In this document: positions 1 through 64,000 of the stretch, piece after piece
Numbering within the stretch: position 1 is the first letter of the stretch
How the letters are laid out: every line of letters starts with the position of its first letter
Source: Turnera subulata
Taxonomy: Eukaryota > Streptophyta > Magnoliopsida > Malpighiales > Passifloraceae
Direction of reading: 5' to 3'
Assembly (NCBI GenBank): GCA_028386065.3
Contig: JAKUCV010005684.1
Coordinates: forward strand, 19,115-83,114
DNA length: 64,000 nt
The notes under the pieces: generated by a model
Told to the model about the DNA's origin: nothing
The model's input: only the letters and a program-made list of their open reading frames with translations
The model's database searches: none
Translations under genes and position numbers: made by a program

Positions 1-499
1 GTTACAGTAATTAAGACTTTTATATGCCTAGGATTAATGAGACGATTTAATCATAAGATATGTTAAGGACTAAATTGCTAAAATGTATTTTATCTCATTA
101 AATTTGGGCTTGTTTATTTATTAAACCCAATTATATTTATTCTTGGGTTGAAGATAAATGTAAGGGTCCAATTTAATAAGGTATGGACTTTTCTACAGAG
201 TTGCACAGCCCATTAACACCTTGCTTGCAGACAAATTTAGCTCTGATTTTCGTGAAAAATCAGAGTTAAATCATTCCTTAATAGCAAGAATGTTTTTGGT
301 ATGATTTTGGCTTAAAATGAGGAATCAATGTGTAATTAGTCAATTAGGAGATGATTGAGAGGAGTAGTAATCAAGAAAGCAGAGGATTTTGGGCAGTCTA
401 GGGGTTAATTATGCGGTAGGATCAATCAGGGAGGAATTAAGGGAGAATCGGAACCGAAAAAAGAAAGACCGGGTGAGACGCGCAGGCGCGAGCGGTCAT

Positions 500-580
500 C
501 TCGGGATGACCGCCGGGCCTGGGCGGTCTTCCACCTATGACCGCCCGGCCTGGCTGTCATCCATAGGATGATTGCCGGCC
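500..580 (+). promoter_or_regulatory. GCGGTC/GACCGC inverted-repeat array upstream of LTR TATA box
   Basis: Several short inverted repeats of the form GCGGTCATC...GATGACCGC and GGGCGGTC...GACCGCCC lie about 140-220 bp upstream of the TATA box. The same array is in the 3' LTR (9580-9680), and a related one occurs internally at 6523-6640. The spacing suggests an enhancer-like array for a dimeric binding protein; that is inference. Confidence 0.5.
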
Positions 581-718
581 ATGGCGGTCATGCACACCCA
601 GAAATGCGTTTTCTCCCCGATTTTCGCCCGTAATTTGATTCTACCCGGTTTTGGCCCAGATTTTTGGCCATTACCTTGATCATTAAGTTGGTCTACGCTC
701 TTAGGCTACCCAGAACAC

Positions 719-726
719 TATAAATA
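719..726 (+). promoter_or_regulatory. LTR TATA box
   Basis: TATAAATA followed by gg lies in the middle of the LTR, with an exact counterpart at 9809-9816 in the 3' LTR. This is the expected place for the Pol II promoter that starts the genomic RNA. Confidence 0.6.
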
Positions 727-1486
727 GGACCTTCTTCTCACATTTCAAGGGACACACATTCTATTACACAAACACTCTTCATAAAGCTTTGAAGCTTGGA
801 GAAACTATTTCTCTCCAAGCTTAAGAGATAGTTTCATAGGCAAAACTCTGGAAGAATTTCGTGGGTAGCATCATCCATTGAAGGTAGAAAAGGGGAAAAT
901 CAAGAAGAACTCCAAAATTGAGTTGAGGAGTGGGAGGAAATTGTGTGGGAGGTACAACCCAAACCAAGGAGCTAGAGGAGGACTACAAGAGCTAATCTAA
1001 TCCCTTTTTGTCTGACCAATTATTGTTGAGATGTTGATGTTGATGATGGTGTGATTTTTGTGATGCCATGTCAAGAACTATGTGGGCTTTGAACCCAGTC
1101 GCCGGGGTACGTAGGTGGTTTCTAGTGGTGGAAACTCAAGCCCAATCTTCTTCTTCTCCCCTTTCTTTTTAATATTCAGTTATTATGTGTTTTGGTGCTC
1201 ACACTTGCACACTCGCACAAGGCATACAAAATCCTCTAATTGCACAAAGTTTCGCCACAACATGGATGGGTGCCTAACACCTTCCCATCCATGACGAATC
1301 CCCGGGTCCAGCATCTTTGGTTCGTTATCCGGTTGTCTAAATGGAGTCACATGAAGGGTTTTTCCCAAGTTTTTGTCCCTTAATAAAATTTGGGTGGCGA
1401 CTCTAAAGATGTTGGATGATGGTTATGAAGAAGGTGTAAAGGAAAGGTGAATAGGCCCAAGTGATTTTGGGTCGGGTATTCATAGC

Positions 1487-1503
1487 TGGCGACTCCACTG
1501 GGG
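1487..1503 (+). other. Primer binding site (tRNA-Arg type)
   Basis: tggcgactccactgggg lies 4 bases after the LTR end. TGG plus the following bases would pair with a tRNA ending ...GGAGTCGCCA, the type (probably tRNA-Arg) reported for Ogre-like elements. The tRNA identity is from memory of that lineage; the position is seen directly. Confidence 0.65.
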
Positions 1504-1995
1504 ATTTTGAGGATTCAAGAAACCTTGTGCAATTATTGAATTTTGTATGTCTTTTTATGTGTCATCATAAGTGCCCTGCATTCATGACAAATGTTGTGAA
1601 GCCCTTAACGTTAGAGGGCCAGGGGATCCAAGTCCCCTACAATGCTTTCTTTAAGCGATAGTGGCTTGTGTGAACCGGTTTCTCGCTGCTCATGCAATGA
1701 TAGGGATTAATGGGCCTTGGACCTCACGCGATATTTTTTGTCACATGTGAGTAGCCCAAACTATTCCTTAGCGGTAGTCTTTTAGCCCCCAACCAGCCAC
1801 ATACCTTGAGCATCTCATGCATGATGAATCAATAGGTGTTGCGTGCATTTGAGTGCCTGTTGTTGTGAGTTCAAGTAGAAATACATGAGGTGCCCCCTCG
1901 TTCATTCCTCCATATATAAATCTAGAAAGACATGTGTGAGAAAGTCCTTGAGGAGTCGAAGACCCTGACACCAGTCTTTTAAATATTAGGACAAC

Positions 1996-3405
1996 ATGAG
2001 TGAGGAAAATGGTGCCAAAGTGCCTGAGAAAATTCTGAACTTACACAAGGATCCGAATATCGTGGAAGTACTCCAAGCCCTGAAGAAAGGGAAGATGGTG
2101 TCCCCTGGGAGTAATGTGGGAAAAAATTCAAAATCGGATGGCGAGCATAATGTAGTGATAGTTCAGGATAGTGATTCGGTGGCGCCAGAATCTAAGGGAG
2201 ATGGGGAGAGACTTAGAAGACTTGAGGACCTCTTGAAAACCATGAAGAAGAAAGAGGACGATTGGAATTTAGATCGCCTGTCTTTGTTTCTCGAGGCCCG
2301 TTTGCCTGAAAAATTGAAGATGCCAGATATCGAGAAGTTCAATGGAACAGGATGTCCCACAACTCATCTGAAGATCTATGAGAGGATGCTGCAACCTATG
2401 GGGATTGGGCCTGAATTAATGACCCAATTGTTCCAAAGAACTTTATCTTGAGAAGCTTTGAGGTGGTTCATGACCTTGGATGAGAGCAAGATAAGAAAAT
2501 GGGAGGACCTCTGTAAAGAATTCCTAAACCAGTATAACTATAACACTGAGGTGGATGTGACCAAAAGGGATCTCGAGACAACCAAGCAAGAAGCTCAAGA
2601 GACGTTTTCCACTTACATCTCGAGATGGCATAACAAAGCATCTTTGATGGTGGACAGACCCACAGAAGAAGATCAAGTGCAGATGGTGATCAAGAACCTA
2701 CAACCGATTTACTAAGATCGGATGGTTGGCAATTATTATGCCAATTTTAAAGCACTCATTGGGGAGGGAATACAACTAGAAGATGCTATTAGCTTGGGAA
2801 AGATCAGGATGCCTACGGACGCCTCTAGAAGGAGTTTTAATGCGCCCCTAGGAAAAAAACACGCCGAAGTAAATCATGTCGCTGTTCAGACCCTACTACA
2901 AGTTGAGTCGAATAAAAGGGAGTTTACTCCCCTCCCTATGTCTTTAGGAAAGATGATGCAGAAGTGTGTGGAAAAGAATTTACTGCAGCCCCTGGAACCA
3001 AAATCTGGACTTCCCTATGGAGGGGACCCTAATAAATTCTGCGGATTCCATCAGGCGGCTGGGCATGCTACAGACAACTGCGTCCGACTTCGGCTTGAGA
3101 TCCAGGATTTAATAGAAAGGAATGAAATAATTCTGCCCAAAAGGCCGAATACCAAGTCAAATCCCCAGCCCTTACTCGGAGAGGTCGGTATGATGGAGGT
3201 CGACTCCAAGCCTGAACTACCATGCTGTGTGCTCGATCTAAGCTGGTATGAAGACTCTGATGAAGAAGTTGATGTCATCACTAGATCAGGAAGAGTGGCG
3301 AGAAGGGTTCCCCTTCGCCTAGAAGAACCGAAAGAAATAACGGATCCTGAAGAAGACATGGTGATAAAACAATTGAAGAAGACTCAGGCCAATATCTCTA
3401 TCTGA
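1996..3405 (+). pseudogene. gag of Tat/Ogre-like element, broken by stops
   Basis: One reading frame carries the capsid precursor but is cut by TGA at 2449-2451 and TAA at 2713-2715 before ending at 3405. The core around residues 115-260 has the Tat/Ogre gag signature (KMPDIEKFNGTG, then a helical stretch with ALRWF and TFSTYISRWHNKA). A CCHC-like knuckle (FCGFHQAAGHATDNC) lies near 3040-3085. Translation across the stops is continuous and in register, so these are point mutations rather than gene boundaries. The ATG at 1996 is about 500 bp after the PBS. Non-functional as it stands. Confidence 0.85.
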
Positions 3406-4557
3406 GGTTAACTAATGTCATCTAGCCCACATTGAGAAAAGGTACTCCAAACCTTAAGCAAGGCTCATGTCCCCATTGATACCGCACCAGATGCATTGGC
3501 CAACATGATAGCTTCAGTAGAAGTTGACAATCAGATATCCTTCTCGGACAAAGACCTCCGCTCGGGTAGGGAAGCCCATATTGATGCCCTATACATAACC
3601 GTTCAGGCCAAGGAAAGTCAGATATCCTTGGTATTAATAGATAATGGATCCACCCTAAATCTCTGTCCATTAAAAACCGCGAGTTCCTTAGGATTTGGAG
3701 TTGCGGATTTCTTACCCTCCCGAACTATGGTCAGGGCATATGACAATGCCAGAAGAGAAGTGTTGGGCATGATAAAGCTGGAAGTCACCATCGGGCCCGC
3801 CCCTTTTTTGGTAGAGTTCCAAGTGCTCGACATCGCATCGAGTTTCAATTTGCTCCTTGGAAGAACATGGTTGTACCAAGCCCGAGCTATAGCCTCCACC
3901 TTACATCAGATGTTGCGATTCCCTTATAAAGGGGGGGATAGTCACCATTAAAGGAGAATGGCTGAAAAGAATATCAAACCGATATTTGGGATCGAAGAAG
4001 AAGAAGAGGTGCCTTTATCCGGTTTTGTTTTTGAATCTATCAGTACCATAATAATAGATAAGCCCATTATGAGACCCCCTTATTATGACCCATTTGGCAA
4101 TTCATTGGTTATGAGCATAATGGGAAAGATGAAGTATTTTCCGATTATAGGGTTAGGAAGGAGGCAGCAAGGAGTGTTAGAGGTCCCTGAAATTTTGAGT
4201 ATTGTTCTTCCTTTTGGTTTGGGCTATGTTCCGACCCCGGCAGAGCTGGAAGAGCAAAAGGTGAAGAACCAAGCTAAGGCAGCAGCCCGCAAGAACAAAC
4301 GGGAATGGAATTTTCCTATGACTCCATAATTCAAAACACTGAATGGATATTTTGTGAAGGAAGGAGAGGACTTTCCCTTTAGTGACTTCTCTGAACCATG
4401 GTTGTGTAGCATCACAAAGACCAGAAAACCGGGATTTGAGCTATTCTTTGACTGTTATCCCGAAGAACTAAGGGAGGAAGAGGAAGAAGAAAAGAGGATA
4501 GACAAAGACGAGGAATTTGGTTGTAGGCATCTCTTTGGGGAAGGTGGGATCGCTTGA
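3406..4557 (+). pseudogene. Aspartic protease and C-terminal extension, same frame as gag, with stops
   Basis: The frame of gag runs on through stops to 4557. From 3496 it encodes a retropepsin with the catalytic motif LIDNGSTLN (about residues 46-54 of the segment) and the later hydrophobic LLLGRTWL motif that forms the second half of the active-site fold. After a stop at 3949-3951 the frame continues (3958-4329, 4354-4557) as a Lys/Glu-rich tail without a recognised domain. In Ogre elements gag-protease is followed by RT-RNase H-integrase; here none follows. The catalytic Asp-Asn-Gly form (rather than Asp-Ser/Thr-Gly) also occurs in relatives. Confidence 0.75.
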
Positions 4558-5198
4558 GGATCTGTGTATTGACTTTTGCAGAGTGTTTAGTTGAGAATTT
4601 AATAAGCCAATGTTGTGTTTCGTTTCAATAAAAGGGGGCACTCTTTCTGTTATTTCAGTGACGTCTTTTTACATATATGGTTCATATGAATATGGTGTGT
4701 TGGACAAACTCCCAAAATATCTGGACGTTAATCTAAAGATGTTTAATTCTAACAATAATAATCTTGATCACCACCCTAATCAAATAAAAGTCTTTGATCA
4801 AGCCATTCGAGCAAGAAAAAATCTTATCCGAATAGGCAAAGCAACAGACCAAAGAAGAGAACTACGTGAGCCTGATCTTGTGAGCCTAAAAAAAAAAAAA
4901 AAAGGAAAAAGGTCATGGGTACGTAGGAAGCCTGACAAGGGTTCGGTTTCATTATTATCATTGATAATCCAAAGATTGACAAAAGATAAAGGGAGTTTGT
5001 TCACTCATTTATTCGCATGCATCATAAGTATAAAGAGATAGTTGTTGGAATGAGAATCAATCCTTCTTGTGCCTATTTCGACTTGGAGCGCCATCCCCAC
5101 CATTAATCTCTTCGACTAGACGATTGGGAAATCCAAAGCCTGGGGGCACCAACTCTTCTAAGAATGCTTCTCTCATCAGACGCAAGGACCTCTCAGTA
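4558..5198. other. Non-coding spacer where pol would be expected
   Basis: No RT, RNase H or integrase motif is found in any frame. A poly-A/G run lies at 4889-4907. The motif pair ctacgtgagcctgat (4862) ... ggtacgtaggaagcc (4918) repeats the design of actatgtgggctttga ... gggtacgtaggtgg in the LTR (1077-1114), so LTR-like sequence is echoed here. The pol segment was probably lost by an internal deletion. Confidence 0.5.
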
Positions 5199-6362
5199 TC
5201 AGCCACATCCTCTTTCAGTCATTCCAAATATGCCAATGAGGGAAGTATCTCGAAATGACCACCAGTACCTTCTCTCAAGGCCAGAGCCCAACCTTCTTTG
5301 ATGACTTTTAGAGCAGCCGCCTCCATGGGTCCTGTGGTAGGAGTTGGGATAGTTGGTGGAACTACTTGATTTATGCCGAATTGTCTCAGGATCCTGTTCG
5401 GATGATAGTATGTGGATTTCTCTAGACCCGGGAGTGGGACCCAATCCTTGGAAAAAGTACGAACGACTACCTCTTGCATCCCCAACAACCTGCAATACCA
5501 CGTGATTTGTGTGCCTGTGAGATCCCTCATGAAGATGGTCCAATCCCGAATGGTGTGGAAGAAGAAGGAATAACAAAGGCGAATGTAATTCGGAGGATTG
5601 GTTTGAGGCCGTTCAATCAATGTGAGGTGTTCACACAAACACATCCGAAAAAGTATGAAGAATCAGCATGATAACAATAATACTTCGAGAATTAGAGTGG
5701 GAAAATTTATACCTGAAGCAAGAGGGGAGAGCCGAACATAAGAGCTGAGGGATCATCCACCAGTTTGTCGGAGGGTTTCCCCTAAAATCATTGAAGTAAG
5801 GCTCTTTTTGTTAAAGAGCTTAGCCACCAAAGCACCGACTCGGAGGGGACAAACACTAGGGGAGCCTACTAAGAGAAACTCATGTGTCATCACAAGGGCA
5901 AGAGCATGGTTTTGTTTTTCTCTCCATTAGGCATCACACTCCTCCAGATGATGTTCCGAACCACCAAGGAAATATTGGTCAACGATTTTCGATAAGTCAA
6001 GACAGTTGTGCTGATCCAGAAGAAAACTAAGCTGCCCATCAGTCAAGAAAAGAAAATTTGCTAACCTCTTTTAGGACGGGTTTTTCAAGAGAAACCATGG
6101 CAACTTCGCTTATGAACTTTTCACCCATGAACGTGTTGAATTCATCAACAGAAGGACAAAGCTCCACCATGTCTTGACCGAAGCGAAAAACGCGAGGACT
6201 CTTGTCCCAAAATTTTGCAGCAGCACGGATCAAGTTCTCCTCCACCGCAATGCCAAGAAGTTGGAACAATGTGGAGAGTCCCAGCACCGCAAAACTCAGA
6301 CGACATATGCGAGGCACGCTCGCCATCCATTGAAGCACCTTGGCATGAAAATTCTCAATCAT
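5199..6362 (-). pseudogene. Antisense captured gene, DUF7745/plant-mobile-domain-like, decayed
   Basis: On the strand opposite to gag, an ORF from 6362 encodes the pattern FWDKSPRVFRFGQDMVELCP followed by VDEF, close to the N-terminal signature of DUF7745 (plant mobile domain-like) proteins. Further along the minus strand, 5900-5700 gives a broken stretch with ALALVMTHEFLLVGSPSV and LVAKLFNKKSLTSMILGET. The frame at 5644-5219 gives WYCRLLGM and PNRILRQFG, in the order found in that family. The parts are separated by stops and perhaps an intron, so the protein is dead or spliced. Antisense ORFs between pol and the 3' LTR are known in Tat-lineage elements (for example gene 23 of maize Grande); their role is unknown. 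A TATA box sits 68-75 bp upstream of the ATG. Confidence 0.6.
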
Positions 6363-6429
6363 GTTTGTTTTAGATGTGTGTTGGAGGGATTTCGAGGTTT
6401 ATAAGTGTCTTTAGGCATCCCCAGAGCTA

Positions 6430-6437
6430 TATTTATA
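6430..6437 (-). promoter_or_regulatory. TATA box of the antisense gene
   Basis: On the minus strand TATAAATA (context cactataaatatagc) lies 68-75 bp before the ATG at 6362. It matches the LTR TATA box in its 8-base core, and a GACCGC array lies 90-200 bp upstream, as in the LTR. Promoter activity is inferred. Confidence 0.5.
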
Positions 6438-6522
6438 GTGTTTTGAGATGAGAGGACTCGTGAAAAACCCTAAAGCCCAAACCCAAAGGCCAAAAAAGGA
6501 AAAAAGACAAAAACCCGGGAGC

Positions 6523-6640
6523 TATGACCGCCAGCGCGGGCGGTCATGACGAGAAGACCGCCACATCTAGCGGTCATCCATACAAGACCGCCAGGAAGTG
6601 GCGGTCAACTCTCCCCTTGACCGCCCAGCCGGCACTGTTC
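6523..6640 (-). repeat. Internal GACCGC/GCGGTC inverted-repeat array
   Basis: Four or more copies are seen: ATGACCGCC...GGCGGTCAT (6525-6548), GACCGCC...GCGGTCAT, GACCGCC...GGCGGTC and GACCGCCC. Half-sites are 6-10 bases apart. The same half-sites make up the LTR array at 500-580. The array sits just upstream of the antisense gene's TATA box. Confidence 0.65.
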
Positions 6641-7268
6641 ACCCAAAAAGTTGATTTTTTTTTTAAAAAAAATCCAAAAAATTGGGAGAAAAAAAAAGGA
6701 AGAAGAGGAAAGAGAGAATATGAAAGAGAGGCGAGGAAAACATGTGTATTTATCACTTAAGGGACATTTTATGATCTTTTACTTGAATTTACAATGATAT
6801 GTGTTATGATTTGTTAGACGTGTACTTTGCTTTAGAATGATGAGTCTTTTGAAAACGTGATGAGCATATTCTTTGGACGATTGCCTTGAATGAGGGAGGA
6901 TCCGAAGGGTCCGCGAACATGCTCGATCTAGACCAGTCGAGAGTCGCCAGGGGAAAATGTGTGACACCCGAGGTCTGTGAGGGCGGGAAGTGAATGCCGG
7001 TGCCGGGATGAGCATGGACAAGGAGCGGCTTCTGGCAGCCTTCTAGACGGAGGGGCACATGAATGAACCGAATCCACACCAGAATAGTAGAGATCCCGAG
7101 ACTGTGTAGGGATGGGGCTGCACAGTTGGGGTGATTTCGTAATTATACGGGTATGGGACTGTATAATTAAGAATAGCTCAAATGAAATGATTTCGAGGTT
7201 GTATAGGTATGGGACTGTACGATCGAGAATAGCTTAAACGGTTTGATGAGTACTAACTATATCAACAA

Positions 7269-7375
7269 GGTGCACCTACCTTTTCGGTGCTCATTCCAGA
7301 AAAAACTCCAAAGTTAAGCGTGCTTGACTTGGAGCAATTCTAAAATGGGTGACCTCTTGGGAAGTTTTCCCCGGA
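7269..7375 (+). promoter_or_regulatory. 5S rRNA-derived Pol III promoter in left LTR of TRIM
   Basis: The stretch carries aactccaaagttaagcgtgc (A-box region at about 7312-7323), a spacer, and atgggtgacctcttgggaag (C-box region at 7344-7363), in the order and spacing of plant 5S genes. The 5' part of 5S is degraded or absent, so it is not a 5S gene, but the internal control region is recognisable. Confidence 0.7.
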
Positions 7376-7838
7376 AACATGCGAGTGAGGACAAAGCATG
7401 TTGGAAAGGTCCCGTGTTGGTCTGTAGTGACAGTCGACAAGCTGGGATGTTACAGTTGGTAGCAGAGCTCCAGGACTCCCCTAGTACGGTGCGGGGTTCG
7501 GGGACGAACCTAGCGGAAGCTGGTGGGCCTGTGACACCCGGGGTCTATGAGGGCGAGAAGTGAATGCCAGTGCCGGGATGAGTATGGACAAGGAGCGGCT
7601 TCTGGCAGGCTTCTAGACGGAGGGGCACATGAATGAACCGAATCCACACCGGAATAGGAGAGATCCTGAGACTGTGTAGGGATGGGGCCGCACAGTTGGG
7701 GCGATTTCATAATTATACGGGTATGGGACTGTATAATTAAGAATAGCTCAAATGAAGTGATTTTGAGGTTGTATAGATATGGGACTGTACAATCGAGAAT
7801 AACTTAAACGGTTTGATGGGTACTAACTATATCAACAA

Positions 7839-7941
7839 GGTGTTTCTACCTTTTCGGTGCTCATTCCAGAAAAAACTCCAAAGTTAAGCGGGCTTGACTT
7901 GGAGCAATTCTAGGAAGGGTGACCTCCTGGGAAGTTTTCCC
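7839..7941 (+). promoter_or_regulatory. 5S rRNA-derived Pol III promoter in right LTR of TRIM
   Basis: Second copy of the 5S-like stretch. The C-box region here reads agggtgacctcctgggaag, closer to canonical 5S than the left copy, while the A-box has ggg in place of gtg. The two copies have decayed independently. Confidence 0.65.
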
Positions 7942-8242
7942 CGGAAACATGCGAGTGAGGACAAAGCATATTGGAAAGGTCCTGTGTTGGTCTGTAGTGA
8001 CAGTCGACAACCGGGACGTTACAAGATGCCCCTAAGATAGAAGTAGAATTGATGAGAGTCGTTGGGGGCAAATACCCCTAAAGTAGAGTGGATGAAGATG
8101 TTGCGGGATAGATATCCCAAAGACGTTGTCCTGACATAGAGGAGCACCGAGACTATGTAGATGAACCACGGGATGATTCCCGTTAGCTCTTGGGACTAGG
8201 AAAATCCCAAGACCCCTGAGATGAGATGAGATCCTCAAAGGA

Positions 8243-8760
8243 GGGCGGCAATATCCCTAGTTAACATAGGTGAGATGATCCTAGTTAGCAAAATCCCCAC
8301 AGGAGGGTGATAATATCCTTAGTTAGCAAAATCCCCGAAGGAGGGTGATAATATCCTTAGTTGGCAAAATCCCCACGGGAGGATGATAATATCCTTAGTT
8401 AGCAAAATCCCCACAGGAGGGTGATAATATCCTTAGTTGGCGAAATTCCCACGAGAGGGTGATAATATCATTAGTTGGCAAAATCCCCACGGGAGGGTGA
8501 TAATATTCTTAGTTAGCAAAATCCCCACAGGAGGGTGATAATATCCTTAGTTGGCAAAATCCCCACGGGAGGGTGATAATATCCTTAGTTAGCAAAATCC
8601 CCACAGGAGGGTGATAATATCCTTAGTTGGCAAAATCCCCACAGGATGGTGATAATATCCTTAGTTGGCAAAATCCCCACAGGAGGGTGATAATATCCTT
8701 AGTTGGCAAGATCCCTACGGGAGGGTGATAATATCCTTAGTTAGCATAGGTGAGATGATC
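8243..8760 (+). repeat. 38-bp tandem array in 3' region of Tat element
   Basis: About 12-13 copies of a 38-bp unit (ttagttggcaaaatcccc... then ggagggtgataatatcc) run head to tail; starts at 8281, 8319 and 8357 fix the period. Tandem repeats just upstream of the 3' LTR are a known habit of Tat/Ogre elements and a proposed source of satellites. Flanking sequence to 9009 carries looser versions of the same words (gggatgagatgattccc). Confidence 0.85.
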
Positions 8761-9009
8761 CTTTGTTAATGACTTTTGGCACCAGGAAATTCCCAGAAGA
8801 AACCCCGGGATGAGATGATTCCCGGTAGCTCTAGGGACCACGATAATCCCAAGAGATGAGATGAGTCAATCACAAACCTCGGGATGAGATGATTCTCGAG
8901 GTGGAGCATGTGATGCTCCAACCATTGGTCCACAGCACTCACATTTGTTATCCAAATTTGGTTGTTCCTTCCTTGCGTTACTTCGTCTTTAAGTTCTAAA
9001 GACTCACCA

Positions 9010-9021
9010 ACGAGGGGCGTC
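9010..9021 (+). other. Polypurine tract of Tat element
   Basis: acgaggggcgtc abuts the LTR start (tgtgaacaccc at 9022). It is imperfect (one cgtc interruption) but in the expected place for plus-strand priming. Confidence 0.55.
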
Positions 9022-10572
9022 TGTGAACACCCAAATTTGACCCATGAAAATTATATTGAGATTAGACTCCAGACATGTTTGAATCATAAGATTGATGAGT
9101 TAGTCTTGGGTTGAAGCATGGATGGGGTTTAATTTTAGTAGAATTTATACATTATAGTAATTAAGACTTTTATATGCCTAGGATTAATGAGACGATTTAA
9201 TCATAGGATATGTTAAGAACTCAATTGCTAAATTGTATTTTATCTCATTAAATTTGGCCTTGTTTATTTATTAAACACAATTATATTTATTCTTGGGTTG
9301 AAGATAAATGTAAGGGTCCAATTTAATAAGGTATGGACTTTTCTTCAGAGTTGCACAACCTATTAACACCTTGCTTGCAGACAAATTTAGCTCTGATTTT
9401 CGTGAAAAATCAGAGCTAAATCATTCCTTAATAGAAAGAATATTTTTGGTATGATTTTGGCTTAAAATGAGGAACCAATGTGTAATTAGTCAATTAGGAG
9501 ATGATTGAGAGGAGTAGTAATCAAGAAAGCAGAGGATTCGGGACCGAAAATGGAAAGAACGAGTGAGACGCGTAGGCGCGGGCGGTCATCTCGGGATGAC
9601 CGCCGGGCCTGGGCGGTCTTCCACCCACGACCGCCCGGCCTGGCTGTCATTCATAGGATAACCGTCGGCCATTGCAGTCATGCACACCCAGAAACACGTT
9701 TTCTCCCCGATTTTTGCCCGTAATCTGATTCTACTCGATTTTGGCCCAGATTTTTGGCCATTACCTTGATCATTAAGTTGGTCCACGCCCCTAGGCTACC
9801 CGGAACACTATAAATAGGACCCTCCTCTCACATTTCAAGGGACACACATTATATTACACAAACACTCTTCATAAAGCTTTGAAGCTTGGAGAAACTCTAT
9901 CTCTCCAAGCTTAAGAAATAGTTCCACAGGCAAAACTCTGGAAAATTTCGTGGGTAGCATCATCCATTGAAGGTAGCAAAGGGGAAAATCAAGAAGAACT
10001 CCAAAATTGAGTTGAGGAGTGGGAGGAAATTGTATGGGAGGCACAACCCAAACCAAGGAGCTAGAGGAGGGCTACAAGAGGTAATCCTAATCCCTTTTTG
10101 TCTGACCAATTATTATTGAGATGTTGATGTTGACGATGGTGTGATTGTTGTGATGCCATGTCAAGAACTACGTGGGCTTTGAACCTGGTCGTCGGGGTAC
10201 GTAGGTGGTTTCTAGTGGTGGAAACTCAAGCCCAATCTTTTTATTCTCCCCTTTCTTTTTAATATTCAGTCATTATGTATTTTGGTGCTCACACTTGCAC
10301 ACTCACACAAGGCATACAAAATCCTCTAATTGCACAAAGTTTCGCCCCAACATGGATGGTTGCCTAACACCTTCCCATCCATGACGAATCCCCGGGTCCA
10401 GCATCTTTGGTTCGTTATCCAGTTCCCTAAATGGAGTCACATGAAGGGTTTTTCCCAAGTTTTTGTCCCTTAATAAAATTTGGGTGGCGACTCCGAAGAT
10501 GTTGGATGATGGTTATGAAGAAGGTGTAAAGGAAAGGTGAATAGGCCCAAGTGATTTTGGGTCGGGTATTCA
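9022..10572 (+). repeat. 3' LTR of Tat/Ogre-like element
   Basis: Complete 1551-bp LTR, starting tgtgaac and ending gtattca. It holds the GACCGC array (9580-9680) and a TATA box (9809-9816). The next bases, taggt, are part of a Copia codon series, giving the insertion point; taggt is the likely 5-bp target duplication, but its partner lies outside the window. Confidence 0.9.
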
Positions 10573-11218
10573 TAGGTAGTCTCTTATATCTCACTGCCAC
10601 CAAACCGGACATCATGCTTAGTGTATGTCTATGTGCTCGATTTCAATCTTGTCCTAAAGAATCACATCGTAGAGCCATAAAGTGTATTTTTAAGTACTTG
10701 AAAAGTACACCATCCATAGGATTATGGTATCCCAAAGTTGATGCTTTTACTTTGACAAGCTATTCAGATGCAGACTTTGCAGGATGTACCTTAGACAGGA
10801 AAAGCACAAGTGGAACATATCAGTTGCTTGGACAATCCCTTGTGTCTTGGTCAAGCAATAAGCAAAATTCGGTTACTACATCTACCACAGAAGTTGAATA
10901 TATGGCGACTGGAGCATGTTGTGTTCAAGTTCTATAGAGGAAGAAAACTCTATCTGATTATGGACTAACCTTAACTATGTGCCTATCTATTGTGATAGTT
11001 CTAGTGCAATCAACTTGACTAAAAATCCTGTGCAACACTCTCGGACTAAGCATATTGAAGTTCGACACCACTTTATCCGGGATCATCTGTTGAAGAAAGA
11101 TGTGGCCATTAAATTTGTCAAGACTGAAAATCAACTTGCTGATATTTTTGCAAAGCCACTCAAAGAGGACCAATTTACAAAAATTAGACTTGAGCTGGGC
11201 ATGTGTAATCTACCGTAA
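10573..11218 (+). pseudogene. Copia RNase H end, broken
   Basis: RNase H hybridising domain with SYSDADFAGC, the DRKSTSG motif and STTEVEYMA (family: TEAEY), then YCDSSSAINLTKNP, HIEVRHHFIRD and LADIFAKPL. A TAG at 10936 and a frameshift near 10970 split it into 10573-10935 and 10979-11218. Identity of residues and order leaves no doubt about the domain. The protein would degrade the RNA strand of the RNA/DNA hybrid in reverse transcription; this copy cannot. Confidence 0.85.
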
Positions 11219-11441
11219 AAGTTTGTAAGTAAATTTGGGTGCTGCAAAAATCATATCTATACATATATGTTCATGCATCATATTAGGCTATTGCATTCAT
11301 AACACTTGCACACAAGCACTATGCATTCAGACAAAATGAGGACACTTTCAAAAGGTGTTCGAATCATCAGAGATGCTGAAGCGAAGTTTGGGAAGATCTG
11401 GTTACATATGAAACCATTTATATGCGGATTGTATGGAGATA

Positions 11442-11460
11442 TGGTTTTTGGGAAAAACCA
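11442..11460 (+). repeat. Palindrome tggttttt...aaaaacca in pol-env spacer
   Basis: tggtttttgggaaaaacca is one of a family of inverted repeats in this element; others are at 14849-14867, 14915-14933, 15077-15095, 15113-15131 and 16423-16439 (LTR). Family-specific palindromes in the LTR and non-coding parts are reported for Sireviruses. Confidence 0.6.
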
Positions 11461-11739
11461 TTCTGTAAGAGCCAACGGTTATTGACTTGAAGGAAAAGGA
11501 GGAGATATGGCAGTTGAGTTCTACTAAAGGTAGTTACCTTTTTGTGTTTCCCAAACCTGTCAGGGGAAACAAAAGCAAGTGGAGGAGTTATTACAATGAA
11601 ACCGCTCCCTATACCCGTGATAGACTCTCTCTCTCTCCTACATTGTCGGATTTCCTCTCACCCGAGTTTGTCTTTCTTTCAAAAACTCTCCCAAATATAC
11701 ATAGAAATCCTAAAACACTCAAGCCTCCTAATCTCCAAG

Positions 11740-14541
11740 ATGAAGACACACTCAGGAAAGGGCAATCCAGCAAAAGAACTCGACACTTCAAAATCACCTA
11801 AATCAACCATGAAAACAGCTCCAGCGAAACAGAAACCTACTTCTGCATCAAAATCCTCCATAAAAGTAAAACCTCAATCTTTTAAGAAACCTCTAGTAGA
11901 GAAGAAGAAGCAAGGCAGCACAGATTTGACATCAATGGAGAAGACTGCTGCAGAAGGCTTGAAGAAATTCAAGGCTGACAAGTTGATGAAAGGCAAGGAG
12001 ATTCTGAGGGCAAATATAAAGAAATCAAAAGCTCCGGGTAGTACTCTTAACTCTCCATCGCCTGTTTCAAATGCTACTAGGATAGCATTAGAGAGAATTT
12101 ATGATCCTAAAAATGCTAGACGTGACATCGTACTCTATAAACATATGGCTGGTGTGAGGATGTTTTACGAGGTAGAAGAGTGGGCTATGAAGAATGTACG
12201 GGGAGCGTGTAAAATGCTCTCTGATAGGCCAAATGCTGATGAAATTGACACTATGTCATCTAGTATTATGAAGAGGTTTGGTGAAGTTAGTGAAAGAGTT
12301 GCCCGTGAATACTTTCTTGATATTATGAGACCAGTAGGTGAAGGGGGTCCGCCAAGTCATGTTATGGATGCAGAGTTAGCTGAAAAAGAGAAAGAATTGG
12401 CTGCCAGACAAAAGCAGTTTGAGGAGAAAATACAAAGACTCTGGGCTTTGGCCACTGAACAAAACAAACTTTCTCAAATGGAGCCCTCTACTGATCAAAT
12501 GGTGACACCCTTGCAGTGATGGGCTCACGGAATTACATTCGACCCAGAAGTTTCAAAGAGAGTAGAAGCAGAAGCTTCGTTAGACCGATTCTTCAGAGAT
12601 AAGTGCATCGGAACTTTGTATGAGGCAGAGAGGATGAGTTGTTTGTAGAGAGATATGGTGCCACCAGAATTTTACCCAATAGGCCTACTGCAAGAGAAAT
12701 TGATTCTATTGTGCATGTTATCTATGGCAAATTTGGAAAATTTTGTTCAAATGAAGCCAAGATTTTTCTTAAAGAATTGACTCATGAATTACAGCCTGCA
12801 GTAGAAATTGAGAATAGGGTTGCTGGCACAACCAAATCTCTGGAAAGAATGTAAAATGCCGAGAACAAGGCCCTGAATTTGAAAAAAGATCTGGTCGTGG
12901 AAAAACCAGATGAGGTGGAGAAGAGTGTAGAAAAAGAAATTCATGATGAATCCTCTTCTGATAATAAAAAGGAGCTGGAGAAGCAATCTGAAAGGTCTGT
13001 GTCTCCTTACAAAACTGATGTACCAAAGAATCAAAAGAGAAGAGACGTGGTTTATGGAAAGACCAAAACTCCAGCAATGAGAAAGCCGAGTGCTCGCCTT
13101 CTCGAAAAAGGAATTGTAAGGCAGCCTGGGAAGAAGAAGAAGCAGGAAACTGGAGTCCATTTAATTGATTCAGTTTTTGATGAGGAAATGGCTGAGGCAG
13201 AAGCTTCCAAGAAAAGAAAAAGAACAAAAGGAAGCGAGTCTGAGAAGAGTGCAAGCTACAAATCTACTAAAGATGATCTGGTTGCTGAAAAATCAGATCT
13301 TGAAGAGAATCGTGCAGATGACTTCATCTCCAAATTCTACTCTGATGATGAGAAAGAAAAGGAGAAAGATGAAGATAATGATGAATGTAAGGAGCGTGAT
13401 AATGATGAGGAAGAGGAAGAAAAAGATGGAGAAGAAGACGAAAAAGAGAAAGAAGTGGAAGAAGATGATGAAGAAGTAGATGAGGAACAAGAGGATGAAG
13501 AAGAAGAAAACAAAGAAGAAGAAGATGTCGAGGATGACCATGAGGATAATGACGATGAAAAGAACCAGAAGTCCAAAGAGGAACAGACAGAGGAAGAAAA
13601 AGTAGTTCCTGAGCCGCCAAAAAAAAAGGCCATAACAATTGCCAAGGCCAAGACAACTGCCAAATCTGATGGGTTGGTCAAGAAAGAGGATGGGACGAAG
13701 AAGTTCACGACACTCACCAAAGACTACAATTTGGTCTTGAAAGATTTTGAAAATCTCGAAATCACTCCCATCCTGAAGCATTTCAAACTCGACTATTTGG
13801 CCATTTTACAGATCCAAACGGATGAAGGAATTATGGATGAGTTCTACAAGAATCTACATATGAAGATAGATAAGAATGATGAGGTCAAGTATTTGGCGAG
13901 CAATGTGTGGGGCAAAAAGATCAAGGTGACTGAATATATTATCCGAGATGTGCTCAAGCCCAAGAAAGGCACTATCAGGCACTACGACACCAAGTCTGGT
14001 GTTAAAGTGAATATCAAGGGAGCTCCTTCTTACAGTCAGCAAACACGATTAGTATATGGATCTAACAAGAAAGGCACATATCAGCAAACTACACCTCTTG
14101 CTAGAGTAGTGTTGTACATGCTCACCCGAGTAGTCTTGTCCTTGGCATTTCAATGAGATCTCCAATGCTGATTTATGGCTAGTTGCTTGCCTTATGGAGA
14201 AGAGACCAGTTTGTTGGGAATATTAGATTCTTCACCACTTGGCACTCTATATACCCAGAAGTCATGGCCGGTTGATTACACTGATTGCGAAGAGATTTGG
14301 TGTTAAATCACCAAAAAGTGCTACTCTTCAGCCGGTTGGGTTCATTGATCGCAAAACCTTGTCCAATATGAGCATCAAGATTGGTACAAATGGGAAGTAA
14401 GAAGTGATTTGTGCTGGGGCAAGTACTAAGGAAACTATGTTGAATGATCGGGGAACTCGTCTATGCCTTTTGGAGATTGACATGGGTAAGATCCGAGATG
14501 AGATTATTGATCTTAAGGATGAGATGATGGCACAATTTTAG
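11740..14541 (+). pseudogene. Env-like/Transposase_32-type ORF of Sirevirus, broken
   Basis: Starts at ATG 11740 and encodes a Lys/Ser-rich basic N-terminus, then a helical block, stop at 12517-12519. A second frame (12639-14156, with a TAA at 12852) holds a related helical block, a very acidic Glu/Asp tract (13320-13600), a basic patch and a C-terminal domain (DYLAILQIQTDEGIMDEFY ... VWGKKIKVTEYIIRDVL). That domain resembles the putative plant transposon protein domain (PF20167). A further frameshift near 14150 leads to 14541. Sireviruses carry such ORFs after pol; the envelope role is unproven and no signal peptide or membrane helix is seen. The element's product may be nuclear given its charge pattern (inference). 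Confidence 0.65.
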
Positions 14542-14781
14542 CTCGTTCTTTTCCAATTCCCTCCTCAAGTATCCTCTGATGATAACTGAAGCCTTTCCAG
14601 ATCTGATGCCTTCAGACATCATGCATTGCATCTCTCTTTGGTTCTTATTTTGGTTGGTAATATTTCTGGATATTTTTCTGTTTGCTTGGATATTATAGTT
14701 GTTAACTTTGGATATTACTCTTTTGAATGATTTAATCTGTATGATCTTCGCTATGTTCCTATTACTTCCTTTCTACTGAAG

Positions 14782-15429
14782 CCAAAAGGGGGAGAAAGTT
14801 GCTGTCATTTATTGTTGTGTTGATTGACCCATGCAGGAACATTGGTTATGGTTTCTGTGAGAAACCAAAACTGTTGTATTGATTGACTTATGCAGGAACA
14901 TTGGACATTGATTATGGTTTCTATGAGAAACCAAAAAATCAGAGAAAAATGTACTTGTGTTGTATATATGTTTGATTATGCAGGCACTGTTGAAAGCATT
15001 AGTTGATGCTACTATTGTGATATGGTTGATGTTGAAACCATATATGTTCTATGCAGAAAGTGTGGAGTTGAAAATCTGGTTTTTATTAAAAACCACACTT
15101 GAGTCTATGATTTGGTTTCTGTCACAAACCAAAATTAATGATAATGAATGTTGCGCGACTTTGTTTCTGTTACTATACATTCAACTAATATTTTGTGCAG
15201 AAAATGAAAACTATAGGGGGAGATCTATTGTTGGTTGATACATGCCAATATAAAATTCACAAGGAATATTTTATATATTTTTCAAAACTTATCCTTGTGG
15301 AATTATAAAATTGTTTTCAAAAGGGGGAGCAACAAAATAGAGGGAGCTTTTCGAAACATGAGTATATTTTCTGAGCCCTTGTTATAAGTAAAATCAACAC
15401 AAATTTATCATTATAAAAAAGGGGAAGAC
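14782..15429 (+). other. Four spaced polypurine tracts before the 3' LTR
   Basis: Purine tracts: ccaaaagggggagaaag (14782), ataggggggagat-like (15213), caaaagggggagc (15318) and aaaaaaggggaaga (15415, adjoining the LTR). Reiterated PPTs are a hallmark of Sireviruses. Between them lie tandem copies of a unit of about 66 bp (14810-14935) with tgcagg and the ggtttct...agaaacc palindrome. Confidence 0.65.
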
Positions 15430-16507
15430 TGTTGACCAAAAATTAGGATTAATCACCTCTTAATGTTAAACTATGATCAACCATGTTGATTATCTAGTTT
15501 TGATGACTAACAAAATACAAGTGTGTTGCTAGTTTTGCTTGTGTTGATTTTCGCTTACAGAAAAAATTATGGTTTCTGCCGATATCATATCTCTGACACA
15601 CGACATATGGTTTTTATTGATACCATATCTGCGAAGCTGTCACTATCAACTTTTTGAGCATGTTGCATGTGGTCCTGCAAGCATTTAAATCCCACTTCCA
15701 GCCGTTTGAATTAATGAACAAGTAAGAGAGAAGACTAACTCCTAACTCCTACTATGTTCGCAGAAGATGTTCCCACCTAACTCCTACTCAGCTCTAGAAG
15801 GTGGTCCAAGCTTTCCCGATTTGGTAATACTTTGCAACCAAGGAGTTGACATGCATAACGGCACCAAACTGAAGCTTTTATGAACTGAAATCAACTAGAG
15901 TACAAGGAGCCGTTGCAGGAGCTTATCCTCCACACTCAGATTCTATAAAGATAGACGTTTACACCTCTAGAAGTCCATCCCAGCAATTGTGCAAAAACTG
16001 AGTGTATACTTATGCTAAAAGATTTGGTATCTGATCTGGTTTTTCTGCTTACAATGTGAAACACTTTCTAAGGGGTAATTTGTAAGCAAGACTTGGTTTA
16101 GTTTTGCTGGGTACTCAAGTCTAGGATTAGATTTGAGGGTAGGTTAGAGCTTAGCCTATGAAAAGCTTGTGAAGGTTAGAGCTTTGCCTGTGAAAAGCTT
16201 GTAAAGGTTTGAGCTTAGCCAAGAAAAGCTTGTGTTTGTAAAGGTTAAGGTTGATCCCGCAAAAACCTAAGTATAGTGAGTGTTTGAAATCCTGAAGAAA
16301 GGAACCCTTAGGTAGTGGAGGTACCTGGTGAGGGGGAACCACTCTAAAACACCTGTGTTAATTTCTCTTTGCCTTCCTTACTCGATTTTTACTTTAAGCA
16401 CTTATCTCACATCGCAGTGATTTGGTTTCTCAGAAACCAGATCTCACAGTTCGAAAAAGTTTAAAGCCTAATTCACCCCTCCCGTCTTAGGCACTTTTGG
16501 GCCTACA
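15430..16507 (+). repeat. 3' LTR of Sirevirus (plus strand)
   Basis: Begins tgttgaccaaa directly after the last PPT and ends gggcctaca, giving 1078 bp. The tail with cctaattcacccctccc...cttaggc is typical of Sirevirus LTR ends. The partner LTR is outside the window, so the exact right end is set by the TG...CA rule only. Confidence 0.7.
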
Positions 16508-16623
16508 AAAGTACCCTTGTTTTGTATCCAAACACATTCATTTTCATTAGGAGACTGATCTACCAGGAGTGCAACCCCGGTCGAATTCGTAATAGTCAGG
16601 CCAAAGTTCAGACAGAAAACAAA

Positions 16624-17697
16624 GAGTAAATCGCATATCTGGGGTTTGTACTATTTCAACGTTTAGGGATCTGTACCTTTTACGGGTCCATACTCTTATT
16701 TTCGGTCCATTTTAGGGGTCTCGGGCAGCCCTACGGATGACGTGGACTGCCCGATCCGGAGGTGAGGTTTTTTCTGAGAAATTGCAGCAGGTAAAGCGTG
16801 TGTACCGCACGCGCCGTTCACCATGTCAGGTGGGCCCCACTTTACATTTTTTTATTGTGAAAAATTTTTATTACAAATTTAATTTATTAAATTATTTAAC
16901 ATAAATAGGAAAAAGAAAGAAAAAAGTTATGAAAATAATTCTTTATATATTTCCCTTCCCCTCCATTCTTCTTTGCGGTCACATCTCAGTTCCTGCAAAT
17001 CCGCACCTACTCACCCGAACCTTTGCCTTCCCTTCCCTCAAATCGCCTATAACCTATCCTTAAAGATCTCCCCATTTCTCCCCAAATCCACCATGATTTG
17101 AAAACCCACCAGCTATTTTCTCCTCACTCCACACCCAACCCACATAAAAGAAAATTAAATTGAAAAAAAAAACATGCACACACACAAAAAAATCCATAGT
17201 GATGATTGGTGAATGCATAAGGATAGCGACAGCAGTGATGATTGGTGAAAAACAAAAACATGCACACACACAAGAAGAAGAGGAGGTTGGGGCGAAGAAG
17301 GAGAGAAGGTGGTTGGTGGGCTAACGTGGATAATTGGTGTTGTGAGAGTGCCATTTTTGTTGTTTTAGCTTTAATTCTTCGTTGCAAGTCTTCCTTTTTT
17401 TTGCTTTTCTCCATTTATGTTAAATAATTTAATAAATTAAATTTATATTAAAAATAGAAATAATTTTTATGGTAAATAACAAAAATGGGTCCCACATGAC
17501 ACTATGGACGGCGCATGCAGTACACGCGCCTCACGGGCTGCCATGTGTCAAAAAAGGAGGCGCATATACTTCACCTCAGGGCCGACCAGTCCACGTCATC
17601 CGGGGGCTGCCCGGACCCCTAAAAGGAACAAAAAATAAGTGTACAGACCCGTAAAAGGGATAAAAAATAGTACAGACCCTATATATTCGATTCACTC
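16624..17697. mobile_element. Non-autonomous MULE with ~300-bp terminal inverted repeats
   Basis: The ends are inverted repeats (16624-16920 against 17397-17697) starting gagtraatcg and sharing tacgggtc, ggatgacgtggactg and ttattaaattatttaac blocks. Flanks gaaaacaaa (16615-16623) and gaaaacaga (17698-17706) form a 9-bp target duplication with one change, as for Mutator-like elements. The 480-bp core has CA-rich and purine-rich stretches and no transposase. A segment with tgatgattggtgaa and an acacacaca run is duplicated (about 17175 and 17260). The core could include captured host sequence, but no gene is recognised. Confidence 0.85.
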
Positions 17698-17706
17698 GAA
17701 AACAGA

Positions 17707-19194
17707 GAAAAAACAGAAACCCTCAAACCACATTACATCGGTAAGCTTTGTAACGAGCTCGACTAAAAACTTCTTGAAATCATAGGCTTCATAACAAATT
17801 TATAGTGTCGAAGGAAAAAATCACCCATCTTTCTTTTGTTGTAAACTTGAATCCCGGTGAATTTTAATTGTGAAGCTTTTACAAATTACTCATAAAATTA
17901 CTTATAAAGAGAGACGGTATAAAATTGTTTGCATGGGGATCGGTTAAGAGAAATATCCTTTCGTTAAATTGTTTTTTTTTTTTTTACGGATACAAGTTTT
18001 CTACAAATAATTTCAAATTTTTTTCGTGAAATAAATTTTCTTTTAAGGTATTTTTAATTTTTTTAAAAACCGTTTCCAGTGAGAATCTTCTCATCTAAAC
18101 CAAGACTATTAAAATCGAGTTTTACCTTGAGTCGGAAAGGTCTGGTCAAGAACGTAATGTAAAAACGTATCGTAAAATAGTAAGAGTTTACCGAATTTAA
18201 TTATATCAATAATTAAATACATAAATAACTCAATTATAATGTTCAGTCTAAAAATTAGCAATAGATCATTCAAAAGAATATATCGCTTAGTACCATAAAT
18301 TCAAAGTTAAAATAAACGTAAACGATATGTATCCAACAGAAACACTATTATACAAGGGTGACCGGATAAAGACTGTGAACTGAGAAAGTGGAGGAGAAAC
18401 AAGAAGCTAATGTTGAAGAATTTTTTAGTTAGGATTTTCGGTTTATAACTTGCTCCTCCAAAGAAATCAATAGACTTTACTTTTGGGTTGCTAAAACTTG
18501 CTTGGAATTTTAATATTCCTTTTTTTTAAGCTTTATTAAACCCTTCTAGTAAACTCGTACAAAATCGTTAAAATCATAAGATTTTTTCTGATTTTGTTGG
18601 TTCAACTCGTGATTTAATCCGATTTTATCCAGTCTTAGATTTTATTAACGGTTTGATTCAATTTTCAAATACAAAATCATAAAAATGGAAAAATATAAGA
18701 GTCAAAATGCATTTTTAATAGCCTTGATCTAAACCTTGGAATCCCCACCTCGATTTTATTTAACAAAAAAAAACATGGGAAAAGCTCTTACTGTTGTATA
18801 GCCGATAAAAGAGACTAGTCGGTGAAACCAAAGTGTTGGTCTCGAGGATTTGTCATAGGTAGGAAGATATAAGACACCCCACCTATGCTTGTACGAGACA
18901 ATGCTTAACTTTAAGCAGAAAAAGCGTCTTGTGCACGTGTGTGCTAGTTAAAAACTCAAAATCACTTAAAGAATGTTATCAATCAACACATAACAATATG
19001 CATATTTAAAAATATAAATAACAACAATAACACAAAAAAATAAAAGAAAAACAAAAGATTGGGTTGCGTCTCAAACTACTTTTTTTAAGATACTAATCGA
19101 TGCTTTTATAATAAATAACAGGAAGAAGAGGAGTACAGGAGCAAGTCAATGAGACAATGAAGGTGCTGGATAAAGAAAACATAGCCGGTAAGGA
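17707..19194. other. AT-rich intergenic DNA
   Basis: No ORF with recognisable content, no RNA gene and no clear repeat boundary. A T-run lies at 17971-17983. It is the continuation of the sequence into which the MULE inserted. Confidence 0.4.
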
Positions 19195-19214
19195 GGAAAA
19201 AATGCAGTTACATT

Positions 19215-22200
19215 GTGAAAGAGAAAGGAAAAACAGGGAAAATAGAGGAGCACCACACATCACTGGATAACTTTACCATCCATTTTGCATACCATGGTTC
19301 TGAGGAAGTTATGTTTGGAAATGGCTCTTCTCTCCCAATTTTTCATGTTGGTTCTGCTACTATCCATGTCCCTGGTCACTCCTTCGCTCTTAATAATTCA
19401 CTTCATGTTCCCACTACAATCCACAACCTCCTTTCAGTTAGTTCCTTTGTTTCTACTAATAATGTTTTTGTTGAATTTCTTCCTGACCGTTTTATTGTGA
19501 AGGATTTAACCACGAAGAATGTATAGTACACCGGGTTGTGTAAGGATGGCCTCTATCAACTTCTACCGTCCCTTCCAGTGCCCTATATTCAGTCTCACAG
19601 TGTGACCCTGTCGATAGGGCATGCTCGTCTTGGCATGTCTCGTATTCTACTATTTGTCGTCTAATGTTTTCTGCTGGTCTTGTGTCATCTAATTCGTCTA
19701 GTTCTTCTCTCTGTCATACTAGTAATATTCATAAGTTACCTTTTCCTATGTTAGAATATGTTGCTTCTGGTCCTTTGGATTTGATATGTTCGGACGTTTG
19801 GGGCCTTGCTCCGGTCGAATCTAATGATGGTTTACGTTATTATGTTTTCTTCTCTGATCATTTTAGCAAATATTCTTGAATTTATTTTTTGAAACGTAAT
19901 TCTTATATGCAAGATGTTTTGCACCAGTTTCGTCTTCTTGTTGAACGTTATTTCACTAGACCTATCAAATAGTTTCTAGCCGACTGGGGTGGTGAATTTC
20001 AGGCCTTAGCACCCTACTTTGCTAGCACGGCATCACCCTGCGCACCTCTTATCCTCACACACCTGAACGGAATGATTGTGCTGAGTGCAAACACCTTCAC
20101 ATTACGGAAATCGGCCGAGCCCTCTTATTTCAATTCCAAATCTCTGACAAGTTCTAGACCAATGCCTTTGAGGCTGCTGTCTATCTTATCATTCGCCATT
20201 CTTCACCACGCCTTCACCACCTCAGTTCCCATGAGACTCTGTTTCAAAAGTCACCTGATTATAACCGATTATGGGTCTTTGGTTGCCATTGCTATCCCTG
20301 ATTACGACCTTATACCAAGAATATAGTTAGTCCTTGTTTTGTTCCTTGTGTCTTTCTTGGTTATAGTCGCACTCACAAAGGTTATAAATGTTATGATTCC
20401 TCTTCTAATAAATTCTATATCTCACGCCATATTGTGTTTGATGAACTGATTTTTCCTTTTCGGGCAGTTAATGATCTAAGTGCCACTGTCCCCTCTCCCG
20501 CTTGATATTACACCTCCACCTGTCACTATTCTTTCACCACCACGTCATCCTGTACAGTTCCAGGAGCAATAGTATCACCCTATACGACTAGGACAGCTGC
20601 AACAGGTTGTTCCAGGCCTGGAACAACCTGTTGCAACTGTCCTAGTCGCATAGGGTGACACTATTTCTCCTGATGCTGTTCCTTTTCTCGCACCTTCGCC
20701 AGCTCTTGCATCTGCTACTCCTCCTCTTGCTGATGGTGCGCCCCTGCCTCTCCCGCCATAGCACTAGATGCAGCGTCCTACCGAGACCACACATACCATG
20801 ATCAGAGGGACTCGCACTCGCCATACCATCAATGCCCCTAATAAGTTGACTCTTTCGGCTCATATGTCCCCTGTTGAGCCCATCTGCTACACTCAGGTTG
20901 TCAAATCTCTCGAATGGTGTGCTGCCACGCTTGCTGAATACAATGTCCTTCTTACTAATTGCACATGACACCTTGTCCTTCCTCAACAGACTCACAATAT
21001 TGTCGGCTGCAAGTGGGTTTTCAAGACAAAAACCAATCCTAATGGGTCTGTGGAGCGCCACAAAGCTCGCCCGGTTGCCAAACGTTTTCATTAATGTCTA
21101 GGGGTTGACTTTGCGGGCATCTTCAGCCCTCTAGTTAAGCCCACCACTGTTTGTCTATTGCTTTCTACTGTGGTTGCCAAAGGCTGGTCTATTCGGCAAT
21201 TGGATATTTCCAATGCCGTTCTTTGTGGTCGTCTAAATGAGGATGCGTTTATGTCTCAACCCCCTGGGTTTGTCGATTCGAATTTTCCCGATCATGTCTG
21301 CAAACTTGAGAAGTCTATATATGGTCCCAAGCAAACTCCTTGTGTTTAGGATCGATGCCTCACAAATTGCCTTCGTGCCTTTGGTTTCCATGATTCCAAG
21401 ACTGACACCTTCTTGTTTTAAAAGTGTACTGCCTCTACTTTTCTCTACTGTTTGGTTTATGTTGATGATATTGTTATTCTTGGTTACTCAGATTCTCAGG
21501 TTTGGGAGCTTGTACAGTTCCTCCAAACTCGGCTTGCTCTCTGAGATTTGGGCAAGCTCTATTATTTTCTCGGCTTGTCAGCCACTTGGCAACCCCACAA
21601 CCTACTTCTCCACCATTCTAAATATATCCAGGGCCTCCTGATCAAGGCCAGTATATGATGGACAGTAATCTGATTTCTACCCTATATGCTCAATAGAGCA
21701 GCTCTGTGCCGGCGATAGTGCCCCATTTTTTTATGATGCTCTATACCGTAGCATTGTTTGTGGGTTTCAGTACCTTACTTTCACTCACCCTGACATCTCC
21801 TACTCCGTCAACAAAGTTTCTCAATATATGCATGCTCCAGCATAGCGACACTGGTCGGTTGTCAAGCGTATCCTGCGCTACCTTCATACTACCCCGTCGG
21901 CTAGCTTATTCTTTCCTTATTCCAATCCTCTTCACTTATATGGCTTTTGTGATGCTGACTAGGGGTGGGGGGAGTTTGGATGATCGCAAGTCTACTTTAG
22001 ATTATGCATCTTCTATAGTACTACTCTTGTCTCTTGGTCCTCTCAGAATCTCGCTCTTTCACTGAGGCTGAGTATCGTTCCTTAACTACTGCTGCGAGTG
22101 AGTTGGTCTGGATCCAACTTCTTCTTCGTGAGAATGGTCTAGAGAGTCACTCTGTTCCGTTCTTGTGGTACGATAACCTTAGTGCTACTTACCTCACTGC

Positions 22201-22315
22201 TAATCCGCTGTTTCACTCTCATATGAAGCATATTGAGCCTGACTTTCACTTTGTTCGTGATCTTGTGTCCAAGAAGCGGCTTTATGTTCTGTATGTTTCT
22301 TCACATGACCATTGA
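19215..22315 (+). pseudogene. gag-pol remnant of Ale-type Copia
   Basis: 19215-19526 encodes the stretch before the integrase (GNGSSLPIFHVGSATI, LHVPTTIHNLLSVSSF). 19664-19879 has the integrase beginning (DLICSDVWGLAPV, YYVFFSDHFSKYSW-like). 21158-21349 has RT (QLDISNAVLCGRL, QPPGFVDSNFPDHVCKLEKS, where the family has QLDVNNAFLNG). 22034-22315 has RNase H (TEAEYRSLTTAASELVWIQ). Dozens of stops and frameshifts separate them, and the integrase core is interrupted by unrelated-looking sequence that contains a 98-bp palindrome. Non-functional and old. Confidence 0.8.
20568..20665. repeat. 98-bp near-perfect palindrome without spacer
   Basis: Two 49-bp arms meet at 20616/20617 (centre ccaggcctgg) and differ at three positions, all transitions. 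The arms include cctagtcg...agggtg and aacaggttgttcc. As RNA this would fold into one long hairpin. Confidence 0.9.
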
Positions 22316-22399
22316 CATCTCCAACAATCCTCTTCCAAGGATTGGTTTCGACTTCTTCGTGACAAGTTGCACCTATCCCTAGTACAACTTGCGGGGGAG

Positions 22400-22566
22400 T
22401 GATAGGATATGAATATATCTTGCATTTGTTCTGTAATTAATATATAAGATATACATATATTCTATATCTGGGGTTGGGGTTAGTGAGGATATTCTTGTAT
22501 CATAGATGTTGTGTATAAATAGGCTGATGATTATCAATGATAAATATACGTTTATGAGAGTATTAC
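22400..22566 (+). repeat. 3' LTR of Ale-type Copia
   Basis: Starts tgataggatatg right after gcgggggag and ends near gagtattaca. It contains tgtataaataggctg, a TATA box for the LTR promoter. The right boundary is approximate because no 5' LTR is available. Confidence 0.6.
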
Positions 22567-23157
22567 ACTATCCTTTCGATCTAATTTATAAGCTGGCATC
22601 TTCTCTTCGGGACAAAGATAAAGGTTGTAAAGGCCACCGTCGCTTTTGTTAATAGAGTTTCTCTTAAAGGATTAATTGTTCTAAAGAAATATAGAAAATA
22701 AAACAAAATAATCCAATTAACCTTTGTAGGATATATTCCACGATTAGATAGCATGTAATATCCTAGTTGTTTTTTCCCCCACGGTTATATAGTGAATAAG
22801 GTGACATACTTTCCGCAAATAATAAAATTTGATATAATAATATCCTCAGGTAAAAAATAAACTGCACCCTCAAATATTTGCATTTTTAACATCCAATACA
22901 TCCAATAAGATGTCTCCCTAGGTGAGATTCTGGAGCATTTAAGCAGCTCTGTTCTCGATTTTTTTTGGGAAAGAGGAAAGAAATAAGCTTTATTCTTCCC
23001 TTTTCTTTTTTCTTTTTTAGAAAACTTTATTCTTCCTCTTTCAGAGAAACTTAAGTTAGAACATGGATTGATGTGAAATGTTCATTTGCATAAGATGCAA
23101 TCATTTATCTATGAAAAACAAAAAGATTTTCTGTTATCGTAAAACTGGGAAAATTAT
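22567..23157. other. Intergenic DNA between Copia remnant and LARD
   Basis: AT-rich, no gene or repeat recognised. The last five bases (attat, 23153-23157) are the target duplication of the LARD that follows. Confidence 0.5.
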
Positions 23158-23488
23158 TGATGTAAAACAGAATCTGGGGGTGCCTTTATTGATTGTAATT
23201 ATTAATGATACATAGTAGAGAGAAAATCGGTAGAAACCGAGTGAGGGAGAGAGAGAGTCGGGGAAGAGAAAATCCCCTTCCCTTTGATATTTTCTATGTA
23301 TATATAGTACAAGACAATGAGATTATGTTGTCCACGTGTCACATTATCATTGGTCACGGTCGGATTTCCTGTTGATGAGGCGGCAGATAAGGTAAAACGG
23401 GCCTCCAAGTATTGGGCCTCGTCCACGGTCCGGGTCCTTGACCCTCCCGTCTTTGGGACTGTATATAGGGTTGGGCCTATCTATATCA
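23158..23488 (-). repeat. LTR of LARD (3' LTR in element orientation)
   Basis: Starts tgatgtaaaac and ends tatatca on the plus strand. It contains a gagagagag run and tatgtatatata, a possible promoter core. Confidence 0.9.
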
Positions 23489-24470
23489 AGAGCTCCCCAA
23501 ATGGTTGAGCTTGAGACCTCGAGCATTTGAATCTTCTGGCAAGGTGAAACGCTTTGGCTGCCTCGTTAAAAACCTTCTCAGGAAAAGCCCGGTGGGATAA
23601 AAACCTGATGAAGGGAAAAAGAGTGCAGCTCACGTTCTATTTTCCTTCTTCCGGCGTTTATTGATGTCATGGTAGTGTTATGATATGATCCTCCTTGGCC
23701 ACATCACTATGTTGTATCGGGAAACTTTTATCCTGCACTTTGTATTGGCTCGAATTCTCTGGAAGGTCCTAGCTCCCGGTCCACTTGAGCTTATTCATTC
23801 TTAAACTCCTCATGACTTCTTTCCGTGAATGGGTCCTCCTGACGACCTCAGAGTATTTAGCTCCAGCTCCCCGTATTGGGTGCTTAAACTCAAGGTCCTT
23901 CGATTGTTGCTCCATTCCTCCTAAATTTTGTGCCTTTCAAAGAATGAATGTAGACTTGTGGTTCCTTTAGAAATGGAGGGGCATCGAGTCCACTATAGTT
24001 GGGACACTGAACGTTTGCAGGATACTCAAAGTCCTCGATCAGATTTGGGACGTTGTAGGTCCTTCACTTTGGGACGCTTTAGGTTCTTCACCAATTGTGG
24101 GGCGCTCGTGGCCCTTTATCCGTTGGGGGATGCATAGGTCCTTTATTCCAGGTTGAATTGTAGGCACCTAGGCATAATTCCGGGCACGAGGGTCTAGGTC
24201 GCATAGGTTATTTGCTTCTTGGTCCTTTACAAGGGTCCCTTTTTGGTCAGCCACCTTTGGGATGCGTCCAGGTCCTTGGACTAACGGCCCTTCTCTTTCG
24301 AAGACACATTAGGTCCTTTACTTTTAGAGCAGCCACCTTCGGGACGCTCCTAGGTCCTTTACTTTTAGGGCAGCCACCTTTGGGATGCTCTTAGGTCCTT
24401 TCCTTTTGGGTCCTAAGGTTTGACTTTAGCTCCCAGCCTCCTTTGGAGTTTCATTGGTTCTTGCTTGGGT

Positions 24471-24760
24471 GCGGGGCCTTCAACCCCTTGATTTTGAGGA
24501 CCTTCGCCTCTTACGGGCATGCGGGGCCTTCACCCCCTTGGGTTTGAGGACCTTCACCTCTTACGGGCATGCGGGGCCTTCACCCCTTGAGTTTGAGGAC
24601 TTACGCCTCTTACGGGCATGCGGGGCCTTGACCCCTTGAGTTTGAGGACCTTCACCTCTTACGGGCATGCGGGGCCTTCACCCCTTGAGTTTGAGGACCT
24701 TCGACTCATACGGGCATGCAGGGCCTTCACCCCTTGAGTTTGAGGACCTTCGCCTCATAC
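24471..24760. repeat. 50-bp tandem array inside LARD
   Basis: About six copies of gcggggccttcacccc-ttgagtttgaggacc-ttcgcctc-ttacgggcat at 24471, 24521, 24571, 24620 and onward, period 49-50. Confidence 0.85.
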
Positions 24761-25619
24761 GGTTGGTCTAGATCCTTCACCGAATGCAGGACTTTGGACC
24801 CCTTATCTAGGTCCTTTGTTGAATGCGGGGCGTTGAGCCCGTTTTCCTTGTACACATTAAGTCCATAACGTGCGGGACACCTGGGTCCTTTAGTTTGTGG
24901 GACGCTTGGGTCCTTTATATCTAGGACGCTTGGGTCCTTTACTACTTGGGCGTCTTCAACACAACAATCTGGACTCTTCTTGAGTGTTCCAGGTCCTTCA
25001 AGACAAGGTTTTTGGAACTCTTTTGGACGCTTTTGGTCATTATCCTCCTGGTTTGTTTGCATCTTATCATTTAGGCCTGGGTTAGCAACTTATCATTTTG
25101 GTACTTAGGCCCGCAGATTGGCTTCAGGGTCTTTGTTTTGGAGCGAGGGCCTTTGCTTCGGTCATTAGGCCTCGTATATTGGCATGGAGGGCCTTGTTAA
25201 CACAAGGGCCTCTGATTTGGCACTTAGGCCTTAAAATTAGAGTTGGGGCCTTGCTGGTGAGAGGGCCTTCATTTCAGCATTTGGGACGTGGTCTCCTTGT
25301 TTTTGCTACTCCTGGCTCGGTTCCTGGAATTTATAACTTGGAGACGTTTTGAATTTTGATGTCGAGGCCACCTTTAGAACCCATGAGTCCCTGTCCCCTA
25401 GGCCCTAGGGCTTAAGGTCTTTATTGCGATCTTCGGCCCTTCCTCCTAGGTCTTCCTCCCTGAGGCCCTAGGGCGTAGGATCTCTAGTTGCGATCTTCGG
25501 CCCTTCCTCCTAGGTCCTTCTCCCTGAGGCCCTAGGGTGTGGGGTCTCTGGTTGCCAACCAAACCCTTGGTTTGAAATCCCTTATGTTTTGGGACTTAGC
25601 AATTTTGACATGCTTTTCC

Positions 25620-25890
25620 CAAAATAAAGGCCTTTAATTTTGGCTCTTAGGCCTTAAAATTGGCATTGAGGCCTCGTTGGCGCAAGGGAATTCCATTTTG
25701 GCACTTAGGCCTTAGCATTGGCGCTCCAGCCTTGTTGGCGCAAGGGAATTCCATTTTGGCACTTAGGCCTTAGCATTGGCACTCCGGCCTTGTTGGCGCA
25801 AGGGCCTTCCATTTTGGCACTTAGGCCTTAGCATTGGCACTCCTGCCTCGTTGGCACAAGGGCCTTCAATTATGGCACTTAGGCCTTTTC
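25620..25890. repeat. 59-bp tandem array inside LARD
   Basis: Copies of cattttggcacttaggcc ... gttggcgcaaggg at 25694, 25753 and 25812 with weaker copies on both sides; period 59. Confidence 0.8.
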
Positions 25891-25959
25891 GGGACACTCA
25901 AGGTCCTTTGATTTGTATGTTTCCAAGCACGTGATTTGTGGGACTGCCCTTTTTGGGAC

Positions 25960-26285
25960 GCTCTTATGGGTCCATTGGGCGAGTGAGCCCTTCATTTTGG
26001 GACACTCTTATGGGTCCATTGGGCGAGTGAGCCCTTCATTTTGGGACATAGCCCGTTTTGGACGCGTGGGTCCTTTACTTTGGGACATAGCCCGTTTTTG
26101 GACGCGTGAGTCCTTTACTTTGGGACATAGCCCCTTTTGGACGCGTGGGTCCTTTACTTTGGGACATTGCCCGTTTTGGACGGGTTGGTCCTTTACTTTG
26201 GGATATAGCCCGTTTTGGACGCGTGGGTCCTTTACTTTGGGACATTGCTCGTTTTGGACGGGTTGGGTCCTTTACTTTGGGCACT
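25960..26285. repeat. 39/40-bp tandem array inside LARD
   Basis: At least six copies of gggacatagcccgttttgg-acgcgtgggtcctttactt starting at 26043, 26082 and 26122. The long open frames here on both strands (repeats of LLWDIARFGRVGP and similar) are a by-product of the repeat length being near a multiple of three, not genes. Confidence 0.85.
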
Positions 26286-27672
26286 TCATGGGTCATGGGA
26301 CCTTTTTTGGTCTCAGAATTCTTGTTGGGACATGAGAGCTCATGTAGTGGTGATCACCCCTTTGTTGTTTACCATGCTATGCTTTTGCTTACGCGTGGCC
26401 TGTTTTTCGGTGTATGGCATTACTTGAGCCTACCGTTTTTGGGCGCATGCGAAGTCAGACGCATATATGGATACTCTTTCTCAAGTTTCGTCCTTTGGCT
26501 ATCCTTTGGAAAGGGGTCCTATCATAAGTTTGTATTCTCCCGAGTCTTTGTTGTATGGCACTAGGAGGATGTCCTGAGTAATTTTTGCCTCTTTAGGGAC
26601 TTCATTTTTGGCCATCTCGTTTTTGTGAGCCTTCCAAAATTCCTTCTTGGGTATGCGGTTGATCTTGCATCGCAACTTTCCTCCACATTGTGGTTCTTCT
26701 TTCCAAACTCCTTGCTTTAATTAAAGCATTAAAGTTGTCATTCCGCAACTTAGGAAGTTTCATCCTTCCTTGAGGATCCTCTTGCCAAAACGTTTTGCTT
26801 TAATTAAAGCATGCCTCATTTGAAGTGGTTTTGGTTTTTGTCCATTCTTTATGTTGAGGGCCTCCGTGTGTAGGGCCTTTAGTTGTAGGGCCTCTACCAC
26901 TTCTTCCTCCATTGGGACTATGGACGTTTGTTCCTCTGGTGGAACAGCCCTCCATGGATACTGCTGCGAGGTCCAAATAGGTACTTCGTTTCGCGCCACT
27001 TTGGTCATGTGGTTGCCTTTATTGTTTTTGCTCCAAGTGCTCATTGTTGAGGTATTGAAGTTTTCTAACTCTTGGCCCAATAGCTCAACATCTTTAGCTC
27101 CAACCCAAAGGTCCTGCTCTCAGTTCCTCGGGGCTAGTGATGAAGACCCTTCCAAGCCTTAAGAATGCATTGTTGTTGAATTCTTAGGGGCTTGCAGCTC
27201 CACTCTTCTGGTGGTTCTGCGTCCCAACGGTTGGTTTCCGTTGCAAGAGATATCTCCAGCTCCAAGGGCAATTTTTTCCCTCAGGGAGTTTACTTGTTTA
27301 TAGGGCTGCATGTTCTCGGGGTTTTTGTGGCAGGTGCTTCTCTAAATGAGCTTTATTTGTTTTGCCACCAGGAATTGCGTTTCCTCCATAAGGAATTGCT
27401 TACTCCTGGGGCTTCGTTGGTAAGTCCTTCGCCATGTGCATTTCATTTGTTTCGCCTCCAGGAACTACTTCCTCCATAGGGAATGCTTGCTCCTGGGGCT
27501 AATTCCTCCTTAGGTTCCATCAAGTCCTCGCTGCAAGGGCTGCCTTTTGAGGGCCTTTGAATAGCTCCTCACAAAGCCTAACATCAAATCCACGCTTGGT
27601 TTTTGCAATGATGGTTGCTCCTATTGCAAGGGATGCTTCCGCCTCGGTGGACGGCTTTCTTTCCACAAGGAC

Positions 27673-28313
27673 NNNNNNNNNNNNNNNNNNNNNNNNNNNN
27701 NNNNNNNNNNNNNNNNNNNNNNNNNNNNNNNNNNNNNNNNNNNNNNNNNNNNNNNNNNNNNNNNNNNNNNNNNNNNNNNNNNNNNNNNNNNNNNNNNNNN
27801 NNNNNNNNNNNNNNNNNNNNNNNNNNNNNNNNNNNNNNNNNNNNNNNNNNNNNNNNNNNNNNNNNNNNNNNNNNNNNNNNNNNNNNNNNNNNNNNNNNNN
27901 NNNNNNNNNNNNNNNNNNNNNNNNNNNNNNNNNNNNNNNNNNNNNNNNNNNNNNNNNNNNNNNNNNNNNNNNNNNNNNNNNNNNNNNNNNNNNNNNNNNN
28001 NNNNNNNNNNNNNNNNNNNNNNNNNNNNNNNNNNNNNNNNNNNNNNNNNNNNNNNNNNNNNNNNNNNNNNNNNNNNNNNNNNNNNNNNNNNNNNNNNNNN
28101 NNNNNNNNNNNNNNNNNNNNNNNNNNNNNNNNNNNNNNNNNNNNNNNNNNNNNNNNNNNNNNNNNNNNNNNNNNNNNNNNNNNNNNNNNNNNNNNNNNNN
28201 NNNNNNNNNNNNNNNNNNNNNNNNNNNNNNNNNNNNNNNNNNNNNNNNNNNNNNNNNNNNNNNNNNNNNNNNNNNNNNNNNNNNNNNNNNNNNNNNNNNN
28301 NNNNNNNNNNNNN
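27673..28313. other. Assembly gap (641 N)
   Basis: Run of N inside the LARD. Nothing can be said about its content; reading frames drawn across it are meaningless. Confidence 1.
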
Positions 28314-28689
28314 TTCAAGGACCTCGTGGAATTCCTCCTCAGGTCCAGCACCTCATCCTGCCTTAAGCGGATTAATGCTTTGAATATAATCAATTCACAT
28401 GTAAGTTAACATTCTATCCAAAAGAAAATGAAAATCATCAGCTTTCAATCAATTCAATTACATGTACTATACTTTCAACAATACATGAAATAACTAAAAT
28501 ATTATTTGCAAATTACAAGGCCGTTAGCTTCATAATGAGAAAAAATAATAGGACCCGTATGCTTTGGGTTTCACTTTGGGCTTTAGAGGCATCGTGGGCT
28601 GTCCAGCATCCACAGATCCTGCTTCCTTTTTTTTTTTTAACAGAAAGTTTGGGCCCATTCAACATCTCAGCCCATTGATTGCTTGAGTC

Positions 28690-29350
28690 CACCGTCAAAT
28701 TTTTCTCTCCTTCGCGTTATTTGGGATTCTTCTTCTCCACAGGAACGTCGCTCACATCACAGCACCCAGTCGGCACTGGATCAAGCGGCTTGAGGCGGCG
28801 CTTCCTTCGGCGGCGCGTACGTTTCTCCGGCGCATTTACCAGCTAGGCGGTGCGCGGTGGTGGTGCGAACTGACGACAGGCACCAGTTATCCTCTCCTGT
28901 TCTCCAGCAGTGATGCAACATGTGTGTCCTTGTGCTGGGTTTTGTTTCCACGGCCACGCTCCGGCCAGCAGTTACCACCTTTCCTCGCCGGCAATTCAAC
29001 GGCTGCTTGTAGCGGAGGATAGCAATGGTGGTATCAAAGCGCCTCCTTCGAGCGGCTTCAGGCGCAACGCATCTACGATGTGTCTGAGCACTCCTGAGCG
29101 CTCACTAGCTCAGTGGTGTGTGGTTATGGCGTGGTTTTTACCGATCTAACCAGATCTGCCCCCGCCATCCTCTTTCCCGTCAGCTACTTGACGAACGGCG
29201 GAACGTGCAGCTCCTTTGGCGGCTAGATCTCATCGCGCTCCCCCCTTCTAGGCAGCTCGCGACGTCAGTTAGGTGGATCTCTGTGGACCTGCCCCTTGTT
29301 TTGCCGTTTCCCGGCAGCTTTCTCCTTCAGCCCAGGTAATTGTTTTGTGC
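28690..29350. other. CpG-rich segment in LARD, possible captured host sequence
   Basis: In contrast to the minisatellites it is unique-looking, rich in cggcg words (ggcggcgcttcc, ggcgcgtacg), and contains a donor-like cccag/gtaattg at 29334 on the plus strand. This looks like the first exon and intron start of a plant gene in antisense to the element. No protein is recognised in any frame. Confidence 0.35.
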
Positions 29351-29544
29351 TCTGGTTTCTTTTTCGCTCCGTATTTCTCCAGATCTGCATACATTTGAGA
29401 ACCCAAACGGATTTAACTAGTTGCTTAGACAAATTACCTTTGAATAAATGTACATATAGTTTGAATTGTAGAATTTGTTTGATTCGAAATCTCTGTTGCT
29501 CGTCGATTGTTGATTGTTGATGGATTATGCGGCTTTCAATTCGT

Positions 29545-29561
29545 TCCCGGCAACGGAACCA
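29545..29561 (-). other. PBS of LARD (tRNA-Asp type)
   Basis: Minus strand tggttccgttgccggga, 3 bases inside the LTR end, fits the 3' end of plant tRNA-Asp at 14 of 17 positions by comparison with the TGGCGCCGTTGCCGGGG primer site of many Gypsy elements. Confidence 0.65.
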
Positions 29562-29564
29562 AAC

Positions 29565-29895
29565 TGATGTAAAACAGAATCTGGGGGTGCCTTTATTGAT
29601 TGTAATTATCAATGATACATAGTAGAGAGAAAATCGGTAGAAACCGAGTGAGGGAGAGAGAGAGTCGGGGAAGAGAAAATCCCCTTCCCTTTGATATTTT
29701 CTATGTATATATAGTACAAGACAATGAGATTATGTTGTCCACGTGTCACATTATCATTGGTCACGGTCGGATTTCCTTTTGATGAGGCGGCAGATAAGAT
29801 AAAACGGGCCTCCAAGTATTGGGCCTCGTCCATGGTCCGGGTCCTTGACCCTCCCGTCTTTGGGCCTGTACATAGGGTTGGGCCTATCTATATCA
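29565..29895 (-). repeat. LTR of LARD (5' LTR in element orientation)
   Basis: Second 331-bp copy, tgatgtaaaac to tatatca, followed by attat. Confidence 0.9.
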
Positions 29896-29900
29896 ATTAT

Positions 29901-31009
29901 GATAACAAAAAATGCTAAAGAAAGGAAGATGATTACTTACCAATAATATTTAAGCTTGATTTTCCTTGCTTTTCTGCTAAAAAAATCAAACCAGAAAGAA
30001 ACAAAATGAGTTATAAAATTGTCTGCGAGAAAGTTTACCTTAAGGTTTTATACTTCTTATGAAACTAAACATAGAGAACGCAGGAAAAAGCACAAATGGA
30101 ATATGTAAGTGGTGGATATAGGATATTTTATAGGAGGTACATTTAAAATCATTAACAATTACATTCAATGTAATCTTATTGTTGGATTTACCGTTACTCT
30201 ATAACAAAAGTCAAGCTGCCGTGGTGGGTTGTAATCTTTGTCCATTTAGGGTTAAATGCATATTAATTAGGATTTAACATTAATTAATATTCTCTACCAA
30301 TTAAAAGTGATATTAAAAAATTTTTAATAATATATTTCTATTAAAAAATACTTTTTAACAAGGCCCTATTGAACAAGGGCTGTGCTACTTATAATATATT
30401 AGATTGTGGATCAAAATAGACTTGGATAAGTAGAGCATTAACGCATTTCCCTCGCAATGAATCTAAGTGGTTGTATGACATGACGCGGTGCAAGGCATCC
30501 TCAATTACTCCCATGTCATGTCACCAATGCTTAGGAAATTCTTTATTATTGAAAGTCAATTCCTAACATATTCCACACAACGAACCGAATTTAATGAAGA
30601 TCTATTATGACCCATAGCGAATATCTAGTTTCCATAAAAAAAATTTGGGGGGCTTACTCACCTCCTCCGTGCGTTTCGATAACTGATAATAAATATAACA
30701 AAAATCTAAAGGCACGTACAACAAAAATAATATTAAATAACTTTGTCTCAAATCCAAAAGAAATCCAGGAAATCCTCCTCCACATCACGCAGACCCCTCC
30801 ACCATCCATGCCCTGCTGCTACTTCCAGTGGAAAATATATGTGCACAACAGAGCAAAAAACCTGGGGAAAATAAAAGCAACAGAATCCTTCAGGCCAACT
30901 TTGAGGGTTCTTTTTAGACAACTCTTTATGCTTTGCAGGTTTGATGACAACCCATACATGGTAACAAAAAGAATTAGGAATAAGGGGCTTCAATATTGCT
31001 ATCGTTTTT
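29901..31009. other. AT-rich intergenic DNA
   Basis: A 137-codon plus-strand frame (30607-31020) has no recognisable domain, low-complexity lysine/isoleucine content and no promoter or intron signals; I do not call it a gene. No RNA gene seen. Confidence 0.4.
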
Positions 31010-31175
31010 GGATTGATTAAAAGTTTAGGTTGAGGGAAGGCTCTCTTAGTCCACGGGAAAATAGTATTTATAGATTATTCATTATGAGGAACGGTTAGTG
31101 GAGTTCGAACTCTCAACCTAATAAAAATGTTTACTAACCCTCAACCAATTAAGCCAACCCTTAACCCTTTCTGGC
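31010..31175 (-). mobile_element. tRNA-derived SINE-like element
   Basis: On the minus strand an A-box-like tggcttaattgg (31145-31156) is followed about 40 bases on by a B-box-like gagttcgaactc (31101-31112), the layout of a tRNA-type Pol III promoter. The rest has no tRNA cloverleaf. The body runs towards 31010; ends and target duplication were not found, so the limits are approximate. Confidence 0.45.
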
Positions 31176-32264
31176 TCCGTATTGCTATCTTTATGGCAGC
31201 TATACGCTTGTCATTGTCAACCATAAAATCATGAGGCAACGCACTGAAGAAGATGAACTCTTGATTGGTTTTGGATTCGGGGAGAGTTGTTAGATATTGC
31301 ATTTTGTTAAATATGGCAACATATAAATATATATCAAGCTTTGAATTTCATTTATATGACCTGCCAACTATCTAGTGGTCCACTGGAGAAAAGTTGGAGA
31401 AAATTAGACAGGAGTTGATCAGAAGTCCCATCAGTTTTTTTTTTTAGTTTCAATTCCTAATCTTTAATGAGTTAAGTCTTTGTAAAAACCAATAAAAACA
31501 GAATTTTCTAAAGCTGAACATTGTTGACCAACTCGCCAATAGTTCAGAAGAATCCCATTAATCACTGCTGTACATAATTTGTTCGTGCTATGTTGTTGTA
31601 GGCTTTCTATTTTTAAACTCCTCCTGCTTCAGCACCGTTATAGTGGTCCAGACTCTAGAGTCCAGACTATTATTAAGCTAAACTATGATAAGAACTGCAA
31701 AAGACTGGCATTATCTCGAAAAAAATAAAGATTGGCATTCTTGGGCCTTTCGATCATAATTATCAGAGCTAGCCTACAATGGCCTGGACATGGACTAAAA
31801 AAAAGGTAACAGGTCATGGTTCATTGTTCTAGATTTGAACCAAAGATTTAATGTAATTTGACTGAGGTAATAATTATTTGTAATAATTAATAATTAAAAT
31901 TTCTATATATATATATTAATTTTTACATAAAATTATAAAATAAAAATTAAATATATAGTTTAAAAATAGAAATTTCTATAAATAATAAATTTTAGTGTAA
32001 AAGTAGAAAAAATTAAAAATACAGATTTTTTATATTTTAAAATTGACCTGACCGATTCACCCAGGTAACTATAGCTTGCGGCAAATTAAATCTAGATCTG
32101 ATAACTATGCTTTAATCAGCATAGCTTGCGGCGATATAACTGGTGTCGCATTAAACTCCCGCAATATAATACAAACTAGCTCACTTCCCGTAGGTCCCAT
32201 GGGTTTGTATATTAATTAATTTTTTAACAAATAATTGAATATCTTAACAATTATTTTTAAGCAA
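31176..32264. other. AT-rich intergenic DNA
   Basis: No gene, RNA gene or clear element. T-run at 31436-31445. Confidence 0.4.
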
Positions 32265-32645
32265 GTGTTAGTATTATTACTAACATTCGTATTGTAAGCT
32301 AAAATAAAGAAAGAGTAAGAGACAATGAATGGTAAAAAAACTGTATCATATACAAATATTTAAAATATAAAATTAAATTGTATTAAAAGTAAATAAAAAT
32401 AGAGAAACAAAAAAGTGTCAATACTAATACTAACATTCGTACTGCAAGCTAAATTAAAGAAAGAGTAAGAGACAATGAATTGTAAAGAAACTGTATCACA
32501 CACATATACATAAAATACAAAATTGAATTGCATTAGAAGTAAAGAAAAATAAACAAAAAAAAAGTGTTAATATTATTACTAAAAGCTAAAAGAAAGAAGG
32601 AAAAAGAGAAAATAAATGGTAAAGAAACTGTATCACACACACACA
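32265..32645. repeat. 150-bp tandem repeat, about 2.5 copies
   Basis: Unit starts gtgttagtattattactaac at 32265, with related starts at 32415 and 32564 (periods 150 and 149). Each copy contains taagagacaatgaat and aaactgtatca blocks. The third copy is cut short in a CA run. Confidence 0.8.
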
Positions 32646-33675
32646 TCTAGACCTGTATTTATATATTAGTTATTAGCTTTAGAGAAGAGTGTTTAATCCT
32701 TATCAATTTCATATTTTAGTTAAAGGATTTTTATCTGATAAGAATTCATAAATTGGTTAAAAACTAGGAATATGTATTTTTTTGGTTGTATGTAAACACG
32801 AAAGGAATATAGGAATTTATATAGGATTTAAATTCTTATTAGGATAGGTTAAAAAGAGTATAATTCTAATGAGGTTTATTTGTTAAAAGGATAATATGAA
32901 AAAAATAGAGAAAAAATATCAGAGTATTAGGATGGTTTAATAAGAATACAATCCTAATCAATTATATATGAATAAAAAGAAAAAATATCAGAGAGGAGAA
33001 AAACAATGGCCAAATGTCAAAAGGTGATTGATTAAAATAACAATTAATAGTCTCTACATGGCAATAAATGAAGGCCTAAAAAAATTCTATTTGTCAAACA
33101 CCTGGTGAGTGATCAAATTTACATATATGCGTGAAGCGTAACACCACAGAATGGAAATGATTCATATGAGGCGATTTTTTTGTGAGGATTGACAATAAAA
33201 TAGTAACAATTGACGCGGTCGTTTATATGCTTATTATAAAAAAGGTACTAATAACTACGCGCAAGTTTAGCTTTTATGTGTTTGATTATGGATGGATTAG
33301 CGTCTGTCGGGGGTTTACCGGGGCAAGCTTGGGCTAGTTTTTATTTGGCACATTCTTGATGCGGGACAAGTGTTGTGCAATCCGATTCTTTTGACTAGAT
33401 TACGTCTTAATGATTATTAAATTTTCTTGTTTCTAATTAAAAATGGTCATATATGGACAAAGGAATTTATCATACTAGATCTCACTGATCTGGTGTGGTT
33501 TACTTCATTCCGTTTTAAGTCAGCATGATTGTCATTCTGCTGTACTAGAAGTAGAAGGACGTTTTTTGGGTTTTCTGTGCCCTCCCACGTCAAAGAAAAA
33601 TAACATCAACCAAGTATACAAAACACCTGCCTGTCTCTCACGATATCATAATTTAAGGTTATAAAGTTGTAATGA
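32646..33675. other. AT-rich intergenic DNA
   Basis: No gene recognised. Short repeated words (ggtttaataagaatacaatcc, agagaaaaaatatcagag) at 32880-33000 suggest small local duplications. Confidence 0.35.
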
Positions 33676-33822
33676 AAGGAACATAACAAAATATGTGACA
33701 AAAAAAAAAAGAACATAGCAAAATATGCGACAAAAATAAAAGGAACATAACAAAATATGTGACAAAAAAAAGAAAATAACAAAACATGCGACACACAAAA
33801 AAAGAACATAACAAAATATGCA
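33676..33822. repeat. ~31-bp minisatellite
   Basis: Five degenerate copies of gaacataacaaaatatgtg followed by acaaaaaaa. The minus-strand open frame here (phenylalanine-rich) is a by-product of the A-rich repeat. Confidence 0.75.
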
Positions 33823-34409
33823 TTAATAAGTGCAGGGCCGACTAAATAGGATTGTGACCTGCACCGTGTATGTTTATGTCTTTGCAGCAGCTGACTTGTG
33901 AAGGAACAGAGCATCCTATAGAAATTCCTGATGACTTGTGTAGGAAAAACATTTTTTTCATATTTTCTCACAATTCTTAATAGTAACATAGGTACGATTT
34001 ATCAATTATAAACCTCTTCCATAAAAATAAAAAAAATTATAAACCTTAATTTTAAATGTTATTAGGCCAGGATCTCCATCTAAGTAGAGTTCTTTTTACT
34101 TGTGTTTATATATACAATTTTTTTCATCTGGAATAATCCTCGTGTGAAACAAAAACTTTTAAATGAATGTGTTCATGTGTACTCATAGCAACTTGATTTT
34201 AGCTTATTTGGTAGATCTGAGTGATCTGGATACTTTACCTCCTCAATAATCGAATGATCTGGATACTTTTCTTTTTTGACGCAGAATGATGCGAATATTC
34301 TAATTACATTTAGGTGGATAAGTTGATTTCAACGACTCTCATGGTTGGTGGTATTCCGCATCTTATTTTTCTAGGTTGAGCCGTTTATCTTTACTTCAAG
34401 GAAGCTAGG
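33823..34409. other. Intergenic DNA
   Basis: No gene or element recognised. Confidence 0.35.
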
Positions 34410-34856
34410 TGTTACCGCCCAAAAGTTTGCACCCCATGAATGAATATGGATGCAAGCCCAAAGAGATCACTACCAAGCAAAGCCCATCTTCAGGTCACAA
34501 AAGCTTGATTTGAGGGGAGCATGAGCAAGTACTAGCACGGAAAGGCGTTAGTTGGCAAACTTGCACTGATGCATCGGAAAGTCGAGGAAACCAATAAGGG
34601 ACTAAAGCAAATATAGGGACACGAGTAGGAGATGAACAAAGGAGCACTAGGCATCAAGCCGCAGCAATTATCAAAAAGTAGAATCCAGTAGAGACATGAT
34701 CCTAGAGAAATTTAAAGTTTCTTGCAGAGGGAACTAGTTCACCACACAAGTATAAAAGGAAGGAGATGCACATGAGCGATACACAATTAACACACTACAA
34801 ACGTGCATACAGTTTTTCTCCTTGCAACCCTATCCTTTTATATTAGATTCTTCGTT

Positions 34857-35240
34857 GGGTTTTTGGGTTTTATGGGTCCCCATGTTTAGTGGTTTGGCCA
34901 ATTATATACCCCGACATTCTTTTTTGGCCGAACATATACCCCGACTTTGCATGGGCAGGCCAAACATGATCCCCTGGTCAGGTACCTGCTGACGTGGAGG
35001 GCTGCCCGAATTTGGGCCTTGAGAGGCGTTTGAAAACGACGTCGTCTCATGCCAAAACGACGTCGTTTTAGTGGGTTGGTTGGACATGTCAGATCCACAT
35101 GTCTCAATGGACCCAACATACTACCAACCCGGTTTCTTGACTGAACCGTCACAAAAACCTTGCGAATACCAAAAAAAACCCACCAAAAAACCAACCCTAC
35201 AACCGGTTTGAACTTTTAGAGACATCCGCAATTAAAATAA

Positions 35241-35302
<62 letters not shown>

Positions 35303-35433
35303 TAATAATGATTAATGATAATAATAGTAATAATAATATTAATAATTATAATGATTAAGATTGTGGTAATAATAACAATAATAATAATATTACAAATGAT
35401 AATGACTAAAATTGTGGTAATAACAACAACAAC

Positions 35434-35520
<87 letters not shown>

Positions 35521-36587
35521 AATAATAATTAAGACAAATATAAAATAAATAAAGAGAGATCGCTATCTTCTCTTAATCTTTTCTATTCTTTTCTTATGAA
35601 TATTTCTTTGTTAAGACATAAAAAAAAATACATTGCAATTCGATACCCCCAATCCCATAAAATCTCCAATGACCAAAGACCACCACCACCGCCACCACCG
35701 CCGTCGCCACCACTCATTGTCGCCACCCCCATCCAACCAATATCTGCCACGACTAGTGCCAAAAAGCTAAAACCCAAAACATTCAAGAAAACCCAAACCA
35801 AGTAGAATCCCCATGTCCTCTCTTTAGAAACATTTTTCCTCATCATCGTCAACCCACTCGTGACCTTATGTCCATTTGGCCTGATATTTGGTATCTTCTT
35901 TGTGTTTGCTTGGGATGGTGGAGGCGTGAGTATTGGGGCTGGATTGTTGGATTGTTGGTGCTAATTTTTTTTATGGATTTGGGAATTTGGATGCATGACA
36001 GCGAGTGAGTGGAGAAGGATGGGGGAGCAAGGGGAGTGAAAAGGGAAGAGAAAAGATGAGGTGGTGGGATGTGGAGAGAGAGGAGGAGGCGAAAGGTGGG
36101 TGTATTGGTGGTGGTGGGGTGAAGAAGAAAAGGAGCAGTGATGGCGAGGAGGAGGAGGAAGGAGATGAGAAAAAAACCAATTGAAGAGTGATGGCAAGGA
36201 GGAGGGAGGAGATGAGAAAAAAACCAATTGAAAAGTCAATTTATTGGGGGTGGGTTTTCCATGGTTGCGAGTCGGGTTTTCCATCGGGTTGTAGGAGGGT
36301 TGGATGAAAAACCCGGGTTGGTAACATACAGATCCCACATATACACGTGGATCTGACGTGGCAACCTAACCCGCTAAAACGACATCGTTTTGGTATGAGA
36401 GGACGTCGTTTTGAAATACCTCTCAACTCTCAAATCCGGGCAGTCCTCCACGTCAGCAGGTACCTGACCGGGGGATCACGTTTGGCATGCCCATGCAAAA
36501 TCGGGGTATATGCCCGACCAAAAAAAATATCGGGGTATATAATTGGCCAAACCACTAAACATGGGGACCCATAAAACCCAAAAACCC
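34857..36587. mobile_element. Non-autonomous MULE with ~290-bp terminal inverted repeats
   Basis: Termini gggtttttgggttttatggg and its complement extend inward as inverted repeats for about 290 bp on each side (tataccccga, catgggca, ggtacctgctgacgtgga, aaaacgacgtcgtttt blocks). Flanks attcttcgtt (34847-34856) and attcctcgtt (36588-36597) form a 9-10 bp target duplication. The interior holds a 290-bp AAT microsatellite and a purine-rich tract (36000-36230), no transposase. A short minus frame (35583-35852) has a glycine run and no known domain. A solitary end of the same family is at 56210-56361. Confidence 0.85.
35239..35530. repeat. (AAT)n microsatellite
   Basis: Nearly pure aataat triplets with two imperfect stretches (35310-35430) between pure blocks. 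The polyisoleucine reading frame is an artefact. Confidence 0.95.
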
Positions 36588-36746
36588 ATTCCTCGTTCAT
36601 CTTGGTTTTAGAGTAGTTTTAGATAGATGGTGATTGTGAATCTACCCTACTAGTTAATTGATTAATTTAATTACATAACAAATTCCTTTTCAACATAAAA
36701 CTATTGTGCACAACCTATCCCGAAGTAGGACTCTTGTACGTGCAAG

Positions 36747-37067
36747 TGTCACGGGGTCATTACCCTCTCCCCAAAAGGTCAACCTAGTGGGGTGTGCAGC
36801 ACCTCTGTATATATGGCCCAAGACCTTCCCCTTCCTTTCCGATGTGGGATTCCGCCACATTCTCCCCCACCGAATCCGACGACGCCCTCGTCGTCGACCG
36901 GGCACCCTGCTTTTGGGTCGGGTCGGGTCGGCTCGGGTCGGCTCCGCTACCACTTGTCACGGAGTCATTACCCTCTCCCCAAAAGGTCAACCTAGTGGGG
37001 TGTGCAACACCTCTGTACATATGACCCAAGACCTTCCCCTTCCTTTCCGATGTAGGATTCCGTCACA
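36747..37067 (-). mobile_element. TRIM with 113-bp LTRs and perfect 5-bp TSD
   Basis: LTRs 36747-36859 and 36955-37067 (113 bp each) differ only at a handful of transitions. The 95-bp interior holds, on the minus strand, a PBS tggtagcggagc (36941-36952; tRNA-iMet type) next to one LTR and a PPT ggtgggggagaa next to the other. Target duplication gcaag at 36742-36746 and 37068-37072. All parts required in cis for retrotransposition are present and no coding sequence is. A ggtcg run (36917-36945) fills the interior. Confidence 0.92.
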
Positions 37068-37072
37068 GCAAG

Positions 37073-38543
37073 TTACTGGGTCGAGACACAATGACCCGAA
37101 ATAAATTTTTCAGGGCCTACTAAATTTTTACCTTGTGTTGGGATGGAGACTGACTCTTGATCATCTTTGTATGAAATGTCAAGAATAACATTCTTTTTGT
37201 TGGAATTTGCACATTCTAGAGAATGGAAAACAGAATGGATACAGAAAAATTTTCCACCCAAAAAAAAAAAACAGATGAGCAAATCCTCCACAATTATTGC
37301 TACAAGATATTCAAATCAACCATAACTGAACGTGGCATGAACACACCACACCCATTGGCGTCTCCCCTGGAAAATATGGAACAAACAAATTCATGACAAA
37401 GTCACATTTTCCGTAGAGTCGGCCAATCTATTGCCCTCACGATAGTGTGTGTCGTAAGAAGAAGCTAGAAAATCTGTCATAAAAGAGGCTCATTTGTTTT
37501 TGGTATTAAGTTTTCTAATTATAGCTAGATCCTTATTTTACGATAAGGTTCCTATTTTCCGTCTCACATTTTGACGGACTATTTTCATTGAGTAAGCACC
37601 TAACTAGTTTTCTGGTTTACCAGTTGAAAATTGAAAATAGCAATACAGTTCATCTACTGCACCTTAGAATTATCCTTCAAAATCTTGTTCATCATAGCCC
37701 TCCGTCACGGATTTCTACCCTTCTCCAAAGTCTTCCATAGCCGTTGACTCTTCAAAACCAGACCAGCTTCTTAAACTCTGTTGGTTGTGTTCACAAGAAA
37801 CCACTGAATTGTAGTACCAATGTGGGTTTAAGAAGTTTTCACCCATCAAATTTCAGTCCCTGCAAACTGGTGAACTGCATTGTTTTTTACATTTATGCTT
37901 ACCTCCTTGTAAGTGAAAATAAAACATGCTTCCCAAGAATTTTTTACGTTGTAAGAAATGCAATTAAAATTCTTACCCTTTCTGAAGATGGAGAATTACC
38001 TTCGTGTGAAATGTCATGAACAACAATCCATTGTTTTGCGACTGGAAAGTGGATTCCTCATGAACGAATTCTCCCGGATATTGAATTATCTGACATGGAG
38101 AGTCAATAGTTTTGAGTTTATATAATTAAATAGATGAAAATCAGATTGGCGTTACTATTACAAAATATGCAAAACATTTGAGAATTGAGTCTTAAATTTT
38201 TCAGATTCTTGAATATATTTTGTCATTCCAGAAAAGTAATGGCACTGAAAGAGACGATTATACGTTTTAGCCAGAAATGCAGAAAAGATGAAGAGGAGAA
38301 GAATGTGTTCACTATTGTCAGTGTGTTTTTTTTTCCCCTATAAATTCAACTTGAATTCCTTGCATGCCTTAAGTGTCATGAAAAGCAAAATTCAAACTAG
38401 AAATCTCACCTTTGTACCAGATGCTATAGATGACATTATTTTTTCGTGAGAAAAACGATACAATAATAAATTACATTCTTGAAAAAACCCCTCAAGGCAC
38501 CATTCATCTGATTCTGCATCTGGTTGAGTAATAATCCTATATA
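37073..38543. other. Intergenic DNA with a small duplication
   Basis: No gene recognised. 37160-37240 and 37995-38075 share gtatgaaatgtca-type sequence; on the minus strand both read as similar short peptides (VILDISYKDDQ; VVHDISHEGN). This could be two decayed copies of one exon downstream of the 38544-38753 gene. Confidence 0.3.
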
Positions 38544-38753
38544 TCATTGTTGCCGGCCACCATTCTCTCCTTTATTCAGCCCTGCCTTTTTGGCTTTGTC
38601 AATGTGATATCTTACAAAATTCTTCAGGATTGTTTCTGTTAGCAACTGTTCTGCCCTGGGTTCCTCCCCGTCGGCAGCCATTCTGGTCTCCTCCACAAGT
38701 TTTTCAAAAGACCCATCCTCATCAAGACCCTTCAAATCTTGAATCTTCCTCAT
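38544..38753 (-). CDS. 69-codon ORF, N-terminal relative of the B3 gene
   Basis: Intact frame from ATG 38753 to TGA 38544. Its middle (SFEKLVEETRMAADGEEPRA, then ETILKNFVRYHIDKAKKA) lines up with residues 15-58 of the B3 protein encoded at 56574-57629 (SFEEFCELCKVASCGDEEKA; EHILEGFIWFKIGQAKRE), so it is the N-terminal helical module of the DUF313-type B3 family without the DNA-binding domain. A TATA-like ctatatatg lies about 130 bp upstream on the minus strand (38881-38889). It may be a truncated paralogue or a first exon. Without the B3 domain it would not be expected to bind DNA; a dimerisation or decoy role is only a guess. Confidence 0.5.
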   Translation of the reverse strand: MRKIQDLKGLDEDGSFEKLVEETRMAADGEEPRAEQLLTETILKNFVRYHIDKAKKAGLNKGENGGRQQ

Positions 38754-39104
38754 CCTTACGTGAATCCTGAATTCTGAAATTCCTCACCCGGAAAGTTTTG
38801 ATTTTGAGAGTTTGTACACAAAAGCACAAGTGTATGTGATGATTTAGATATGGACTTTGTTATAGCTCCTTGCAATTGACATATATAGTAGAATTTTCCG
38901 CCAGATAATTAAGGAGCCATTAATTTTGTGCATTCAGGAAATTCAGGGGTAATATATTCAATTTTAGCGGAAATTTTCAATTTAGAGACCGAATGAGTAA
39001 TGTAGTATAATAAACTCCGTCATAATTCCTCCCCCAAAAAAATTCGTCATAATTATCATTCATTATTATGAAATCTGAAGCATGAACAAAAGTTCTGAAT
39101 AGTA

Positions 39105-39160
39105 CTCCCTCCATTCCATTTTATGTAGCTTAAACCTCAATTAAAATGGAATGGAGGGAG
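39105..39160. mobile_element. Stowaway-type MITE remnant (56 bp)
   Basis: Inverted repeats ctccctccattccatttta and taaaatggaatggagggag, only about 18 bases apart, flanked by TA on both sides (39103-39104, 39161-39162), the Tc1/mariner target duplication. The ends match the common plant ctccctcc...ggagggag termini. Confidence 0.85.
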
Positions 39161-39298
39161 TAATTAAAAGTCATGAATACCAAGAATTGTAGCAAAGAAA
39201 CGTTATTCGGGAATTTGAATATTCTAGGAACAAATCAATACGAGGGGGAAATCTGTTTCCTTTTGAAAATATTCGAAGGTATTTTAAAACATGCATGG

Positions 39299-40368
39299 TG
39301 TAACAGCCTGGGTAAAAATTTGGTATTTTTACCGGGACCGTAAGAATCGTTATACAGTGATTTACCGAATGAATTAATCTTGGGTAATTAATTCAAGATA
39401 AATCGAGCGTCGTTTTTCGAAACCGAGTCTTTTCCCGCACTCGAGATTTTTTCCGTGGATTTTACGGACCAAAGTTGGTATTTTTTGGGCCTCGGAATCC
39501 TCAAAAAAATCACACCGAAAAATAACTAAGGGGGTATGCAGTTATTTTCTGGTCCGGTCTGGACACGACCCTGCATTATTGAGCCGCCTCAATAATGCAT
39601 GGCGGCGCCACCTTTGCTGCTGTGCACATCGTTATAAAGAGGAGGAAAACAGGAGAAGAGAAGAAGAGGAGAAGAAAAAGAAAAAGAGAGAAAAGAAGAG
39701 AGGAAAAAAAAAAGAGAGAAAAAGGAAAAAAAAAAGAAAGAAGGAAAAGAAAAGGAAAACACAGAAACCGGAAAAAAAAACAGAGAGGAAGAAAGAAAAG
39801 GAAAAAAAAATGAAAGGAAAAAAAAAGAAAATACAAAAAAACAAGAAAAAAGGGTGAAGGAGAAAAATAGAAAGAAAAAAAGAAAATAGAAAAAAAATGA
39901 AACCCGGAAGTGAACAGTGCGTCACCTTCCTCTCCTCGGGTCACTTTGCATGTCGAGGAGATCGGCGCAGTGTCTCGTGCCACCGCCCTCACCTGTGTGC
40001 TCGTCGTGCCGTCGCGAGCTTGACGCCGTCACTTCCTCCTCCTTTCGCCGCCTGACGCGCCGCCAGGAGCCGTTGACCCGACGGATGACCTGCGGATCCG
40101 CCTCCCTGTCTTGCTGCCGCCGCGCCTCGCACCGCCACTAGCAGCCACCAATGCTAGCGACGTTGCCCTTGTCTCGCCAAGCCGTAGCCATCCTGCTCGT
40201 CGCCGCCCCGCCTCGTCGTCGTCGCCAGCCGCTGCAACTCAAGGTGAGTGACTCGTTTCTCAGGAGTGACGGGTGGGTCGACCCGGACGCTTGTGGGTTA
40301 GGTCTCACGGGCCGGATGGGTGTTGGGCCAGGTCTGGGCGTGGGCCTGTGCTTCAGGCCTGCTGCCTT
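39299..40368 (+). repeat. Chromovirus-type long LTR, left part (split by Tekay insertion)
   Basis: Starts tgtaacagcctggg and carries the parts of a long Tekay-like LTR: a 260-bp purine-rich tract (39640-39905), a GC-rich exon-like stretch and a gtgagt donor-like site (40242). The continuation is at 51446-53465. Flanks catgg and tttgg are a poor target duplication, and no second copy or PBS follows, so it is a solo LTR or a truncated element. Confidence 0.5.
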
Positions 40369-43300
40369 TGAAACACCCATGTCCCAATTTTACAAATAAA
40401 ATACATAATCAAAAGGAATTTACCAAATTGCCCCTGAAACCCGGGACATGAAATCCAATACCAAAACATTATCTGAAAATCTTAATAAAGCGAGATGTCA
40501 TAAAAATAAGAGAAACCGGCTTATCAAGCCACAAGTCAACCCGGCATCCAGCCGAAACATCATCAGGTATCAAATCTCGGCAACCCGCCGATAAAGTAAT
40601 AAAAATCAATAATGACATCTCAACAAAATCCAATGCAGCGGAAGAAATAAACAAAGTAAATCAAGAGAAGAAAAATGATATGCATGTCGGCTTTATGGAT
40701 CTAACCGGGAGAAGAAGCACAGCTACCTGCTGGGATATCCACGTCCGTACTCCGGGAAAGAAGAGAGAGACTGCACGCTAACTAAGAGTCTGAAAAACAA
40801 TGGTGGCGATTATGTGAGTTGCCTACTCAGTGAGCAGTATAAATCTAGTTATGTAGGTGTACAAAGCAAGTTTGAAAGGAAAGTAGAGAAACAAACACAA
40901 GTAAGCAAACACACAATAACCAGTACTAACATGCGAACAACATATAAGCGATCAATTTATGGTTTACATCTGTTTGTGTGTTAAGTTTTATTATCATATT
41001 TATTATTCAGGGCCCCCTACTGTGTGTGTTGAGCTCGATCCCGTCTCATGAGACAACCAGGGCGAAAGCCCAATATAACCAGGCATAAAGCCCAAATACC
41101 ACCATAGAGAGAGAGAGAGACAGAGAGAAAGAGGGAGGTAGAAAGGGGGAGGTAGAAGGAGGGAGGTAGAACCGGTCATCACAGACCCATATGCTAAACC
41201 GCATATACCATGCTATCCCGCATGCAAACCCGAGGGGTATCACTTCCTGCTCGAACCAAACGGTCATCGGCACACAGTAGCGTATCTTCTACTGTACATT
41301 ATTCTTGTTCATTCTTAAGAGTTCATGTGTGCCAAGAGTTGTGATTTAACAGGGTTGTGTGAATTATTAACTCAATCAAGTATCCGGGTCTCCAACCCAC
41401 AGTACATCACACAGATCACCCAAAATCACTCCATAAGTTATATTCCATAATAATTTAAAAGTCATGCTCATTAGGCAACTAGTAACACACAGGCACACAA
41501 TACAGAACACGACATGTTAGCAGACAAGGCATGCAACTCAAACAAACCAATCTAACAAGCACATGCATACAAACATAAAAAGACTTATAAAGTCACCTCA
41601 ACGACGATTATCCTGTGGAGCCTTCCCCAAGACAGATCCTCCAGCTCCCGAGGTATTACCCGTGCCTGAATACCGGCACACACAACAATTACAAAACAAC
41701 CATAGCAAACCGTGCATGTATGATACTTGACCCAATCTACCCGGTTAAGTAATTTAAAGGTCTAAGCCCAAAAGGGTATATCTCCTCACTAAGAACTCCA
41801 AAAGACAAGGACCTAAGGTCAACCGGACTTAAGCCCATCTAAATTCAAAATAACCTCTCGGGCCTAAAGCCCACTTCCACAAGTCTGCATTTATCCCAAT
41901 TAATAAATTTGGGCTTAGAGCCCATTCCTTAAAGTCCATAACGAGTTCCCGGGGCTAAGGCCCATCTAAGTCCAAAACCAAATCCCGGGCCTAAAGCCTA
42001 TTATGAAATTCGGCTTAAAACCCGTTACCCAAGTACAAAGGTTATCAAATTAAGTCATAAAAATCTCATTACCGGGCCTGGGCCCGATTTAGACTAATTT
42101 CCATTTAAGGGTTTTACCCGAGCCCGAGTTATCGTCCTAAAGGTTCTACCCCCGTCGGACAAACCGATCACAAGCTACTCGCTTCCCGCTCTCGGTTTCT
42201 ACTATGTAAAATACAATTAATACAACCCAATTCAAAATAAATAATACATGCCATGAGTGTACAACAAATTATACATCAAGGTAATACTGTTAAATGCTGA
42301 AACAAAACCCGAGCCCTCACCGGAAAATTCCTGAGCCTCGCCAGAAAATTCCCGAGCTCGTCGGATTCCGGTGACCTTGCCCGAAAATTCACCCAAACTG
42401 CCAGAAACGATCTGAACAACAATTCTGTCACAACCCCAACATCCATTTCAACAATACAACCACCTCAAACATCAAAACGAAAAGGAAGCAAGTGGAGATT
42501 TTAAATCCTTACCGGAAAAGGACCCGTGCGTCGTCACTGTCCGTTGTCTATGGCTCCATAGCAAACCCAAAAACAACCTAGGCACAACGAACCACGCTAC
42601 TGCAAGTTCTGCTACAGGAACACCAAACTACCAACAGTAGACCACCCCACCGTCCAGCAACACCCACACGCCCGCCGGAACCATCCCCAAAGCAACACAC
42701 ACACGTCGGCCACCAATCCGAACCGTGACAACACAACACCCACACGCATCAGAACCAAACCAAACCACCCAAACACACACGCACTGCCAGCAACACGAAG
42801 CCACCAACAATCAAAACCCGGAAGAGAAGAAAGAAGAACGAAAGAGGGAGAAAGGCAGCGAGGCTTACCAACAAACGGCGGCGACCCGAACACAGGTCCA
42901 CCACGTCGCAACCTCGCACCGGTTATGCACTGTGCGTCCTCCCCTTCTCGATGCGGCGACGTCTACAACGTGGTGGCACGGCGAGAGGACGAAAAGAGAG
43001 AAGAGGAAGGAAGAAGGGAGTCCCGCCTTAGAGCCTTCGCCTTCACGACTTGAGGAGAGGAGGTTTCGTGGGGGTGAGAGAGAGAGGGGGGTGAGGGTGA
43101 GGCGCCGTCGGTGGGAGAAGTGAAGGAAGAAAGAAAAAGAAGGAAAAAGAAGAAAGGAAGAGAAGGGTTAGGGTTTTGACCCGCTTGGCCCAAACGACGT
43201 CGTTTCGTTTTGGCCAGGCGCCGTCAACCCGCCCTAGCTGGTCAACTTTTTTTTTTCCTTTTCCCCAAAACGACGTAGTTTCGAACAAACTACACCAAAA

Positions 43301-43475
43301 CTTTACTTCCAACAACAACAACCGATTTAACGCCAACGAAGGATCGATACCGACTAAACCCGACAAAAGCTTAATAACTGGATGTAATTAAATACCTTTG
43401 AGTCCTCAAGGGAAAAATAGGAATAAAAATTCTGAAAATTCCATAAATTAAATTATGAAAATCAGGGGCGTTATC
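40369..43475 (-). repeat. 3' LTR of Tekay element
   Basis: Begins tgaaacacc on the plus strand. The other end reads gggcgttatc where the partner LTR has gggcgttaca, so the terminal CA has mutated. It contains a GA microsatellite (41104-41160) and repeated gggcctaaagccc words (41850-42110). Confidence 0.93.
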
Positions 43476-43527
43476 GTTCCACCCCACTTAATAAAAATTT
43501 CGTCCTCGAAATTACAAGGTATGAAAA

Positions 43528-44970
43528 TCAGAACAGATGTGGATACTGCTCTCTCATATGTGACTCAACCTCCCAAGTAGCCTCATTCGGGGAATGACGG
43601 CTCCATCTAGCCCGAACCATAGGAATGGTACGACTCCTCAACTGCCGCACCTCCTGAGCCAAAATCTCCACCGGCTCCTCAACATAGTTCAAATCCTGAG
43701 AAACCTCCACCTCTGTCGGAGATACAACATGACTAGGATCAGACCGATAACGCCTCAGCATCGAAACATGGAATACATCATGTATGCGCGACAGCTCCTC
43801 CGGTAAAGCCAACCTGTAGGCCAGCGGACCAATCTGCTCCATGATCTCATAAGGACCAATATAACGAGGGCTCAACTTGCCCTTCCTCCCAAACCGGATA
43901 ACACCTCTCCAGGGAGCAACACAGAGGAAAACTCTGTCACCTACACTGTACTCCATCTCCCGACGATGCTTATCAACAAAACTCTTTTGTCGGTCCTGAG
44001 CAGCTCTCATACACTACTTAACCACTTCGATCTGATCAACAGTCTCCTGGACTAGGTCTGGACCAACCACCTGTCTCAGACCTTCCTCATCCCAACAGAT
44101 CGGACTACGACACTTCCGCCCATACAAAGCCTCATAAGGCGTCATACCGATACTGGAGTGATACCCGTTGTTATAGGTAAACTCAATTAACGGTAATGTC
44201 TCACCCCAAGAACCACTGAAATTGAGCACACAAGCTCTAAGCATATCCTCCAGTGTCTGCGGATGGAATGCAGTACTGAAATTCAGCTTAGTACCCAAAG
44301 CTGACTGTAAGCTCTTCCAGAAGTGGGAAGTAAACCTCGGATCCCTGTCCGACACAATGGATAGTGGAACTCCATGTAGACGGACAATGCCCGAAACATA
44401 CAACCTCGCCAGCTTATCCATTGTATCTGTCTGCTTAATCGGAAGGAAATGAACTGACTTGGTCAACCTGTAAACAATGACCCAGATGACATCATGTCGA
44501 CCCCGGGTCCTCGATAACCCGATCACAAAGTCCATAGTGATATGCTCCCACTTCCACTGTGGAATAGTCAAAGATCTCAACTTGCCAGCAGGAGCCTGAT
44601 GCTCGGCTTTCACCTGCTGACAAGTCATACAACGAGCCACAAACTCCGCAACATCCTTCTTCATCCCGGGCCACCAATAATGACTTTTCAAGTTCTGGTA
44701 AATTTTGATGCTACCATGGTGCAAAGCATATGGCGCATTATGCGCTTCATCCATAATCCATCTCCTCAAATCTTCGACATCCAGAACACACAACCGATCA
44801 CCGGTCATCAAAGCATCATCCTCCCGGACATAGAAACTAGAACTCTCTCCACCGAGAGCCTTATCCCGCAACTCCTCTAGATGAGGATCACCAAAATGCA
44901 ACTCCATGATCTTATCCCGCAAGGTCGGTCAGATGCTCAAACTGGAAAGCGACGCCCCAGTAACATCCAC
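43528..44970 (-). pseudogene. Integrase and chromodomain of Tekay element, active-site deletion
   Basis: Zinc-binding HHCC (HNAPYALHH ... CMTCQQVK), then the catalytic core with MDFVIGL (first Asp) and SDRDPRF (second Asp). The family then has HPQT followed by about ten residues containing the catalytic Glu; here HPQT is joined directly to LEDMLR, so that Glu is missing. A TAG near 44013 separates the C-terminal part (43528-44010), which has the [10 protein letters not shown] fold and a chromodomain ending [18 protein letters not shown]. The chromodomain would steer integration towards marked heterochromatin; this copy could not catalyse strand transfer. Confidence 0.9.
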
Positions 44971-44976
44971 CTCCAA

Positions 44977-46559
44977 CTACGCATCCAACGACCTCAGCTC
45001 CACCAAGGAAGGCAAAGCATAAGAGACCAGGTCCTCATCTGCAGAAGCCACTCTCTTCCGGCTCAATGCATCTGCAACAACATTGGCCTTGCCCGGATGG
45101 TACTCAATAGTACAATCATAATCCTTCAGAAGCTCAATCCAGCGTCTCTGCCTCATATTAAGCTCCATTTGGGTCATGATGTACTTCAAACTCTTGTGAT
45201 CCGTGAAAATCCGACACTTCTCACCGTACAGATGGTGTCTCTAGATTTTCAAAGCAAAGACCACAGCAGCTAACTCCAGATCATGGGTCGGATAGTTTTT
45301 CTCATGAGTTCTCAGCTGCCTGGAGGCATAAGCAATCACCGGACCCTCCTGCATCAAAACACATCCCAAGCCCAGACTAGAAGCATCACTGAACACTGTG
45401 TACTCCACTTCGGGTCTCAGAACAATCAAAATCGGTGCAGAAGTCAACCGACTCTTCAACTCCTCAAAACTCTTCTGACAGCGGTCATCCCAAACAAAAG
45501 TACAGTCTTTCCTCAACATCTTAGTCATGGGACCCGCTATTAAGGAAAAATCCTCAATGAACCTCCGGTAGTAACCAGCAAGTCCAAGAAAACTCAGTAT
45601 CTTAGGTACATTCTTCGGCGGCTCCCAATCCATGGCTGCCTTAATCTTGGCCGGGTCCACCTTAATGCCTTCACCGGACACAATATGCCAAGGAACGCGA
45701 CCTCATCCAACCAAAACTCACACTTGCTGAGCTTGGCATAAAGCTGTTCTTCTCTCAACCTCTGCAAAACCTGTCTCAAGTAGTCCTCATGTTCGGCCTT
45801 ACTACTCGAGTAGACCAGAATATCATCAATGAACACTACCACAAACCGGTTTAGAAATTCATGGAAGACCTGTTGCATCATACACATGAACACTATCGGT
45901 GCATTCATCAGCCCAAACAGAACAACCACAAACTCATAATGACCATACCGAGTGCGGAAAGCAGTCTTCGGTATGTCTTGCTCTGCAATCCGAACCTGAT
46001 GGTAACCAGATCGCAAGTCAATCTTCGAAAATACAGATGCACCCTGCAACTGATCGAACAAGTCATCGATCCTAGGCAAAGGATACTTGTTCTTCACAAT
46101 CACCTTGTTCAACTGTCTATAGTCCACACACATCTGCATACTGCCATCCTTCTTCTTCACAAACAAGACAGGGGCACCCCAAGGTGAGATTCTCGGTCTA
46201 ATGAAACCCTTATCCAATAAATCCTCCAGTTGTTTCTTCAACTCCTAAAGTTCCGTCGGAGCCATCCTGTAAGGCGGTATAGAAGTAGGTGCAACTCCCG
46301 GTACCAAGTCAACTGTATACTCCACCTCCCGCTCCGGAGGCAACCCAGGTAAGTCATCAAGAAATACATCAGGAAACTCCCGAACAATCAGAATATCCTC
46401 CACTCCAGGTATTGGCACCGAAGAATCGACCATATGAGCTAGAAAAGCATCACAACCCTCTCGGATCATCCTGAAAGCTTGGATGGCTGAGATACAACAC
46501 GCCGATAGAGCTTTTCGCTCTCCATCGAACACCAATCTATGCCCCAACAGAGAAGACAA
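44977..46559 (-). pseudogene. Reverse transcriptase and RNase H of Tekay element, with stops and a frameshift
   Basis: 46559-46245 leads into RT; after a TAG the frame continues with [40 protein letters not shown] and the catalytic [10 protein letters not shown] one-base deletion near 45690 shifts the frame at the FLG motif, after which [12 protein letters not shown] and the RNase H ([30 protein letters not shown]) follow. TAG at 45241 stands where the family has Trp; the frame then goes on to [16 protein letters not shown]. Domain order and motifs are complete, but the chain cannot be made in one piece. Confidence 0.9.
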
Positions 46560-46592
46560 AGAAACTTCCCTGGCCCGACAATCAACTACTGC

Positions 46593-48148
46593 CTAGTGTC
46601 TGGACAACCAATCCATGCCTAAGATAACATCAAACTCTCCCAAGTCCATGACAGTAAGATCAGAGGGGAAACTCTCACTATCATACTCTATCGATGCATC
46701 TCTACAAACTCGATCAACAACTACTATATCACCAGTGGGTAAACGGACTCTCAAGGGTCTACTAAGGTTATCATCTTCTATGTTATGAGTGGTCATGAAT
46801 GCACGTGATACAAAAGAGTATGTTGAGCCTGGATCAACTAAAGCATGTGCATACTGACCAAAAACCATAAATGTACCTGCTACAACCTCTGGAGCATCAG
46901 CAGCCTCCTCTCGGGTGCTGGCATAAATCCTAGGAGCTGCAGCAGCCTGAGTCGCACCCCCGCGGTTCGGAGCTCTAGAACCCCCACGACCTCGACCCTG
47001 TTGTCCGCCATCCCTGTTCGGACCAGAAGAAATAGCACCACTAGCCAAAGAACTCTGTACTGTATACTGGGAACCACTGCCACCACTATCCTTAATCCAC
47101 TCGTAACAAGATAACTTTTGGTGTCCCGGCTTATTGCAACACCAGCATGTACCCGAGAATCGTGCCCAGGAACCCCGTCCTTGAGATCTAGATTGATAGG
47201 ACCGTCCTCCCGAGGATCTGCCTGGTCCACCCTGATAGCTCTGCCCTCGGGACTTCTTCGAGCCTCGGTAAGGAGAACCCTGTCCACCAGAATAATCTGC
47301 ACCTCCGACATCAGAATACTGCCTCTTCTGTCCTGAAGCAGATGACTGCTTCCTCTGCTCTGCTGTCCGAGCCTCCTTCCCGATCAACTGAACTCTCTCA
47401 GCATCAAAAGCAGCCTCCCAGCCACAGCTAATGCCAACTCCGTACGTAAGCCGTCAACAAACCGCCTACACTTAGTCACCTCATCAGGCACAAACTCCTT
47501 AGCATAAGAGAGAAGGATGCTGAACCGGATCCTGAATGCTGACACAGACTCCTCTAGTCCTTGCTTCACCTCAAGAAACTGCTTTTTCTACTCCTCCAGA
47601 AAACCAACAGTGAGAAACTTCTTGTAGAATTTCTCCTTGAAATCCTCCCATGGCATCTCCACCGGCCTCGGTAGGTTGGCCACAACTTCCTGCCGCCATG
47701 TCAATGCATATCCCGTGAACTTGTGTGCCGCAAATCGAGCCATGTGCTCAGGTGCACAAGTGAACTTCTCCAGAACATTCTCCACCTGGCGGAACCAATC
47801 ATCGAACTCCTTGGCTTCGCCCTCCACACTAGAGAATTCCTTGACTGCTGACTTATCCATATGCTTATACCCGCTCTCCATACCACCTGCCACAGCAGGT
47901 GCTAACGGTTGGGCACCCTACTGCTGCTGCTAGAACTATTGCCACTGCAAGAAAGCCTGATACTGCTGGAATGCTGGGTCCACAACAGGTGGTACGGGTG
48001 GCACAACGTTCTATTCTCCTCCACCTGCAGCATTATTCCCTGCTGTATTATTGTTCCCCTGACCAACGGGAACCTGCATCACCGACACATTGACGGAGAC
48101 ATGAGTAGCGGTGTCATCCCCAGCATTGTGCTGCCCTTGGTGATCCAT
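46593..48148 (-). pseudogene. gag and protease of Tekay element, broken
   Basis: The frame opens at ATG 48148 (MDHQGQHNAGDD) and is cut by four TAG codons around 48010 and 47930. Gag core WFRQVENVLEKF and MPWEDFKEKFYKKFL lies at 47893-47588, more gag at 47569-47384, then a frameshift into 47387-46593. This last part has an RG-rich stretch, a CCHC zinc knuckle (CWCCNKPGHQKLSC) and the protease motif LVDPGSTYSFVS with FDVILGMDWL. Most stops are CAG-type codons changed to TAG. Gag would form the particle, the protease would mature it. Confidence 0.85.
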
Positions 48149-48293
48149 ATCAACGCCTATATGAATGCAAATGAGTCAAAAACACTTTTAAAGTCATAAA
48201 TCCGGAAACAGGCTTAAACACAGAAATCACTTTGAAAACAAAGTTTAAAACACTTTTAAAATCAAGGATCTGAAGCCTGCTCCGCTACCAAGC

Positions 48294-51200
48294 TGAAACA
48301 CCCGTGTCCCAATTTTACAAATAAAATACTTAATCAAAAGGAATTTACCAAATTGACCCTGAAACCCGGGACACGAAATCCAATACCAAAGCAATATCTG
48401 AAAATTTTAATAAAGCGAGATGTCATAAAAACAAGAGAAACCGGCTTATCAAGCCATAAGTCAACCCGGCATCCAGCCGAAACATCATCAGGTATCAAAT
48501 CCCGGCAACCCGCCGATAAAGTAATCAAAATCATTAATGAAATCTCAACAAAATCCAATGCAGCGGAAGAAATAAACAAAGTAAATCAAGAGAAGAAAAA
48601 TGATATGCATGTCGGCTCTATGGATCCAACCGGGAGAAGAAGCACAGCTACCTGCTGGGATATCCACGTCCGTACTCCGGAAAAGAAGAGAGAGACTGCA
48701 CGCTAACTAAGAGTCTGAAAAACAACGGTGGCGATTATGTGAGTCGCCTACTCAGTGAGCAGTATAAATCTAGTTATGTAGGTGTGCAAAGCAAGTTTGA
48801 AAGGAAAGTAGAGAAACAAACACAAGTAAGCAAACACACTATAACTAGTACTAACATGCCAACAGTATATAAGCGATCAATTTATGGTTTACATCTGTTT
48901 GTGTGTTAAGTTTTATTATCATATTTATTATTCAGGGCCCCCTACTATGTGCGTCGAGCTCGGTCCCGTCTCATGAGACAACCAGGGCGAAAGCCCAATA
49001 TAACCAGGCATAAAGCCCAAATATCACCATAGAGAGAGAGAGAGACAGAGAGAAAGAGGGAGGTAGAAAGGGGGAGGTAGAAGGAGGGAGGTAGAACCGG
49101 TCATTACAGACCTATACGCTAAACCGCATATACCATGCTATCCCGCATGCAAACCCGAGGGGTATCACTTCCCGCTCGAACCAACCGGTCATCGGCACAC
49201 AGTAGCCTATCTTCTACTGTACATTATTCTTGTTCATTCTTAAGAGTTCATGTGTGCCAAGAGTTGTGATTTAACAGGGTTGTGTGAATTATTAACTCAA
49301 TCAAGTATCCAGGTCTCCAACCCACAGTACATCACACAGATCACCCAAAATCACTCCATAAGTTATATTCCATAACAATTTAAAAGTCATGCTCATTAGG
49401 CAACTAGTAACACACAGGCACACAATAGAGATCACGACATGTTAGCAAACAAGGCATGCAACTCAAACAAACCAATCTATCAAGTACATGCATAAAAACA
49501 TAAAAAGACTTATAAAGTCACCTCAACGACGGTTATCCTGTGGAGCCTTCCCCAAGACAGATCCTCCAGCTCCCGAGGTATTACCCGTGCCTGAATACCG
49601 ACACACACAACAATTACAAAACAACCATAGCAAACCGTGCATGCATGATACTTATATGCTCAACTGAATAGAACTTGACCCAATCTACCCGGTTAAGTAA
49701 TTTCAAGGTCTAAGCCCAAAAGGGTATATCTCCTCACTAAGAACTCCAAAAGACAAGGACCTAAGGTCAACCAGACTTAAGCCCATCTAAATTCAAAATA
49801 ACCTCTCGGGCCTAAGGCCCACTTCCACAAGTCTGCATCTATCCCATTTAATCAATTTGGGCTTAGAGCCCATTCCTTAAAGTCCATAACGAGTTCCCGG
49901 GCCTAAGGCCCATCTAAGTCCAAAATCGATTCCCGGGCCTAAAGCCCATTATGAAGTTGGGCTTAAAGCCCGTTACCCAAGTCCAAAGGTTATCAAATTA
50001 AGTCATAAAAATCTCATTACCGGGCCTGGGCCCGATTTAGACTAATTTCCATTTAAGGGTTTTACCCAAGCCCGAATTACCGTCCTAAAGGTTCTACCCA
50101 CGTCGGACAAACTGGTCACAAGCTACTCGCTTCCTGCTCTCGGTTTCTACTATATAAAATACAATTAATACAACTTAATTCAGAATAAATAACATGCCAT
50201 GAGTGTACAACAAATTATATATCAAGGTAATACCGTTAAATGCCGGAACAAAACCCGAGCCCACGCCGGAAAATTACCGAGCCTCGCCGGAAAATTCTCG
50301 AGCTCGCCGGATTCCGGTGACCTTGCCCGAAAATTCACCCAATCTGCCAGAAACAATCCGAACAACAATTCTGTCACAACCCCAACATCCATTTCAACAA
50401 TACAACCACCTCAAACATCAAAACGGAAAGGAAGCAAGTGGAGATTTTAAATCCTTACCGGAAAAGGACCCGTGCGTCGTCACTGTCCGCTGTCCACGGC
50501 TCCAAAGCAAGCCCAAAAACAACCTGGGCGCGACGAACCACGCTACTGCAAGTTCTGCTACAAGAACACCAAACCACCAGCAGTAGACCACCCCACCGTC
50601 TAGCAACACCCACACGCCCGCTGGAACCATCCCCGAAGCAACACACACACGTCGGCCACCAATCCGACCCGAGACAACACAACACCCACACGCATCAGAA
50701 GCAAACCAAATCGCCCAAACTCACACGCGCCGCCAGCAGCAAGAAGCCACCAACAATCATAACCCGGAAGAGAAGAAAGAAGAACGAAAGAGGGAGAAAG
50801 GCAGCGAGGCTTACCAACAAACGGCGGCGACCCGAACACAGGTCTACCACGTCGCAACCTCGCACCGGTTATGCACTGTGCGTCCTCCCCTTCTTGATGC
50901 GGCGACGTCTACATGGTGGTGGCATGGCGAGAGGACGAAAAAAGAGAAGAGGAAGGAAGAAGGGAGTCCGGCCTTAGAGCCGTCGCGTTCACAACTTGAG
51001 GAGAGGAGGTTTCGTGGGGGGGAGAGAGAGAGGAGGGGTGAGGGTGAGGCGCCGAAGGTGGGAGAAATGAAGGAAGAAAGAAAAAGAAGGGAAAAGAAGA
51101 AAGGAAGAGACGGGTTAGGGTTTTGACCCGCCTGGCCAAAACAACGTCGTTTCGTTTTGGCTAGGCGCAGTCAACCCGCCCTAGCTAGTCAACTTTTTTT

Positions 51201-51440
51201 TTTCCTTTTCCCCAAAACGACCTAGTTTCGAACAAACTACACCAAAACTTTACTTCCAACAACAACAACTGATTTAACGCCAACGAAGGATCGATACCGA
51301 CGAAACGCGACAAAAGCTTAATAACTGGAGGTAAATAAATACCTTTGAGTCCAAAAACCCCGGAAATTCCTCATGGGCAAAATAGGAATAAAAATTCCAA
51401 AAATACCATAAATTAAATTATGAAAATCCGGGGCGTTACA
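48294..51440 (-). repeat. 5' LTR of Tekay element
   Basis: On the minus strand it starts tgtaacgccccgg and ends ggtgtttca. It differs from the partner by substitutions and small indels, including about 23 bases at 49653-49675 missing near 41733. It contains the same GA microsatellite (49031-49085). Confidence 0.95.
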
Positions 51441-51445
51441 GCCTT

Positions 51446-53465
51446 GGTCTGGGCCGACACTATTCATGGCCCAGTCCGGTTTTATTTTCTAAAAAAAAAC
51501 ATATATATATATATATTTACTTATTTGCTGGTATTTAATTCTGGAAAAAAATAGATATTCACTTTGAGAAAATTGTGGTTAGTTTAATTCTGGTATTTTG
51601 AGAAAAATATAAATATATATACATTGATAAATAATTAAGTTATGTTTTGAAAAAACTATTATTATTTGGAAAAAATATGTATACCATGAAAATACTTTCT
51701 GGAAAATTTTATACATATGTTATTTTTCCTGTAAAATTATGGTAACTGATACCTTCTGGAAAATATGTGTTGATGGTATACAAAAGTAATAGTTTTGAAA
51801 ATATATAATTACTTTAATATATAATTGTTTGGAAAAGTATTTTACCTTTGGAAAATATGTATATGTATATTTATAAATTCGCATTTATTTTCAGAAAATA
51901 ATTTTGTATGATTAAATTTTCTGGAAATATGGTTTTCTAAAGATAATAGTATTTGGTAATTATATTTTGGCAAGTAATATATTTTATGGAAATGATTTTG
52001 GGAAATATATATATATATGATATAATTTCCAAAAAAATTATGTTGTTTATTATTTTGGAAAAAGTATATTATTTTATGAAATATTTTGATTTAATAGATT
52101 TGGAAATATATTTTTGTAACCTTATATATGTACGAAATATTTTCAGAAAAAGGTTTAATTGTGATAAAAGGATAATTTCATGATAATATATATATAAATG
52201 AGATGTTTAACCGATGAGTTTAATTTATAATTTATGGCATCATAGCATACCAATTATGTGCATTTATGTGAGCATGTTGTTTTGTCGTATAGGTTTTGAT
52301 ATCGGGCAGTTTCCCGAGGAGCCGGCTTGGGACCGGTTATTGTCTTCAGAGTTGAGTAATCGGCTAAGGTGAGGATGGATTTCTTTCGATATGTGCCTAT
52401 ATTACTCGGTTGTTGTGTTTGATGATTGTTGCACTGTTGAGTGTTGCATTTGCTGTGGTTTGAATCGGGATGTTTATCCCAGTGCCTTGATTGATTTTGG
52501 GATGTTTATCCTTATGATTTGGTTTTGGGATGTTTATCCCCATGCACTGAGTTTTGGAAGTTTATCTCTGTGTCTTTTGGTATAAAGAATAATGGATTAA
52601 ATAATAAAATATGGTAAGGATATCGATCCTTGGAGTTGGATTGGGATGTCTATCCCGGTGTTTTGGTTAGGGATGTTGATCCCTGAGATTTGGTTTTGGA
52701 TGATGGTGATATAATTGTCACGTGGTAAGTAGAGGTACGACTGGATAGATAGAGACTGTTTTGTGGTGGCCATGATAGGTATGTTGATGCCGGTTTGATT
52801 GGGATGTTGATCCCTGAGATTGTTATTGGGATGTTGATCCCAAGTTCTTTTTGATCTGGCACCAGGAACAGGTTGATAACCCGGTACGACCCTAGCTTAT
52901 CCGTGATTGGGCCCGGAAAGATGAAATTGGAAATTGGATTTTTCTTTAAGTCTTTTTGGTCTTGGACCAGTTTTGGGTCGAGTCTTTTGGATGGGTATAT
53001 TTTGGCTTTTATGCCTATTTTCGACCTTGAGTATTTTATAGTTTTGCATATTGATTGTCTATCCATGGTTGGTGGGCACTTCGGACTCATCCCTCACCTG
53101 CGGGCTTTCATCCCGTAGGTTGAGTTATTTGTGGTTCAGGTATGATGCATTACAGACAGGCTGCGGCGTTATCCCTCTGACAGGACTCGGATCCATTAGA
53201 TTGCATCAGGTTTTGCACATGTTGATATTAAGATTAAAATTGGTTCTGCTGTGCTATGTTTTGGGTCCCTGGGCTCGGGTAACGTGTTTTTGATATTGGG
53301 GCGATGGGCTGGATTTATGTGTCGATGTCCCCGAGATCGGATGACGTGTATTTGATGTTGGGCCGTTGGGCCGTCATTTCTGATATTTACATTGTTTGTG
53401 CCACATGTCGGCACTGTTGTCCGGTAAATGCTGTTTGTCGGGTAATTAGAGGTCGGGTCGTTTCA
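51446..53465 (+). repeat. Chromovirus-type long LTR, right part
   Basis: Continues the LTR begun at 39299. An AT-rich stretch with repeated tggaaaatat words (51540-52150) is followed by reiterated gggatgtttatccc / gggatgttgatccc words (52470-52840), the kind of repeats seen in Tekay LTRs, and an end ggtcgggtcgtttca at 53465. Confidence 0.5.
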
Positions 53466-54098
53466 TTTGGTCCTCGTGGACTTTTGTTTCTAGCCAGTTA
53501 ATATAAGAAGAACGACACAATTGATGAAGTTAATAATTATTCTTAACAGGTCAACAGCAAATGTTCCAAACAATATTAAAGCGTTTATGATTTGTAATTA
53601 TGACAATTAAATAATTGTTACAATATAGACATAATAAAATTCTAAGAATATTTATTCAAAATGAAAACTATTTACAATGCAGAAACATAATCTAAGTATT
53701 TTTTTCAATATGTATTGTATATCCATTAATGGACAATAAAAATAAGTTATACATTTTACACAAAGTAAATTAATGCACATTTTTACCATTATTACAAAAT
53801 TATTATGTATTAGTTGAAATTAGATTTTCTTTTTTTTACAATTAAGGGAAAAATACATGGCAAGAGTTTTTTAAAGTTGAGAATTTTGTGACTAATATAC
53901 ACAATACAAAATATTTAATTAGTAAAGTAAAAGGATACAATTTTTTTTCAATTTTAACTAACTGAGATGAAAACTTTGGAAAATGATTAATTGCCATATC
54001 TAATCTTTGGGACCATATCTGGTGCCTTAGGGATAGGTTTTGAGTTTTTTTTTTTTTAGAGATTTTTTTATCGTCTAACATTAACTTCATAAGCAATA
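53466..54098. other. AT-rich intergenic DNA
   Basis: No gene or element recognised. A minus-strand frame of 145 codons at 53842-54279 overlaps the MITE and has no domain. Confidence 0.4.
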
Positions 54099-54526
54099 GA
54101 CTAATGCCTTGTTTCATCTTTGTGATGCCTCTTAATTTTTTGAAATTCATCCCTATAATATAATTTGGTTTGATTTCATCCCTCTGTTTACCACGTTTTT
54201 CATATTTTTGCTTTCGTATCGGAATCCGAGAAGAATTGATGATGTGGCAAATTTTTGGTGCCATATTCGTGGGGCCCATTTTTAGATCGAACTACATAAT
54301 TCAAACTCACCCAACTGTCCCATTCGTTCAATTGGTTGACAAGCGGCCTCTACTTTGTCGATGTGGCACCAGAAAAGTTATCATATCATCAAATCTCACT
54401 GGAATCCGGTTAAAAAGACCAAATATGAAAAACATGCTAAACACATGGATGAAATCGAAGCAACTTGCAATAAGCTGATGAATTTTTAAATAATAGGCAA
54501 TACAGGGATGAAACAAGGCATTAGTC
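54099..54526. mobile_element. MITE with ~55-bp terminal inverted repeats
   Basis: gactaatgccttgtttcatc at the left end matches the complement of gatgaaacaaggcattagtc at the right end, and similarity extends about 55 bases inward (both then reach aaattcat). Length 428 bp. The target duplication is unclear, so the superfamily is not assigned. Confidence 0.7.
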
Positions 54527-56103
54527 CCATAACCAACAAACAAGATTAGGCTTTGGAAAAATTGAAGAATTCAAACCAAATGAACAATCTTAAACCTTAA
54601 TAAAATATTAAAGCTTGTTAAGGCTCACCGGTTCAACAGGTTAAAGTACAACAAGCTTAAGCTCGGCTTGATTGAACAGAAAGCTCGAATCGAGCTCAAT
54701 TCGAACCCAGTAAGATTGAAATCAAGTTTGAATTATCAACGAATTGGTCTCGAGTTACTCATGAATAGCTCAGTCAATTTACACCACTACAATATGATAC
54801 AATCCAAAAAATAATTTGCGGTAGTTCACAATGTTTAATTTTTTTAAAAAAAATCATTATTCAAACATTTCGAGTTAGATTTCCTCTCAACATATACACT
54901 ATCATACCAATAACATTATTGATGATAAAAAAAATGTAAATTTCATTGAGTAATAAAATAGACTAGAATTGTATTAAAAATATTGCATAATTGAATAAGA
55001 ATCATAATTTAAAATATAAAATTAAGCTAGAGATGTAATAAAAAATTACATAATTGATTATGTAGTTTAGGCCAGACCTACAAATCCTAAAATCATTAAG
55101 TACGATTGTGGTCTCCACATTTTGGCATAAAATCTATTATTGTCTCCACTTTTTGACAAAATCTATTAATTAGTTTTCACAATCAACCATACATGCAAAA
55201 GATAATTGCAATTATTTAGTTTCTATACCTTCCAAGCTGTCAATTAGACATAATAGTCATTCATAAATTTATTTTTAACCTTTTAAGCTAATCCCCACAG
55301 TTCTTCCTGCAACATCGATATAAGCTATTACTCGCCTATTTTCGATCAAAATAATAAAATTGATTCTTTTTGTCTGGCAGTTAAGGACTTAAGTTGTATA
55401 AAGGAAGAAAGAAGATAGGCAAAACATTCCCACATCATTCAGATACAAAAAAATAAAATAAAAAAGAATTCCCACAGCATTTTTAACATGTTAACTGCAT
55501 CAGATTCACTGTTAACTGCATCAGACTCACTGTTTACCAGAGCAATCAAAACTAGTTACGCAAATGATAATGAGGATCCAGACATTCTAAGTGATTAAAA
55601 TGATACTACAAACTTGGAATGAAAACTTTATGCAGTGAAAAGTAGAACTGATGTAGCCCACAATTAAAATCATACCCATCCATGGTCAACATTTGTGTAT
55701 GCATTTACCCAGGTAATATTATTGTGAAGTATGTAGTTGGATTGCGACCAAAAAAAACAAGTATCTAGTTGGAAGTTATCCATCCATATGAACTGTAGCA
55801 ACAAGCCACACCCGTAAGATATGTGTGGCTGCTAAAAGGAAGTACTTAAATGATGCAAAAGCATGTACAATCCCTTTCACAATTTCATTGATATAATATA
55901 AGAAACCCCTGGTAATACCAAATCAAACTGTCATGATGAGATCAAAGTTAAATAATTGTTCGTAATTTAGACTTTAAATATCAAGAAACACGGATTTCAG
56001 TACTGAATGTTCTTGCTTCAGATCTCCCCTGGAAATGAAAATAACATAACCATCAGAAGATGATAACATAACCAGTAGGAGGTGACTAGCATTGGAAGCT
56101 TAC
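54527..56103. other. AT-rich intergenic DNA
   Basis: No coding region or RNA gene recognised. A stretch with repeated agctcgaatcgagctc-like words lies at 54655-54720. The right edge (about 55990-56028) may hold a 3'-untranslated exon of the B3 gene. Confidence 0.35.
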
Positions 56104-56137
56104 CATTCTGTGATCAATCATGCAGCATCCACATGGC
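56104..56137 (-). other. Possible 34-bp 3'-UTR exon
   Basis: On the minus strand an acceptor (tttaaagcag) and a donor (gtaagct) frame 34 bases, and a further acceptor catttccag ends at 56029, before gggagatctgaag. Position and strand fit exons downstream of the B3 gene. Only splice-site shape supports this. Confidence 0.25.
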
Positions 56138-56209
56138 CTGCTTTAAAAGAGAAATAAGTTAATAGCGAAAGGAGTTTGGAATTGGAAATTGATCAACACG
56201 CGCAAATAC

Positions 56210-56361
56210 CCCGGGCAGCCTCCACGTCAGCAGGTGCCTGACCAGGGGTATACGTTTGGCCTGCCCATGCAATCTCGGGGTATATGCCCGGCCAAAAAAA
56301 TGTCGGGGTACCAAATTGGCGAAACCACTAAACACGGGGGCCCAAAAAACCCGAAAACCCC
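56210..56361. mobile_element. Solitary terminus of the 34857-36587 MULE family
   Basis: About 150 bp resemble the right terminal repeat of that MULE (cacgtcagcaggt, cctgcccatgca, cggggtatatgcccg, accactaaaca blocks, ending cgaaaacccc). The other end is missing. It lies about 210 bp past the stop codon of the B3 gene, so it may be part of its 3'-UTR or terminator region. Confidence 0.75.
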
Positions 56362-56573
56362 AATTAATTAATACCCCCCATACAGTACGTAATAAGACAT
56401 TGAATTCAATCAACAGTAGAATTAACTAAAGCTGAGAACAAAATAACGAATCAAAACCGCATGTACTTCCCTGGATTAATAAAAAAACTTATAACTAATA
56501 CATATATATAACCTTTTTCTCCCATACATAAACATTCAGTTCCCAAATATATCTCCCTACACCCCTTCTTGGT

Positions 56574-57629
56574 CTAGACAGCAGCTGAAGCAGCTTCTAC
56601 CGTACTAGTAATGATTCCTTCACGGCCAGAGGAAGAACTTGAACCACAGCCCCCATGCTCCCCACTGCTAGTAATCATCATCAATGTTTTATCATCCAGG
56701 CCAGGTACCCGGAGCATCTTGAGCACAAACCAGAGCTGCCCACCTCGTCGGAAAGAGTACACCTGAAGCAAGGAATCTGGCTTCAGCAAATCCTCATTCC
56801 TCCGGACAACAGCATTCCAATTGGAGGTGAACACAAGGGAATACCCACTATCCATCTTATGTGAGGGCCACTTGTTCATTTTCACCTCTGATACCATACC
56901 GAAATTCTTACCCGGATCAACCAGTTTCACGGGTAACGATTCCTTATCTTCAAAAATCTTCCTCCTCTCTTCTTGGGTCAAGAAGCTGTGATAATCAATT
57001 ATTTGACCCGCAGGCATCGAGAAGCGGTTGTGGTGGGAGCTTATATCTGTCTTGTGCAGTTGTTTGTTCAATACCAGCCTCAAGTCTGTGTCGCCTTCAG
57101 CCATTATTCTCTCCCTTATTTCATGAGAATAATCTGGCTCCGGATCAAACCCTAGCTTCGCTAAATCAAGCTTTCTTGGGATTTTCTTGGTTTTCTGCGT
57201 TTCAAGATCAGGAGTAGTTGGGCTCCCTTCTCCACTGTTCTTGCTCTTCTTTAGCTTCTTGGGTTTGCAAACAACCTCCTCCTCCTCTCCGGCCTCTTCT
57301 TGAACCTCTTTTTCACCACCTACTTGACCATGATCATCACTAGTAGCCAACTTCTCCTCGGAAACCGTTCTTGATCCTCTTTTTCTCTGGCTTCTCTTTC
57401 CCTTGGGCATGAAGACACCAAGAAACTGATCATCAAGACTGGTCTTGTCCTTATGGTACTCTCGTTTCGCTTGCCCGATTTTGAACCAAATAAACCCTTC
57501 CAAAATATGTTCTGCGAGCAAACACATTGCCTTCTCTTCATCCCCACACGATGCTACTTTGCATAACTCGCAGAATTCTTCAAAGCTCCTCTCTTTCCCG
57601 TCAAGAATGCCTTCCAGACGGGTCGCCAT
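56574..57629 (-). CDS. B3 domain protein, DUF313 type (351 aa), intact
   Basis: Single uninterrupted frame, ATG at 57629. Residues 1-65 form a helical module (SFEEFCELC, MCLLAEHILEGFIWFKIGQA). Basic, nuclear-localisation-like patches lie at 75-87 (PKGKRSQRKRG) and 122-130 (KPKKLKKSK), separated by an acidic run (106-119). A plant B3 DNA-binding domain lies at about 186-306: LHKTDISSHHNRFSMP, then IDYHSFLT, PVKLVDPG, the WPSHKM strand, SLVFTSNWNAVV and QVYSFRRGGQLWFVLK. A Ser/Gly-rich tail follows. Family members act as nuclear DNA-binding regulators; targets of this type are poorly known. No intron interrupts the frame. A TATA box is 175 bp upstream. A truncated relative is at 38544-38753. 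This is the one convincing intact host gene here. Confidence 0.9.
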   Translation of the reverse strand: MATRLEGILDGKERSFEEFCELCKVASCGDEEKAMCLLAEHILEGFIWFKIGQAKREYHKDKTSLDDQFLGVFMPKGKRSQRKRGSRTVSEEKLATSDDHGQVGGEKEVQEEAGEEEEVVCKPKKLKKSKNSGEGSPTTPDLETQKTKKIPRKLDLAKLGFDPEPDYSHEIRERIMAEGDTDLRLVLNKQLHKTDISSHHNRFSMPAGQIIDYHSFLTQEERRKIFEDKESLPVKLVDPGKNFGMVSEVKMNKWPSHKMDSGYSLVFTSNWNAVVRRNEDLLKPDSLLQVYSFRRGGQLWFVLKMLRVPGLDDKTLMMITSSGEHGGCGSSSSSGREGIITSTVEAASAAV

Positions 57630-57803
57630 CTTCCCTCTCCCTCTCCCCTCTCCCTCTCCTTAGAGCCAAGAACCTAGGGTTTTTGTTTTTCAAGTAGTAT
57701 CGTTATGACAATGGCAAAGGTTCAAGAGCAAAAAAAAAAAAAAACAAAATTAAGGCCTATAAAAGAGTAACGGTGGATGTGTAAATCGAAGCAAAGTGGG
57801 GGG

Positions 57804-57813
57804 ATTTATATAT
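57804..57813 (-). promoter_or_regulatory. TATA box of B3 gene
   Basis: Minus strand atatataaatcccc, about 175 bp upstream of the ATG. The leader between has short A-runs and no upstream ORF of note. Confidence 0.5.
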
Positions 57814-58014
57814 ATGTGGTATGTCGGTGTGAACTTGATCCTACCACAAAAGGGATCACTTTGTTCTACACCGTCTTCCGTAGGATTAACAGTAATTGAC
57901 ACAGAGCTAAACGTACGTTATACTGCTAATTAATTAACTAACTACATTTATACTAAAAAAATTACCTAACTATATTTTCTTTCACATGTCACTTTTTCTA
58001 GAGTTTTGGTTTAA

Positions 58015-58045
58015 CTAGTTTTTACCAGGTGCAATGCACTGTGAT
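58015..58045 (-). mobile_element. Helitron-like 3' terminus
   Basis: On the minus strand cagtgcattgcacctg (imperfect hairpin) is followed by gtaaaaa and CTAG, then T, which is the Helitron 3'-end plan. The rest of the element was not delimited. Confidence 0.45.
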
Positions 58046-58533
58046 TATAATAACGTATGAAAAAATTGTTTTTTTATAATTAATATTTACTGATATAAAA
58101 ATAAATATAAAATTTTGCTTATGTTAATTTATCAATAAATTGAGTAAGATGAGGTATTGATGTCTTTTTTTTCCAAATTTTAAATTAATTATTCATCCTA
58201 CCCTAATATAAAAATTTTTATATTTTTATTATATTCATTTCAATGATTTGTGTTATATAAAATAAAAATTATATGATCAGTTTCTTAACTAAATACTATT
58301 TTCTTAGAGGCATGATCTTTTTTCTAAAATTTTTAGAATTTTTGAAGGGTTGCTCTTTTTTTTTTTTGTTTCCTTACATATACAATTTATTTTTTAATTT
58401 TATGGTGGAGAATATTTTTAATTGTAGAATCTTTTATATATGGTTTTTAAAATTTTTTAAATTATATTTGGACATTTTCAGCATTTATGTACAATAATTA
58501 TATTCTTCGACTATTATTCACTTATTTATCTGT

Positions 58534-58562
58534 ACTAGTTTTTTTCACGTGCCATGCACGTG
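58534..58562 (-). mobile_element. Helitron-like 3' terminus with perfect hairpin
   Basis: On the minus strand cacgtgcatggcacgtg (7-bp stem, 3-base loop) is followed by seven A and CTAG, then T. It resembles the terminus at 58015-58045. The minus-strand Sirevirus begins at 58561, i.e. in the base of this hairpin, so the Helitron body was cut off by it or continues on the far side, outside the window. Confidence 0.55.
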
Positions 58563-59069
58563 GTATAAACCCAAACAAGCTAAGAGGGGGGGTGAATTAG
58601 CGATTAAGAACTAATTAAAACTTTAATCAATAATAATTGCGGAATTAAAAAGGAGAGAAAGGCAAACCGATTTATACTGGTTCACACACACACAACCCGT
58701 GTGGCTAATCCAGTCCTCCGAGAGACTCTCTCGAAGATTCCACTATCACCGTTAAGCTTCCGGGTGCTTAACAAACTGTTTACAACTCCTACTTGAAGAT
58801 TCAACACTTCAAGACTTTTCCCACAGAAAGAAGACCCTCTTCCTATGAATTCACTACAAGGGAATAATCCTCCCTCAAGGTGTGTGATTACAATTGAGTC
58901 ACTCAAAGCAAAAACTCTCTTCAAGAGTAGGTATGAGTACACAAAGTAAGCTCTATAAGGCAACTCTCAATTCTCAATAATATTGGCTCAAAAATGATAT
59001 GTATGTATAACAATGAATGCTTGAAATTGTAGAGAGTCAATCACTTGATGATCAGAGGTGTAAATGCTC

Positions 59070-59078
59070 TATTTATAT
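59070..59078 (-). promoter_or_regulatory. LTR TATA box of minus-strand Sirevirus
   Basis: Minus strand atataaata followed by gagc, about 100 bp downstream of the last palindrome of the array. Confidence 0.6.
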
Positions 59079-59176
59079 GTCTAAAAGCTTATATGACTGT
59101 TGGGGAAACAAATCAAAACATCTTTAGACAAATTGTCATGGGAAGGTAAAAAGTGTGTCTGCCCATGACGGCTGAA

Positions 59177-59711
59177 CATCGATGTTCACATTTAGGACAT
59201 CGATGTTCTTGCCTTGAATATGCATTATAGGTCCAACGGTCACAAGGACATCGATGTTCTGAATGTGGACATCGATGTCCTGGCCAGCAAATATGAATTA
59301 TTGGGCTAACGGTCACTAGAACATCGATGTTGGACAAATGAACATCGATGTTCCACAAGACATTGTCCAAGACCCGAGACCAAATAACATCGATGTTCCA
59401 TAGCTGAACATCGATGTTTTGGACATTCCCAAAACAGTCTTAAAACCAGATTCAATAGGACATCGATGTTATGAACAAGGACATCGATGTTCAAACTCTT
59501 CAAAGCCATTTTTAAGCATAACGGTCATAAGGACATCGATGTTCAAATAATGGAACATCGATGTTATAAACTACTGCCTACTTTTGGAAAAATTATTTTA
59601 GTGCAGGACATCGATGTTCAAATATTGGACATCGATGTTCAAAGCTTAGAAACCTTCTCGAGAGCTTGGTTTCAATGCAGGACATCGATGTTCAATATTG
59701 CAACATCGATG
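59177..59711 (-). promoter_or_regulatory. Array of 16 CATCGATG palindromes in 8 phased pairs
   Basis: CATCGATG starts at 59177/59198, 59249/59270, 59322/59343, 59388/59409, 59461/59482, 59534/59556, 59609/59630 and 59683/59704. Within pairs the distance is 21 bp (once 22). Pairs repeat every 66-75 bp, mostly 72-74. Several units also share aacggtca. Both spacings are near whole helical turns, so all sites would face one side of the DNA. Confidence 0.9.
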
Positions 59712-60031
59712 TTCATGACTCGGAAGACATAAATATGATTGAAATGAAATCAAATTGATGCATGAGTAAAAGTGATTTTGTTTGAGCCAATAACTTAGAG
59801 ACATTGAATGTTTAACCTTGTACAAAATTGAGTTCCTAACTCATCTTTTTCTTCTTGCTTGATCTTGTCACATCCATTCACATCCATTCTTGAACACTTT
59901 GATGTCATAAGGCTTGGGTCTTGATTATTTCCTTTTGTTCCATAATAATGATCATCTTAATACAGGGTTGATTTGTCATTATCAAAACCTGAATGAGATA
60001 AAGAGATATTAGCAAAATATTATTTTCAACA

Positions 60032-60196
60032 ATTTCCCCCTTTTTGATAATGACAAACAAGTTGAAGTATGTGCTTATTAGTTCCCCCTATGTTTTAGCC
60101 ATGATACCATTTTAAGTTTGAACTTGTTGAACTTTGATATCATTTTAAATTGAACTTGGTGTGCACATACATATTAAGTTGTTTTCCCCCTTTTGG
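60032..60196 (-). other. Three spaced polypurine tracts
   Basis: Minus strand caaaaagggggaaat (adjoining the LTR, 60032-60046), atagggggaac (60081-60091) and ccaaaagggggaaaac (60181-60196). Multiple PPTs as in the plus-strand Sirevirus. Confidence 0.7.
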
Positions 60197-60293
60197 CATT
60201 AGCAAAAAGAAATTAAAAAGACAAAAACAAGCTCTTATTCAAATGAAAGAACATGAAAGATAACATAAGAGAAAAAAAATAGAAATAGGGGTG

Positions 60294-61540
60294 TTAGTTC
60301 CCATCATCATCATCGTCATCGTCTTCATTTTCGGCAGCAACGTCTTCTTCTTCATTCGCCGCGTCCATGTCCATAGGATCACTGGCCACAGTAGGATCAT
60401 ATGGCTCATCATCATCTTCTCCCTCAGCCCCGAAATCATAGCCCTGAAAGGTGGTATGATAGGGTGGAGGTTGATAGTGGACTCTATCAAAGTAGGAGAG
60501 CATGCCCTTGGCGTTGTACTTCAAAGTCAATGCGATCAATGGACCGTCCCATGCAATTAACACTCCTTTGAAGATGGGTAAGAGAAGCTGCAATCGATTC
60601 AAGAGTGACGATAGAAGCTTGAGGAGCTGGTTCGGGACGGGTTGGTGCTGCGGAACTCTCACCCGAGGGAATCCTGGGGGGCTTGCTCGGGTCTACCAGT
60701 TCGGAAGGTGTCATCACTAATTGCCCACGTCTTGGTATGAGAGACTTGGGGACCTTCCCGGGCATCAATGCCGGCGTGTAGGAGAATGTCCAACACCAGG
60801 ATGGGATAGGGCAGAGGATGATGGGTGGATTGAGACGGATAGTCGGTCATGTGCATAAGCACAAAACGTGCCCAATTAATTGGAGCATGATGGAGAAGGG
60901 CATGGAGTATCTTCACATCCTCAATAGATAGGACGGTATGATTTACGGGTCGTGGCTTGATCACCCGGGTGATGAGATAAAACAGAACACGATTCTCCGG
61001 AGGAAGAGAGTGGATTGTTGGTCTTTTGGAATGGGCGGTACGGACAACCTCCGTGAAACCGAGCGCTTGCAAAAGAGGAGCTTCATGGGTCGTGATGAAA
61101 TGAGGACCGCCATAAGAAGCAATATCCTCACCCTGAAATGGTAAGCCGGAAACAGCCCCGAATTGCTCGAGAGTCAAAGAGACAGTAGTTCCATTCACTT
61201 GGGCTGTCAACACGTCACCATCGCGATTGAGGGTGGTGTAGAAGGCTTTGGTAAAATCGGCACTATATTGATTGCTTCGGTTGGTTACGAAATCCCATAA
61301 TCCAGATGCACGAAGGTTCTCTTCAAGCCTTGTGTAGTGCTTCTCCCTCGGATACGAGACCGAAAGATACCGGGGAGGAAAAATTTGACGAGTATGAAAG
61401 AGTGATTGATAGAGTGTGAGTTGGGCACGGGAGGTGAACCAAACAGCGGATTGGTCATCCAAAGGGATTTTAGAAGAAGAGGAAGAAGGACCTCCTCTTT
61501 TGGTTGGTTGTCTCACGGGTGTTTTGCCTTGTCGGCCCAT
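60294..61540 (-). pseudogene. Env-like/Transposase_32-type ORF, two frameshifts
   Basis: Frame from ATG 61540 encodes a basic start, then a plant-transposon-type domain (REKHYTRLEENLRASGLWDF, YSADFTKAFYTTL, LEQFGAVSGLPFQG, IHSLPPENRVLFYLITRV). It shifts frame near 60770, giving a Pro-rich link and a helical segment (LESIAASLTHLQRSV), and again near 60500, giving an acidic tail (EGEDDDEPYDP ... DDDDDDDGN). Only two indels break it, so it died recently or one is an assembly error. No signal peptide or membrane helix is visible, which argues against a true envelope protein. A TATA box lies 113 bp upstream. Confidence 0.7.
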
Positions 61541-61652
61541 GATTGGAGTGTGGAATTAAGGAGGATAGAGGTGAAGATAGGAAGGATATGGAATAGAGAA
61601 GGCAAGAAGAAGACTTGGATATGTTGTGGAGAAGTGTGGAAATGTAGAGCAA

Positions 61653-61660
61653 TATATATA
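61653..61660 (-). promoter_or_regulatory. Candidate internal TATA box for env-like gene
   Basis: Minus strand ctcctatatatattgc lies 113 bp before the ATG at 61540 and about 135 bp downstream of the nearest palindrome pair. Confidence 0.5.
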
Positions 61661-61794
61661 GGAGGCAGAAAAAAAAAAAGAGCTGTTGGGAGCTGTAACG
61701 GGTAGTAACAGCTATAAACGGCTAGAAAATTTAAGAAGGAACATCAGCCAAATAGCCTTTAACGGCTATATTTTTTTGAATTAAATCAGCGGAA

Positions 61795-62013
61795 CATCGA
61801 TGTCCATGATGGGAACATCGATGTTCTGTATGGTTGGGTTGATTTTTATTGTGTAACGGCTCTATTTTGAAATTTCAGTAGTAGTGGAACACCGATGTTC
61901 CATCTCGTGACATCGATGTTGTGCACTGTTGGATGTAGGCTGGAATTGTCTAACGGCTCTTATTTTTGAAAAATGGTACCTGAACATCGATGTCCACCAG
62001 TTGAACATCGATG
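61795..62013 (-). promoter_or_regulatory. Internal array of phased CATCGATG pairs
   Basis: Pairs start at 61795/61816, 61890/61911 (first site cACCgatg) and 61985/62006; within-pair distance is always 21 bp, pair period 95 bp. Each unit carries taacggct. A fourth pair with a degenerate first site lies at 63444/63465, beyond an insertion. The motif and spacing copy the LTR array. Confidence 0.85.
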
Positions 62014-62019
62014 TTATTT

Positions 62020-63430
62020 ACTCTCTGGTCCGAGGTGGGAGATAGGGAATGTGGTTGATCCATGTGTAACAAAGTTAAGGATAGTAAGTTGGCCTCTGCC
62101 CCTAAGAATTATTGTTTTGGATTTCTATCCTCCCGGGATGAGGTGGTATCTCCTTGTCGTAAGTACACCGGGCTCGAGAAAATGTCTTTTCAGTTGGACT
62201 TTGGGTGCCTCTGATGCCCAACGAATCATACTGTGAGATCCGTGATGAATCAATAATGCAGTTTATGCCACGATTTTCAACAAAGCAGACACTTGATTAG
62301 CTGAAAAATTGGATGTTAGCAATAAATGAATTTTCAAGTGGCTCAAAAAGGAGATTCTTGACAATCCAAGTGGTTTGGAGGGGCCGTCCTCTGAACGTTC
62401 TTCATGATACTCCAAGGATAGGTAGGGGTCACCTCCTGAACACTGTTGGACACTTCAGAAATTTTCTAGGGGGTCACCGTTTGAGAGAAGAAGCAATGCA
62501 ATTATGTTTCTATAAATAGACATACGTTAGAGCTTTATTAAACACAAAAAGTTTATAATCCAATTTCAGAAAGCGAGTTTAGCAAAAAAATATCAAAAGC
62601 AAAAATGCCTTCCCCTTCCTCCGTCTTTTTTGTTGAGGGTGCAAATGTAGGTAGGAGAAATCGGCTGGCCTTCACCAATGTAAACGAGCAACAAGGGCCA
62701 TTGCCAGAGGAACTAGCAAGAATTCCCCGTCTTGTCTTTGTAGACGAGATTTATTCTTCCCGCTTCTTTGTCACCCCTATGGAAGAAGTCATCTTCCTGG
62801 AGCATCAACAATCCCTACGAGCATCCTACTATGGTACGACCAATTCCACAATGTTTTTTATTTCCGACAAATTTCAGGAGCTTCAGTTGGAACCAACCTA
62901 CCAGACGGTGAACGAGGGCAGTTATTACCAGATTACTATGACAGCTCAGAGCATTCCTCGAGTAGCTGGAGTAGCGCCCACTTGGCCAAAGGTTCGCCTT
63001 TTGGTGTGGAACTGCAGGGGTATCACAGCACGTTCACAAGATTTTGTCCGAATCCTGCGAGACCTGAAGAACCAATATAAACCCAATATGGTTCTACTTA
63101 CCGAGACTCAATGGCAGCAAACTTGAAATCACGGAGCTATCCCTCTTCGCTTTCCACCAACACAACGGTTCGAGCTTCCTGGCCAGAACAACTCGGGTGG
63201 AATGTGGTTTGCTTGGAGTCATTGCATTAGGGTTAACATAGTCAATACTCCTAATGGCTTTACTATAACAGCTGAACCAAATCGTTAGAAGCAGATAATA
63301 ATTGTATGATGTAATGCTGCATTTCTTGTTTATAAGTGTGATTGTAAAATATATGATGTAATGGAATGTATGTGTGATTATATAAAATCAGTAAAATCTT
63401 ATGTGTGTATCAAAGCAAAATTGGTTTAGA
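62020..63430 (+). other. Foreign plus-strand unit in the pol-env spacer (approximate limits)
   Basis: If the 95-bp unit had continued, the next pair would start at 62080; it is found at 63444, so about 1364 bp were inserted. The insert has a plus-strand TATA box (tataaataga, 62511), a leader, and a 228-codon frame. The ends and target duplication were not resolved, so the type of insertion is unknown. Confidence 0.45.
62605..63288 (+). pseudogene. Endonuclease/exonuclease/phosphatase-like fragment with unknown N-terminus
   Basis: Frame from ATG 62605 with one TGA at 63124-63126, ending at 63288. Residues 1-125 are not recognised. From about 128 it reads VRLLVWNCRGITARSQDF and PNMVLLTETQ, the start of the endonuclease domain found in LINE ORF2 proteins. 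After the TGA, SGGMWFAWSHCIRV fits the next conserved block. The catalytic His and the rest of the domain are missing and no RT follows. It could be a 5' piece of a LINE fused to another ORF, or a captured host gene. TATA box 94 bp upstream. Confidence 0.45.
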
Positions 63431-63565
63431 GAACTTACCTGAACATTGATATTGTGATACTCAACATCGATGTTGTGATCATGTTGCCAAAATTCGGAAT
63501 TAGCCTTCAGCGCTATTTTGTTCCCCCTATCATTTGGCCTAATTGGCCTTCTTACCATGAGTTCA

Positions 63566-64000
63566 TCAAGGAGGGTTACACATGCCCAAATCCAGCCTTA
63601 TTTTTGTGAATTGATCTTCTTTCAAAGGCTTGGTGAAGATATCTGCATGTTGTCCATCGGTCTTGACAAAATCAAGTGTTATATCTTTCCTTTGCACATG
63701 ATCACGAATAAAATGATGTCTAATCTCTATATGCTTTGTTCGTGAATGCTGGATAGGATTCTTAGTGAGATTGATGGCACTAGTACTATCACAGTAAATA
63801 AGAATAGATTCAAACTTCAAGCCATAGTCTTCAAGAGTATGTTTCATCCACAAAACTTGAGCACAACAGGAACCTGCAGCTATATACTCTGCTTCGGTAG
63901 TAGAAGTAGCTACGGAATTTTGCTTTTTGCTAGACCATGAGACTAATGCTTGACCAAGAAATTGACATGTACCACTAGTACTTTTTCTATCTAAGGTACT
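63566..64000 (-). CDS. Sirevirus RNase H end (partial, open at window edge)
   Basis: Uninterrupted minus-strand frame entering from the window edge: DRKSTSGTCQFLGQALVSW, TSTTEAEYIAAGSCCAQVL with the conserved Glu, then YCDSTSAINLTKNP, RTKHIEIRHHFIRD and HADIFTKPLKEDQF, stop at 63566. It is closely related to 10741-11218 but intact. It would remove the RNA strand during reverse transcription. Confidence 0.9.
   Translation of the reverse strand, partial: STLDRKSTSGTCQFLGQALVSWSSKKQNSVATSTTEAEYIAAGSCCAQVLWMKHTLEDYGLKFESILIYCDSTSAINLTKNPIQHSRTKHIEIRHHFIRDHVQRKDITLDFVKTDGQHADIFTKPLKEDQFTKIRLDLGMCNPP

Follow-up and report, generated by a model that had tools for sequence, protein, structure and literature searches.

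In a SIRE-type Ty1/copia retrotransposon of Turnera subulata, the stretch at 61541–62016 (about −765 to −1 in a fuller relative) probably serves as a Pol II promoter internal to the element, located ahead of the extra, env-like ORF behind pol. The internal promoter is the best reading, since an array of paired palindromes, RCCGTT motifs, a TATA-like site, a leader, and the ATG keep their order despite diverged spacers. The element lies on the minus strand of the window (the whole 64,000-nucleotide stretch analyzed, positions 19115–83114 of the contig, with the window end being the contig end), and the genome searches covered the 518.7-Mb assembly. The order on the minus strand is pol, AGGGGGA, a palindrome pair, the antisense ORF, the internal array, the TATA box, the env-like ORF, three PPTs, and the 3′ LTR, with the following positions.

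63566..64000, minus strand: pol 3′ end (Ty1/copia RNase H), stop at 63566, cut by the window/contig end
63522..63528, minus strand: PPT-like AGGGGGA just past pol, before env
63442..63474: degenerate palindrome pair just past pol (12-mer starts 63442/63463)
62605..63126, plus strand: antisense ORF, 173 aa in the window
62511..62518, plus strand: TATAAATA, 94 bp before the antisense ATG
61983..62015: internal palindrome pair 3 (12-mer starts 61983/62004), 21-bp spacing
61888..61920: internal palindrome pair 2 (12-mer starts 61888/61909), 21-bp spacing
61793..61825: internal palindrome pair 1, closest to the TATA box (12-mer starts 61793/61814), 21-bp spacing
61952..61957, 61855..61860, and 61761..61766: further GCCGTT copies, all on the coding strand
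61717..61722, minus strand: GCCGTT, the proximal MYB/MSA-core motif
61653..61660, minus strand: TATATATA, candidate TATA box, 120 bp before the env-like ATG
60659..61540, minus strand: env-like (extra) ORF, ATG at 61540, 293 aa to the first stop
60032..60041, minus strand: terminal PPT AGGGGGAA plus AT, joined to the start (TG) of the 3′ LTR
58563..60031, minus strand: 3′ LTR, with an approximate left border placed where the LTR matches of relatives stop
59175..59713: LTR array of eight palindrome pairs (16 palindromes)
59070..59077, minus strand: LTR TATA box TATAAATA, 98 bp after the last LTR palindrome

Elsewhere in the window, several tandem arrays with 39–64-bp units lie at 24310–26281, many of them having common words such as GGGTCCTT or GGACGC, and a 38-bp tandem repeat (12.4 copies, 91% matches) lies at 8278–8746.

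Allowing one mismatch, ACATCGATGT occurs 24 times in the window, versus 1.35 expected and at most 4 in 100 shuffles. The site at 61888, the first member of pair 2, is ACACCGATGT, with one mismatch in the 10-mer. An earlier note on this DNA had placed three pairs with 21-bp spacing between pol and the env-like ORF and a fourth past pol at 63444/63465. The three pairs are present, with coordinates right within two bases, and the fourth is found at 63442/63463 in a degenerate form. The succession of array, TATA box, and start codon is also as claimed, the TATA box at 61660–61653 being followed by the ATG at 61540 on the minus strand. The LTR was said to have the same order with a TATA box about 100 bp beyond its array, and TATAAATA is indeed located 98 bp after the last LTR palindrome.

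The unit length should be noted. The contrast drawn between 95 bp in the internal array and 73 bp in the LTR holds for the two proximal internal units, whereas the distal units in L009 are LTR-like (66–75 bp). L009, which is 98% identical to the window over the array, has seven pairs at −765 to −255 plus a pair near pol. The pair-to-pair steps in its internal array are 66, 72, 75, 75, 95, and 95 bp, and those in the LTR are 74, 74, 74, 73, 66, 73, and 72 bp. Compared with L009, four distal pairs and about 390 bp near 62041–62053 are missing from the window, so that the unit-length contrast partly rests on a damaged copy. The number of pairs varies between element copies. Among relatives with a fetched piece long enough to include that region, those that retain a counterpart of the pair at 63442/63463 have it at about −2200 to −2440. 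The claim that the array is not a plain copy of the LTR stands. With the palindromes masked, the internal and LTR spacers have no similarity in L009, L040, L042, and L044 (best E 0.64), which rules out that the array arose as an LTR copy.

A 401-bp array query of the genome gave 65 matches (the best 40 of 154 candidates were scored), and 20 loci were fetched. A protein query with the env-like ORF gave 135 matches down to 62% identity (the best 134 of 1588 candidates were scored). The family counts are lower bounds because only the best candidates were scored. The array is present in 20 of the 20 loci fetched with it, by construction, since it was the query. Eight diverged loci across the identity range were picked by the env-like protein alone, not the array. 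The array is present in all eight, with 9–14 exact CATCGATG sites upstream of the ORF. CATCGATG sites also occur in the fetched LTR part of six of the eight, and no palindrome was found downstream of the ORF in the fetched pieces of L039 and L041. The layout of array, RCCGTT, TATA-like site, pyrimidine-rich leader, and ATG recurs in families where the array spacers have diverged.

In an alignment of 19 copies (L027 and L028 omitted), the mean pairwise identity is 0.959 for the palindromes, 0.973 for their ATCGAT cores, 0.840 for the array spacers, and 0.811 for the 9-bp spacers within pairs. The values for the array-to-TATA stretch, the TATA stretch, the leader, and the first 60 bases of the ORF are 0.908, 0.882, 0.911, and 0.925, respectively. 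The CpG in the ATCGAT core should decay fast in a methylated element. Identities to L009 were scored for L037–L040 and L042–L044, leaving out L041. The palindrome and spacer identities are 0.94 and 0.69 in L037, 0.86 and 0.64 in L038, 0.85 and 0.58 in L039, and 0.81 and 0.55 in L040. In the three most distant loci, they are 0.91 and 0.41 (L042), 0.90 and 0.42 (L043), and 0.92 and 0.45 (L044). Tandem-repeat homogenization could keep unselected palindromes alike, as the differing copy number among copies would allow. However, homogenization would carry the spacers along, yet they are at 0.41–0.45 where the palindromes are at 0.90–0.92.

The spacing also bears on this point. Successive palindromes in 21 pieces are 21 bp apart 236 times, 22 bp 13 times, and 20 bp three times, and the next commonest distance is 52 bp (46 times). 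In the internal arrays of the eight diverged loci, 21 bp is found 42 times and 20 bp five times. Genome-wide, ACATCGATGT pairs with a gap of 10–12 occur at 38,656 places (24 for the reversed control) and those with a gap of 0–30 at 44,553 places (26 for the control). As many as 87% of the close pairs genome-wide are thus 20–22 bp apart, in three of the 31 gap lengths, a distance of two helical turns. This preference, together with the same pairs in a distant LTR described below, makes homogenization a very improbable explanation. In viral contigs, neither a match to the palindrome pair nor a relative of the pol end was found.

A protein dimer may bind AACATCGATGTT; with 21 bp making two turns, the two dimers of each pair would then face the same side of the DNA helix. 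The palindrome-bound protein would activate both the LTR promoter and the internal promoter. The RCCGTT sites (MYB or MSA core) and the TATA box would set the direction and the start, and the extra (env-like) protein would be translated from the resulting short mRNA, whose leader is pyrimidine-rich.

A candidate core promoter lies ahead of the ORF. Of 25 loci, 17 have TATATA or TATAAA no more than 150 bp ahead of the ATG, at −99 to −135, and five have TACATA. Neither TATA form is found within 150 bp in three loci, two of which (L039 and L040) have TACATA further upstream. These counts omit L015, where the aligned start has no ATG, L027 and L028, which have no aligned ATG, and L041, whose start is broken. 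Between the last palindrome and the TATA box, the distance ranges from 71 to 135 bp in the 17 loci, unlike the fixed distance in the LTR, where exactly 98 bp separates the two in seven of nine LTRs; no TATA box was found in the LTRs of L042 and L043. In the 19-copy alignment, conservation of the TATA stretch (0.88) does not exceed that of its neighbors (0.91). The predicted RNA start lies near 61625–61630 on the minus strand. A CpG island was not called; in L009, the CpG observed/expected ratio is 0.73–0.97 in the internal array and 0.82–0.99 in the LTR array, with a GC content of 0.37–0.42.

The last 85 bp before the ATG are 72–82% pyrimidine with 0–6% G. Plant 5′ leaders are similarly pyrimidine-rich. 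Only one ATG is found in 2125 bp of leader (25 loci), versus 224 in 10,375 bp just upstream. Shuffled leader bases contain 4.8 ATGs on average, and one or none in 39 of 1000 shuffles. The ATG scarcity was rejected as proof of a leader, as it mostly reflects base composition (1 seen versus 4.8 expected), and it is weak support. The same stretch could instead be the tract of a 3′ splice site, the extra ORF being expressed from a spliced LTR transcript and the array having another role. This is the main rival to the internal promoter, though we regard it as somewhat unlikely. The nearest AG before the ATG is at −65 to −87 in 22 closer loci (about −75 in the window family). In L042 and L043, and in L044 with one more AG at −94, an AG at −3 follows an AG-free pyrimidine-rich stretch, and splice acceptors have been predicted for BAGY2 and Athila (PMC2829016). 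However, the AG shifts from about −75 to −3 between families, while the TATA-like site, at −99 to −135 in most loci, remains in place, as does the array.

The RCCGTT motifs have a clear orientation. In the first 21 pieces, each copy has three to six RCCGTT within 780 bp upstream of the ATG and no AACGGY. Seven family representatives contain 26 RCCGTT and no AACGGY, and mononucleotide shuffles give a mean of 2.12 RCCGTT with a maximum of 9 (1000 shuffles). The strand bias is weaker in the LTR array, with 2–4 RCCGTT per copy in the scored arrays that have any, and with one AACGGY in the LTR array of L012, L020, L022, L027, and L028. RCCGTT is the complement of AACGGY, and the full MSA consensus is YCYAACGGYYA. 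RCCGTT also fits the general MYB core of plants, CNGTTR. On the opposite strand, an exact MSA (TGACCGTTGGA) is present in the LTR array of the window and of L038, L040, L042, L043, and L044, that is, in five of the six diverged loci with an LTR part; the sites in L037, L020, L022, L027, and L028 end in GGG. AACGG is described as the core of MSA elements bound by MYB3R (PMC8964727). Repeated AACGG cores near a TATA box are found upstream of env, where MYB3R binding is putative.

The array sits between two divergent ORFs, the env-like one and the antisense one. The antisense ORF is open over 227 codons in 10 loci (L009, L011, L013, L015, L019–L023, and L026; the first codon is GTG in L009). Its omega is 0.14 (mean dS 0.51), against 0.32–2.27 for the remaining five reading frames of this DNA. 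The second half of the longer form resembles the first 93 of 225 Exo_endo_phos positions (22.7 bits, cut-off 24.5), a putative partial (half) EEP-endonuclease domain below the Pfam cut-off. No protein homologues of the antisense ORF of the window were found. The ORF is also present in L048 (71% identical, unbroken) and L046 (broken).

The constrained antisense ORF begins beyond the array and has a TATA box 82–103 bp before its start in 16 of 20 copies, as expected if the array mainly drove or enhanced transcription of the antisense gene, or controlled both genes bidirectionally. This explanation, which is compatible with an internal promoter, is nevertheless unlikely. The array lies beside the env-like gene in L042 and L044, and no antisense match was found in their fetched upstream stretches (L045 and L047), so that the array is independent of the antisense ORF. 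Moreover, about 600 bp separates the antisense TATA box from the array in L009, and RCCGTT upstream of env points one way only.

Two types of antisense gene are observed, with a dS of about 1 between L009 and L013 or L015 and with TATAAATAG or TATAAAAGG boxes. In the region matching window 62030–63440, L010, L013, L015, L016, L018, and L025 are separated from L009, L011, L020–L023, and L026. Both types occur in elements whose 5′ env-like part is 92–98% identical to that of the window, which points to module exchange, perhaps by template switching.

The frame of the extra ORF is unbroken over 416 aa in eight of 19 pieces (the window and L009–L026). The frame of the window is shorter (293 aa), and those of L016 and L021 are cut by the contig end. 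The best Kyte–Doolittle 19-residue mean is 1.12–1.28 in unbroken frames (1.24 in the eight 416-aa frames), and hence no membrane segment is expected. Judged by hydropathy, the signal peptide and transmembrane segment of an envelope protein are not found. The last 60 residues of the eight unbroken frames contain 22–24 D/E. Their omega of 0.273 (28 pairs, mean dS 0.089) indicates purifying selection, though choosing unbroken copies favors constraint. Pfam Transposase_32 scores 39.0–43.8 bits, below the cut-off of 45. The same domain has been described in the extra ORF of a sunflower Athila element, for which a nuclear signal is predicted (PMC11728184). The label "envelope" is unsupported by hydropathy, and a nuclear or nucleic-acid role appears as likely. 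Only two protein homologues were found, both Turnera proteins, and a search of solved structures gave nothing meaningful (best E 0.52).

Such a protein might itself use the array. An element-encoded DNA-binding or anti-silencing protein like VANC, perhaps the extra ORF with its basic N-terminus, predicted long helix, and acidic tail, would take the array as its platform. Proteins of the VANC type bind short motifs that are repeated in the non-coding regions of the element encoding them (PMC5735166), and the extra ORF, having no membrane segment (best hydropathy 1.24), an acidic end, and purifying selection, is consistent with this role. However, the palindrome is constant while the ORF diverges to 59–64% identity, unlike VANC targets, and a co-variation test found no palindrome change in step with the extra ORF among the sampled loci. 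The motif is not specific to the family of its supposed binder either, as it is also present in compact copia LTRs of elements with no env match. An AlphaFold2 model of the extra ORF (11 sequences; pLDDT 36, pTM 0.25) is too poor for a fold to be assigned. We consider a VANC-like platform improbable.

The compact elements (L049 and L050, contigs C20 and C8; LTR pieces L051–L053) have arrays about 4.8–4.9 kb apart, LTR to LTR, and their interiors encode gag and pol. Their RNase H identities to the window are 42% (139 residues) and 45% (53 residues, cut by the fetched end); the RNase H of the distant env-bearing family at C2814 (L047) is 70% identical to that of the window. No env-like or antisense ORF match was found in the interiors fetched. 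The palindrome pairs in the compact LTRs have 19–21-bp spacing and are located downstream of the TATA boxes, of which one was found in C20 and two in C8; RCCGTT is absent from these LTRs. With the palindromes masked, comparison of the compact elements with the array, linker, and LTR of the Sirevirus gave no further match (best E 0.087). The location downstream of the TATA boxes suggests that the palindromes need not be upstream promoter elements and may be enhancer-like.

The common pairs in distant compact elements favor a host factor recruited by both. The palindrome binder would most likely be a host transcription factor, not an element product, though a Sirevirus-encoded binder used in trans by other elements is possible. 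As a tentative and on the whole doubtful extension, at least two distant Ty1/copia lineages may have converged on one host DNA-binding dimer. The approximately 38,700 ACATCGATGT pairs would be its landing sites, on either side of the TATA box and in LTR and internal promoters, and MYB3R-type sites in Sirevirus would time expression to dividing cells.

The internal promoter proposed in the earlier note is therefore retained with qualifications. The recurrence of the layout in diverged families speaks for it, but the TATA box is not conserved above its neighbors, candidate splice AGs are present, the extra protein has no envelope hallmark, and the idea had already been published.

The published account concerns Sireviruses. 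These elements have multiple AGGGGGAG PPTs and an AT/TG attachment site joining the terminal PPT to the 3′ LTR (PMC2829016), and the window piece has four AGGGGGA PPTs in the linker, the terminal one reading AGGGGGAA-AT-TG. The last base of this PPT is A, as reported for ToRTL1 and Tnd-1 (PMC2829016). A poly-C integrase signal near the LTR 3′ end, TTCACCCCCCCTCTTAG, was located by eye at about 58580–58597 on the minus strand. The palindromic RM lies in the upper half of the LTR with a TATA box shortly downstream and was described in 13 elements (Bousios et al. 2010, PMC2829016); the LTR of the window has 16 palindromes and a TATA box at +98. The RM core is CGG-CCG in 12 of the 13 published RMs, the exception being that of Tnd-1, ACAATCGATTGT, which has no ENV (PMC2829016). 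The core here is ATCGAT, like that of Tnd-1, so that the box in the window is not a typical RM, though the published set has the Tnd-1 exception. Extra RMs upstream of ENV, a trait of RM elements with ENV, have their counterpart here. Bousios et al. 2010 also described high-copy RM boxes ahead of the ENV-like gene and suggested that they mark an internal promoter; a promoter upstream of ENV could not be conclusively identified (PMC2829016). The same report called the function and expression of the ENV gene unproven and described RMs as absent from classic elements (PMC2829016). MASiVEdb names an internal promoter among the modes of ENV expression (PMC3414828).

In the literature searched, which included few subscription papers, we found no published report of an ATCGAT-type box preceding an ORF of this kind, nor of the TATA/leader/RCCGTT core, the sharing with compact copia elements, or the antisense gene in this lineage. 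The new points are the ATCGAT type with pairing at two helical turns, the candidate core promoter behind it, the 38,656 pairs genome-wide, and the pairs in compact copia LTRs. The candidate core promoter addresses the question of how plant Ty1/copia elements express a gene behind pol, and it predicts a precise position at which RNA should start. With the constant paired palindrome as bait, the host factor that would activate this very abundant group of elements could be sought, and the pairs in the distant compact copia lineage make a common host factor directly testable.

The arrangement can be compared with several known systems. The accessory gene of Grande, a Ty3/gypsy element of maize, is reportedly transcribed from its own promoter (Gomez-Orte et al. 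2013). In the element here, too, an extra gene with a putative promoter of its own is located between pol and the 3′ LTR, whereas Grande belongs to the gypsy lineage and its gene is antisense. Foamy viruses have an internal promoter, a second one ahead of downstream genes; the principle is the same, though the virus and its sequence are unrelated. Retand resembles the present element in having an antisense ORF and tandem arrays between pol and the 3′ LTR (PMC11963269). It differs in being a gypsy element with a TRP28 domain, and the parts of that report on which we draw describe no palindrome pairs or TATA box (PMC11963269). The VANDAL/VANC system shares the arrays of short motifs in non-coding parts of a mobile element, but its motif is family-specific and bound by an element protein (PMC5735166), whereas the motif here is constant and common to a distant lineage.

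The Sirevirus RM (PMC2829016) has in common with the present array the palindromic boxes in the LTR ahead of a TATA box and 5′ of an ENV-like gene, along with the multiple PPTs and AT/TG. Unlike the RM as described there, the palindrome here has the core ATCGAT instead of CGG-CCG and a strict 21-bp pairing, a TATA-like site, leader, and RCCGTT are found upstream of the extra ORF, and the motif also occurs in a compact copia element, in contrast to the absence of RMs from classic elements (PMC2829016). The idea of an internal promoter dates from 2010 (PMC2829016), and the Turnera genome gives it stronger comparative support.
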